In this document: positions 1-47,639 of the stretch, piece by piece
Layout of the letters: the number at the start of each line of letters is the position of its first letter
Position numbering within the stretch: position 1 is the stretch's first letter
DNA from: an uncultured Verrucomicrobiota bacterium
Lineage (GTDB): Bacteria > Verrucomicrobiota > Verrucomicrobiia > Limisphaerales > CAIYYI01
DNA: 47,639 nucleotides
Assembly (NCBI GenBank): GCA_903930345.1
Contig: CAIYYI010000253.1
Location: forward strand, 1 to 47,639
Direction: 5' to 3'
The notes under the pieces: generated by a model
The model's input: the letters and a program-made list of their open reading frames with translations, nothing else
Database searches by the model: none
Told to the model about the DNA's origin: nothing
Made by a program: the position numbers and the translations under genes

Positions 1-326
1 AATGACCACTGGACCGGGGGACGGGGACGGCGGTTCGACGGGCTCACCGACCGGGGGAAAGACGGGGACGGCCCACACGAACGCGGAATGCGGAACTCGG
101 AAGTTGGGACCATTTGAAGACGGGGACGGCTCGGCGGGAGCCTCGCCCCACCGGGTTCTGGACTTTCGATCGTTTGTTTTGCTGGGATGCTGGTTGGATG
201 ACCATCTCGCTGAAAGCGGTGGCAAGCCACTCGCAGTCCAAGACGCTGGCGCGAATTTGGGGCGGCGTGTAACAGGGAAGGGATGGAACAGCGGCGGGAC
301 GCCGCTGCCACTTTGGGGCATGGATT
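1..326. other. gene-free left edge with short repeats and hairpins
   Basis: No convincing gene lies here. The open frames on both strands have compositions expected of G-rich noncoding DNA and no recognisable domain. The stretch holds three copies of an 11-bp G-rich motif (separate entry), a small palindrome GTGGC-AA-GCCAC at 219-230, and a 7-bp-stem hairpin AGCGGCG-GGA-CGCCGCT at 290-306. It reads like degenerate intergenic repeat material. Nothing shows that it is transcribed. Confidence 0.5.
20..129. repeat. three direct copies of GACGGGGACGG
   Basis: The 11-mer GACGGGGACGG occurs at 20-30, 61-71 and 119-129, with spacings of 41 and 58 bp, so it is not a regular tandem array. The flanks differ between copies. 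It could be a G-rich structural or recombination-prone motif, or debris of a dispersed intergenic repeat family. Its function is unknown. Confidence 0.6.
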
Positions 327-659
327 TCAGATTGGAGGTTTCTGACTCCGGGGTGGCGGGGGCATGGGGTAGCCGGATCGCCGACGGCGACAGGCGCGCG
401 CGTAGATTTTCCGGGCGGGGTCCGCTCCGGAATAGCCGAGACGGGCGGTGATTTGACGGAAGGTCAGGTGCTCGTGCTCGCGCCAGCGAAGCACCTGGAT
501 CTCGCGGGCAAGGATGTCGGGGGTCCGGGGCGGTGGCACCACCGGTTTCCGAACGGCAGCCCCAAGGTCGCGCATAAGGCAGATTTGAAGGAAGCTGACG
601 GCATGGGGGATTGCCTCTTTGACCACCGACACTTTCACACGATCATTTTTGGTTCGCAT
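327..659 (-). CDS. small helix-turn-helix protein (sigma-region-4-like)
   Basis: This 110-aa basic protein starts at the ATG at 659 (MRTKNDRV). Residues about 55-90 contain a helix-turn-helix-like segment (LTFRQITARLGYSGADPARK), reminiscent of sigma-factor region 4 or small transposon/phage HTH proteins. It is followed by an arginine-rich stretch and a proline-rich tail (PMPPPP). A longer open frame runs upstream to 1016, but that part overlaps the nuclease gene in another frame and reads as a shadow. The gene lies 83 bp downstream of the HEAT-nuclease gene on the same strand, behind a pyrimidine-rich tract, so the two could be co-transcribed. DNA binding is inferred from the helix pattern only. 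No Shine-Dalgarno sequence is visible. Confidence 0.55.
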   Translation of the reverse strand: MRTKNDRVKVSVVKEAIPHAVSFLQICLMRDLGAAVRKPVVPPPRTPDILAREIQVLRWREHEHLTFRQITARLGYSGADPARKIYARACRRRRSGYPMPPPPRSQKPPI

Positions 660-742
660 GGGGAGAGCATAACAGGGGGGGAGTGACAAATACGGGCACT
701 GGGGGAAAGAAAAAGAAAAGAAGATGGGAGATGAGGACCGTT

Positions 743-1636
743 TTATAGCGCGTATCCAAAAAGTCGCAGCTTGGCCGTCAGCAGCGCGTCCAAAGCCGAC
801 AGGTCTCGCGGATGCACCGAGATCACCTGCTTGCCTTCCTGCTGGTAGAGCATTTGCTTCTTGTACATGCTCATCTTGTAATGCGGCGTGTCCAGCCCCC
901 AGTACTCGATATACACGTCCAGTTCCGGCAGGTAAAAGTCCGGCCGAATCTGGAACTCCGCGATGATGCGGAACTTCGCGTCGTACCGGTAGGCCATCCC
1001 GTGCGCCGTTAGCCACTCCGCAATCCGCCGCTCGCCCAGCGACTGCACCACGGTGCCGTCGATCGCTTCAATGGTCTTGTTGATCTCGACCTGCGTCTCG
1101 AACTTCCGGCGCTCCAGGAACACCTCGTCAAAACACCGGTCGCAATAGACGCGCTGGAAAGCCTGCTGGCTGCGCGCATGTTCCCCGGCGGACACCGCCA
1201 CGTCGCACCGCTGACAGCGGCGCTTCACCCCGGCCAGCGCGTCCTTGGCCGCCTGCTCTATGGCGGCCACCGCCGTTGCGGCCGCCGTGCGCACGTAATC
1301 GCGATGGGCGGGGTTGCGAGCGAGGTCGCGCAGGTCGGCCACGCAGCATTTCGCCGCCGCGCCGTATTTCTGAAGCGCCCGGATGGCATATTGCTGCGTC
1401 TGCGGATGCCGGCCTTCCCGCGCTGTGGCCGCCAGTGCCACGACGGCGGTTTCCGCGTCCGCCCCAAACTGCGCCAGCTTGCCGATGGCAGATGCGGCGA
1501 GCCGCTGAACTTCGTGCGAGGGCAGTCGGAGCAGAGCCACAAGCTCCGGCAGCATCGCCGGATCACCGCTGCGGCCCAGCGCCAGTGCGCGCTGCACTGC
1601 AGCGTGGTGGTCTTTCGGCAACATCGGACTTTTCAT
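743..1636 (-). CDS. HEAT-repeat / zinc-finger / PD-(D/E)XK nuclease-like protein
   Basis: This 297-aa protein has three visible parts. Residues 10-130 are alanine/leucine-rich paired helices that look like HEAT repeats. Residues 141-168 hold a four-cysteine pair (C141xxC144 and C165xxC168) resembling a treble-clef zinc site. Residues 195-297 resemble the PD-(D/E)XK nuclease fold seen attached to some UvrD-like helicases: E202 in SLGERRIAEWL, then RPDFYLPELD with D233, then YIEYWG with E244, followed by lysines 259/260. A DNA-cleaving or DNA-repair role is inferred. The start chosen (ATG at 1636) overlaps the stop of a 30-codon frame as ATGA; the open frame extends to 1861 but that extension is not domain-like. 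The combination is unusual and no exact family is recognised. Confidence 0.75.
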   Translation of the reverse strand: MKSPMLPKDHHAAVQRALALGRSGDPAMLPELVALLRLPSHEVQRLAASAIGKLAQFGADAETAVVALAATAREGRHPQTQQYAIRALQKYGAAAKCCVADLRDLARNPAHRDYVRTAAATAVAAIEQAAKDALAGVKRRCQRCDVAVSAGEHARSQQAFQRVYCDRCFDEVFLERRKFETQVEINKTIEAIDGTVVQSLGERRIAEWLTAHGMAYRYDAKFRIIAEFQIRPDFYLPELDVYIEYWGLDTPHYKMSMYKKQMLYQQEGKQVISVHPRDLSALDALLTAKLRLFGYAL

Positions 1637-1725
1637 GGTGCGTTGGTGGCACTGACTCGCTGCGCTTGCCAGTGCCCTGCCGTTGGCAAGCACAGCAAGA
1701 CAACGAAGAGACGTATTCGGTTCAT
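1633..1725 (-). CDS. possible 30-aa hydrophobic leader-like ORF
   Basis: A 30-codon frame begins MNRIRLFVVLLCLP. Its ATG overlaps the TGA of the methylase remnant upstream (ATGA at 1722-1725), and its own TGA overlaps the ATG of the nuclease gene (ATGA at 1633-1636). It has a basic N-terminus and a hydrophobic run, like a truncated signal peptide. Two stop/start overlaps in a row suggest translational coupling of a former operon. A frame this short could be chance, and no family is recognised. Confidence 0.25.
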   Translation of the reverse strand: MNRIRLFVVLLCLPTAGHWQAQRVSATNAP

Positions 1726-1853
1726 TTCCCAACCTCCTCGACGAGTTTGATTTCGTCCAGCGTGAGGGCGTAGAGGCGATAAACCCGGTCGTCAACTTCC
1801 CACTCCAGGGTGGCTGTGCCAGCGGCGGGATCGGCCCGCCTGTCAGCTTGGAT
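1722..1853 (-). pseudogene. C-terminal remnant of an Eco57I-like DNA methylase / R-M enzyme
   Basis: Reading the minus strand in the frame that stops at TGA 1724-1722 gives about 43 residues ending in TLEWEVDDRVYRLYALTLDE and then IKLVEEVGK. This matches the characteristic extreme C-terminus of large class I N6-adenine methylases of type II/IIG or BREX-like R-M enzymes (pattern E-[IV]-D-x-x-V-Y-x-L-Y-x-L-T-x-x-E-I-x-x-V-E). No start codon or methylase core precedes it. Upstream of about 1855 the frame runs into purine-rich DNA unlike coding sequence. I read it as the stump of a deleted R-M gene. The short length keeps this below certainty. Confidence 0.6.
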
Positions 1854-1861
1854 ATCACCAC

Positions 1862-2435
1862 TACAACAAAGGGTTACGGGCCTTTGATAGAGGAAAACAA
1901 CAGGGGTGAAAAGGGAAAAATGGGGGAAATTCCTGCTCCAGGGTGGATTGGGTGGGAGTATTTCGGGGGGGACAACGACGGATTTCAGAGGGTCGGATTC
2001 GGGAAGGCTTTGGGGATTAAGAGCCTGTCAGAATATTCCGAGGGGCGCTGTTTTCGCAGAAAAGGCGGGATGGCGAGCAACGACGACGGGAGGTGCGAGC
2101 CGCACGGGCCATTACCCGCAGCGGTCGGTGACCGAGGCGCAACGAAGCCAGGCCGCCTTTGCTGCGAAAACCCTCCGGGCGGCGGGTCTTTTGCCTGGGG
2201 CCGGCGTTGGCTCGGCCGTTACAGCCCGCGTTGGGGATGCGCCGGCCTCGCCGCCTTGGCCCCAGCCAAAATCCCTCGCCGCAGCACCCCTCGCAATTTT
2301 TAGACAGGCTCTAATTCACGACCCCGGATCAAGGTCCACGCCATGAACCCAACCACCGCGCGCCAATCTCTCCCCCACTTCAGGCTGGGCAATCCACATC
2401 AGAGCGGCATAATGCGCCGGAACCGAACCCATGAC
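1862..2435. other. intergenic region around the MITE-like element
   Basis: Apart from the palindromic element at 2021-2311, no gene is supported here. 1862-2020 is G/A-rich on the plus strand and begins where the methylase remnant loses coding character, so it may contain the deletion junction. 2312-2435 leads into the glycosidase gene; ATG codons at 2343 and 2412 are in the gene's frame but precede the signal peptide. No promoter could be assigned. Confidence 0.5.
2021..2311. mobile_element. 291-bp MITE-like palindromic element, TAA target duplication
   Basis: The ends are imperfect inverted repeats. The left end GAGCCTGTCAGAATATTCCG and the reverse complement of the right end GAGCCTGTCTAAAAATTGCG, extended to 30 bp, match at 25 positions. 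The element is flanked by TAA at 2018-2020 and 2312-2314, the TNA-type 3-bp duplication expected of IS5-family (IS1031/IS427-like) transposition. Inside, 2050-2068 and 2153-2171 form a second inverted repeat with 18 of 19 bases paired. Smaller hairpins (GTGCG-AGC-CGCAC, CGGTC-GGT-GACCG) sit in its loop. There is no transposase frame, so it would be mobilised in trans. Confidence 0.75.
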
Positions 2436-5400
2436 ATGCAGTTGAACTGGCTTATGAAATCATTGCTGGCCGTCGCCCTCGCGCTTTGGTCCGGCCTGGG
2501 CATCGCCCAGGCCGCCGCCCCCGCCCACATCTGGCTGGAGGGCGAAAGCGCCCAAACCACCTTTAACGTCAAGGTGGCCGGCTGGGGCCGGCCCCATTTC
2601 CTCTCGTCCAGCAACTGGCTGCACGTGAGCGTGGACGAGGCCAACGTGGAGAAAGAGGTGCCCGCCACCGGCATCCTGCTGGCCTACAACTTCACCTGCG
2701 CCAAGGCCGGAAAGTACGAGCTTTGGAACCGCATCGGCTTCGAGTTCGCCCGGTCGGCCTTTGAATGGCGGATGGATGAGGGCGGCTGGCAACTGGTGAA
2801 GCCAGACGAGCTGACCACCGACCTGATGGAGCTGGCGTTTTGGTGCGAGGTCGCCTGGCTGAAAATGGGCGAGCCGGAACTGGCCGCCGGGCAGCACCGG
2901 CTGCAAATCCGCCTCACCCCCACCAAGAATGACAAAGGCAAAACCCAGCGGCTGCTCTACGCCTCGGATGCCCTCTGCCTGCACGAGGGGCCGTTCCAGC
3001 CGAATGGCAAGTTCAAGCCGGGCGAGACCGGCCGCACCCCGGAGGATGAGGCGGCCGCCAAAGTGGTGTTTCAGCTGCCGACAGCCAAACCCGCCGAGCG
3101 CGCCTCGGTGAGCCTGAAGGGCATCTGGGAAATCGCCCGGGATGACGAACAGATGCCCGGGGAAGTGGCGGAGCCGATCCGCACCCTGCCCCGCCAGCCG
3201 GTCTGGCGGGCGATCCCGGTGCCGGCGGATAAAAGCAAGGCGCGCGAGGACCTGATCTTCGCCCACCGCGTGTGGTACCGCACCCGTGTCGCTGTGCCGG
3301 CCAGCCTGTCCGGGCGGGCGTTCACCCTCTCCTTCCCCGGCAACAACCTGAACACGACGGTGTTTGTGAACGGGGAATACTGCGGGTTTGAGAAGAACCC
3401 GTTTGCCCCCTTTGAGGTGGAGGTGACCAAGGGCATCAAAGCCGGGCAGGTGAACGAAATCTGGGTGGGCATCCGCGACGCCTATTACGGGCGCTCAGCC
3501 GATCCGCAACGCCCGCTGAAGCTGCGCAAGACTTTCAACCATCCGCCCGACCTGCTAACGAGGGGGTTCCAGGATCTGGATTACCCGGTGTGGAACTGCC
3601 CGCAATCCGGCATCCTGAACACCCCCACCCTCACGGCAGCGGGCGGGGCCGTTTATGCGGCGGATGTGTTTGTGAAGCCCTCGGTGACGAACCGGCAACT
3701 GGCGGCGGAGGTCACCCTGCGCAACACCGGCACCGCCGCAGCCACGGGCGAGCTGCGCTGGGAGGCGGTAAATGATCAAACCGGCGTTGCCGAGCAGGTG
3801 TTCGCCCCCCAGCCATTCCAGGTGGCCGCCGGGCAAACCCAGATGGTTGCCTTGGCCGGCGCCTGGGCCGCGCCCAAGCTCTGGTGGCCGGACAGCCCGC
3901 AGCTTTACCGCCTGCGCACCGTGGTGACCCTCAAGGGCAAGGCGGTGGACATCCGGGAAACCACCTTCGGTTTTCGTGAATGGCGGCGGGAAGGGACAAA
4001 GTTCACCCTCAACGGCGTGGTCTGGCACCTGTGGGCCGACCTGGTGGGCGAGGGCAAAACCGCGGAGGATTGGCTGGCGGCCTACCGCCGCACCCACCAG
4101 CGCACCGTGCGCCTGGCCACGGCGGGCCAGGCCGGCCATGAATCGCGCTGGCACGGCATGGAAGCCCGGGAGGCCCTGGATTTCTGCGACCGCAACGGGG
4201 TGGTGGTGCGCCGCAACACCACGCTGGACGGGGAGACCATCGGCAACCAATTCTCCGAGGGCGACCCGGAAACCCGCAAACAGCAGGGCGGGTCCGAGCT
4301 CAAGCTGGCGCTGATGAAAAACTGGCGGGACCAGTGCGTGGCCCAGGTGAAGGGGGAGCGCAACCACCCCTCCATCCAGATCTGGTCCCTGGAAAACGAA
4401 TTCGCGTACATCAACCTGATCAACCTGCTCGGCAACTCGCCGCGCATGGACCAGTACGAGGAGGAGATCACCCGCACGCACGACGCGGTGATGGCGGCGG
4501 ACCCGACGCGCTCCGCCATGATTGATGGCGGCGGCGCCACCAAAAAGAACACCCTGCTGGTGCACGGAGACCATTACCTGGCCACGCTGGACAGCCGGTA
4601 TCCGGACCTGGCCTACGAGCCCTTTGTGGAGGGCGGCGGCCGGGGCCGCTGGCGTTGGGACCAGCAGCGGCCGCGCTTCATGGGCGAGGATTTCTTTGCC
4701 AACGGCATCAACCCCGCCGATTACGCGGCGTGGGGCGGCGAGGTGACGTTCCAAGGCAAGGCGGCCACACGGGACGCCATCGCCCGCATCTACCGCATGC
4801 TGACCGAAGGCTACCGCTGGGGCGGCCACTACGCCGCCTGGCACCTCTGGCTGGGCACGGATGGCGCGCCCGCGCAATGGGGGTCCAATGATCCGCGCGC
4901 GGTGTTTGTGCGGCAGTACGACTGGACCTTTGGCTCCGGCCAAAAAGTCCGGCGCACCTTCGGGCTGTTCAATGACACGCAATACGCGCAGCCCCTGGTC
5001 TTCACCCGCAAACTGACGCTGGGCGGCAAGGATGTCCATGCCCGGACCACCACCCACCCGGTCGCCCCCGGCACGGCGGAGAAGTTTGACGAAGAGATTC
5101 TGCTACCCCAAACCGGCACCCGGCTGGAAGGCGAACTCAGCCTTTCCCTGGCCGTGGAGGGCAAGATCGTCTATGAGGACCGCAAAGCCGTGTCCGTACT
5201 GCCGCCCGCCCTGCTCCCGCCCAACGCGCCCCGGAGCGCCGGCCTGGTGGTCTTTGATCCGCAGGGGGAAACCCTGGCGACCCTGAAGGAAATCGGGTTC
5301 TCCTGCACCACGATCACCAACCTGGAAGCCGTCCCGGCGGGCAAGGTGCTCGTCATCGGGCGCGACGCCATCACCGCCGGTGAAAGCACCGCCACCAAAC

Positions 5401-7529
5401 TCGCGGTACTGGCGGCCGAGGGCCGCTCCATCGTTGTTCTGGACCAGACCACGCCGCTCAAGTACCAGGCCATTCCGGCAGAAATGGAATTGGCCCCCCG
5501 CACGAAGAAAAACGACTTCGGCACCGAGATCCCGACGGCCGAGGGGCGCACCGCCTTCCTGGAGGACACGGCGCACCCGGTGCTGGCCGGGCTGAAAGAC
5601 AAGGACTTCTTCACGTGGGGGCCGGATCACCTGGTCTATCGCAACGCCTATGTGAAACCGACGCGGGGCGGCAAGAGCCTGGTGCAGGCCGGGCCCCGGC
5701 TGGCCCATTCCGCCCTGGTGGAAGTCCCCGTGGGCAAGGGCGTGCTGTACCTCTGCCAACTGGATCTCGGCCGCAAGCTGGCCACCAACCCGGTGGCGCG
5801 CCAGCTATTGCTGAACCTGGTGCGGCACGGCAGCGCCTACCAACTGGAATTTGCAGGAGCCGCCTCCGCCATCACCGACGAGCAGCTCGGCAAGGCCGTG
5901 GAGGCCATCGGCCTGCAGCACACCAAGGCGGCAAACGCGCTGGCCGCCCTCCAGGATGCCCGGCAAAAAATCGCCCTGGTCTCCGCCGACCCGGCCCAGC
6001 TGCATTCCCTGGCGGAAAACCTGCCAGCGCTGCAATCCTTCTGGCAGCGCGGCGGCACGCTGGTCCTGTGCGGGCTGACACCGGAAGGCCTGGCGGATTA
6101 CAACCGGATTGTGGGCGTGAACCACAGCCTGCGCCCGTTCAAGCGGGAGCGAGTCACCTTCCCCGCCCTGCGCCACCCGCTGACGGCCGGGCTCACCACC
6201 GGCGACATCGTCCTGCTCTCCGGAAAACGCATCTTCGGCTGGACCGCCGACGAATACATCTCCCCGGACGCCTTCACCTACGCGGTGGATTTGGAGGACG
6301 TGGCACCCTTCGCCAAAAGCGACTTCGCGAACTACGACAACATCGTCAACGGCTTCGTCGGCTCGGACGGCTGGCCGCTCATCATTGACTTTGAGGTGCC
6401 CAAAAACGGGAGCCCGTATGAGATCAACCTGGACCTGCCGCACGAGGAGACCCTGGTGGAGTACACCCATGACCCGTCCGTCAATTACAACCCCACCACC
6501 AAAATCGCGCTGCTGTTTGACGGCAAGGACCGGGCGGAATTCGAGCTGCCGTCCACCGGGGAAGCCCAGACCTTTGCCATCAACCCGCCGCGCACGGCGA
6601 AACGGGTCACCCTGCAAATTGCCCAGTGGCAGTCCGACCCCGCCAAGCGCCCGCTGGTGGGCATCGACAACATTTACCTGAAGGCGCAGCGCTCCGCCGC
6701 CTGGCAGGAAACGGTGCGCCCGCTGCTGAATATCGGCACCCTGGTGCACTACACCAAGGGAAATGGCGGAGTGCTGCTGTGCAACCTGAAATTCCAGGAA
6801 ACGGAGACCGTGCCGCTGAACCAGACCAAGAAGCGCGCCATCCTGGCGACGCTGCTGCGCAACCTGAAGGCGCCGTTCTCCGGAGGGAAAACCGTGATCG
6901 CCGGCGGCCAGTTGGATTGCACACCGCTGGACATCCACACCAAGGCCACCACCTACAAGGATGAGCGCGGCTGGTTCGGCGACAAGCGGCGCACCCTCAA
7001 GGGACTGCCGCCCGGCGAGCACACCTTTGCGGGCGTCAAATATTCCATCTACGAAATGCCCACCTCCCCGGTGCCGCAGGTCCTGATGCTGGGCGGCAAC
7101 AACGTGCCGGGCAACCTGCCGAAGCAGATCGATGACATCCCGGTCAACACGCGGGCGGACGCCCTGTTCTTCCTGCACACCGCGCGCCTCGACCGCCGCC
7201 TGAGCAACCGGGAGGCCGAGGAGAAAAAGCGGTTTGAACTGTTCAAATACGTGATCCAGTACCAGGACGGCCAGACGGTGGAGCTGCCCATTTACGCCGA
7301 GATCGACATTGACCATTACCAGCAGACAGAACCCCGCGCCCTGCCCGGGGCGCAGCTCGCCTGGAGCGCCCGGTTTGAGGAGGCACCGGAAAACGCCGCC
7401 GTTTACGCCAAGCAGTGGAACAACCCGCGCCCGGAGGCGGTGATCAAATCCGTCAGCATGGCGTACGGGAAGGACAAGGACCGGGGCGTCCCCGTCCTGC
7501 TGGCCATCACGGCGGCGACCGCAAAATAA
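2436..7529 (+). CDS. very large secreted glycoside hydrolase family 2 protein
   Basis: This 1,697-aa protein starts with a signal peptide (MQLNWLMKSLLAVALALWSG, likely cleavage after AQA). Residues about 30-165 form a beta-rich, carbohydrate-binding-like module (KAGKYELWNR). A GH2 sugar-binding domain follows at about 255-350, then an Ig-like sandwich and the TIM barrel. The barrel carries the GH2 signature NHPSIQIWSLENEF, with predicted acid/base E655, and predicted nucleophile E751 in RFMGEDFF. It therefore probably cleaves a beta-linked sugar (galactosidase, glucuronidase or mannosidase type; the substrate is not readable). After about 890 come two stretches resembling class I glutamine-amidotransferase-like folds, then about 400 residues of unrecognised beta-rich sequence. 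That is far longer than typical GH2 enzymes of 600-1,050 aa. ATG 2454 is an alternative start. Confidence 0.88.
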   Translation: MQLNWLMKSLLAVALALWSGLGIAQAAAPAHIWLEGESAQTTFNVKVAGWGRPHFLSSSNWLHVSVDEANVEKEVPATGILLAYNFTCAKAGKYELWNRIGFEFARSAFEWRMDEGGWQLVKPDELTTDLMELAFWCEVAWLKMGEPELAAGQHRLQIRLTPTKNDKGKTQRLLYASDALCLHEGPFQPNGKFKPGETGRTPEDEAAAKVVFQLPTAKPAERASVSLKGIWEIARDDEQMPGEVAEPIRTLPRQPVWRAIPVPADKSKAREDLIFAHRVWYRTRVAVPASLSGRAFTLSFPGNNLNTTVFVNGEYCGFEKNPFAPFEVEVTKGIKAGQVNEIWVGIRDAYYGRSADPQRPLKLRKTFNHPPDLLTRGFQDLDYPVWNCPQSGILNTPTLTAAGGAVYAADVFVKPSVTNRQLAAEVTLRNTGTAAATGELRWEAVNDQTGVAEQVFAPQPFQVAAGQTQMVALAGAWAAPKLWWPDSPQLYRLRTVVTLKGKAVDIRETTFGFREWRREGTKFTLNGVVWHLWADLVGEGKTAEDWLAAYRRTHQRTVRLATAGQAGHESRWHGMEAREALDFCDRNGVVVRRNTTLDGETIGNQFSEGDPETRKQQGGSELKLALMKNWRDQCVAQVKGERNHPSIQIWSLENEFAYINLINLLGNSPRMDQYEEEITRTHDAVMAADPTRSAMIDGGGATKKNTLLVHGDHYLATLDSRYPDLAYEPFVEGGGRGRWRWDQQRPRFMGEDFFANGINPADYAAWGGEVTFQGKAATRDAIARIYRMLTEGYRWGGHYAAWHLWLGTDGAPAQWGSNDPRAVFVRQYDWTFGSGQKVRRTFGLFNDTQYAQPLVFTRKLTLGGKDVHARTTTHPVAPGTAEKFDEEILLPQTGTRLEGELSLSLAVEGKIVYEDRKAVSVLPPALLPPNAPRSAGLVVFDPQGETLATLKEIGFSCTTITNLEAVPAGKVLVIGRDAITAGESTATKLAVLAAEGRSIVVLDQTTPLKYQAIPAEMELAPRTKKNDFGTEIPTAEGRTAFLEDTAHPVLAGLKDKDFFTWGPDHLVYRNAYVKPTRGGKSLVQAGPRLAHSALVEVPVGKGVLYLCQLDLGRKLATNPVARQLLLNLVRHGSAYQLEFAGAASAITDEQLGKAVEAIGLQHTKAANALAALQDARQKIALVSADPAQLHSLAENLPALQSFWQRGGTLVLCGLTPEGLADYNRIVGVNHSLRPFKRERVTFPALRHPLTAGLTTGDIVLLSGKRIFGWTADEYISPDAFTYAVDLEDVAPFAKSDFANYDNIVNGFVGSDGWPLIIDFEVPKNGSPYEINLDLPHEETLVEYTHDPSVNYNPTTKIALLFDGKDRAEFELPSTGEAQTFAINPPRTAKRVTLQIAQWQSDPAKRPLVGIDNIYLKAQRSAAWQETVRPLLNIGTLVHYTKGNGGVLLCNLKFQETETVPLNQTKKRAILATLLRNLKAPFSGGKTVIAGGQLDCTPLDIHTKATTYKDERGWFGDKRRTLKGLPPGEHTFAGVKYSIYEMPTSPVPQVLMLGGNNVPGNLPKQIDDIPVNTRADALFFLHTARLDRRLSNREAEEKKRFELFKYVIQYQDGQTVELPIYAEIDIDHYQQTEPRALPGAQLAWSARFEEAPENAAVYAKQWNNPRPEAVIKSVSMAYGKDKDRGVPVLLAITAATAK

Positions 7530-7582
7530 ACTTTCCACCATTGAACCAGCCACAACCTGCGTGTAGTGTAGCCATCCAAGCC

Positions 7583-8911
7583 ATGAAAGCGATCAAGTCC
7601 AGACCAACAGCCCTGCCAAAGGGATCCAGCCGCCGCCACTTCCTGCAAACCACCGGGGCCGGGGTCTTCACCCTGCTGCTGACCGGGCACCGGGCGTTCG
7701 GCCAGGCCGGCAAGGTCGCAGCCAACGAGAAGCTCAACCTGGGGGTGGTGGGCGTGTCGGGGCGCGGCGGCGACAACCTGCAGGGCGTCAGCCGGGAGAA
7801 CATCGTCGCCCTCTGCGACACGGACGAGAACAATCTCAACGCGGCCGCGAAGCGTTTCCCCGGCGCGAAGACGTACTTTGATTTCCGCGAGCTGCTGGAC
7901 CAGAAAGGCATCGACGCCGTAGTGGTGAGCACCCCGGACCACTGCCACGCCGTGGTGAGCATGGGCGCGCTGCGGAGCGGCCGCCACCTGTACTGCGAAA
8001 AGCCGCTGGCCCGGACGGTCTCCGAGGCGCGCATTGTCACCGACACCGCGCGCAAGAGCGGACTGGTGACGCAACTCGGCACGCAGATTCACGCGGGCAA
8101 CAATTACCGGCGGGTGGTGGAGCTGGTGCAGTCCGGCGCCATCGGCCCCGTAAAGGAGGTCCACGTCTGGTCCGCCGCCGTGTACGGCGGCAAGGATCTG
8201 CCCAAGGAATTCCCGCCCGCGCCCGCGCACCTGCATTACGACCTGTGGCTGGGGCCGCTGGAGCCGCAGCCCTACAGCCCGGAGTTCGTGCCGTTCAAAT
8301 GGCGGAACTGGTGGGCCTTTGGCGGCGGCTCGCTGGCGGACTTCGGCTGCCATTTCATGGATCTGCCGCACTGGGCGCTGGGCCTGACCCACCCGGTGGC
8401 CATCGAGCCCCTGGAGGGGCCGCCCGTGCATCCGGATGCCCCGCCGCCCTGGCTGATCGTCAAATTCGAGCATCCGGCCCGAGGCCAGCAGCCGCCCGTC
8501 ACCGTAACGTGGTACCACGGCGGCAAGCAGCCCAAGCAGCTCACCGACACGCAGAAGCACCAGTGGAAAAGCGGGGTGCTGTTTGTGGGGGCCAAAGGCC
8601 AGCTGATCTCCAATTACCAGAGCCATGTGCTGCTGCCGGAAAAGGAATTTGAAAATTTCCAACCGCCCGCCCCCACCATTCCGAACTCGATCGGGCATCA
8701 CCAGGAGTGGATCCAGGCGATCAAGACCGGCGGCAAGACCACCTGTCCCCTCGATTATTCCGGCCCGCTGAGCGAGACCGCCCTGCTGGGCAACGTGGCC
8801 TACCGGGTGGGCAAACGGCTGGCGTGGAACGCGGCCACGCTCAAAGCGGCGAACTGCCCGGAGGCGGACGCCTTTGTGCAGCACAAGTACCGCCAAGGCT
8901 GGAAGCTGTAG
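7583..8911 (+). CDS. Tat-exported Gfo/Idh/MocA-family oxidoreductase
   Basis: This 442-aa protein has a twin-arginine signal (SSRRHFLQTTGAGVFTLLL) at residues about 15-40. An NAD(P)-binding Rossmann start (LNLGVVGVSGRGGDN) and the family's EKPLA motif (LYCEKPLART) follow, and then a C-terminal substrate-binding half. Family members oxidise or reduce sugars and sugar derivatives with bound nicotinamide cofactor; exported, Tat-folded versions are frequent in Verrucomicrobiota and Planctomycetota. It lies 53 bp downstream of the GH2 gene on the same strand, so it probably acts on sugars released by that enzyme, perhaps in a keto-sugar-assisted cleavage pathway. The substrate is unknown. ATG 7583 was chosen because it directly precedes the Tat motif. 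Confidence 0.88.
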   Translation: MKAIKSRPTALPKGSSRRHFLQTTGAGVFTLLLTGHRAFGQAGKVAANEKLNLGVVGVSGRGGDNLQGVSRENIVALCDTDENNLNAAAKRFPGAKTYFDFRELLDQKGIDAVVVSTPDHCHAVVSMGALRSGRHLYCEKPLARTVSEARIVTDTARKSGLVTQLGTQIHAGNNYRRVVELVQSGAIGPVKEVHVWSAAVYGGKDLPKEFPPAPAHLHYDLWLGPLEPQPYSPEFVPFKWRNWWAFGGGSLADFGCHFMDLPHWALGLTHPVAIEPLEGPPVHPDAPPPWLIVKFEHPARGQQPPVTVTWYHGGKQPKQLTDTQKHQWKSGVLFVGAKGQLISNYQSHVLLPEKEFENFQPPAPTIPNSIGHHQEWIQAIKTGGKTTCPLDYSGPLSETALLGNVAYRVGKRLAWNAATLKAANCPEADAFVQHKYRQGWKL

Positions 8912-8923
8912 GCGGAAGCTTGG

Positions 8924-9688
8924 TCAGGCCCCGATGGAGGTTTTCCAGCGGGCCACCAACGCGGTGGTCTCGGCGGCGAAATCACCGCGCACCTTCACGT
9001 GCTTGGGGATGTAATCGGGCGAGGTGCCCAGGAGATCATTGGTGACGAGGATCTGACCATCGCAATCCGGCCCGGCACCGATGCCGATGGTGGGGATGGG
9101 GAGGGCCTGGGTCAGCTCGCGGGCGACAGAAGCCGCCACCAACTCGAGAACGACCGCAAACGCGCCCGCCGCCACCAGGGCCTCAGCATCCGCAAACAGC
9201 GCCTGGCGCTCACCGTCCGCCCGGCCCTTGACATGGTAGCCGCCCTCCTCCAGCACATGCTGCGGCAGCATCCCCAGGTGGCCCAAAAAGGGAATACCCG
9301 CCCCGATGATGGCCCGCACCTGGGCCTGGATGGACCGGCCGCCCTCAGCCTTCACCGCCTCGGCCCCGGCGGCCACCAGGCGACGGGCGCTGGCCACCGC
9401 CTGCTCCGGCGTGGCGTAGCTTTGGAAAGGCAAGTCCGCCGCGAGCAGGGCACAGGGCCTGGCCCGGGCCACTGCGCGCACATGGTGCTCCATCTCCGCC
9501 ATCGTCACATGGGTGGTATCGGGATAGCCCAGCACGACCATGCCGAGCGAATCCCCCACCAGCAGCAGGGGGATGCCCGCCGCATCCAGCACCCGCGCCG
9601 TGGGATAATCATAGGCCGTCAGCGAGGGGATTTTTGCCCGGCCCTTCATGGCCTGCAGATCGGCCACGGTGATTTTTGAACCTGCCAT
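8924..9688 (-). CDS. panB: 3-methyl-2-oxobutanoate hydroxymethyltransferase
   Basis: PanB transfers a hydroxymethyl group from 5,10-methylenetetrahydrofolate to alpha-ketoisovalerate, giving ketopantoate, the first committed step of pantothenate/CoA synthesis. The 254-aa length is close to the usual 260-280. Family landmarks are visible: the N-terminal barrel strand SLTAYDYPTARVLDAAG, the metal-binding LLVGDSLGMV, AADLPFQSY, AVKAEGG, GHLGMLPQ and the late IGIGAGPDCDGQILV. It is the last gene of a three-gene minus-strand run (thiG, kinase, panB), 14 bp after the kinase gene, and converges on the oxidoreductase gene with a 12-bp gap. No panC or panD is in the window. Confidence 0.95.
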   Translation of the reverse strand: MAGSKITVADLQAMKGRAKIPSLTAYDYPTARVLDAAGIPLLLVGDSLGMVVLGYPDTTHVTMAEMEHHVRAVARARPCALLAADLPFQSYATPEQAVASARRLVAAGAEAVKAEGGRSIQAQVRAIIGAGIPFLGHLGMLPQHVLEEGGYHVKGRADGERQALFADAEALVAAGAFAVVLELVAASVARELTQALPIPTIGIGAGPDCDGQILVTNDLLGTSPDYIPKHVKVRGDFAAETTALVARWKTSIGA

Positions 9689-9702
9689 AAGAGACCGCGG
9701 TT

Positions 9703-10725
9703 TCAGGAGCGGATTTTCTGGAAACTGGCCAGCAATTCGGCCGGGGTGACTGTGGCGGTGCCGACCTTGCCCACCACCACACCGGCGGCGTGGTTGGAGA
9801 AGATGGCGGCCTCCACCGGCGAAGCCCCGGCCGCCACGGCCAGGGTAAAGGAGGCGATCACGGTATCCCCGGCGCCGGAGACATCAAAGACCTCCTGCGC
9901 CACGGTGGGGATGCAAAACGGTTTCTGCCCACGCTGGCAAAGGAGCATGCCCTGATCCCCCAGGGTGATCAGCAGCAGCGCCGGCTGCAATTCCGCCAGC
10001 AGCTGATCCGCCACGCGCAGCAGTGCGGCATCCTGCAGCGGGTCGGCGGAGCGCCCCGAGTCCGCCAGGCCGGCCAGCTCAAAAGCCTCCTTACGGTTGG
10101 GGGTGATGAGGGAAAGGCCCTTCAAATCCAGGTGGTGGACCGGCTTGGGATCCAGGCTCAGCCAGATACCGCGCGCGCGGCAGACCTGCTTGAGGTGGTT
10201 CAGAAAAGGCTGCGTCACCACGCCTTTGCCGTAGTCGCCCACGATCACGGCATCCACGTCCGCCAGGCGCGCCTCCAGGGCGGCCAGGAGCCGGGCGGAG
10301 GCGCGGGGCTCCAGATCGGCGCGCGTCTCGCGGTCCACACGCACAACCTGCTGCTGGTGGGCGATGATGCGGGTCTTGATGCTGGTGTGGCGGGCGGGGA
10401 CGGTCAACAGGCCGCCGCAATCCACCTGCTGTTCCTCCAGCAAGACGCGCAGCTTGTTCGCGGCCGCGTCCCGGCCCACCGCGCCAAAAATAACCGGCTT
10501 GGCCCCGAGGGCGGAGAGGTTGCGGGCCACATTGGCCGCGCCGCCGGGCATGTAGCTTTCGCGGGAAAAATCGAGCACCGGGACCGGGGCCTCGGGCGAA
10601 ATGCGGCTGACGCTGCCCCAGATGAACTGGTCCAGCATTAGGTCCCCCGCGACCAGCAGGCGGTTGCGGGAGGCGGAGTCGAGCAAATGCCGCACCCGCG
10701 GCAGGGGAAGCACAGGAGATTTCAT
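9703..10725 (-). CDS. rfaE1: PfkB-family D-glycero-beta-D-manno-heptose-7-phosphate kinase (HldE domain I / RfaE1 type)
   Basis: This 340-aa PfkB-type sugar kinase aligns throughout with the N-terminal kinase half of HldE/RfaE: GDLMLDQFIWGSVSRISPEA near the start, the PGGAANVARNLSALGA substrate-binding motif, VVGDYGKGV-like (VIVGDYGKGVV), and the C-terminal anion hole and base DVSGAGDTVIAS. It would phosphorylate heptose-7-phosphate at C1 in ADP-heptose synthesis for LPS or S-layer/capsule glycans. The nucleotidyltransferase domain of bifunctional HldE is absent, so a separate HldE2-type gene is expected elsewhere. It starts 7 bp after the thiG stop and precedes panB by 14 bp. Another PfkB substrate cannot be excluded. 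Confidence 0.85.
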   Translation of the reverse strand: MKSPVLPLPRVRHLLDSASRNRLLVAGDLMLDQFIWGSVSRISPEAPVPVLDFSRESYMPGGAANVARNLSALGAKPVIFGAVGRDAAANKLRVLLEEQQVDCGGLLTVPARHTSIKTRIIAHQQQVVRVDRETRADLEPRASARLLAALEARLADVDAVIVGDYGKGVVTQPFLNHLKQVCRARGIWLSLDPKPVHHLDLKGLSLITPNRKEAFELAGLADSGRSADPLQDAALLRVADQLLAELQPALLLITLGDQGMLLCQRGQKPFCIPTVAQEVFDVSGAGDTVIASFTLAVAAGASPVEAAIFSNHAAGVVVGKVGTATVTPAELLASFQKIRS

Positions 10726-10732
10726 GGGTGGA

Positions 10733-11512
10733 TCAGTTTAAGAAGCCGGTCAGCGGGCTGGTGGCCGAGGCGGACGACGAGGCCTGCGCCAGGCCCAGCT
10801 CATACGCAGTGCGGCCGCATTCCACCCCCAGCTTGAACGCCACCGCCATGCGGCAGACGTCGCTGGCCACGGCGATGGCGGTATTGACCAGGACGGCGTC
10901 AGCCCCCATTTCCATCGCCTCAGCGGCGTGGCTGGGCGCCCCGATGCCGGCATCCACCACCACCGGCACAGTGGCCTGCTCGATGATGATGCGGATCTGG
11001 TCGCGCGTCTGAATGCCCCGGTTGGAGCCGATGGGGGAACCGAGCGGCATGACGGTGGCCGTGCCCACGTCCTGGAGCCGCTTGGCGATCACCGGGTCCG
11101 CGTTGATATAGGGCAGGACCACAAAACCCTCCCGCACCAGGATTTCGGCGGCCTTGAGGGTTTCCACCGGGTCCGGCAGCAAATAGCGGGGATCCGGGTG
11201 GATCTCCAGCTTGATCCATTTGGGCAGACCGGCGGCGGCAGCCAGGCGTGCCAGACGCACCGCCTCCTCCGCGTTCATGGCCCCGCTGGTGTTGGGCAGC
11301 AGCAGGAAGCGCTTGGGATCGATAAAGTCGAGAATATTGGCAAACGGATCATGCTTGCCGCTCAGGTCCGCGCGGCGCAGGGCCACGGTGACGATTTCCG
11401 TGCCGCTGGCCACCAGGGCATCGCGCATGGATTCCGGGGACGGGAATTTGCCGGTGCCCAACAACAGGCGGGAACCGAACTGCCGTCCAGCAATGATCAA
11501 AGGTCCGTTCAT
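10733..11512 (-). CDS. thiG: thiazole synthase
   Basis: ThiG makes the thiamin thiazole phosphate from deoxyxylulose-5-phosphate, dehydroglycine and ThiS-thiocarboxylate. The 259-aa (beta/alpha)8 protein shows the typical order: [41 protein letters not shown], the Schiff-base lysine in [32 protein letters not shown], and [20 protein letters not shown] with [11 protein letters not shown]. Start 11512 (MNGPLIIAG) fits the family; an in-frame ATG at 11521 is equally possible, while the open frame up to 12121 is antisense to the kinase gene. It is the first gene of thiG-rfaE1-panB. ThiS, ThiF and ThiH/ThiO are not in the window, and no TPP riboswitch-like sequence was seen upstream. Confidence 0.94.
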
Positions 11513-11765
11513 GCCATTCATCAATAGGGGGCAAACATAGCGCGGGTATGGCAGCCCTGTCCAGCGCCCGTTCTGGACCCCGCAGAAAGCTAGACTTTGG
11601 CGAAAAAATGCGTTTAATTCCCCTTGAGCTCTGAGCCATGCGTCAACGAACTGCAACCATGCGGGGATTCCAGGATAGGCCGACCCAAAGTCGGCCTTGC
11701 CCGGAAACGTGCCGGAGGCGAAGCATGGCCACCGCCCTGGACCACCCACCCCACCGTTTGCAGGC

Positions 11766-14700
11766 ATGAGCAACGCCACCTTCATTGCCCTGGTCAACAA
11801 TGGCGCGCTGTTGCTCGCCCTGGCATTGATATTCGATGTTTTGGTTCTGCGCTCGAGCCTGCGGAAAACACCCGTGAGCCAGGTGTTGCTGGGCATCGTG
11901 CTGGGCGTCATTGGCGTGGCCATCATGAACACCCCCTGGATCCTGGTGCCAGGCATCATCTTTGACACCCGGTCAGTACTGCTGGGAATTGCCGGGCTGT
12001 TTTTTGGGCCGCTGCCCACCTTCATTGCCATCCTCATCACGGCGGCCTTCCGCCTGAGCACTGGCGGTGCCGCCGCATGGGTGGGAGTGTTTGTCATCCT
12101 ATCGGCTGGCGGCCTGGGCATGGCCTGGCGGCATCACCGGCGAGCCTCGTTGGCGGACCTGACCTGGTGGGAACTTTATGGCTTTGGCTGGCTGATCCAC
12201 TTGGTGATGCTTGCCCTGATGTGTGCCCTCCCCTGGGAGATGGCGCTGCGGGTGCTGAGCCATGTCACCCTGCCCGTGCTGGCCATCCACCCCCTGGCCA
12301 CCGCCCTGTTGGGCACTTTGATGGTCAAGCGCATCCAGCAGGAGCAAACCAGGGAGCACCTGCGTGCCAGCGAGCAGAAATTCCGCGCCATCGCGGACTA
12401 CACCACGGATTGGGAGATGTGGTTCGGACCGGACAAGCAATTGCGTTGGGTCAACCCCTCCGTGGAGCGGTTAACCGGGTATTCAGTGCCGGAATGCCTG
12501 GCCCGCCCCGACTTTCCGTGGTTTGTGATTCACCCGGAAGACCAGGCCGCGCTGCGGCAGCGCCTGGAACGGGAGGTGACCACCCTGGCCGCCTCGCAGG
12601 AACTTGAATTCAGAATCCTGCGCAAGAATGGGTCGCAGTGCTGGGGGGCACTCGTCTCCCAGCCGATCTTTGACGAGCAGGGGCTTTCCCTGGGTCGGCG
12701 AACCAGCATCCGGGACGTCACGGAGCGCAAACGCGTGGAAGCAACCCAGCAATTTTTACTCCAAAACGCCGGCACCCAGGCGGGGGAAAGCTTCTTCCAG
12801 GCCCTGGCTCATCACCTGGCCATCAAGTTGGAGATGGATTTCGTCTGCATCGACCGGCTGGAGGGGGATCAGCTCCGGGCCCAAACCCTGGCGGTGTTTG
12901 CGGATGGCAAGTTTCAAGACAACCTCTCTTATGCGCTCAAGGACACCCCGTGTGGTGACGTGGTGGGCAAAGCCATCTGCACCTTTCCCGTGGGGGTGAG
13001 AAATCTGTTCCCGAAGGATACGGTGCTCCAGGAAATGGGGGCCGAATCCTACTTCGGCACCACCCTGTGGGGGAGGCAAGGCACCCCCATCGGGCTCATT
13101 GCAGTCATCAGCCGCCGACCCTGTCCAAACGCCGGTCTCGTGGAAACCATCCTGAATCTGGTCGCTTTGCGAGCCGCCGGCGAACTGGAGCGGCAGTCAG
13201 TGGAGAACGCGCTGCGGACGGCGGAAGAGCGCTACCGCCTGCTGATTGAGAACACCTCGGACCATATCACCCGGCTGAACACGGAGGGGATGGTGGTGTT
13301 CGCCTCGGGTGCCATCCAGTTGTTGCAAGGATTCACCCCGCAGGAGGTGGAAGGCACCTCCGGACTGGCCCGTGTGCACCCGGACGACCTTCCCCTCGTG
13401 AAGACAGCCCTCGAGGGACTTGGCTCCAGCCCGCAGGGCAGCGCCAAGGCCGAATACCGGGTGATGTGCAAAAACGGGAGCTACAAATGGGTGGAAGCCG
13501 TGGCCAAAGCGGTGCCCAACGAGCAGACCGGAAAACTGGAGTACGTCGCCTCGATACGGGATATTTCCCTGCGCAAGCTGGCCAGCGAGGCCCTAGCCGC
13601 CAGCGAAAAAAAGTTCCGATCCTACATTGAATCAGCCCCTGAAGGCATTATGGTGGTGGATGGTGGCGGACGCTACGTGGAGTGCAATTCAGCCGCCCTG
13701 ACTCTGTTCGGCTTTTCGCTGGAAGAAATGCTCCAGATCTCCCTCCAGGATGTTTTGGCTGTTACCAGCCGGGCGGCCGGGCAGCAGCATTTCATGCAGG
13801 TGAAAAAGGAGGGGCGCGCCTCCGGCGAGATTTTGTTGCGCCGCCGCGACGGGTCGGAATTCTGGGGCCGCATTGAGGCGGTCCGCCTGGACGCCGAACT
13901 CATCCTGGGATTCATCACCGACACCACCGAGCAAAAGCGTGCAGCGCAGGCCCTGCAGGAGAGCGAGGCGCGCCTGTTACGCGCCCAAGCAGTCGCCCAT
14001 GTGGGGAATTGGGAGCTGGACCTGACCACCCAGACCGTTTGGGCCTCGGCGGAGGCGTTTCGCATTTACGGGCTGGAACCCTCTTCAAAATTCCCACCGC
14101 TGACTGAAGTCCAACAATTTCCGGTGCCGGAGGACCGCCCCCGTCTGGACCAGGCCTTGCGGGCGCTCGTGCAGGACGGAATCCCCTACGATGTGGAATT
14201 CCGCATCCGGCGGATTGACGACCAGGCCGAGCGGGTGATTCACTCCCTGGCCTCCCTGGAGGGCAATCCCAAAACCGGTCCGGCCAAGGTTATCGGCGTG
14301 CTGCAGGACATCACCGAGCGCAAGCGGGTGGAGCTGGCCATAAGTGCTTCCCTGACCGAAAAAACCGCTCTGCTGAAGGAGGTTCACCACCGGGTGAAAA
14401 ACAACCTGCAAATCGTCAGTAGCCTGCTCAGCATGCAGGCCGGACGCACAAAAAATCCGGAGGTGCTGGAATTGCTGAAGGAAGCCCAGCAGCGCATCCG
14501 CTCCATGGGCCTGATCCATGAGAGCCTATACCTCTCAGAGAATGTCGCCCGGGTGAATTTCTCCGACTATATCCAGACCCTGAGCGCGCAGTTGTTCCGC
14601 TCCTTTGGCCCGGGCACCAACCGCATCCGGCTGAGGCACGAAACCGGCAGCATCTTCCTGCCGCTGGCCCAGGCGGTCCCTTGCGGACTGATACTCAACG

Positions 14701-15005
14701 AATTGGTCACCAACGCCCTCAAATACGCGTTCCCGGGAAACCGGGAGGGCCAGATCCATCTGGAATTGCGGACCGAGCCCGGCCTGCTGCACCTGCGCAT
14801 CTCGGATGATGGCGCGGGGCTGCCACCCGAGCTGGTCATTGGAAAAACCGAGACCCTGGGACTTCAGTTGGTCTTTCTGCTGGCCAACCAACTGGGCGGC
14901 ACCCTCACCGTGGAGCGCGCCGGAGGCACCTCCTATTCCCTGAAGATTCCCATCCAAGAACTCACCGGCCCTGCTTTCCCAGCCTCCCCGGTTACAAACC
15001 AGTAA
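11766..15005 (+). CDS. membrane histidine kinase: 5TM-Lyt, PAS, GAF, three PAS, HisKA_2, HATPase
   Basis: This 1,079-aa sensor kinase begins with about five to six membrane segments (residues 5-190) resembling the 5TM/LytS-YhcK module ([19 protein letters not shown]). A PAS domain follows (about 205-325, ending [10 protein letters not shown]), then a GAF domain (about 330-475), and three more PAS units (about 490-605, 615-725, 735-855). The dimerisation/phosphoacceptor part is HisKA_2 type: [17 protein letters not shown] at about 872-888, with H875 the likely phosphohistidine. The HATPase has an N-box [12 protein letters not shown] near 980 and DDGAGLP near 1015. No receiver domain is present. 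The next gene, 14 bp downstream, starts with a receiver domain and is the obvious phosphoacceptor. The ATG at 11766 is chosen because the preceding in-frame residues are proline-rich and unlike a membrane-protein N-terminus. Confidence 0.9.
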
Positions 15006-15019
15006 TTCCCCCTGAACTT

Positions 15020-17938
15020 ATGAGTATTCCACGCCTGCTGATTGTTGAGGATGAAGCCATCGTTGCCGAGGATCTCAAATCCCGTTTGCGCCAGTTGGGT
15101 TACGAGGTCGTGGGCATCGCCCACAGCGGGGAGACCGCGCTGGCGCTGACTGCCCAAACACATCCCGATCTGGTGCTCATGGATATCTGCATCCAGGGAA
15201 CGATGGATGGCGTCAGGACGGCGGAGTTGGTCAAGCAACAGCACCACCTGCCGATCGTGTTTCTCACTGCCTACTCCGAGGAAGCCACCTTGCAGCGGGC
15301 CATGCGGGTGGAACCCGGCGGTTATCTCCTCAAGCCGTTTGAGGACCGCGAACTGAAAATCACCCTGGAAATGGCGTTGTACAAACACCAGGCAGAGAGA
15401 AAACTGCTGGCCAGCGAAGAACGTCTGAGGCTGGCCCAGGCAGCGGCGGGCATCGGTATTTTTGACGCTGACCTCCGGGTGGATCACGCCCAGTGGTCGC
15501 CCGAAGAGGAGGCGATCTTCGGCTTAGCCCCCGGTTCCTTTGACCACAAGTCCGAGAGCTTTTGGAAACTGGTGCATCCGGATGACCGCGAACGGTTGCA
15601 GGCCATCTCAGAGGCCGCCAAAGCCAATGGCACCGAATTCCACACCCAATTCAGGATCCACCGGCATGACAACCAAGCCATGCGCTGGATTTCCGTGCGC
15701 GCCAAGGCGATCATGGACGAACAAGGCAAACCGTGCCGCCTGCTGGGGGTCAACATCGACATCACGGAACAAAAACAGACCGAGGCCGCGTTGGAACAGC
15801 GGTTGATCGCCCTCACCCAGCCCCTGGATGACGCCCGGGGAGTCGCCTTCGAGCACCTTTTCAATCTGGATGCCATCCAGAAGCTGCAAGACCAATTCGC
15901 CCAGGCCACCAGCGTGGCCTCCATCATCACCCACCCCGATGGCACTCCCATCACCCGGGCCAGCAACTTTTGCCGCCTCTGCTCCTCCATCATCCGCTGC
16001 ACCGAAAAAGGCCTCAAGAACTGTTACCATTCGGATGCGGTCATTGGACGTCACCATCCCGGTGGCCCCATCGTTCAGCCCTGCCTGAGCGGCGGATTGT
16101 GGGATGCCGGGGCCAGCATCACGGTGGGCGGACGTCATATTGCCAACTGGCTCATTGGCCAGGTGCGCAACGAAAACCAGGACGAGCAAAAGATGCGCCA
16201 GTATGCCCGTGACATCGGCGCGGGTGAGGAGGAGTTCCTAGCCGCCTTTCGCGAGGTGCCATCCATGTCAGAGCAGCAGTTTCGACAGGTGGCACAGGCC
16301 CTGTTCACGCTGGCGGGCCAGCTATCGGATATGGCCTACCAGAATGTGCAACAGGCCCGTTTCATCACAGATCATCAGCGTGACGCCGCCCTGCGGAAAG
16401 GCATTGAGGCGCGGCAGCGCGCCATGATTTCCAACATCTCGGATGTCATTGCCATCATCGACCAGGACGGCATTAACCGGTATAAAAGCCCCAACGTGGA
16501 AAAGTGGTTTGGTTGGCGGCCGGAGGAGCTGGTGGGGGCCAGCACCTGGAAGCAAGTGCATCCAGAGAACCTTGCCTCCACCCAGGAACTGTTTGCCGGG
16601 CTGCTGGCGGAGCCCGGCACCACCCGCAATGGCGAATGCCGCTACCAGTGCAGGGACGGCACTTACAAGTGGATACGGTTCGCTGCCACCAATCTGGTCC
16701 GCAATCCCGAAATCGAAGGAATTCTACTGAATTACCACGACATTTCTGAGCGAAAAAGTGCGGAAGAGGAGAAGTCACGACTGCAATCCCAGTTGCTCCA
16801 GGCGCAAAAAATGGAATCGGTGGGACGCCTGGCGGGAGGAGTTGCCCACGACTTCAACAACATGCTGCAGGCCATTCTGGGCAACGTGGCCCTGGCCCTG
16901 GAGGATGTGAGGGATAACCCGCTGCTGATGGAAAACCTGGTGGAAATCCAGAAAGCGGCGCAGCGCTCAGCCGCCCTCACCCGCCAACTGCTGGCCTTTG
17001 CCCGAAAGCAAACCATCAGCCCCCGGGTGCTCGATCTGAACGAAACCATCACCGGCCTGTTGAAAATGCTGCACCGCCTGATTGGGGAGGCCATTCATTT
17101 GACGTGGATGCCGAGCAATTGTCCCCTGGCCGTCAAGATGGACCCCTCCCAATTGGACCAGGTGCTGGCCAACCTGGCTGTCAACGCCCGCGATGCGATT
17201 GGCGGGGTGGGCAAGATCACCATTGAAACCCGCGCCGACGAGATCCTCCCTGGTTCCGACCTGGAGCAGGCCGAAGGCTCTCCTGGCAACTACGCGGTAT
17301 TGGCAGTCACCGATTCCGGCTGCGGTATGAGCGAGGCGGTGAAAGCCCACATATTCGAACCCTTTTTCACCACCAAGGGGATCGGGGAAGGGACCGGCCT
17401 GGGGCTGGCCACCGTCTATGGCATCATCAGACAGAACGGAGGCATGATCAATGTCCTAAGCGCCCCGGGTCAGGGCACCACTTTCACCATCCACCTGCCC
17501 CGGGTGGACTCCGACACTCTGGTCTCAGAAGCCGCCTCCCGGGCCAAGTCCTGGCGGGGTACTGAGACAGTGTTGCTGGTGGAGGATGAGGAGCAAATCC
17601 TATCGCTGGGCACTCGCATTTTGCGCCACCACGGTTACAACGTGCTGGCCGCCAGGTTGCCCGCCGAGGCGCTGGTGCTGGTGGAGCAATACCCCGGGCC
17701 GATCCAGTTGCTGCTGACGGATGTCGTCATGCCGGGCATGAACGGATATGAGTTATACCAGCGGTTGGCCACGCTCAAGCCCGGCCTGCGCTGCCTTTTC
17801 ATGTCCGGCTACACAGCCGATATCATCGCGCAGCAAGGCGTGCTGGAGGATGGCGTCCACTTTGTCGGGAAGCCCTTCTCCATCGCGGTTTTAACGCAGA
17901 AGGTGCGCGAGGCCCTGACCCAGGATCGGCCAAGCTGA
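15020..17938 (+). CDS. hybrid signalling kinase: REC, PAS, PocR, PAS, HisKA, HATPase, REC
   Basis: This 972-aa soluble protein carries, in order: receiver domain 1 (residues 5-120; phospho-acceptor D55 in LVLMDI, K105 in LLKPFED); PAS (135-255); a PocR sensory domain (about 275-450) with cysteines C318, C321, C327, C335 and C355; PAS (465-578); HisKA with phosphohistidine H610 in [12 protein letters not shown]; HATPase (about 705-828; [18 protein letters not shown]); and a C-terminal receiver (850-968; D901 in [10 protein letters not shown]951). PocR domains are proposed to bind small hydrocarbon or diol-like ligands. With two receivers flanking a kinase core, it can take phosphate from the upstream kinase and add its own signal. 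No DNA-binding output domain is present, so a further partner is needed. It converges on the next gene with a 7-bp gap. Confidence 0.92.
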
Positions 17939-17941
17939 CTC

Positions 17942-17958
17942 CGGCTCACTGGGAGCCG
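17942..17958. terminator. weak bidirectional hairpin between convergent genes
   Basis: CGGCTC-ACTGG-GAGCCG forms a 6-bp stem with a 5-nt loop between the end of the hybrid kinase gene (+) and the propeller gene (-), and includes the latter's stop codon region. No T-run follows on either strand, so termination is only a suggestion from its position. Confidence 0.25.
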
Positions 17959-19277
17959 CCAGCCAGCGCCTCCACCCGGTGCAGGTGGGTGCGGGTGCGA
18001 AGATAGAAAGCCTTGCCATCCACCGCCGGCGAGGCCATGAAGCCGCTGGACAGCTTGTTCGTGGCCAGCACCGAGAGCGTCCGGCCCGGCTTCAGCACGG
18101 TGGTGGTGCCCTGCTGGTCGAAGAAATACAGGCGTCCATCTGCATACACCGGGGAGGCAGCATATTTGCCGCCCACGCGCTCGCGCCAGATCTCGCGGCC
18201 ACTCGCCGCCTCCAGACAGGTGATGAAGCTCTCGTCCTCCGCCGTATAGACCAACCCATCCACCAGCAGGGGGGAGGCATATTTACCCACATGGGCCTTG
18301 AGCTTCCAGGCCACGTGCGTTTCCGTCACATCGCCCTTCCCGTCTGTTTTCACCCCCCACATTTCCCGCTTCGAGAGGCCGGTGGTGAAGATGGCCAGAC
18401 CTTCGCTGCACAGCGGACGCGGGGCGGTGGACCAATCCGGGTACTGCACCCGCCAGAGTTCCTGGCCGGTGCGCGGATCGTAGGCATAAGCCGCCTTGGC
18501 CCCCGCGCTGAGCATCTGGGTGCGCCCGCTGGTCTTGACGATCAGGGGCGTGCTGTGGGCCTTGCGCAAATCCCCGTCCTTCGCCATCTGCCCGGGCACG
18601 TTCTCATCATTCCAGGCCACCGAGCGGTCGGTTTTCCACACCGTCTTGCCGGTCTGTTTGTCCAGCGCCACATGGTACTGCAAATCTGCGCCATCCATGG
18701 TGAGGATCACCAGGTTTTCGTAAAGAACCACCGAGGAGGCCGGCCCCCGGTAGTGGCGGCAGGGCAAATCATCCCGCTGCCACAGAACCCGGGCAGTCTT
18801 GGTATCGAGGCAGGCGGTTCCAAAACTTCCGAAATGCACATAAACCCGGCCTGGCTCAATGGCCGGCGAGGGGGTGGCATAACAGTTCATGGAGGCGCCA
18901 TTGCCCAGCGGTTCGGGGGCACCGCTGTGGAACACCTTCTCATTGAACAGGATTTTGCCGGTCTCCGCATCCACGCAGACGGCGTAGAAATCATGGCCTT
19001 CCTCGGTGGCCGTCGTGAGCCACACCTGGCCGCCCAGCACCACCGGCGTGGACCAACCCCGGTAAGGGATGGCGGTCTGCCACCGGATATTGTTGGTCTC
19101 GCTCCAATGCAGGGGCAGGCCGGTCAACCCGCCCGCAGCGGGCGCCTGCCCATCGCCGGTTGGCCCGCGAAACTCCGGCCAATCCGCCCGCACCCACGCG
19201 CCGCTGGCGGCGAGCCAGGCGGCCGCCAGGAGGTTGCATGCAACAACGCCGGAGCGGAAACAGTGGTCAGTTTTCAT
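17946..19277 (-). CDS. exported PQQ-like (BamB-type) beta-propeller protein
   Basis: This 443-aa protein has an N-terminal signal peptide (MKTDHCFRSGVVACNLLAAA, cleavage near VRA), then ADWPEFRGPTGDG, the usual opening of the PQQ-like propeller family common in Verrucomicrobiota and Planctomycetota. Repeated blades carry the W/G-rich pattern (GKTVWKTDRS, GQELWRVQYP, GREIWRERVGG, DGRLYFFDQQGTT). The fold is a seven- or eight-bladed propeller. No catalytic dehydrogenase residues or PQQ ligands can be assigned, so a binding or scaffolding role is as likely as an enzyme. ATG 19277 is preferred over the longer frame to 19349 because the signal peptide starts there. It is divergent from the PHP gene and appears monocistronic. 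Confidence 0.85.
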   Translation of the reverse strand: MKTDHCFRSGVVACNLLAAAWLAASGAWVRADWPEFRGPTGDGQAPAAGGLTGLPLHWSETNNIRWQTAIPYRGWSTPVVLGGQVWLTTATEEGHDFYAVCVDAETGKILFNEKVFHSGAPEPLGNGASMNCYATPSPAIEPGRVYVHFGSFGTACLDTKTARVLWQRDDLPCRHYRGPASSVVLYENLVILTMDGADLQYHVALDKQTGKTVWKTDRSVAWNDENVPGQMAKDGDLRKAHSTPLIVKTSGRTQMLSAGAKAAYAYDPRTGQELWRVQYPDWSTAPRPLCSEGLAIFTTGLSKREMWGVKTDGKGDVTETHVAWKLKAHVGKYASPLLVDGLVYTAEDESFITCLEAASGREIWRERVGGKYAASPVYADGRLYFFDQQGTTTVLKPGRTLSVLATNKLSSGFMASPAVDGKAFYLRTRTHLHRVEALAGGSQ

Positions 19278-19447
19278 AAAGGCAGAGTGACTGGATTCGG
19301 CAGCCAAGTCAATCGCGGGAAGCAGGGGAAACACGCATCGTGGTGTCATGGGTCTTGAAACGGCTTGAGAACCACCCTGGGCCAGACCACTGTCGGTGGC
19401 GGCATTCCAGACTGGACTGACCTCCTGTTTTTCCCCATGCTGGTGGC

Positions 19448-20590
19448 ATGAAAACCGTGTTCGCCTGTCTGGCCCTGCTCGGCTGCGCCATCCTCAGCGG
19501 CTCCGCCCGTGATCCCGTCACGAGGGCCCGCACCCCGGTACACATTCCCGACCTCCCCGGGTACGTGACCCTGAAGTGCGATTTCCACACCCACACCGTG
19601 TTCTCCGATGGCCTTGTCTGGCCCACGGTGCGCGCCGAGGAAGCCTGGCGCGAGGGCCTGGATGCCCTGGCCATCACCGACCATTTGGAGTACCTGCCGC
19701 ACAAGGCCGACCTGGGCACCAACCACAACCGTGCCCACGACCTTGCCCGCACCAACGCCAATGATCTCGACCTCCTCCTGGTGCGCGGATCCGAGATCAC
19801 CCGCAAGATGCCTCCGGGCCATCTCAACGCCATTTTCCTCACCAACTCCACCCTGCTGGCCGTCTCCAACTGGCAGGATTCTGTCCAGGCCGCAGTCGGC
19901 CAGGGCGCATTTGTCTTCTGGAATCATCCCGGCTGGGAGGCCCAGATCACCAACAACCGCGTCCTCTGGTACCCGGAGCACACCGCCCTGCTGGAGCAAG
20001 GCCAACTCCACGGCATCGAGGTGGTCAACTCCCGAGATTACTACCCCGAGGCCCACCGCTGGGCCATTGAGCATAAGCTCGCCCTCTTTGCCAACTCCGA
20101 CATCCACAACCCGCTCAACCTTGATTACCACGTCCACAATGGGGATCACCGCCCCATGACCCTCGTGTTTGCCCGCAAACGCACCCCGGAGTCCCTCCGC
20201 GAGGCCCTCTTTGCCCGCCGCACCGCCGCCTACTCCGGCTCCCGCCTCGTCGGCGACGAAGCCTTCCTCCACCCCCTCTTCACTCAATCCATCCAGATCA
20301 AAAACGCCCGCTTCCCGCTCAAGGGCCGCCAGCGGGTGTTCGTGCAGATTCTGAACAACTCCGATATTCCCTACGAGCTGGAGCGGGCCGGCGAGCTGGA
20401 CACCGTCACCTTTCCCAAAGAACTCACGCTGGCTCCGGGCAAGTATGTGCTCCTAGAGGTCAAAGGCAAAGGCACCAAGACCAAGGGTAAAAAATCACTC
20501 GCCCTGCCCTACAAGGTCGCCAACCTCCTGATTGCCCCGGAGACCCCGCTGGCCATCACCCTGGACCTTGAGGTCACCTTCACGCCCTGA
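19448..20590 (+). CDS. exported PHP-domain metal-dependent phosphoesterase
   Basis: This 380-aa protein starts with a hydrophobic signal (MKTVFACLALLGCAILSG). The LLGC at residues 10-13 is close to a lipobox, so it may be a lipoprotein. The PHP domain follows: KCDFHTHTVFSDG (H47, H49, D54), ALAITDHLEYLP (D78, H79), a central GSEIT, VFWNHPGW, and LFANSDIHNPL, which together supply the histidine/aspartate metal ligands. The final roughly 100 residues are a beta-rich domain of unknown function. Similar secreted PHP proteins hydrolyse phosphomono- or diesters, but the substrate here is unknown. It is first in a plus-strand group; the methyltransferase gene begins 57 bp later, so co-transcription is possible but not shown. 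Confidence 0.87.
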   Translation: MKTVFACLALLGCAILSGSARDPVTRARTPVHIPDLPGYVTLKCDFHTHTVFSDGLVWPTVRAEEAWREGLDALAITDHLEYLPHKADLGTNHNRAHDLARTNANDLDLLLVRGSEITRKMPPGHLNAIFLTNSTLLAVSNWQDSVQAAVGQGAFVFWNHPGWEAQITNNRVLWYPEHTALLEQGQLHGIEVVNSRDYYPEAHRWAIEHKLALFANSDIHNPLNLDYHVHNGDHRPMTLVFARKRTPESLREALFARRTAAYSGSRLVGDEAFLHPLFTQSIQIKNARFPLKGRQRVFVQILNNSDIPYELERAGELDTVTFPKELTLAPGKYVLLEVKGKGTKTKGKKSLALPYKVANLLIAPETPLAITLDLEVTFTP

Positions 20591-20647
20591 CAACCCGGTT
20601 CATACCATGGTTGTCATCCGCCCCCATTCCCATTAGGATTGCGCCTG

Positions 20648-21466
20648 ATGCACGAAGAAACGCGCACCCGCGAACAGCTCCGCCACCACTATGAAGTGGA
20701 GAAGGAGTTGGCTGATCGACTCCGGCGGTCCACCCGCACGGAACGCACCGCCCTGTTCAAAACCCTGTACAACGAACTTTTCGCACGCGTCCCCGATCAT
20801 CCCCGCCTGGTGCGCCGTGAAACCGCCGAGACCACCCGGCGCGCCACCGCCGCCCGCATGGCGTTGCTGAAACCATTCCTTGGCGGGGTGGATACCTTTC
20901 TGGAAATCGCCCCGGGTGATTGCCGTCTGGCCTACGAGGTCTGCCGCTCCGTGCGGCAGGTCATCGGGGTGGACATTTCAGACCAGTCCGGCCTCGATGC
21001 CAACCGGCCGGCCAATTTCCGCCTGGCGGTGTACGATGGTTATCATCTTGACCTCCCTAAGGAAAGCATCGATCTCGCCTTCAGTTACCAGTTCCTCGAA
21101 CACTTGCACCCGGAGGATGTGGCGGACCATTTGCGGCTGGTGCAGGGCCTTCTGAAACCAGGCGGCCTCTACGTGATCTCCACTCCGCACCGATTCTCCG
21201 GTCCGCACGATGTTTCCGCGCACTTCACCCCGGAACCCACCGCCTTCCACCTCAAGGAGTGGACCTACGGCGAACTCGTGCGGGAGATGCGGGCCGCCGG
21301 GTTCCGCCAGGTGCACACCTACCGCTTGGGCCGCCCGCGCCGGTGCGCGGTGTGGAACGCCGCCACGCTCGCCGCCGAATCCATTTTGGGCCGGTTCCCC
21401 CGCGGCCTCCGCAAACGCCTCAGCGCCCGCCTCTTTCAGCACGTGACCGTCGTCGCCGCGAATTAG
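20648..21466 (+). CDS. class I SAM-dependent methyltransferase
   Basis: This protein of about 272 aa has an N-terminal helical section (residues 1-65, rich in R/E), then the Rossmann methyltransferase core: DTFLEIAPGDCRLAYEV (motif I variant, A-P-G-D in place of G-x-G-x-G), QVIGVDISDQ (motif II acidic residue), SIDLAFSYQFLEHL (motif IV) and LLKPGGLYVISTPHR (motif VI). This is typical of small-molecule or glycan methyltransferases of the Methyltransf_11 group. The next gene, a glycosyltransferase, starts 3 bp after its stop, so the pair probably modifies a surface glycan. An upstream TTG at 20639 in frame is an alternative start; ATG 20648 was preferred. Confidence 0.87.
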   Translation: MHEETRTREQLRHHYEVEKELADRLRRSTRTERTALFKTLYNELFARVPDHPRLVRRETAETTRRATAARMALLKPFLGGVDTFLEIAPGDCRLAYEVCRSVRQVIGVDISDQSGLDANRPANFRLAVYDGYHLDLPKESIDLAFSYQFLEHLHPEDVADHLRLVQGLLKPGGLYVISTPHRFSGPHDVSAHFTPEPTAFHLKEWTYGELVREMRAAGFRQVHTYRLGRPRRCAVWNAATLAAESILGRFPRGLRKRLSARLFQHVTVVAAN

Positions 21467-21469
21467 CCC

Positions 21470-22618
21470 ATGAAGATCGCGTATCTGACGCATTACGACG
21501 CCCACAACATCAACCATTGGTCGGGCACCGGCTATCACATGGGCCAGGCGATGCAGTCCGCCGGCTGCGAAGTCGATTATCTCGGGCCCCTTACGAAATG
21601 CGGCAGCTGGGTGAGAACAATCAAGTGGAAGCTCTACCAGCAAATCCTCCACCGCACTTACATGGGAGAGGTGGATCCGTTGCTCACTTGGTCCTACGGC
21701 CGCCAGGCGACCCGCAAGGTAACTGCCAGCGGTGCTGACGTGGTCCTGGCTCCCCACCCCACCCCTGTGGGTGGCTTGCGAACCACAACTCCGATAGCCA
21801 TGTGGGCGGATTGCACCTTTGGCGGAATGGTCAATTTTTACGCCGACTACACGGGGCTCTGCGCCGAGAGCCTCCGGGCCGGCCACGCGGTGGAAGCCGC
21901 AGCATTGCGCCGCTGCCAGATGGTGATCATGGCATCGGAATGGGCGGCCCAAACCGCCCGGGATATCTACGGCGTGCCTGCCGAACGGTTGCGGGTGGTG
22001 CCCTACGGCGCCAACATCCAGGTGAAGCGCACCCGCGCCGACATCGAGCGGCTGGTGGCGGCACGCCCGGCGCTGCCGTGCAGGCTGTTGTTCATCGGCC
22101 GCATCTGGCAGCGTAAAAACGGGGTTCTGGCGCTGGCCGTGGCCGAGGCTCTGAACGCGGCGGGCCTGCCGACCGAGCTGACGCTCGTCGGCTCCCAGCC
22201 ACCCCCCGGCACCCCGCTGCCCCCCTGGGTCAAACCGCTCGGCTTCGTGGACAAGTCCAAACCCGAAGGCAGCGCCCTGCTGGATCGGCTCCTCGCGGAG
22301 GCGCATTTTCTCATTGTCCCCTCCCGAGCCGAGGCTTTCGGCATCGCCTTTTGTGAGGCCAGCTCCTTCGGTGTGCCCAGCCTCACCACCCGGGTGGGCG
22401 GCATCCCTTCTGTGGTGCGCAACGATGCCAATGGCTGCGGCTTCTCCGTGGACGCCCCCCCGGGTGAGTACCGCGATTATGTGCTCGGCCTGATGCGGGA
22501 TTACCCCCGCTACCAGGCCCTGGCCCGGTCCTCCTTTCACGAATACGAAACCCGCCTCAACTGGGACACCGCCAGCCGCACCGTCAAGGCCTTGCTGCAG
22601 AATTTGGCCAAGGCTTAG
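21470..22618 (+). CDS. GT4-like glycosyltransferase
   Basis: This 382-aa GT-B glycosyltransferase has the N-terminal half MKIAYLTHYDAHNINHWSGT and the C-terminal nucleotide-sugar-binding half: LRVVPYGANI, RLLFIGRIWQRKNG, LTLVGSQPP, then the EX7E motif in SRAEAFGIAFCEASSFGVPS. These are group 1 (GT4) hallmarks; the enzyme would transfer a sugar from a nucleotide donor, probably in the cytoplasm or at the inner membrane. Donor and acceptor cannot be read. It is tightly coupled (3-bp gap) to the methyltransferase gene. These two genes lie across the UbiD gene from the capsule operon on the other strand and may contribute to the same surface polymer. Confidence 0.88.
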   Translation: MKIAYLTHYDAHNINHWSGTGYHMGQAMQSAGCEVDYLGPLTKCGSWVRTIKWKLYQQILHRTYMGEVDPLLTWSYGRQATRKVTASGADVVLAPHPTPVGGLRTTTPIAMWADCTFGGMVNFYADYTGLCAESLRAGHAVEAAALRRCQMVIMASEWAAQTARDIYGVPAERLRVVPYGANIQVKRTRADIERLVAARPALPCRLLFIGRIWQRKNGVLALAVAEALNAAGLPTELTLVGSQPPPGTPLPPWVKPLGFVDKSKPEGSALLDRLLAEAHFLIVPSRAEAFGIAFCEASSFGVPSLTTRVGGIPSVVRNDANGCGFSVDAPPGEYRDYVLGLMRDYPRYQALARSSFHEYETRLNWDTASRTVKALLQNLAKA

Positions 22619-22656
22619 TCTTTATCCTTTGGCCTTCTTGGTTTACACTTTGTCCC

Positions 22657-24183
22657 ATGGCATTTGGATCTTACCGGGAATTTGTGGAACGCCTCGACCG
22701 CGAGGGTGAACTCCTGCGCGTGCGCGAACCGATCGCCACGGAGCTGGAAATCACCGAACTGGCCGACCGCGAAATGAAAAAACCGGGCGGCGGCCGCGCC
22801 CTGCTGCTGGAGCAGCCAACGGTCAACGGCCAGGTCTCCCCCTTCCCCATCGCCATCAACACCCTCGGCTCCTGGCGTCGCATGGCCCTCTCGATGGGCG
22901 CGGACAGCGTCCAAGACGTGGCGGATGAGCTGGGCTCGCTCGTCAAGGCCCGGGTTCCCACCAGCCTCGGGGAGGCCTTCAAGCTGCTCGGCACCGCCCT
23001 GGAGCTGCGCCATGCCCGCCCGCGCAAGGTCAGCTCCGGCCCCTGCCAGGAGGTGGTTCACCGGTTTGAGCAACCCCTGCCCGCCGGCCCGGCGCTCGCG
23101 GAGGTGGGCGTCATGCCGCTCAACTCTGATCCGGCCCCGCCCACCCTGCTCAACCTGCCCATCCTCAAGTGCTGGCCCCAGGATGGCGGCCGTTTCATCA
23201 CCCTCCCCTGCGTCGTCACCCAGGATCCGGACACCGGCGCGCGCAACGTCGGCATGTACCGCATGCAGGTGCTGGATTCCCAGACCACCGGCATGCACTG
23301 GCAACTCCAAAAGGTGGCGGCCCGCCACGGCCGCCGCTACCACGAAACCGGCGCCCGCATGCCCGTCACGGTTTTTCTCGGCGGCGATCCCATGTACCCG
23401 TTCTGCGCCACCGCCCCCCTGCCGGATGGCCTGGATGAATTCCTGCTGGCCGGCTACCTGCGCCGCAAGTCCGTGGACCTGGTCAAATGTCTGACCAACG
23501 ATCTTGAGGTCCCCGCCAACGCAGATTTTGTACTGGAAGGCTACGTTGACCCCCGGGAACCCCTGCGGGTGGAGGGGCCGTTCGGCGATCACACCGGCTA
23601 TTACACGCTGCCCGACGCCTACCCGGCCTTTCACCTCACCGCCATCACGCACCGCCGGGACGCCCTCTACCCGGCCACCATCGTGGGCCTGCCGCCCATG
23701 GAGGATTTCTACATCGGCGCCGCCAGTGTGCGGCTCTTCATGCCGGTGATCCGGATGAATTTTCCGGAGGTCGTGGATATCGCCCTTCCGGCTGAGGGCG
23801 TTTTCCACAACCTGCTCTTTGTCTCCATCCGCAAGACCTACCCGATGCAGGCCTACAAGATCATGCACGGGCTGTGGGGCATGGGGCAGATGATGTTCAC
23901 CAAGTACATCGTGGTGGTGGATGACGATGTGGATGTGCACAACACCAGCGACGTCCTCTTCCGCTGGTGCGCCAACACCGATCCCCAGCGCGACACCCTG
24001 ACCACGCGCGGCCCGGCGGATGTGCTGGACCACGCCACCAACGTGGCCGGGGTGGGGACCAAGATGGGCATCGATGCCACCCGCAAACTGGCCGGTGAGG
24101 GTTTCCCACGCCAATGGCCGCCCATCCTGAAAATGGATGAAGTCATCCGGCGAAAAGTCAGCGAGCGCTGGCCGAAAAGCTAG
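22657..24183 (+). CDS. UbiD-family prenyl-FMN-dependent decarboxylase
   Basis: This 508-aa protein has UbiD-family landmarks: the opening FGSYREFVERLDREGELLRV, the central cofactor/metal region RNVGMYRMQVLD with MHWQLQKVAARH, the conserved LEGYVDPREPLRVEGPFGDH around residue 303 that supplies the catalytic E/R/E-type residues, and FTKYIVVVDDDVDVHN near the end. UbiD enzymes decarboxylate aromatic or alpha,beta-unsaturated acids using prenylated FMN made by UbiX. In a bacterium of this type a role in menaquinone (futalosine-route) or other aromatic-acid metabolism is likely, but the substrate cannot be told apart from sequence alone. It starts 38 bp after the glycosyltransferase gene. No UbiX-like gene is in the window. 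Confidence 0.88.
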   Translation: MAFGSYREFVERLDREGELLRVREPIATELEITELADREMKKPGGGRALLLEQPTVNGQVSPFPIAINTLGSWRRMALSMGADSVQDVADELGSLVKARVPTSLGEAFKLLGTALELRHARPRKVSSGPCQEVVHRFEQPLPAGPALAEVGVMPLNSDPAPPTLLNLPILKCWPQDGGRFITLPCVVTQDPDTGARNVGMYRMQVLDSQTTGMHWQLQKVAARHGRRYHETGARMPVTVFLGGDPMYPFCATAPLPDGLDEFLLAGYLRRKSVDLVKCLTNDLEVPANADFVLEGYVDPREPLRVEGPFGDHTGYYTLPDAYPAFHLTAITHRRDALYPATIVGLPPMEDFYIGAASVRLFMPVIRMNFPEVVDIALPAEGVFHNLLFVSIRKTYPMQAYKIMHGLWGMGQMMFTKYIVVVDDDVDVHNTSDVLFRWCANTDPQRDTLTTRGPADVLDHATNVAGVGTKMGIDATRKLAGEGFPRQWPPILKMDEVIRRKVSERWPKS

Positions 24184-24294
24184 CGGAGCCACCGCCAAAT
24201 AATACTTCATTTTGCCCCCTCGACACCGGTGCGGACCTGTGCCACGTTGTCCGCGTAGCCATTATTCGGTGCAAAACGGATTGCTTTGGGCATT

Positions 24295-24417
24295 CGCGGG
24301 GAAGCCGGCGGCAGAACAACTATTCTCCCGGTCATCGCGGGAACCTGTTCGGCAACTCAATCCAACGGAATAGCGGTGTCGTTCAAGGGATACTGTCAGT
24401 CGCCCGGCTTCCCCGCG
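24295..24417. repeat. 14-bp perfect inverted repeat enclosing 95 bp
   Basis: CGCGGGGAAGCCGG at 24295-24308 is the exact reverse complement of CCGGCTTCCCCGCG at 24404-24417. The intervening 95 bp has no gene and only weak further complementarity. It lies in the 271-bp gap between two convergent genes. It could be a long-range stem, a degraded insertion, or a bidirectional termination structure. No target duplication was found beside it. Confidence 0.6.
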
Positions 24418-24454
24418 TCGATTCTCCTCCCGCCCGCTTGGAATGGGGCGGCAA

Positions 24455-25366
24455 TCAGCGCAGATACACCTTCTGTGCGTTCCGCCAGAAGACTTGTGCC
24501 TCGGCCCCGCGACTGGAGAAATAATTCCACGCGATCCGCTGCACTGTCGCCAGGGGAGCATACAACTCGCTCACCGGCCAGTTACTCCCGTAGATCAGCC
24601 GCCCGGCTCCGAAAGTCTGCCACAGGAAATCCAGCACCGGACGGTAATACGCCGGCTCCGCGGGCGCATCGCCCGCCCGGCGTCCCGTCCCCTCCACGAG
24701 TCCAGACACCTTGAAATACACCTGCGGCTGCGTCGCCAGCGCGCGCATCGACGCGCACCAATCCTCCGCCGGGGCCTGACCGTCCACCCTGACCCCCGCC
24801 AGGTGATCGATCACCACCCGCAGCCGGGGCACCCGCGCGCTGATCCGCCCCGCAAACGCCAGCACCTCCCGCCCCCCCACCAGGTCCAGGGATAGATTGG
24901 CCGCCGCCAGCCGCTCCAGATCCGGCAGGAAACCCGCCTCGTCCAGTTTCCGGTCCCGGATCCGCACCCCGCAGAAGCGCGGGTTCTCCGCCAGCTTGCG
25001 CAAATGCCCGGCAAACTCCGGCGTGCCGATGGGCAGGTTGCCCACGAGACCCCGGATGAACGGATGCTCGCGCGCCAGATCCAGGATCCATTGGTTATCC
25101 TCCACCCACGGGCTGGCCTCCACCACCACCGTGCCCCGCACCGGCTGCGGCTGTTTCAGCGCCAGGTAATCCGGCGGCAGCACCCGCCGGTAAAGGCGCG
25201 GCTCCTGCCGGGGCGGCCAGGGCACCCCCTGCGGCCGGGTGGGATCGTAAAAATGTGTGTGCGTGTCCAGAATCCCCTCTGCCGACTCAGCCCCGTGCAG
25301 CGCCAGCGGCACCGCCGTCAAAGCCGCCAGAAACCGCCGCCGATCCATGCGCCCATTGTTTTCCAT
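24455..25366 (-). CDS. exported amidohydrolase-2 family (fuconolactonase-like) hydrolase
   Basis: This 303-aa protein has a Tat-like N-terminus MDRRRFLAALTAVPLAL followed by the metal-binding GILDTHTHFYDP (H36, H38). The TIM-barrel amidohydrolase-2 pattern continues with GTVVVEASPWVEDN, FIRGLVGNLP, VVIDHLAGV and IYGSNWPVSEL. Relatives include L-fucono-1,4-lactonase and other sugar-lactone hydrolases. The final acidic residue of the FGSDWPV motif is Asn here, a variant also seen in the wider family. Start 25366 (MENNGRMDRRR) has a purine-rich AAAGAG upstream; the frame to 25525 only overlaps the next gene. It is last in the capsule-type operon, 25 bp after the FkbM-like gene, so lactone or uronate-derivative metabolism of the polymer is a reasonable guess. 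Confidence 0.82.
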   Translation of the reverse strand: MENNGRMDRRRFLAALTAVPLALHGAESAEGILDTHTHFYDPTRPQGVPWPPRQEPRLYRRVLPPDYLALKQPQPVRGTVVVEASPWVEDNQWILDLAREHPFIRGLVGNLPIGTPEFAGHLRKLAENPRFCGVRIRDRKLDEAGFLPDLERLAAANLSLDLVGGREVLAFAGRISARVPRLRVVIDHLAGVRVDGQAPAEDWCASMRALATQPQVYFKVSGLVEGTGRRAGDAPAEPAYYRPVLDFLWQTFGAGRLIYGSNWPVSELYAPLATVQRIAWNYFSSRGAEAQVFWRNAQKVYLR

Positions 25367-25391
25367 GCTCACTCTTTCCTCATGCCTGGCC

Positions 25392-26330
25392 TCAGACTTG
25401 CGTGAACTCCAGTTGCCGGAGCGTCTCCCACTGCTGCTCCTGCGAGGCCTCCCGCAGCCGTTCCGCGTGCCCGTAAAACGCTTCGCGCGGGCGCAGATCC
25501 TCCAGACCCGAGGCCCAGGCTGCATCCCGGCGCGCCAGGAAGGCGTTCACCCCGGCGGAATCGCAGCAGGCCAGGACATAGCCTTTGGCCTCGCCCAACT
25601 TGGCCAAGGCCGCCAGCGACGCCCCGTGATACCAGCCGGTGGGATGTTTGGCGAAACGGTCAAACTCCCGAGCCAGCGGCACCGTCAGCGAGCGGTCGGG
25701 CCCCAGGCTGGCGTTGTAATGGATCACCACCACCCGCGGCCGCACCCGCTCCAGCGCCTTCCACACCCAGTAATCCTGTCCGCCGATACCCAGCGACAGC
25801 AGATCCAGCTCCCCCGCGCACCCATACTCCGCCATCATGCCCTCCACATTCTCCGCCGTCACCACCCCCTTGACAATCCGCACCTCCTCCGGTGAGCGGC
25901 CGTGCTGCCGGTGATGAAACTCCCCGGCCCGGGCGGCCCGTTCCGGCACCGCCTCAACCAGCAGCCCCTGCCACCCGAAGTGCAGGATCAGGTTGGTGGT
26001 GCGGCTGCTGGCGCCATCCCCGGCGCCGATCTCGATGAAAGTCTTGTGCGGCGCCCCCAGCCGGGAAAAAAGGTTGAGGATCAGGCCATCCTCGCCGTGA
26101 CGGGAATAGTAGCTGCGTTCAGCCATGCGCCAGCGGTGGGCGGGGGAGGGATTGGCCACCAGACCGGGATGGGCGGCCTGCATGGCACACAGATCGTTGG
26201 CCTGGCGGAGCACCGCCTCGCGGTAAAGGGTCGAGTCCAGCAACTCGTGCCGGTTCTCCTCCGTCTGCGCCAGACGCAGCAGACTTTTGAGGAGCCGCCG
26301 TGACAGGGTGGGTGGCTGGTTCCGGGACAT
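25392..26330 (-). CDS. FkbM-like methyltransferase-fold protein with altered acidic motif
   Basis: This protein of about 312 aa has the SAM-binding-like segment FIEIGAGDGASSRTTNLIL (98-116) and GWQGLLVEAVPERA, as in FkbM-type proteins. Its C-terminal half follows a family I recognise by VWKALERVRPRVVVI, NASLGPDRSLTVPL and GASLAALAKLGEAKGY. Where relatives usually read SIDIDGNDYW and VVVIEYN, this protein reads SLGIGGQDYW (179-188) and VVVIHYN. Several conserved acidic residues have thus become Gly/His, and it may have lost or changed activity. It is followed by the amidohydrolase and preceded by the algD-like gene (31-bp gap). ATG 26381 would overlap algD by 20 bp; 26330, with GGGGA upstream, is preferred. 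Confidence 0.75.
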   Translation of the reverse strand: MSRNQPPTLSRRLLKSLLRLAQTEENRHELLDSTLYREAVLRQANDLCAMQAAHPGLVANPSPAHRWRMAERSYYSRHGEDGLILNLFSRLGAPHKTFIEIGAGDGASSRTTNLILHFGWQGLLVEAVPERAARAGEFHHRQHGRSPEEVRIVKGVVTAENVEGMMAEYGCAGELDLLSLGIGGQDYWVWKALERVRPRVVVIHYNASLGPDRSLTVPLAREFDRFAKHPTGWYHGASLAALAKLGEAKGYVLACCDSAGVNAFLARRDAAWASGLEDLRPREAFYGHAERLREASQEQQWETLRQLEFTQV

Positions 26331-26361
26331 CTTCGTGTCCCCAAGGTACGGCTTCACACGG

Positions 26362-27678
26362 CTAGCCGCAAATTCTTTCATACCGCGCCGGCGTGGCGGG
26401 CCGCACCCGGGCGGCGGGCGTCAGGTCGATCACCACCTGGTCCGGGCGCAACCCCGCCAGGATGGCCGCGTGCCCGGCGCTCTGGTTGCCGATGATGACG
26501 ACTTCGGCGTGCGCCACCAGCTCCGCCGCCTGCTCCACCATCAGCCGTGAAAGGTGCGGGATGCGCTGCTCAATGAACCGCCGGTTCGCCCCCACCAGCC
26601 GCGCCAGGGAGACGCGCGCGTCGTACAGCTTCAGCTCGTACCCCTTGCCCAGCAGCGTCTCCACCAGCGTCACCACCGGTGATTCCCGCAGGTCATCTGT
26701 GCCCCCCTTGAACGCGAACCCCAGCACCCCGATGCGCCGGCGCCCCTGCGCCACGATACGTTCCACCGCCGCCTGCACCTGACGCTCGTTGCTGGCCCCG
26801 ATGGCCCGCAGCAGCGGCACCTCCACCTCCTGCGCCTGCGCCAGTCGGCACAGCGCGCGCAGATCCTTCGGGAGGCAGGAGCCCCCGTAGGCAAACCCCG
26901 GCCGCAGATAGACCGGCGACAAATTCAATTTCGTGTCCTGGCAGAGCAGGTCCATCACCTCCCGGCCATCCACGCCCAACCGGTGGCAGATGGCCCCGAT
27001 CTCGTTGCCGAACGTGATCTTCAACGCGTGAAACACGTTGTTCACATACTTCATCATCTCCGCCACTTTGAACGTGGTGCGCACCACCGGTGCGGACAGG
27101 CCCCGGTACAGCTCCGCCACCTGTTCAAAATCCCGGTCCGCCACCGCCCCCACCACCGTCAGGGCCGGATGAAAGAAATCCTCCAGCGCCGTCCCCTCCC
27201 GTAGAAATTCCGGATTGATCGCCACCCCCAGTTCGGGGCCCAGCTTGCGGCCCGATTCCCCCTCCAAAACAGGCAGCACCGTCCCCTCCACCGAGCCGGG
27301 CAGCAGCGTGGACCGCACCACCACCAGATGGGGGCCGGACTTCTCCCGCAGCGCCCGGCCGATCTCGCCACACACCCGCTCGACATAGGTCAGATCAATC
27401 TCCCCCGTCGGCCGGGACGGTGTCCCCACACAGATCAACGAGACATCCGAGGTGAGCACCGCCTCCCGGGAGTCCGTGGTGGCCCGCACCCGGCCGGCCT
27501 GCACCCCCTCGGTGAGCAACGCCTCCAACCCCTCCTCGATGATCGGCGCCCGCCCGGCGTTCACCAGTGCGGCTTTGGCAGCGTCGGTGTCAACGCCGGT
27601 CACGCTGTGTCCGCCCCGGGCCAGGCAGGCAGTCACCACGGCACCCACGTACCCAAGCCCGAAAACACTGATTCTCAC
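26362..27678 (-). CDS. algD: GDP-mannose 6-dehydrogenase-like nucleotide-sugar dehydrogenase
   Basis: This 438-aa UDP-glucose/GDP-mannose dehydrogenase family enzyme performs the four-electron oxidation of a nucleotide sugar to its uronic acid with 2 NAD+. It has the N-terminal Rossmann MRISVFGLGYVGAVVTACLA, DVSLICVGTPS, the middle signature REVMDLLCQDTKLNLSPVYL, the catalytic cysteine in GFAYGGSCLPKDLRAL, and FKGGTDDLRESP. The wording of these motifs is much closer to Pseudomonas AlgD than to UDP-glucose dehydrogenases as I remember them, hence the GDP-mannose assignment; UDP-sugar specificity remains possible. Its start overlaps the glycosyltransferase stop by 4 bp (ATGA). It would supply the uronic acid for the exported polymer. 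Confidence 0.85.
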   Translation of the reverse strand: MRISVFGLGYVGAVVTACLARGGHSVTGVDTDAAKAALVNAGRAPIIEEGLEALLTEGVQAGRVRATTDSREAVLTSDVSLICVGTPSRPTGEIDLTYVERVCGEIGRALREKSGPHLVVVRSTLLPGSVEGTVLPVLEGESGRKLGPELGVAINPEFLREGTALEDFFHPALTVVGAVADRDFEQVAELYRGLSAPVVRTTFKVAEMMKYVNNVFHALKITFGNEIGAICHRLGVDGREVMDLLCQDTKLNLSPVYLRPGFAYGGSCLPKDLRALCRLAQAQEVEVPLLRAIGASNERQVQAAVERIVAQGRRRIGVLGFAFKGGTDDLRESPVVTLVETLLGKGYELKLYDARVSLARLVGANRRFIEQRIPHLSRLMVEQAAELVAHAEVVIIGNQSAGHAAILAGLRPDQVVIDLTPAARVRPATPARYERICG

Positions 27679-28907
27679 GCGGTTTTCCTTTCGCGCCCGG
27701 CCACCGCCAGGCAGTATTGTTCAAAGACGTCGGTCACCTTTGGCCAGCTAAAGCGGCTCCGCACCAGTTCCCGGCCGGCCGCGCCCATCCGTTGGGCGCC
27801 CCCCGGTCGTGCCCACAGCCCGCCCACCGCCGCCGCCAGTTCGGCCGGGGTGTCGGCCAGCAGCAGGTGCTCCCCATCCGCCACGGCCAACCCCTCCGCG
27901 CCGATCCGCGTGGAGACCACCGGGATGCCCGTCGCCATGCCTTCAAAAATCTTGATCCGCGTGCCCCCCCCCACCCGCAGCGGCACGATCATCACCGCCG
28001 CCTGCGCCAGGTGGGGACGCACATCGTCCACCGTGCCGGTCACCCGGATGGACGGGTCCCGCGCCGCCAATTCCCGCACCGCCGCCGTCGGTCGCCGCCC
28101 CACAATGGTGAGGGTGGCGGCCGGATGTTTCTGCCGCAGCAGCGGCCAACCCGTCTCCGCAAACCACCGGATCCCCTCAATGTTCGGCAGCCAATCCATG
28201 GAGCCGAGGAAAACCAGCGTCTGCGGGGGCCGGGGGCCGGTCGGCGGCTGGTAGCTTTCCGTGTCCACCCCGGTCGGCACCGCGCCCAGCACATTCCCCA
28301 GCGCGTAATCCCGCCGCATCAGGGCGGCATCCTCCTCCGACACCGCCACCACGCCGTCAAAATCCGCCGCCGCCTCCCGCTCAAACCGGGCCAGCCTCCG
28401 CCATTGCGCGGTGATGTAGCGGCGCTTCAGCCAGCCCCGCGCGTTGTCCCGCAGCCGCTGCCAGATCAACGCCTCCACATTGTGCTGGAAGAGCAGCGAG
28501 GGCAGCTCCACGCCCGCCCCCCGCAGGTTCACCGCCGGGGTCAAAAAATCACACACCACCAGATCATGGCTGGCCGCCAGACGCCGCACCGCCGCGGTCA
28601 TCGCCCGAGATCGGTATTTGGCGATCACATACGGCAGCCCACTCCCCAGGTTCGCCGCCAGCTCCGCGTAAAAACCCACGCTCCCCTTCCGTCGCTCGCG
28701 CCACGGAATCCAGGTCTGCGCCTGTGAATACTCCCCCGCCGCCGCCCGCGTCGCCGCATCCGTCTCCGGCGGGCAGAGCGAGACATAATGCACCGGGTGC
28801 CGCCGGTTCAGCTCCTGCAGCATGTTGTAAGTCCGCAATTTCCCCCCGGTGTCGAGCGGGTGAAGCGGGCCGGTCTTCAGCCAGAGGATGCGCAACGGGG
28901 ACTTCAT
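27675..28907 (-). CDS. GT4 glycosyltransferase (exosortase/capsule-cluster type)
   Basis: This 410-aa GT-B protein has the N-terminal glycine-rich acceptor loop LHPLDTGGKLRTYNMLQEL, VAVSEEDAALMRR, VPTGVDTESYQPP, LVFLGSMDWLPNIEGIRWF, TIVGRRPTA and the C-terminal donor-site motif IVPLRVGGGTRIKIFEGMA followed by GIPVVSTRIGAEGL. It resembles sugar transferases of the PEP-CTERM/exosortase-associated group (TIGR03087-like), a similarity judged from motifs only. It overlaps its neighbours by 4 bp on both sides, the ABC ATPase gene upstream and algD downstream, a strong sign of translational coupling. It probably adds a sugar to the lipid-linked polymer exported by the ABC transporter. Confidence 0.88.
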   Translation of the reverse strand: MKSPLRILWLKTGPLHPLDTGGKLRTYNMLQELNRRHPVHYVSLCPPETDAATRAAAGEYSQAQTWIPWRERRKGSVGFYAELAANLGSGLPYVIAKYRSRAMTAAVRRLAASHDLVVCDFLTPAVNLRGAGVELPSLLFQHNVEALIWQRLRDNARGWLKRRYITAQWRRLARFEREAAADFDGVVAVSEEDAALMRRDYALGNVLGAVPTGVDTESYQPPTGPRPPQTLVFLGSMDWLPNIEGIRWFAETGWPLLRQKHPAATLTIVGRRPTAAVRELAARDPSIRVTGTVDDVRPHLAQAAVMIVPLRVGGGTRIKIFEGMATGIPVVSTRIGAEGLAVADGEHLLLADTPAELAAAVGGLWARPGGAQRMGAAGRELVRSRFSWPKVTDVFEQYCLAVAGRERKTA

Positions 28908-30154
28908 GCCGGGCCGGTCTCCACCTCAAACGGGGCATCGAGATTGAGCACCCCCCGATGCACCGGCTTGTACGGCACCCGCCCATCCACCGCCGGAGCG
29001 CCATCGACAGTCAACGTCACCAGATCCAGCAGATCTCCGTAATGGCCGGTGCTGTGATAAAACACCCCGGCCCGGTAATCCCCCTCCACCAGCGGCAAAT
29101 GTCGGATCCGGCCCCGGAAGCGAATCACCTGCCCGGCCTGCAACAGATGTCCGGCGCCGCCCGGGCCCCGCAAATCAATCATCGCCACCCGGGCCCCATA
29201 GACGGAGTGCAGCAGCAGTTGGAACTCCACGAGCGTGGTGGCCCGACTGGCCACGATTTCAAGCGTGTACTCCAGATCCTGACCGGTCACCACGGGGTTG
29301 GGGGAGAGTTGCAGCCGCCGCAGCTCCAGATCGGGACCGAGCTTCTGGTTCATCAGCTCGCACCCGCTATGCACCTGCTGCATATCGGCCAGGTAGGCGC
29401 GGATCTGTTCATCCGCCGGCCCCACCCCGCGCACCCGGCCCTGCGAAAGATGCACAATCCGTCCGCACAAAGTCTGCACCGCCGACATGTTGTGGCTGAC
29501 AAACAACACCGTGCGCCCGCTCCGCTGCGCCACATCCTCCATCTTGCCCAGGCACTTGTTTTGGAACGTCGCATCCCCCACCGCCAGCACCTCGTCCACC
29601 AGCAAAATCTCCGGCTCCAGATGCGCCGCCACCGCAAACGCCAGCCGCACGTACATGCCGGAGGAATACCGTTTCACCGGCGTGTCCAGAAATTTGTCCA
29701 CCTCGGCAAATGCCACGATCTCGTCGAACTTGCGCTGGATCTCTGACCGGCTCATCCCCAGGATGGCGCCGTTGAGGAAAATATTCTCGCGCCCGGTCAG
29801 CTCCTGGTGGAATCCGGTCCCCACCTCCAGCAGGCTGGCCATACGCCCCCGCACATGAATTTCCCCCTGCGTGGGCTCGGTGATCTGGCTCAGGACCTTG
29901 AGCATCGTGGATTTGCCCGCGCCATTGCGCCCGATAATCCCCACCACCTCCCCCGGCTGGATGTCCAGCGACACGTCCTGCAACGCCCACAACTCGGTCA
30001 TCGTGGAGGACTTCGGGCCTGAGCTGCCGCGCGCGCGCCGTTTCAGCCATCCGCCCACACCCGCCAATTGATCCCGCAGGGTGTCATGCCCCGCAGTGGC
30101 CCCCAGCAGGTACCGCTTGCTGACATTCTTGAAAGAGATGATGGGTCGGCTCAT
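28904..30154 (-). CDS. wzt: polysaccharide ABC transporter ATPase with Wzt-type C-terminal domain
   Basis: This 416-aa protein couples an ABC ATPase to a glycan-recognition domain. Walker A is GRNGAGKST (75-83), the signature is YSSGMYVRLAFA (163-174), Walker B is EILLVDEVLAVGD (182-194), and the H-loop is FVSHNM (H221). The segment GHDTLRDQLAGVGGWLKRR before Walker A is typical of capsule/O-antigen exporters. Residues about 270-405 (DLELRRLQLSPNPVVTGQDL onward) are a beta-sandwich like the Wzt C-terminal domain, which in E. coli O8/O9a binds the capped polymer end. The gap to the permease gene is 1 bp and it overlaps the glycosyltransferase gene by 4 bp. The ATPase sits on the cytoplasmic face of the inner membrane. 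Confidence 0.93.
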   Translation of the reverse strand: MSRPIISFKNVSKRYLLGATAGHDTLRDQLAGVGGWLKRRARGSSGPKSSTMTELWALQDVSLDIQPGEVVGIIGRNGAGKSTMLKVLSQITEPTQGEIHVRGRMASLLEVGTGFHQELTGRENIFLNGAILGMSRSEIQRKFDEIVAFAEVDKFLDTPVKRYSSGMYVRLAFAVAAHLEPEILLVDEVLAVGDATFQNKCLGKMEDVAQRSGRTVLFVSHNMSAVQTLCGRIVHLSQGRVRGVGPADEQIRAYLADMQQVHSGCELMNQKLGPDLELRRLQLSPNPVVTGQDLEYTLEIVASRATTLVEFQLLLHSVYGARVAMIDLRGPGGAGHLLQAGQVIRFRGRIRHLPLVEGDYRAGVFYHSTGHYGDLLDLVTLTVDGAPAVDGRVPYKPVHRGVLNLDAPFEVETGPA

Positions 30155-30155
30155 G

Positions 30156-31034
30156 TCAGATCACATCCGCAAAGGTTTTCTCCATGCTCCGGAAATAAAT
30201 CGCCCCGCTCACCAGCAGCGCCAGGATGACCACCCCGCTCACCACCAGCCCGGGCCAGTACGGCTCGAAGGATGGCCCCAGCAGGCACCACCGGAACCCG
30301 TCGATCACCCCCACCATCGGGTTCAGGTTGTACAGGAACCGCCACCGTTCCGGGATCAGGCTGGAAACGAACCCCACCGGACTCACGTACAGCCCCATCC
30401 GCACCAGGAACGGCACCACATACTTCACATCCCGATAACGCACGTTCAACGCGCTGAACCAGAGCCCCGCCGCAAACGCCGCCAGAAACGCCACCCCGAA
30501 AAACACCGGCAGCAGGAACACCTGAGGCCCCAGTGGTATCCGCACCCCCGTGACCCGGAAGCCGATCAGCATCGCCACCAGGATCAACACCCCGATGGCA
30601 AAATCCACCAGCCCGCTCAGCACCGCGCTGGCGGGAATGATCAGACGCGGGAAATAAACCTTGGTGATCATCCGCTCCGAGGCGATCAGCGATTGGCTGC
30701 TCTCGCTGAGGGCGTTGGCAAAGAAGCTCCAGGGGAGCAGGCCCGCAAAGATCAGCAATGGGTAGGGAACGCCCTGACTGGGAAAGGCGCGGGAGCCAAG
30801 CACCCCAAACACCAGGGTGAAAATCGCCACGGTCAACAACGGCTGCAACGCCGCCCAGGCCACGCCGATGTAGGTTTGCTTGTAGCGCACGAGGATATCG
30901 CGCCATGCCAGGAACAAAAACAATTCCCGGTAACGCCACAATTCACCCAGATTGAGCGCCGCCAGCCCCTGGCGGGGCCGGATCACGCGCTCATAGGCGG
31001 CAAACGTGCCATTGGCTGTTGGTTCGGTTTTCAT
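30156..31034 (-). CDS. wzm: polysaccharide ABC transporter permease
   Basis: This 292-aa ABC-2 permease of the O-antigen/capsule type has YRELFLFLAWRDILVRYKQT at the N-terminus (conserved cytoplasmic entry), about six membrane segments (for example VAIFTLVFGVLG, LLIFAGLLPWSFF, VFLLPVFFGVAFLAAFAAG), LNVRYRDVKYVVPFLVRMGL, and a C-terminal SPVGFVSSLIPERWRFLYNL with NPMVGVIDGFRWCLLG. With the neighbouring ATPase it forms the inner-membrane channel exporting a lipid-linked polysaccharide. It is the first gene of the minus-strand cluster reaching to 24455. Start 31034 (MKTEPTANG) gives normal family length; the frame to 31517 overlaps kamA and is not used. A divergent promoter region lies upstream. 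Confidence 0.93.
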   Translation of the reverse strand: MKTEPTANGTFAAYERVIRPRQGLAALNLGELWRYRELFLFLAWRDILVRYKQTYIGVAWAALQPLLTVAIFTLVFGVLGSRAFPSQGVPYPLLIFAGLLPWSFFANALSESSQSLIASERMITKVYFPRLIIPASAVLSGLVDFAIGVLILVAMLIGFRVTGVRIPLGPQVFLLPVFFGVAFLAAFAAGLWFSALNVRYRDVKYVVPFLVRMGLYVSPVGFVSSLIPERWRFLYNLNPMVGVIDGFRWCLLGPSFEPYWPGLVVSGVVILALLVSGAIYFRSMEKTFADVI

Positions 31035-31141
31035 GCCGTCAAACCGGTTCACCGGAGATCGTCGGTATGCGCACCGCATACTGCCAGCATCCCCGCCCCC
31101 CAAAGCAAGAGAAAACCACCGGCTGGACGGGCACGGCCCAC

Positions 31142-31169
31142 TTGACACATTGGCAATCATCCTTATATT
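31142..31169 (+). promoter_or_regulatory. sigma70-type promoter for kamA
   Basis: A perfect -35 hexamer TTGACA (31142-31147) is followed after 16 bp by TATATT (31164-31169), one mismatch from TATAAT. Transcription would begin near 31176, just before the ATG at 31177. It lies in an AT-richer patch within otherwise GC-rich DNA. This is the best promoter match seen in the window. Confidence 0.6.
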
Positions 31170-31197
31170 GCGCAGAATGTTAGAAAGACAGAACAAG

Positions 31198-32415
31198 ATG
31201 AAAACCGATGACCCTTCCGCCGTGGCCAGGGCCGCCGCGATGAAGGAATTCCGGCCGGCCGACCGGGGTTTCTGGTCGCATGTTTCTGATTTGGAATGGA
31301 ACGACTGGCATTGGCAGCTCAAGCACCGCATCACCACCCTCCCCCAGTTACAACGGCTCATGCCGACCCTCACGCCCGAGGAGCACGCCGGCACCATGCT
31401 GGCCAACAGCAAGCTTTCGCTGGCCATCACGCCCTTTTTTTTCAACCTGATTGACACCTCCGACGAGGGCTGCCCGATCCGCCGCCAAGTCATCCCCAGC
31501 ATCGAGGAAACCCACACCGCCGCGTGGGAAATGAGCGATCCCTGCGGAGAGGACAGCCATTCACCCGTCCCGGGCCTGGTACACCGCTACCCGGACCGGG
31601 TGCTGTTCCTGGTCACCGACCGTTGCGCCTCCTACTGCCGCTACTGCACCCGTTCGCGCCTGGTGAGCAACGCGGCCGGCTACGATTTCCACCCCGAGTT
31701 CGACCGGCAGATCAACTACATCGCCACGCATCCGGAGATCCGCGATGTGCTGTTGAGCGGCGGCGATCCCCTGCTTTTCAGCGATGAGAAGCTGGAATAC
31801 CTGCTCAACCGCCTGCGGGCCATCCCCCATGTGGAGTTTTTGCGCATCGGCACCCGCATCCCCATTTTTCTTCCCCAGCGCATCACGCCCGAGCTGTGCG
31901 CCATGCTGCGACAGTTCCATCCGTTGTTCATCAGCATCCACTCCAATCATCCAAGGGAGCTGACCATGGAGGTGAAGGCGGCGCTGGAACGGCTGGCGGA
32001 TGCGGGAATCCCCTTGGGCAACCAATCCGTGCTCCTGCGCGGGGTGAACGATAACCCGCTGGTGATGAAGGCCCACCTGCAAAAGCTGCTCATGTGCCGG
32101 GTGAAACCCTACTACATCTACCAGTGTGACCTGATCACCGGCTCCGCACATCTCCGCGCCAGCGTGCGCCAGGGCCTGGCCATCATGAGCGCCTTGCGCG
32201 GCCACACCAGCGGCTACGCCGTGCCGCTATACGTCATTGATGCCCCCGGCGGGGGGGGCAAGGTTCCCATCAACCCTGATTACATCCTGAGCCGCAACGG
32301 CGACCGGGTCCTCATCCGGAATTTCGAGGGCAAAGTCTTCGAGTACCCGGAGGATCGGGAGGGCAGGCCGCTGATCTCCCACCACCAGATGCTGGCCGGC
32401 ATCGAACGGGACTGA
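31198..32415 (+). CDS. kamA: KamA-family radical SAM protein (lysine 2,3-aminomutase-like)
   Basis: This protein of about 405 aa has the radical SAM cluster motif CX3CX2C (C143, C147, C150 in DRCASYCRYC) preceded by VHRYPDRVLFLVT, LLSGGDPLLFSDEKLEYLL, IRIGTRIP-like (LRIGTRIPIFLPQRI), and the PLP-binding lysine K355 in GGGGKVPINPDY. These match lysine 2,3-aminomutase, which converts L-lysine to beta-lysine using SAM, a [4Fe-4S] cluster and PLP. The length fits KamA better than the shorter EpmB. No beta-lysine acetyltransferase (AblB), efp or lysine-fermentation gene is nearby, so the product's fate is unclear. ATG 31177 is an alternative start that would be essentially leaderless relative to the promoter upstream. 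It is divergent from the export operon. Confidence 0.88.
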   Translation: MKTDDPSAVARAAAMKEFRPADRGFWSHVSDLEWNDWHWQLKHRITTLPQLQRLMPTLTPEEHAGTMLANSKLSLAITPFFFNLIDTSDEGCPIRRQVIPSIEETHTAAWEMSDPCGEDSHSPVPGLVHRYPDRVLFLVTDRCASYCRYCTRSRLVSNAAGYDFHPEFDRQINYIATHPEIRDVLLSGGDPLLFSDEKLEYLLNRLRAIPHVEFLRIGTRIPIFLPQRITPELCAMLRQFHPLFISIHSNHPRELTMEVKAALERLADAGIPLGNQSVLLRGVNDNPLVMKAHLQKLLMCRVKPYYIYQCDLITGSAHLRASVRQGLAIMSALRGHTSGYAVPLYVIDAPGGGGKVPINPDYILSRNGDRVLIRNFEGKVFEYPEDREGRPLISHHQMLAGIERD

Positions 32416-32432
32416 CGAGCCTCACTCACGCA

Positions 32433-32930
32433 TCAGATGTGGCCCTGCTGGCGGATCCTTTTTTGCAGCTCCCGCCGCGCTTCCACCCGCAACCGGGCAT
32501 TCTCATGGCGGCGTTGCTCCTCCGGGGACTCCGGCTGCAAACCCGGAATGGGGCTCGGACGGCCTTGGGCATCCAACCCCACAAAGGTCAGGTAGGCGGT
32601 GGTGGCGTGGACGCTTTCACCGGAATAAGGATTCTCCCGCACCACCCGCACCCCCACTTCCATGGAAGTGTGTCCGACGTAATTCGCGGAGGCCTTGAGC
32701 ACCACGTGCTCCCCCACCCGGATCGGGGCCAGAAAAGCCATGTGATCAATGCTCACGGTCACCACCCGGCCCTCGCAGTGCTTTTGGGCCACCATGGCCG
32801 CCAACATATCAATCCAGGACATGATGGTGCCGCCAAAGGCCACGTTCGCATCATTGGCATGCTGGGGCATGACGATGTAGCGGGTTTCCATGTGACTCGC
32901 CCGGGGCGGTTTGCACAACGAAGCATTCAT
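32433..32930 (-). CDS. hotdog-fold acyl-CoA thioesterase (YciA-like)
   Basis: This 165-aa hotdog protein would cleave acyl-CoA to free acid and CoA. The family motif YIVMPQHANDANVAFGGTIM contains the catalytic-type Asn/Asp and the double glycine, followed by SWIDMLAAMVAQKH, VTVSIDHMAFLAPIRVGE and YVGHTSMEVGVRV. The final 45 residues are charged and probably helical (EEQRRHENARLRVEARRELQ). The substrate chain length is not predictable. Start 32930 (MNASLCKPP) is preferred to the frame at 32999; a further internal Met (METRYIV) is possible. It converges on kamA with a 17-bp gap and is divergent from the AraC gene. Confidence 0.88.
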   Translation of the reverse strand: MNASLCKPPRASHMETRYIVMPQHANDANVAFGGTIMSWIDMLAAMVAQKHCEGRVVTVSIDHMAFLAPIRVGEHVVLKASANYVGHTSMEVGVRVVRENPYSGESVHATTAYLTFVGLDAQGRPSPIPGLQPESPEEQRRHENARLRVEARRELQKRIRQQGHI

Positions 32931-33046
32931 TGGCATCCACCCTGCCACAAACCGGCCCCAAGAGCCAGCGGACATGTTGGGCCTGATCCCATCCGGCATC
33001 CAAGCGCTGCGATTTTCCGTCGTGCAAAAACCGGTGCCTACCCTGT

Positions 33047-33949
33047 ATGATCATCACCCATATGGCGAAGCGCACGCGCGACAGCACCAGCAATCCGGTC
33101 GCCCCGGATTTTTTTTCCCCGCAGGTTTCGCAGGCCCGGCGCTTTTTCCTGGAGCTGAAGCCCGCCCCCGGCAAGCCCCTGGCCGTGGTGAGCGGCGGCT
33201 GCGAGCTGTGCAACCCGGACTACACCATTCGGAGAACGGATTTCCCCTTTTACTCCATTGAGTTTGTCGCGCGCGGAAGGGGCTCCATCACCCTGGCGGG
33301 GACGCGCCATGAACTGGTGGCCGGCACACTGTTTGCCTACGGCCCCGGGGTGGGGCACGAGATCGTCAACGACCCCACCAACCCGATGTTCAAATACTTC
33401 CTGGACTTCACCGGAACGGAGGCGCGGGCACAATTGACCACGTATGGGCCCGCCCCCGGGGAGGTGTTGCAAGTGCTGGCCTCCGGGGAAATCATGCGCC
33501 TGTTCGATGACCTGATAGACAATGGCCTGAAGGCCACCCCATTCACAGCCCGTATTTGCGTGAAGATCCTGGAGCAACTGGGGTTGAAAATCGCGGAAAC
33601 CCGGGTGCCGGCCGGGGTGGTGACCACCCCGGCATTTGCCACCTACCAACGTTGCCGCCAACACGCCAAGACCCACTACCTGCGGCTCACCTCCCTCGAC
33701 CTGCTCGCCCAAGAGTGCCATGTGCGACCCGCCTATCTGTGCCGGTTGTTTCAGCGGTTTGAGCATCAGAGCCCCTACCAGTACCTCGTGCGCCTGCGGA
33801 TGAACCACGCCACCACCCGGCTGCAGGATGCCGGCGTGCTGGTCAAACAGGTGGCCGATGAGCTGGGTTACAGCGACCCTTTCCATTTTTCGCGCACCTT
33901 CAAAAGCACCTTCGGAGTTTCCCCGGAGGCCTTTCGACGCCTGCGCTGA
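33047..33949 (+). CDS. AraC-family transcriptional regulator
   Basis: This 300-aa protein has an N-terminal cupin-like sensing domain (residues 30-170; FYSIEFVARGRGSITLAGTR, LVAGTLFAYGPGVGHEI) and a C-terminal AraC double HTH (about 200-300; LDLLAQECHVRPAYLCRLFQ and VKQVADELGYSDPFHFSRTF, ending FGVSPEAFRRLR). Such regulators usually respond to a sugar and act on neighbouring genes. The RbsD-like gene begins 68 bp downstream on the same strand and is the likeliest linked target. The N-terminus is uncertain: MIITHMAKR starts at 33047, and the internal ATG at 33062 is equally plausible. No operator repeats could be identified. Confidence 0.92.
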   Translation: MIITHMAKRTRDSTSNPVAPDFFSPQVSQARRFFLELKPAPGKPLAVVSGGCELCNPDYTIRRTDFPFYSIEFVARGRGSITLAGTRHELVAGTLFAYGPGVGHEIVNDPTNPMFKYFLDFTGTEARAQLTTYGPAPGEVLQVLASGEIMRLFDDLIDNGLKATPFTARICVKILEQLGLKIAETRVPAGVVTTPAFATYQRCRQHAKTHYLRLTSLDLLAQECHVRPAYLCRLFQRFEHQSPYQYLVRLRMNHATTRLQDAGVLVKQVADELGYSDPFHFSRTFKSTFGVSPEAFRRLR

Positions 33950-34017
33950 ACGCTCCAAAAAGAGCATCGCCTTTGGGCGGAAACCCGGGCATGCTGCCGA
34001 CCACACTTTTTGATGCC

Positions 34018-34407
34018 ATGTTAAAAACCGGAATTTTGAACCCGCAAATCAACTCCCTGCTCAGCCGGGTGCGGCACACTAACACCCTCGTCGTCTCGGA
34101 TCGGGGTTTCCCCTTCTGGCCCATGGTGGAAACCGTGGATATTTCCCTGGTGGATGATCTGCCCACCGTGTTGCAGGTGCTCCGGGCGCTGCGGACCAAC
34201 TTCGTGGCGGGCAAGGCCTGGATGGCGCGGGAATTTGCGGAAAACAACTCCGCCCGCACCCGCAGCCAATTCAACCAGGCCCTGGCCGGGATCACGGTGG
34301 TCCAGGAGCCGCACGTGGAGTTCAAGCTGCGCGTGCCCCGGGCCATCGGCCTGATCCGCACCGGGGACACCACCCAGTACGCGAACATCATCCTGGAATC
34401 CGCGTGA
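34018..34407 (+). CDS. rbsD: RbsD/FucU-family sugar mutarotase (D-ribose pyranase-like)
   Basis: This 129-aa protein aligns along its length with RbsD: MLKTGILNPQINSLLSRVRH at the start, HTNTLVVSDRGFPFWP (His at 20, as in the RbsD active site), VDISLVDDLPTVLQVLRAL, and the C-terminal IRTGDTTQYANIILES that matches the family's substrate-contacting end. RbsD/FucU proteins interconvert pyranose and furanose or anomeric forms of ribose or fucose. No ribokinase or ribose transporter is present, and the AraC gene upstream may regulate it. Met at 34018 is chosen because RbsD starts there; in-frame ATGs at 33973 and 33991 would add 9-15 residues. Confidence 0.85.
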   Translation: MLKTGILNPQINSLLSRVRHTNTLVVSDRGFPFWPMVETVDISLVDDLPTVLQVLRALRTNFVAGKAWMAREFAENNSARTRSQFNQALAGITVVQEPHVEFKLRVPRAIGLIRTGDTTQYANIILESA

Positions 34408-34434
34408 CCGCCGGCGGGCCACTCACACGGGCGT

Positions 34435-36741
34435 TCACTTTTCCAGGGTCTGCCACAGTTGGCGGGCCTCAGAGTGGTTGGGCTGCAGGGTCAGCACCCG
34501 CTGCACCGCACGCCGGGTTTCAGTGATGCGGCCTTGCTGATAGAGAATGGTGGCCCGGGCGTAGGGTGCCTGGGCGTTTTGCGGACTCAGCTTTTCGGCC
34601 CGCTCCAAAGCCTCCAGAGCCTGATCTGGCCGGGTGGCAGCGAGCGCCAACCCCAGGTTGTACCAGGCCTGCATAAACGCGGGATCAAGCCTCACCGCCT
34701 GTTCAAGATTGGTGATCACCGCCCCCGGCTGGCCCGCCTCATTCCACGCCAGCGCCAGTTTGAACCGGTATTCCGCCTCCCGCGGGGCAAGGCGGCAGGC
34801 TGCCTGCAGCTCCGCCAGGGCGTCCTGGGGGCGGTTCTGCGCGCTGTAAACCACCGCCAGAGCGTGGCGCAGCGGAGCCGAGTGCCCATCCAGACTGATG
34901 GCCCGGTGCAGCTTTTCCTGCGCCTGGGCGGCCTCATTGCGATCCAGGTGGAAAACGCCCTGCTGCATCAGACTGCCGACCTGGTCGGCGTTGGCATGAA
35001 AGTACGCCAGGAGTTCCCGACCCACGGGATGATTGGTCCCCAGCGTGCGGCGCGCGGACCAGGCGGCCTCAATCCGGACGGCACGCACCGGATCGTCCAG
35101 CAGTTGTTGCACCCGTTGGGCGGGGACCGATCCGGATTCCTGGGCCAGTGGCTCCAGCGCCCGCGCCACCATGGCGCGCACCTGGGCATTGGTATCGGCC
35201 GCCGAGGCCAGGATCATTTCGCTGACCGCCGGCTGGTCCACCCACCGGCGCAGGAAATTCACCCCCACCGCCCGCCATTGCGGCATCGGTTCCTGCCGCA
35301 CCCAGGCCATCAGTTCAGGCACCACCGTGTCATCCCCCGCCTTGGCCCGCGCCAGAATCCGGGAACGCTGGCGGTACGGCCGATCCATGCGGTTGCTGTA
35401 CCACTGGGTGGTGTATTGGAGCGCCCAATCCGTGGTGCGATCCTGGTGGCAGCGGTTGCACGCATTGGGAAGGTTGTGCTCCTTGGTCAGGAGCGGATCG
35501 GGAATGGTGAACCCGTGGTCGCGGCGCCAATGCCGCTGCATGTACACCGTTTGCGGCATGTGGCAATCCACACACCGGTCGCCCGGTGTGCCCGGCTTGT
35601 GAAAGCTGTGGCGGCCGACCTCAATTTTGGGGGCGGGCGCCACGGGTTGCGCGTGGCAACGCAGGCACAGGGAATCATCCTTCGCCCGCACCTTGCCCGC
35701 GTGGGGGTCGTGACAGTCAAGACAGCGCACCCCGGAATGAAACATGCGGCTGCCCAGAAAAGCAGTGAACTCGTAATCCTCATCCCGGATCTGGCCATCG
35801 GGATAAAAAATATCGGTCTCGTCGGGGATGCTCAGGGCAAAGTGGTCAAAGAAATCCTCACCCGGATGAAAATCCCCGGTGTAATCCCCCCGCCGGGCAT
35901 GGCAGGAGCCGCAGGTATCAAGCGTTTGCTGCGATGAAAACCGGAGGACCGCCGGATCTCCTTTTTGATTGGGGTGTTTTTTTTGCCAGGCCATGTGCGC
36001 GCCCATGGGGCCGTGGCAGGATTCGCAGCCCACCCCCATTTCGGCCATGCGGGTGCGGTAGGTGTCCGTCTCCGGCTCATAGTTCTTGCGCACGCGGGTG
36101 TTGTGGCAGTAAGCGCACATCACGTTCCAAGTCATGCCCCGGCCGGTCCAATGCCCCCACTCTCCCGGCAGCCGGTCTTCCTGCCCGTAAACATTGAACC
36201 ATTCATTGGTGCGCGGATCATAGGACGCTTCGGTGATCTGATAACGGCCGCGCGCCTCGGCCACCAAAAACTGCCGGAGCGGGGTCTCCCCCAGCACTCG
36301 GACAAGGGGAAACACCTGATTGGTGCCGGCCAGACCGGCGGTCACCACCTCATATCGGCCATCGACCATGCGGGCGGAAGTTTGCTGTGTGCCATGGGAA
36401 AAATTCCGGGTGGGCACAAACGCGGCGCGGTCGAGTGCGGACACCAGGGAACGTTCCGCCAGTCCGTGGTGGGAGCCCTGCCATTTGTCGAACGCCGCGC
36501 GGTGACAATCCCGGCACCCCTGGGAACCGGCGTATCCGGAATAAACCAGCTCGTCCGGCCGATGCTGATACGGACCCGGCCCCCGAGGCTCCTCGGGCAT
36601 CAGGGTCACCCCGGGTTTTGAGGCCACATACCACAAAACAAAATTCAAGGCCGCAAAGCCAACCACCATCAGGAAAAAAAACAGCTTGTACCAGGACGCA
36701 TCGGGCGTCCGGACTGGCTTGGTCTGGGCAGGTTGACTCAT
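34435..36741 (-). CDS. octahaem c-type cytochrome fused to HEAT-like and TPR repeats
   Basis: This 768-aa protein has an N-terminal membrane anchor (LFFFLMVVGFAALNFVLWYV, residues 20-39), then eight CXXCH haem c motifs between residues 76 and 432: CRDCH, CAYCH, CESCH, CGSCH, CLDCH, CLRCH, CVDCH and CNRCH. Their spacing resembles cytochrome c554/NrfA-type multihaem proteins. After about 450 come helical, HEAT-like repeats (DPVRAVRIEAAWSARRTLG), and about 600-768 are TPRs (PREAEYRFKLALAWNEAG, DPAFMQAWYNLGLALAATRP). It probably sits in the periplasm anchored to the inner membrane. An electron-transfer or reductase role is likely, with the repeats for partner binding; the substrate is unknown. 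The symporter gene lies 80 bp upstream in transcript order. Confidence 0.9.
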   Translation of the reverse strand: MSQPAQTKPVRTPDASWYKLFFFLMVVGFAALNFVLWYVASKPGVTLMPEEPRGPGPYQHRPDELVYSGYAGSQGCRDCHRAAFDKWQGSHHGLAERSLVSALDRAAFVPTRNFSHGTQQTSARMVDGRYEVVTAGLAGTNQVFPLVRVLGETPLRQFLVAEARGRYQITEASYDPRTNEWFNVYGQEDRLPGEWGHWTGRGMTWNVMCAYCHNTRVRKNYEPETDTYRTRMAEMGVGCESCHGPMGAHMAWQKKHPNQKGDPAVLRFSSQQTLDTCGSCHARRGDYTGDFHPGEDFFDHFALSIPDETDIFYPDGQIRDEDYEFTAFLGSRMFHSGVRCLDCHDPHAGKVRAKDDSLCLRCHAQPVAPAPKIEVGRHSFHKPGTPGDRCVDCHMPQTVYMQRHWRRDHGFTIPDPLLTKEHNLPNACNRCHQDRTTDWALQYTTQWYSNRMDRPYRQRSRILARAKAGDDTVVPELMAWVRQEPMPQWRAVGVNFLRRWVDQPAVSEMILASAADTNAQVRAMVARALEPLAQESGSVPAQRVQQLLDDPVRAVRIEAAWSARRTLGTNHPVGRELLAYFHANADQVGSLMQQGVFHLDRNEAAQAQEKLHRAISLDGHSAPLRHALAVVYSAQNRPQDALAELQAACRLAPREAEYRFKLALAWNEAGQPGAVITNLEQAVRLDPAFMQAWYNLGLALAATRPDQALEALERAEKLSPQNAQAPYARATILYQQGRITETRRAVQRVLTLQPNHSEARQLWQTLEK

Positions 36742-36821
36742 AGGGCCGGGATTGGTCGGCTAGGCGATTGTTTCGCAGGAAACCATCAAGGAAAAGGAAA
36801 AACAGCGACGCAAAGCCTGGT

Positions 36822-38132
36822 TCAGACGGGGGGATGCTCCGGCGGATGGGTCATTTCATCCACAATGCAGGCTGTCACCACATCCGCCCCGACGTTGAGG
36901 GTGGTGCGGGCCATGTCAAGCAAACGGTCCACGCCCAGCACAATGGCAATGCCCTCCACCGGAATGCCGAAGCTCGTCAGGAGCGCGGCGATCAGGGGCA
37001 GCGAACCGCCCGGAATCCCCGCCACGGCCACGGCGCTGAGCACCGCCATCACCACCAGGGTGATCTGGGCCCCCAAACCGAGCCCCACCCCATAAACCTG
37101 GGCCACGAACAGCACCACGCACCCCTCATACAGGGCGGTGCCGCTCATGTTCATGGTGGCCCCCAGCGGCAGCACAAAGCCAGCCACCGAAGGGGTCACC
37201 CCCAGACGCTCCCGCGTGAGTTGCAGGGCGGCCGGCAGCGTCGCATTGCTGGAACTGGTGGAAAACGCGGTCACAAGGATGGGGCTGATCGCGCGAAAAA
37301 ACTCGCGGGGCGACCGCCGGGAAAACAGGCGCAGCAGGAGCGACATGGTTCCGAAGAGATGCACCGCCAACCCCACCAGCACGCACCCCACAAACACCGC
37401 CAGAGCCTGCAGCCATTGCCAGCCCAGCTTCAGTACCAGCGAGGCCAGCAAAGCGCTGACCGCCCACGGGGCCAGACGCATGGCAAAACTGACCAGCCAG
37501 GTCATCAGCTCCGAAACGGTTTCCAGCCCGGATTGCACCTGGCGACGGCGTGCCTCCGGCAAGTGGGTCGCCGCCAGGCCCACAAGGATGGCAAACAGGA
37601 TCAGGGGCAGCACCTGAAAATCCGCCACCGCCCCGAGCAGGTTTCGCGGCATGAACATCTCCACCAGCGAGGCCGGACTCATCGACGGCTGATGGGCCGC
37701 CCGGTTTGCCAAGTCCATGCCTTGGGCGGTGAATTGCTGAAAAAGGGCGCGCTTGGCCAGCGGACTGACAAACCGGCCGGGATTGACGATGTTCATCAAC
37801 AGCAATCCCAGCACCGTGGCGATCACCATGTTGAGGGCGAACAAGAGGAAGGTGCGGCCCGCCAGCGGCCCCAGTTGTGACGACCGCCCCAATTGCAACA
37901 CCACCAGCGCGAGGGAGGAGAAAACCAGCGGCACGACGACAAAAAACAACATCCGGAGAAAGACTTGCCCCAGGGGATCCAGCACGTGCTTCACCAAGCC
38001 CTGCAAGGCCGGTTCCACCGCCGGCACGAGAGCCCCTCCGCCACGCAGCACCAAACCCACAGCCAGACCCACCAGCATCCCCCAGAGAATGCGGGTGGCG
38101 ACCCGTTGATGCGCACAAGCTTCGTCCGTCAC
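36822..38132 (-). CDS. dicarboxylate/amino acid:cation symporter (SDF family)
   Basis: This 436-aa integral membrane protein of the sodium/proton-dicarboxylate (GltP/DctA/GltT) family has the serine-rich re-entrant hairpin motif AFSTSSSNATLPAALQL (about 288-304), the cation-site segment LPLGATMNMSGTALYEG (about 318-334), MRLAPWAVSALLASLV, and late VAVAGIPGGSLPLIAALLTS. Eight helices plus two hairpins are predicted for the family. It imports C4-dicarboxylates or acidic amino acids using an ion gradient. The residue after the last hairpin that separates aspartate from dicarboxylate binding was not resolved. It is co-oriented with the cytochrome gene 80 bp downstream and divergent from the exported protein gene at 38218. 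Confidence 0.9.
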   Translation of the reverse strand: MTDEACAHQRVATRILWGMLVGLAVGLVLRGGGALVPAVEPALQGLVKHVLDPLGQVFLRMLFFVVVPLVFSSLALVVLQLGRSSQLGPLAGRTFLLFALNMVIATVLGLLLMNIVNPGRFVSPLAKRALFQQFTAQGMDLANRAAHQPSMSPASLVEMFMPRNLLGAVADFQVLPLILFAILVGLAATHLPEARRRQVQSGLETVSELMTWLVSFAMRLAPWAVSALLASLVLKLGWQWLQALAVFVGCVLVGLAVHLFGTMSLLLRLFSRRSPREFFRAISPILVTAFSTSSSNATLPAALQLTRERLGVTPSVAGFVLPLGATMNMSGTALYEGCVVLFVAQVYGVGLGLGAQITLVVMAVLSAVAVAGIPGGSLPLIAALLTSFGIPVEGIAIVLGVDRLLDMARTTLNVGADVVTACIVDEMTHPPEHPPV

Positions 38133-38217
38133 CCCGCCAGCTTATCGGGGAGCAGACCGGTTTCAATCCGGATTATGACTCATTGAAGGTTTTCCCGCCA
38201 GGCAACGTCCATGGTGG

Positions 38218-41200
38218 ATGACATTGATGCAAAAACTCTTGTGCTGGACGATGCCCGGGTTTGCCCTCCTGCCCGCCCTGGCTGCCTCCACACCGGCACC
38301 AGTGCCTCTGCCTCCGGGAGTTACGCCGCTGTCAGAGATCGGGGTTTACCAGGTCACCTGGCAATCGTATGGGCAACCGGAGGTGGCCATGCCTGGCTCC
38401 TGGCAGGGGCATTTCGACCCGGAAACCGGCATTTCATATATGCCGTGGGGCCGGATCTCCGGCCGCCCGGGTTTGCTGATGCATTCGCCCTGGCGCAAAC
38501 CGCCTGGCCGCACCACCGTTGAATACCAACTGACCCTGCCCAAAGTCTCGCCTGCCTCCCTGAACTTTGGCATCGCCATGGCCCCAGATGTTGCCACACC
38601 AGACAAAAGCGATGGCGTCACCTTTTCCGTCCTGCTGGTGATCAATGGGAAAGAGCAGCCACTCATGAGGGAGCACTACGCGCGTGCGGAATGGCGGGAT
38701 TTCCAATTCGACCTGTCGCCCTATGCGGGCCAGACCGTGGGCCTGCGTCTGCAGGTGGAACCCGGCCCCCGCAACAGCTCCTCGTTCGACCTCGCCTTTT
38801 TCGGCGATGCACGCATCACCCTGGGCGAACCGGGCGCGGCCCAAAATGCGAGGGTGGAAAAACTGCTGCGCCAGCCCGCCTACCTGGCCACGGCAAAGAC
38901 CTCGGGGTTGAATGCAGGCAACCGCCCGGGCAAGGGAGTCCTCCCCAGCAACCTGCTGGAGGGACGGAACCGGATCGAAACCACAACCAACGGGTTTCGG
39001 CTGCTGTACGAGGGCAAAGATGGCCGACTGGTGTACACCTACCAGCCAAGGACTGGAACCATGGCTGACTTCCAGGCCCAATTCGGCGACACCCCGGTCG
39101 TGTGGCCCGCCGCCCACAGCGAACTGACTGTGGACCTGGCCGGCCCGACACAGACCCAATCCCAGCCCCAGCCCGTCCAGGCAGGCAAAGCCCTGAGCGT
39201 GCGCCAGGTGGGACAGCAAATTAAGGCCTCCTGGCAATACTCCGTCACAGGCAAGACGGTCACGGTGGATTGGACCTTTGGCATCCAAGGCAAGGCCCTG
39301 ACGGTGGAAGCCGTCTCCAGCGATCCCGCCATCAGCCGTTTCTCTCTGGGTACCGTGTCCGGGGCAGCCTTGCGGAAAACCATCCCCATCCCCTATCTGG
39401 ACGGCACGGCCCAATACCTGCCGGTGCAAGGCGTGTACGTCTGCCGGTTTCTGGATTGGACCGTCTCACACGCCTCCCGCTGTCCGCAGGGAGAGGCGGC
39501 CTATGATCGCAAGACCGACGGCACGCGCAATCCACTGCGCGAGAGCGGCTACCTCGCTGTCTCGCCGGATATCAGCGAAGTGCTGCCCAACATCCCGCAT
39601 CCTCCCTCCCCCTATATCGGCCTGCTGGGACCCAGGATCATGTTGGATATCTGGGGGCACCGGAAGGGGACCTTTGCCAGCGATGCCGAAACCCTGCAAC
39701 AGTTGAAGGACCACGGGGTGGATCACGTGGCAATCATCCAGCATGACTGGCAACGGTACGGCTACGACGTCAAACTGCCCGACCACATTCCCGCCAATCC
39801 CCGGCAGGGCGGGGACGAGGCCATGAAGGTGTTTGGCCGCACCGCCAACCAGATGGGCTACGTCTGGTCGGTGCACGAAAACTACATCGACCTGTATCCG
39901 GACGCGCCCTCCTATGATCCCACCGCGCGCGTGTTGACACGTGATGGCAGCCCCTCCAAAGCCTGGTTCAATGAAGGCACCCAAGTGCAGAGCTACGGTT
40001 TGAAATGCAACCGGGCCCTGGAGTTCGCCCGCAGCAACAGCCCCGGCATTCATGCCAACTACCAAACCACCGCGTCGTATCTGGACGTGCACACCTGCGT
40101 GCCGCCGTGGCATCAACTCGACCACGACGCCACCCAGCCCCAGGCCGCCATGGCGCTGGCCAAGGTGAAACATGATGCGGCCCTGTTCCAGTACGAGCGC
40201 GACACCCACCAGGGCCCGCTCTTCGGGGAAGGGGCCAACCACTTCTACTGGGCCGGCCTCTGCGACGGGGTGGAAGCCCAGGTACAGGGAGGCGAGGACC
40301 ACCTGCCGTTCCTTGATTTTGACCTGCTGAAAATCCACCCGCAAATGGTCAACCACGGCATGGGCTACTACGAGCGCTGGTTCCGACAAGGGTACCAGTC
40401 CCGCTGGGGATTCAATGTGGGATCCATGGAGCAAATCGACAAATACCGGGCCATGGAAATGGCGTACGGCCACGCCGGGTTTGTCAGCAGCAGCCAGGCC
40501 CATAACATCCCCTGGATCGTCCGGGAACACCACCTGATGCATCCCGTGCAGCACCTCTATGGCAACGCGCGCGCCACGGAAATCCGCTACGAGGTCAACG
40601 GCCGCTGGGTGACAGCCTCCGCCGCCCTGCCGCTCGACGCCACCAGTCGGCAACGCATCCGCTACGACAGCGGGCTGACGGTGTGGGTGAACTGGCAGCC
40701 AGAACCATGGGCGGTGGAAGGCCGCCAACTGCCACAATGGGGCGTCCTGGCGCTGGGTCCTGGAACGGAGGTCCACACCGCCCTGCATGCGGGCAAGGTC
40801 GTCGATTACTCCGAGTGCCCGGATTTCGCCTTCGCCGACACCCGCACCTGGTTTCCCCTGCCCTACCGGCACGGCCCCCGGGGCATTGAACCGCGCCTTC
40901 GCGCCTTCCAATACCTGGGCGAAAACCGGGTGCGAGTCACCTATGAATGGGTGGTGGAGGAGGCCTTGGACCGCGATTACCATTGTTTCGTGCATGGCAC
41001 CGCCCCCGGCCTGAACACGGCGGACAAGATCGCCTTCCAGCAGGATCACGGCTTGCCCAAACCCACCAGCCAGTGGCGGCCCGGTGATGTCATTGTGGAT
41101 GGCCCCCATGAATTCACCATCCCCGCCACCGCCTCCGAATACGAGCTGGTCACCGGCCTGTTTCTGGATGACCGTCTGAAGCTGAAAGGCTCCCGTGATG

Positions 41201-41628
41201 AGGCCAACCGCATCCGGCTGGCCCGCCTTGTTCTGGAGCGCCAGAATGGCCGCATCACGGGAATCAAATCATCTCCCCCGACAGCCGCAACGAACGCAAC
41301 CGCCGGAGAGATCGACTTCTCCGCCCGGCTCAATCCCGCTGGAACATGGGTTGATTTCGGCAGCATCGCCACCGATGGCGCGGTCAAGGTCAACAAAAGC
41401 CGGGACCGGCTGGTGGTGTACCCCTACCCGCGCGAGAAACAATTCAACGTGGAACTCGACCTGGCCAAACTCGCTCCCACAGCAAACCGGAAGCGCCTGA
41501 CGATCCAGGCGCTGGCCATCGGCACCGGGGAGGTTCTGCAAACCTTGAAACCCGTCTGGCAGGGCAAGCGGCTGGGCCTGACGGTGGGTACCGCCCGGGT
41601 CGGGCGGTACCTGATCACCTGGGATTAA
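38218..41628 (+). CDS. large exported glycosidase-like protein, family uncertain
   Basis: This 1,136-aa protein has a signal peptide (MQKLLCWTMPGFALLPALAA, cleavage near ALAAS; an alternative first Met is at 38227). Residues about 30-210 look like a galactose-binding beta-sandwich (MPGSWQGHFDPETG, FDLSPYAGQTVGLRLQ). Residues about 240-460 are beta-rich, and about 470-760 resemble a TIM barrel (LGPRIMLDIWGHRKG, QLKDHGVDHVAIIQHDW, QMGYVWSVHENYIDLYPD). It contains a glutamate in a strand-end context, GPLFGEGANHFYWAG (E671), that could be catalytic. The layout resembles DUF5696/GH101-like proteins, but this is a guess from pattern, not from a confirmed signature. A beta-sandwich C-terminus follows. 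It stands alone and converges on the 41755 gene. Confidence 0.65.
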   Translation: MTLMQKLLCWTMPGFALLPALAASTPAPVPLPPGVTPLSEIGVYQVTWQSYGQPEVAMPGSWQGHFDPETGISYMPWGRISGRPGLLMHSPWRKPPGRTTVEYQLTLPKVSPASLNFGIAMAPDVATPDKSDGVTFSVLLVINGKEQPLMREHYARAEWRDFQFDLSPYAGQTVGLRLQVEPGPRNSSSFDLAFFGDARITLGEPGAAQNARVEKLLRQPAYLATAKTSGLNAGNRPGKGVLPSNLLEGRNRIETTTNGFRLLYEGKDGRLVYTYQPRTGTMADFQAQFGDTPVVWPAAHSELTVDLAGPTQTQSQPQPVQAGKALSVRQVGQQIKASWQYSVTGKTVTVDWTFGIQGKALTVEAVSSDPAISRFSLGTVSGAALRKTIPIPYLDGTAQYLPVQGVYVCRFLDWTVSHASRCPQGEAAYDRKTDGTRNPLRESGYLAVSPDISEVLPNIPHPPSPYIGLLGPRIMLDIWGHRKGTFASDAETLQQLKDHGVDHVAIIQHDWQRYGYDVKLPDHIPANPRQGGDEAMKVFGRTANQMGYVWSVHENYIDLYPDAPSYDPTARVLTRDGSPSKAWFNEGTQVQSYGLKCNRALEFARSNSPGIHANYQTTASYLDVHTCVPPWHQLDHDATQPQAAMALAKVKHDAALFQYERDTHQGPLFGEGANHFYWAGLCDGVEAQVQGGEDHLPFLDFDLLKIHPQMVNHGMGYYERWFRQGYQSRWGFNVGSMEQIDKYRAMEMAYGHAGFVSSSQAHNIPWIVREHHLMHPVQHLYGNARATEIRYEVNGRWVTASAALPLDATSRQRIRYDSGLTVWVNWQPEPWAVEGRQLPQWGVLALGPGTEVHTALHAGKVVDYSECPDFAFADTRTWFPLPYRHGPRGIEPRLRAFQYLGENRVRVTYEWVVEEALDRDYHCFVHGTAPGLNTADKIAFQQDHGLPKPTSQWRPGDVIVDGPHEFTIPATASEYELVTGLFLDDRLKLKGSRDEANRIRLARLVLERQNGRITGIKSSPPTAATNATAGEIDFSARLNPAGTWVDFGSIATDGAVKVNKSRDRLVVYPYPREKQFNVELDLAKLAPTANRKRLTIQALAIGTGEVLQTLKPVWQGKRLGLTVGTARVGRYLITWD

Positions 41629-41762
41629 CCCTGACTGCCGACATCACCCACCGGCTGGTTCACCCGGTGCCACCCCCACCGGACGAGCGTGTAATCGGTC
41701 CAGATCACCAAGGCGCTGGCAACCAGCAGCCAGAGGATGAAATGAGGTTCAGTCTCAGCGAC
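41625..41762 (-). pseudogene. orphan transmembrane-coding-like stretch without a start
   Basis: Between the stops of the two convergent genes, one minus-strand frame is open for 46 codons and reads EPHFILWLLVASALVIWTDY followed by TLVRWGWHRVNQPVGD, ending in TAA at 41627-41625. It looks like a membrane helix with a W/R-rich cytoplasmic end, typical of a real protein C-terminus. No ATG/GTG/TTG lies at its start; only internal TTG/GTG codons exist. It may be the stump of a deleted gene or chance. It overlaps the ends of both neighbours by a few bases. Confidence 0.3.
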
Positions 41763-44619
41763 TCACCAGTTTGAGCGTGCGCAATTCGCACGGGTCAAGC
41801 GCCAGCGTCACCACGCCATCGCGCACCACCAGCGGGCGGCCACTGACCACTTCCTGCACGGAGCCACCGGTTGGCAATCGCACCTCAGCGGTCGGTTTGG
41901 CCTGGAGGCCGGTGTTGACGATGGCCAGGTAGGTCCCCTTCCCCTCGGTGGCAATGCTCCGCACCACCACCTCGGCATCCGCCCCGGCAGGCAGGCGCCG
42001 GCTGGGCAAGGCGGGCAGGGCCAGGTAATTCGCATTGAACCGGCGGACATACTGCGGAAAACCGCGCGCCAGGTTGTTGCCCAGCAGGTAACCGACCAGG
42101 CTGGGATCCCCCTGCGCCACCGCCTGCGCCTCGGCCAGCATGCAGTAAGGCCCGGCCCGCTCCATGTCAGCCACAAAATAGCCCAGCTTGGATTTGCCCT
42201 GAGCATCAAACATCATGTCCTCGTTCAGCGCGTGGTGCCGCACCGCCGCCAGGCCAGCGGGCGTGCGGAAGGCCTCAAAGGTCGCCGGGGAAGCCACCGT
42301 GTAATAGCGGTTAAACCCGTGCGTCAGCAGCACCCCGGGCACCGGCTGGTAAAGGGATGGATCCGCCGGCGGATTGGCATGATGCACCTCCCACTTGCCC
42401 CAATTCAACGGCGGGGACAGCAGGGCAGACAGGAACTGCTTTTCCGCCACCACGGCCGACGCCGCCAGCGCCGCCACACTTTTGCCGCCCTCCAAATGCT
42501 CCTCCCCCTTCAGCAGCCCCTGCCAGGTGGAGACGTCATCGGTGACCACCCGTTTCTCCCAGGTCGGAAACGAGACCCCGGGCTCGCTGGCATCGGCGGT
42601 GAACAGGACATTGGCCTCCGGCAGGCCGTTGGTGCGCAGAAAATCCCGTACCCCGGCCAGAAAATCCCGGCGCTTGCCGAACCACCATTGCTCATACCGC
42701 TTGAGCAACTCAGGCTGGTCCTGGAGTTGCTGGCGGGTGACGGCCACCCCCTGGCTAGCCTCGCGGGCAAACCGTTCGCGGGTGCGATCGCCAAAACCCA
42801 TCGGCAATTGGGAGCGGGGCCGCACCCAGACACCACGGAACGAGGCCTGATCCCGCAGACGAAGCACGGTCAGATCCAGCATCCGCGTGAAATCGGCCAG
42901 CGATTCCGGATCGGTGATGTCCGCGTTGGAGCTTTCGATCCACGAGATGTGCGTGAAGGCATCGTCCCGCGTCAGCGGCTTGGCCCGGCGCTGGGGGCCC
43001 AGGCCCCGATACCCTTTGCTGCCAGCATACTCATAATACGGCAGCACGCTCAGGCCGTTGGTGCCGAGCAACTGCACCACCTGCGCCCAGAGATCCTTCT
43101 TGGGCCCATTGAAAAACACCCAGTCATTTCCGCCGTAAGGGGTGGAATCCCAGTGCTGGCAGGCGCCAAACTCCAGCAGATCCTTGCTGAAACAATTCAG
43201 GCCCAGGAATTTCATCTGCGACACCTTGAAGCGATACCAGTCCAGGCGGTTGCTCACGCCGCGTTCGGCGAGCTTGTCGCTTTCAATGACCCCGTCCGCC
43301 ATTTCCTCGCGCCAGGTGATCACCCGCTGCGGCAGCGGCGCGGGCGGCAGCACGAGGGGCTGGGCCACATCCGTGGCGGCGGGCACCTCCAGCAGGCGGA
43401 TGCGCGCCACCGCCGCCCCCCGGGAGGTGGGATCGTTGCGCGCGCTGAACTGGGCGATGACCACGTCAAAGCCATCCTCAATCTCCAAACTGCGCGGCCC
43501 GGCCCCGCGCAGGAACAGGAGATCGGGAAAGCGATCGTGCAGCCGAAAGTAACAGGTCCAAGTCTCGGTTTTGCCCGAGAGCGGCACCCGGAGGGATTCC
43601 ACGTTGCTGTTGACGTACTTGGCGTGCAGGGCGTCGCCCAGAGTATTGCCGGTGTGCCAGCCCCGGCTGGTTTCGTTGCCGCCATTCAGCAGCACAAAAC
43701 TGCGCGGCGCATCCTCCGGGTAATCCACGGCCAGCACGTAGGCCGCCCCCGGCTGCAGAAGCTTGTACCTCCCCACGCGAAAGGCCATGTAGGCGGCCTC
43801 GTTTGGCGACGGAGCCAGCACCCGGTGCGGGCGGCCGAGGAGGTTTTCCACCCGGGTGATTCCGGCCGGGCTTTCCCGGAACTGCTGGCCCGGCTCCGGC
43901 CGGGAGCAATCGACCTCCTCCACCACCCGCACCCGGCCAAACGGGGCCAGTTCAATCCAGGGGCGGCGCTCCACCTCCGCCCGCGCCTGGGCCAGGGCAG
44001 CGGCACGCCGGGCACTCAGTTCCTGCTGCTGGAGGCGTTCCCGCTGCATCGTCTCCCACGCCGCCGGGGTGAAGGCTGACAGGACAATCTCGCTGAAGTT
44101 GGCACCGGGGGACTTGAGTTCAAGCCGCAGGTGGCGAGTGGCTGCCATCAACGGCAGCCGCACCCAGCTCAAGTAGGCTCCGCAGTTGTAATTGGTCACC
44201 TCCTGCCAGGCCCCGGGTTGACCGACGGATACGCTCAGGCCGCCGACGTTATGGGTGTCAAACACCCACAGGCCGGCCAGGTATTGGGTGGTGCCCAGGT
44301 CGAGCGTGGCGGAAAACGGGAACTGCTTGCCGTACTGGGAGGGGATTTTCCAGCCGTTGGTCGCCTTGATCGTCGGGGGAAAGCCAACCTGGGCCTGCTC
44401 ATCGAGCAGCCCGGAAAAATCGGCCAGCGGAGAGCTGGACTTCAGGCACCCGGGCTCAAGACGCACTTGAACCTCGCCCGGCAGGAGCACCGAGGCAGGC
44501 GCTCCAGAACAAGCGCACATACCAAGCATACCCGCCAAAACGGCAAGAAACATACCCCGCACCCGCGCAAACATCACCCGGTGCAACCCCAGACGCAGCC
44601 CGCCATACAATGCCTTCAT
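41755..44619 (-). CDS. large exported protein with discoidin-like domain and TIM-barrel-like core, family unknown
   Basis: This 954-aa protein has an N-terminal signal (VRGMFLAVLAGMLGMCACSG); the Cys residues near 35-37 may make it a lipoprotein, and Met codons at 44574 and 44553 are alternative starts. Residues about 60-185 resemble a coagulation-factor-5/8 (discoidin) fold (ATLDLGTTQYLAGLWVFDTH). About 190-220 is a charged helix (RLQQQELSARRAAALAQARA). A beta-rich part follows to about 420, then a section reading like a barrel (QMKFLGLNCFSKDLLEFGAC, FRGVWVRPRSQLPMGFGDRT). The final 120 residues are a beta domain like those ending glycosidases. No catalytic pair could be assigned. It lies 49 bp downstream of the phosphatase gene on the same strand, suggesting co-expression. 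Confidence 0.6.
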   Translation of the reverse strand: MKALYGGLRLGLHRVMFARVRGMFLAVLAGMLGMCACSGAPASVLLPGEVQVRLEPGCLKSSSPLADFSGLLDEQAQVGFPPTIKATNGWKIPSQYGKQFPFSATLDLGTTQYLAGLWVFDTHNVGGLSVSVGQPGAWQEVTNYNCGAYLSWVRLPLMAATRHLRLELKSPGANFSEIVLSAFTPAAWETMQRERLQQQELSARRAAALAQARAEVERRPWIELAPFGRVRVVEEVDCSRPEPGQQFRESPAGITRVENLLGRPHRVLAPSPNEAAYMAFRVGRYKLLQPGAAYVLAVDYPEDAPRSFVLLNGGNETSRGWHTGNTLGDALHAKYVNSNVESLRVPLSGKTETWTCYFRLHDRFPDLLFLRGAGPRSLEIEDGFDVVIAQFSARNDPTSRGAAVARIRLLEVPAATDVAQPLVLPPAPLPQRVITWREEMADGVIESDKLAERGVSNRLDWYRFKVSQMKFLGLNCFSKDLLEFGACQHWDSTPYGGNDWVFFNGPKKDLWAQVVQLLGTNGLSVLPYYEYAGSKGYRGLGPQRRAKPLTRDDAFTHISWIESSNADITDPESLADFTRMLDLTVLRLRDQASFRGVWVRPRSQLPMGFGDRTRERFAREASQGVAVTRQQLQDQPELLKRYEQWWFGKRRDFLAGVRDFLRTNGLPEANVLFTADASEPGVSFPTWEKRVVTDDVSTWQGLLKGEEHLEGGKSVAALAASAVVAEKQFLSALLSPPLNWGKWEVHHANPPADPSLYQPVPGVLLTHGFNRYYTVASPATFEAFRTPAGLAAVRHHALNEDMMFDAQGKSKLGYFVADMERAGPYCMLAEAQAVAQGDPSLVGYLLGNNLARGFPQYVRRFNANYLALPALPSRRLPAGADAEVVVRSIATEGKGTYLAIVNTGLQAKPTAEVRLPTGGSVQEVVSGRPLVVRDGVVTLALDPCELRTLKLVSR

Positions 44620-44668
44620 GGCGGCATGCTACTGAAGCGGCGAAAAGATGGCATCAAATATTATGCGG

Positions 44669-47639
44669 TTACTGCGCCGGATAAACCAAGCGGTACAGGC
44701 GGCGGGGAGCGGTTCCCACCGGGTCCTGGAGCAGGATGATCGAGCTGACCGGAGCGGTGATGTTGGTCCAGTTCACCCAACCGGACTGCAGGTTGTCGGT
44801 GCGCTGCACCGTGTACACCAGGCCCGGCGTGCCGGCGAACCCGACCGTGAACACGCCCTGGGACACCAGGGGTTTGCCCGTCAGGTAGGGCCTCGACACG
44901 CTTTGGCCGCCCTGCTTGAGGATGGTGAAGTAATCCGCAATAGTTCCGGTGGAGGACACCATCCGGAAGTCGAGACGATCCCCGTTGACATCCACCACGA
45001 TGGAGCCAGCAGCGCTGTTGACCATCGTATAACAGGCCGCATGCAGGCTGCCAGACCGGGTCATGCCACACCCAGTGGGGGCCACGACATAGACGGCCCC
45101 GGCCGTGCCGGTCTTGATATAAGCCCCCGTATCATCGATCCGTCCGCTGCCGGCCACCACCTTGTTGGTCTCACTGAAAGTGGAGGCGATCCCGTAATGC
45201 CTATTCACGAAAAACGAGCGCTGCAGCACATGCGAGTGGCCGTTGAGCACCAAATCCACGCCGTACTTCTCGAGCACAGGGACGAAATTCTGACGCATCG
45301 CCACGGACTGGGCCAGGGAGTCCGAATCGTAGAAGACCTTGCAGTAAACCGGCGCGTGCCAATAGGCGACGATCCACCGCTGTTTGGTGGCGGCAAGGTC
45401 GTTGGTCATCCAGGCCAGCATGGCGCTGCTGGAGTCAGTGGCCGTGTTAAAGGCGTCCAGGCTGATGAAGTGAATATTGCCGTAATCATACGAATAATAG
45501 TGCGCGTTGCCAGAAGCGCTCCCCCCCGCCTGGCCCTGGGTTGGCACATCAAAGATGTTCCAATAGGCGCTGGCAGCCCCCCCGTCATGATTGCCGGGCG
45601 TCGGGAACACCGGCAGGTTGGGCAGCAGATTGGAATAGACATTGAAAACGCTGGTTTGGTAGTCGGAATCTGCTCCCGCCAGGCCGCTCTGTTCATTATC
45701 CCCGCCGGTCAGCCACAAGTCCGCCTCCTTCCCCTCTGTGGCCGTCAGGCTCTGGTACGCGTTGCGCACCGCCACCTGGGTCGCATCCCCTTTCTGACCG
45801 AAATCGCTCAGGAACCAGATGCGGGTGGAGCGCGCCGTGCCGATGCGCGGAGCGGTGGTGAAGTAATAGCTGGCACTCTGCTTAAGAACTCCATTCGGGG
45901 TGCCGATGCAGTAGTAATACCGCGTGTCGGGGGCCAGCCCGGTGAGCGCCACCACATGGTCGGTGCGGCTGGCGCCATCATCCGCATACCGGTCCAGGCT
46001 GGCTGAATTGGTGCCGAAACGGACGCGGCCCACGGTCGTTTCCGCCGTGCGCCACCGGATGGCGATGTTGGTCTCCCCCCGGCTGCCGAGGTAGGGCTCG
46101 CGGGAGACGGTGCCCGCGATCAAGGCGGAAACGGTGATCCAATTGGTGCCGGAATAGGCCACCTCCCCGCCCAGGTTAGTCACCACCGCGAAGAATCCAT
46201 GGGGGCCCTCCGCCAGCCCCGCAACCGGCCAGGTGTATGGACTGACCGCCACCGAACCCAGGCAGGCGGCACTGCCGCCGGTGATCTGGTAAAAAGCCGC
46301 ACTCCGAATCCCCTGCCCGCTGGAGCCGCTCTGAACCGTGGCCGCGCAGGTCAGCGTGCCCGGGTACCCATAAGTGGCTCCATTGACCGGGTTGGTCAAA
46401 ACCACCTGCAAGGGCACATTCGTCACGGTGATGGCGTTCGTGCCTGAATAACAGACCAGCCCCTGGTTGTTGGTGGCCACGGCGTACAGGTAATGGGTGC
46501 CGGCCGCCAAACTGGCGGCATTGGTGTAAGGCGCGGACAAGGCGCTGGCCAGCCAGCCCCCGGCCGCATCATAGAAGCCGAGGCCCAGCAGCACGCTGCC
46601 CGAGCCCGCCTGGGCCGACGCCGCCAGGGAAACCATGGCAGGCGCGCCATAGGCCGCCCCGGCAACCGGCTTGGTCAACGCCACGGAGAACGGCACATTG
46701 GTCACCGTGATCGCATTGGTGCGGGAATAAAAAGTTTCCCCTTCGCTGTTGGTGGCCACCGCATAGAGCAAGTAGGTCCCGGCGTCGAAAATGGCGTTGA
46801 CCACAAAAGGTGCCGCTTGGACGCTGCCCAGCTGGCCCTCCCTGACCGTATAGAAACCGACCCCGGCCAGCGTGCCACCCGGCCCGGCACTGGCGGAGGC
46901 CACCAGGCTCACCTCTGCCGGCGCTCCAAACGATTGGCCATCGGCGGGTGCCGCCAAGGCACAGCCCGCCGCCAGCGGTATCCCGCCCGCGACCGCAACG
47001 GAGAAGCTGTCGATGTCGTTGGCATCATCCGGAGCACCGGAGCCGTTGGCATCCGCCCAGAGCAGGTACATCGCCGTGCGGTTGGACCAAATCCCCGCGA
47101 GGAGGACGTTGGTGGACAGGATCCCCTGGGTGGTCTGGGAAAGCCCCGGAACCAGGACCCAGGAGTTGGAGGCCCCGGTGAGGCTGTAATAAACCCGTAG
47201 CCCGCGCACCTCCTCCGTGACAGCGGTGGCGCGATTGGTGGCGTACTCGTAGGCCAGGGCGAGGTTGGTCGCCTGCAGACCCGAGTTGTTCACCAGAGTG
47301 GCCATCATCAGGGTGCAGGCATTCTGCGTCGGCCGGGTCTGCACATAGCCCGCGCTGCACCAAACCGCCGTCGCCGCCGCGCTGGGCGGACTCACAGTCG
47401 AGGACGCCAGCGCACTGAACGTCAGGCTGAGATCGTTGGACTGGACATAGGCATCCAGGACCGCCGCTGAAGCGATGGCCGCCGAACCAAAGCCACCACT
47501 GGTACCCGCAGACCGCGTGGACCACTCACTGACCGCCGGCAAAGTGATGAAATCGTTCGTATAGCCGCCGACCCCGACGACAGCCCCGAGCGGCAGGTCC
47601 AGAATCTCCACCCCCACACTGGCGGAGGTTGCCTGGCGG
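44669..47639 (-). CDS. purple-acid-phosphatase-like metallophosphoesterase with Ig-like repeats (5' end beyond window)
   Basis: The gene is open to the right edge; about 990 codons are visible and the true start lies outside. A first GTG at 47617 is not evidence of the start. Numbering from that GTG, residues 1-210 are an unrecognised exported region, 215-499 three Ig-like repeats, 505-590 a fibronectin-type sandwich (GETNIAIRWRTAETTVGRVR), and 598-830 the metallophosphoesterase. The latter shows all metal motifs: WFLSDFGQ (D605), TGGDNEQ (D640), PGNHDGG (N676, H677), AYWHAP (H754) and LNGHSHVLQRS (H794, H796). This matches purple acid phosphatases, which hydrolyse phosphate esters outside the cell. 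The last 80 residues (GLVYTVQRTDNLQSGWVNWT ... LYRL) are a C-terminal domain common on exported Verrucomicrobiota proteins. Substrate unknown. Confidence 0.88.
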   Translation of the reverse strand, partial: RQATSASVGVEILDLPLGAVVGVGGYTNDFITLPAVSEWSTRSAGTSGGFGSAAIASAAVLDAYVQSNDLSLTFSALASSTVSPPSAAATAVWCSAGYVQTRPTQNACTLMMATLVNNSGLQATNLALAYEYATNRATAVTEEVRGLRVYYSLTGASNSWVLVPGLSQTTQGILSTNVLLAGIWSNRTAMYLLWADANGSGAPDDANDIDSFSVAVAGGIPLAAGCALAAPADGQSFGAPAEVSLVASASAGPGGTLAGVGFYTVREGQLGSVQAAPFVVNAIFDAGTYLLYAVATNSEGETFYSRTNAITVTNVPFSVALTKPVAGAAYGAPAMVSLAASAQAGSGSVLLGLGFYDAAGGWLASALSAPYTNAASLAAGTHYLYAVATNNQGLVCYSGTNAITVTNVPLQVVLTNPVNGATYGYPGTLTCAATVQSGSSGQGIRSAAFYQITGGSAACLGSVAVSPYTWPVAGLAEGPHGFFAVVTNLGGEVAYSGTNWITVSALIAGTVSREPYLGSRGETNIAIRWRTAETTVGRVRFGTNSASLDRYADDGASRTDHVVALTGLAPDTRYYYCIGTPNGVLKQSASYYFTTAPRIGTARSTRIWFLSDFGQKGDATQVAVRNAYQSLTATEGKEADLWLTGGDNEQSGLAGADSDYQTSVFNVYSNLLPNLPVFPTPGNHDGGAASAYWNIFDVPTQGQAGGSASGNAHYYSYDYGNIHFISLDAFNTATDSSSAMLAWMTNDLAATKQRWIVAYWHAPVYCKVFYDSDSLAQSVAMRQNFVPVLEKYGVDLVLNGHSHVLQRSFFVNRHYGIASTFSETNKVVAGSGRIDDTGAYIKTGTAGAVYVVAPTGCGMTRSGSLHAACYTMVNSAAGSIVVDVNGDRLDFRMVSSTGTIADYFTILKQGGQSVSRPYLTGKPLVSQGVFTVGFAGTPGLVYTVQRTDNLQSGWVNWTNITAPVSSIILLQDPVGTAPRRLYRLVYPAQ
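46121..46975 (-). repeat. three tandem Ig-like protein repeats of about 95 aa
   Basis: Inside the phosphatase gene, three units of about 93-97 residues follow one another. Each has a Pro/Gly opening (AAPADGQSFGAP, TKPVAGAAYGAP, TNPVNGATYGYP), a central GFYD or AFYQ, a DAGTYLLYAVATN-like strand and a closing SGTNAITVTNVP. The first two end almost identically (RTNAITVTNVP, GTNAITVTNVP), suggesting duplication. They probably form a stalk lifting the enzyme from the surface. Confidence 0.8.

What the first reader, a model, noticed from the sequence alone, without database searches (positions are those of the whole stretch)
2018..2314. 291-bp MITE-like element with nested hairpins and a TAA target duplication
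Ends match as inverted repeats at 25 of 30 positions, are flanked by TAA on both sides, and enclose a second 18/19-paired inverted repeat (2050-2068 with 2153-2171) and smaller hairpins. The combination of IS5-like ends and a highly folded interior suggests a non-autonomous element that could also act as a structured RNA or terminator. No transposase is in the window.
Basis: partly seen in the sequence, partly recalled or inferred. Interest (0 to 1): 0.6.

Follow-up and report, generated by a model that had tools for sequence, protein, structure and literature searches.

The report
Mobile DNA cassette that swaps ends
The 291-base stretch is a small jumping element that borrows an IS5-type transposase, and its doubly folded interior turns up across this bacterial phylum inside other jumping elements with unrelated ends, which suggests a reusable mobile core rather than leftover filler.

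Summary
Window 2021-2311 is a MITE: 25/30 matching ends, TAA on both sides, and 23 matching places in its own genome. Relatives occur across the order (87 of 320 genomes). In 101 full-length copies the 3-bp flanks are identical in 74, and 73 of those read TNA, against 0-4 at shifted positions. One relative carries 216 matches to the left end and a 949-bp IS5-family element with matching ends. That IS was not found in the home genome.

The larger finding is inside. The interior is an inverted pair of ~90-nt hairpin modules. Fifty of 82 stem pairs show compensatory changes. G-U pairs are no commoner than A-C mismatches, so the pairing looks like a DNA property, which argues against the RNA or terminator reading.

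The same module occurs in 129 of 320 genomes of the order and elsewhere in the phylum, inside MITEs with unrelated ends: TNA-duplicating (IS5-type) and TA-duplicating (IS630-type). One genome has both, plus an IS630-type element matching the second. Left and right modules form separate lineages that cut across end types, so the twin core is probably older than its ends. What the core does is not shown; I favour a DNA hairpin that helps mobility with any transposase.

The parts
2018..2020 (.). left target-site duplicate TAA
   Evidence: sequence; 73 of 101 relatives carry identical TNA triplets at this place
2021..2050 (+). left terminal inverted repeat GAGCCTGTC...
   Evidence: 25/30 with the right end; ends shared by copies across the order
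2050..2171 (-). left hairpin arm (module L); sense orientation is the minus strand, model match 2165-2057
   Evidence: inverted repeat; CM R1 match E 2.2e-6; compensatory pairs in helices 2, 3, 5 and 6
2172..2183 (.). spacer between the two arms, part of a small CC/GG hairpin and of the base of the right arm
   Evidence: conserved block in the 35-copy alignment
2184..2275 (+). right hairpin arm (module R), sense on the plus strand
   Evidence: CM R1 match E 3.2e-22 (this sequence is among those the model was built from); compensatory pairs in helices 9-15
2282..2311 (-). right terminal inverted repeat ...GACAGGCTC
   Evidence: 25/30 with the left end
2312..2314 (.). right target-site duplicate TAA
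   Evidence: sequence; as for 2018-2020

Best explanation
A non-autonomous transposable element (MITE) moved in trans by an IS5-family DDE transposase of the kind that duplicates TNA and recognises GAGCCTGTC ends. Its interior does not look like a leftover of that IS. It is a twin-hairpin DNA cassette (module L inverted against module R) that has been passed between elements with different ends, including IS630-type ends with TA duplications. Shown here: repeat structure, TNA duplications, order-wide copies, a fitting IS in one relative, a shared core under unrelated ends, and covariation of the stems. Inferred: transposition in trans; exchange of ends by recombination or capture; and that the core is kept because it folds as DNA (cruciform, or single strand at the fork) and so helps mobility, for example by bringing the two ends together or by binding a host protein.
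For: Copies in the own genome and in 87/320 genomes and 41/118 genera of the order. Identical flanking triplets in 74/101 copies, 73 of them TNA, with 0-4/101 at shifted positions. In G130, 216 left-end matches with 0 for the control pattern, plus a 949-bp IS whose 260-aa protein hits DUF4096, DDE_Tnp_1 and DDE_Tnp_1_2 and whose ends match the MITE's at 16-17/18. Covariation: 95.4% of cells paired, 50 pairs with changes on both sides against 25.2 in shuffles, slid controls at 35-48% paired. Strand test: 34 G-U against 30 A-C in pairs common to both strands, and 31 against 59 when modules are set in one orientation. Module with other ends. IS630-type element with the ends of wrapper B in the same genome G245. 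L modules of wrappers A, B, D and F group apart from R modules, support 0.97. Model R1, trained only within the order, finds the module in other classes at E-values down to 1e-15.
Against: No matching IS5 element was found in the home genome: 8 DDE_Tnp_1 loci lack the ends and there is no DUF4096 match, though the assembly is 90% complete in 709 pieces. No empty site was compared. The benefit of the core to mobility is untested. Compensatory Watson-Crick changes can also arise by palindrome-templated repair without selection. The module tree rests on short sequences, with low support at many nodes. The IS in G130 has unequal flanks (TGA/TAA).
Confidence: 0.75

Rival explanations
1. Ordinary MITE with a neutral interior: the folded core has no function, is kept palindromic only by template-switch repair of quasi-palindromes, and spread under other ends by chance recombination.
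For: Watson-Crick exchange without a strand bias is what palindrome-templated repair would give; bursts from one master copy occur (G130).
Against: Loop and non-stem motifs (CGTTG.CTC, ACAG, GCGCCTTGCC) are conserved across classes of the phylum, and the same core recurs under many ends; neutral filler should not be both conserved and repeatedly re-used.
Confidence: 0.3
2. The element works mainly as a structured RNA, for example an mRNA stabiliser, RNase III site or terminator, next to genes it lands by.
For: Strong folds on both strands. The twin inverted arms give one sense hairpin whichever way it is inserted. Insertions avoid ORFs (16/43 inside an ORF against 82% of random sites) and lie somewhat more often between convergent genes (12/26 against 28%). 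Bacterial MITEs are known to fold in transcripts (PMC2229807).
Against: G-U pairs are not tolerated better than A-C mismatches in either orientation. No terminator-like site. Only below-threshold Rfam matches. Avoidance of genes is expected for any insertion.
Confidence: 0.12
3. A REP/BIME-like repeat mobilised by a RAYT (Y1 transposase).
For: Palindromic units in inverted pairs, many copies; Y1-type transposase genes are common in these genomes.
Against: Of 30 Y1 transposase loci scanned, only one (L265, which holds a known wrapper-A copy and another twin element) has modules nearby. TNA/TA duplications and long TIRs point to DDE transposases.
Confidence: 0.04

Closest known systems
Bacterial MITEs (RUP, Correia/NEMIS, ERIC, MITEAba12)
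   Same: Short, no gene, terminal inverted repeats, target duplication, thought to be moved in trans by a resident IS with matching ends; strong folds in several (PMC2229807, PMC6382973).
   Different: In the papers read here each family is described with one type of ends. Here the conserved interior is shared by elements with unrelated ends, and it is an inverted pair of covarying hairpins.
IS5 family, TNA-duplicating type (IS1031-like, from memory)
   Same: 3-bp TNA duplication, GAG-starting ends, DUF4096/DDE_Tnp_1 transposase in a 949-bp IS.
   Different: No module match in any IS locus tested, so the MITE is not a simple internal deletion of that IS.
REP/REPIN/BIME palindromes
   Same: Inverted pairs of palindromic units, high copy number, mostly intergenic.
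   Different: Units of about 90 nt, flanked by TIRs and TSDs; no RAYT association.
IS630-derived MITEs such as RUP
   Same: Wrappers B and D have TA duplications and, for B, a matching IS630-type element in the same genome.
   Different: They carry the same core as the IS5-type elements.

Membership tests
MITE | terminal inverted repeats | tested here: met
   25/30; conserved in 101 copies
MITE | target-site duplication | tested here: met
   TAA here; 74/101 identical triplets against 0-4 at shifted positions
MITE | short, no transposase, multi-copy | tested here: met
   291 bp; 23 matching places in the own genome, some of them partial or the two ends of one copy
MITE | autonomous partner with matching ends | tested here: inconclusive
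   found in relative G130, not in the home genome
MITE | empty site in a relative | not tested
   no other genome of the family is held
IS5 family, TNA-type ends | TNA 3-bp duplication | tested here: met
   73 of 74 identical triplets
IS5 family, TNA-type ends | IS4/IS5 DDE transposase on the IS with these ends | tested here: met
   DUF4096 4e-28, DDE_Tnp_1 3e-25 in L084 of G130
IS5 family, TNA-type ends | transposase acts on this MITE | not testable with these tools
   needs an experiment
REP/BIME | association with a RAYT gene | tested here: not met
   1 of 30 Y1 loci, which holds MITE copies
structured RNA (Rfam) | match to a known family | tested here: not met
   best match at half its gathering score
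structured RNA | G-U pairs tolerated better than A-C on the functional strand | tested here: not met
   34 vs 30 and 31 vs 59; random insertion orientation could blur such a bias
intrinsic terminator | GC-rich hairpin followed by a T run | tested here: not met
   0 found, 1.1 expected by chance

The most novel reading that the evidence does not exclude
The twin-hairpin core is a transposase-independent mobility module: a selfish DNA structure that spreads across a phylum by being re-fitted with the ends of whichever IS5- or IS630-type transposon is active in a genome, and that raises the mobility or persistence of any element that carries it.
Probability: 0.3. Interest if true: 0.85.

Novelty: new variant of a known kind. 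Interest (0 to 1): 0.62.

Why it matters
MITEs are usually seen as passive leftovers defined by their ends. Here the ends change and the middle stays, across a phylum and in two transposon superfamilies within one genome. If the core helps mobility, it would be a portable module usable with any transposase, and it could explain why some MITEs reach hundreds of copies. The claim can be tested directly by swapping cores and ends.

Tried and rejected
Simple internal deletion of an IS: no module match in the 28 IS5- and IS630-type transposase loci. REP/RAYT: rejected. Terminator and Rfam RNA: rejected. Plasmid and viral collections gave no match, with exact or insensitive searches. Searches for a described MITE core shared between different ends found no such report; most subscription journals are not held.

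Full report
What is there. Window 2018-2314 holds a 291-bp element with 25/30 matching ends and TAA on both sides, as reported. It lies between a HEAT-repeat ORF on the minus strand (743-1861) and a glycosyl hydrolase family 2 ORF that opens 28 bases beyond the right TAA. The ends are the only inverted repeat of that quality and span in the window.

It is a mobile element. The own genome has 23 matching places, four of them full-length and many cut by contig ends. In the order, 87 of 320 genomes and 41 of 118 genera hold relatives; many are full-length, typically 72-83% identical, with well-kept ends. In 101 distinct full-length copies the two flanking triplets are identical in 74, and 73 of those are TNA; shifting the boundary gives 0-4. 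One genome, G130, has 216 matches to the left end (20 bases, up to one mismatch; 0 for the control pattern) and a 949-bp IS5-family element whose ends match those of its MITE at 16-17 of 18 positions. The home genome shows no such IS, which may reflect its fragmented assembly. The order belongs to Verrucomicrobiia, inferred from a contig titled so whose length and copies agree with genome G076 of the order.

The interior. Thirty-five copies below 90% identity fold into a three-way shape: a stem of the two ends, a left arm and a right arm. Of 82 pairs, 50 show changes on both sides (25.2 in shuffles), 95.4% of cells pair, and sliding the partner by 1-3 columns drops that to 35-48%. The two arms are inverted, diverged copies of one ~90-nt module with a kept core. 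G-U and A-C cells are about equal in pairs common to both strands (34 against 30), and mean fold energies of the two strands are equal. With all modules set in one orientation, G-U is rarer than A-C (31 against 59). A transcript-level role should favour G-U on one strand. Caveat: random insertion orientation would blur a strand bias, and template-switch repair of palindromes can also make such pairs.

One core, many ends. A covariance model of the module, trained only within the order, finds it in 129 of 320 genomes and 61 of 118 genera of the order, and in 24 of 388 genomes drawn from the phylum, including other classes, at E-values down to 1e-15. Most of the copies inspected sit between other inverted repeats. 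TNA-duplicating: GAGCCTGTC (A), TTCCAATGAGC (E1, 9 of 13 with identical triplets) and GGAGGCGG/GGAGCCGG (E2/C, 3 of 5). TA-duplicating: GACCGATTGCC (B, 7 of 7), GTGTCGTGTATC (D, 2 of 2) and GTGTCCCGCGCGG (2 of 3). Several further end types were seen, mostly without a duplication test; some of these may be diverged IS5-type ends (matrix). The own genome has four end types around the module (A, E1, E2, E3). G245 carries at least A, B and a third type, and it holds an IS630-type element whose ends match B at 18-22 of 24 positions and which is flanked by TA. Layouts include a single module of about 160 bp and the twin L-R pair of about 270-290 bp.

Which is older. In a tree of 90 modules, all L modules of end types A, B, D and F group together (0.97) apart from the R modules, and B modules fall among A modules. 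So the twin core is probably older than the present ends, and in G245 a core of A descent appears to have acquired IS630-type ends. The alignment is short and many nodes are weak.

How it most likely works. Shown: ends, duplications, multi-copy spread, and a fitting IS in a relative. Inferred: mobilisation in trans by an IS5-family transposase. Also inferred: the core is kept because it folds as DNA and aids the element whatever its ends. Ways this could happen are cruciform or lagging-strand folding that brings the ends together, or a bound host protein. The main rival is a neutral palindrome kept by repair and carried along by chance.

Surroundings. Copies avoid ORFs (16 of 43 inside one, against 82% of random sites) and lean towards convergent gene pairs (12 of 26 against 28%), which is weak. 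No terminator-like site and no Rfam family above its threshold was found. A RAYT link was tested and not found.

Prior knowledge. Bacterial MITEs are described as short, TIR-bearing and folded (PMC2229807), and MITEAba12 is tied to ISAba12-like ends (PMC6382973). Verrucomicrobia are known to hold GTAG REPs (PMC3733652), which are a different kind of repeat. No report of a core shared between different ends was found in the library, but most subscription papers are not held, so novelty is not proven.

Noticed in passing
G000:C366:3608-3652 (L039): A 45-bp derivative in which left and right ends are fused directly and flanked by TTA on both sides; an E3-type module element lies about 120 bp away.
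   Followed up: no
L031 about 147-300 and L033 about 80-150: Two copies whose right end runs into a short tandem array of ATGACCTGG-like units, with a changed terminal repeat (GACAGGACCTAA).
   Followed up: no
window 2312-2365 and G000:C653:1-50: The copy in C653 shares the right flank of the window copy (AATTCACGACC...ATGAACCCA) but not the left flank, as if copies recombined or a larger repeat were present.
   Followed up: no
L265 (G245:C301), 396-1056: Two twin-module elements close together upstream of a Y1-type transposase gene; the only such case of 30 loci.
   Followed up: partly
L253 (G245:C268), 881-3164: An IS630-type element whose transposase gene appears to be interrupted by a second, nested IS630-type element.
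   Followed up: partly
101 copies of end type A: Several reading frames are open through the whole element (78 and 76 of 101 copies in two frames) and 73 of 101 lengths are multiples of three, so insertion often would not break a frame.
   Followed up: partly
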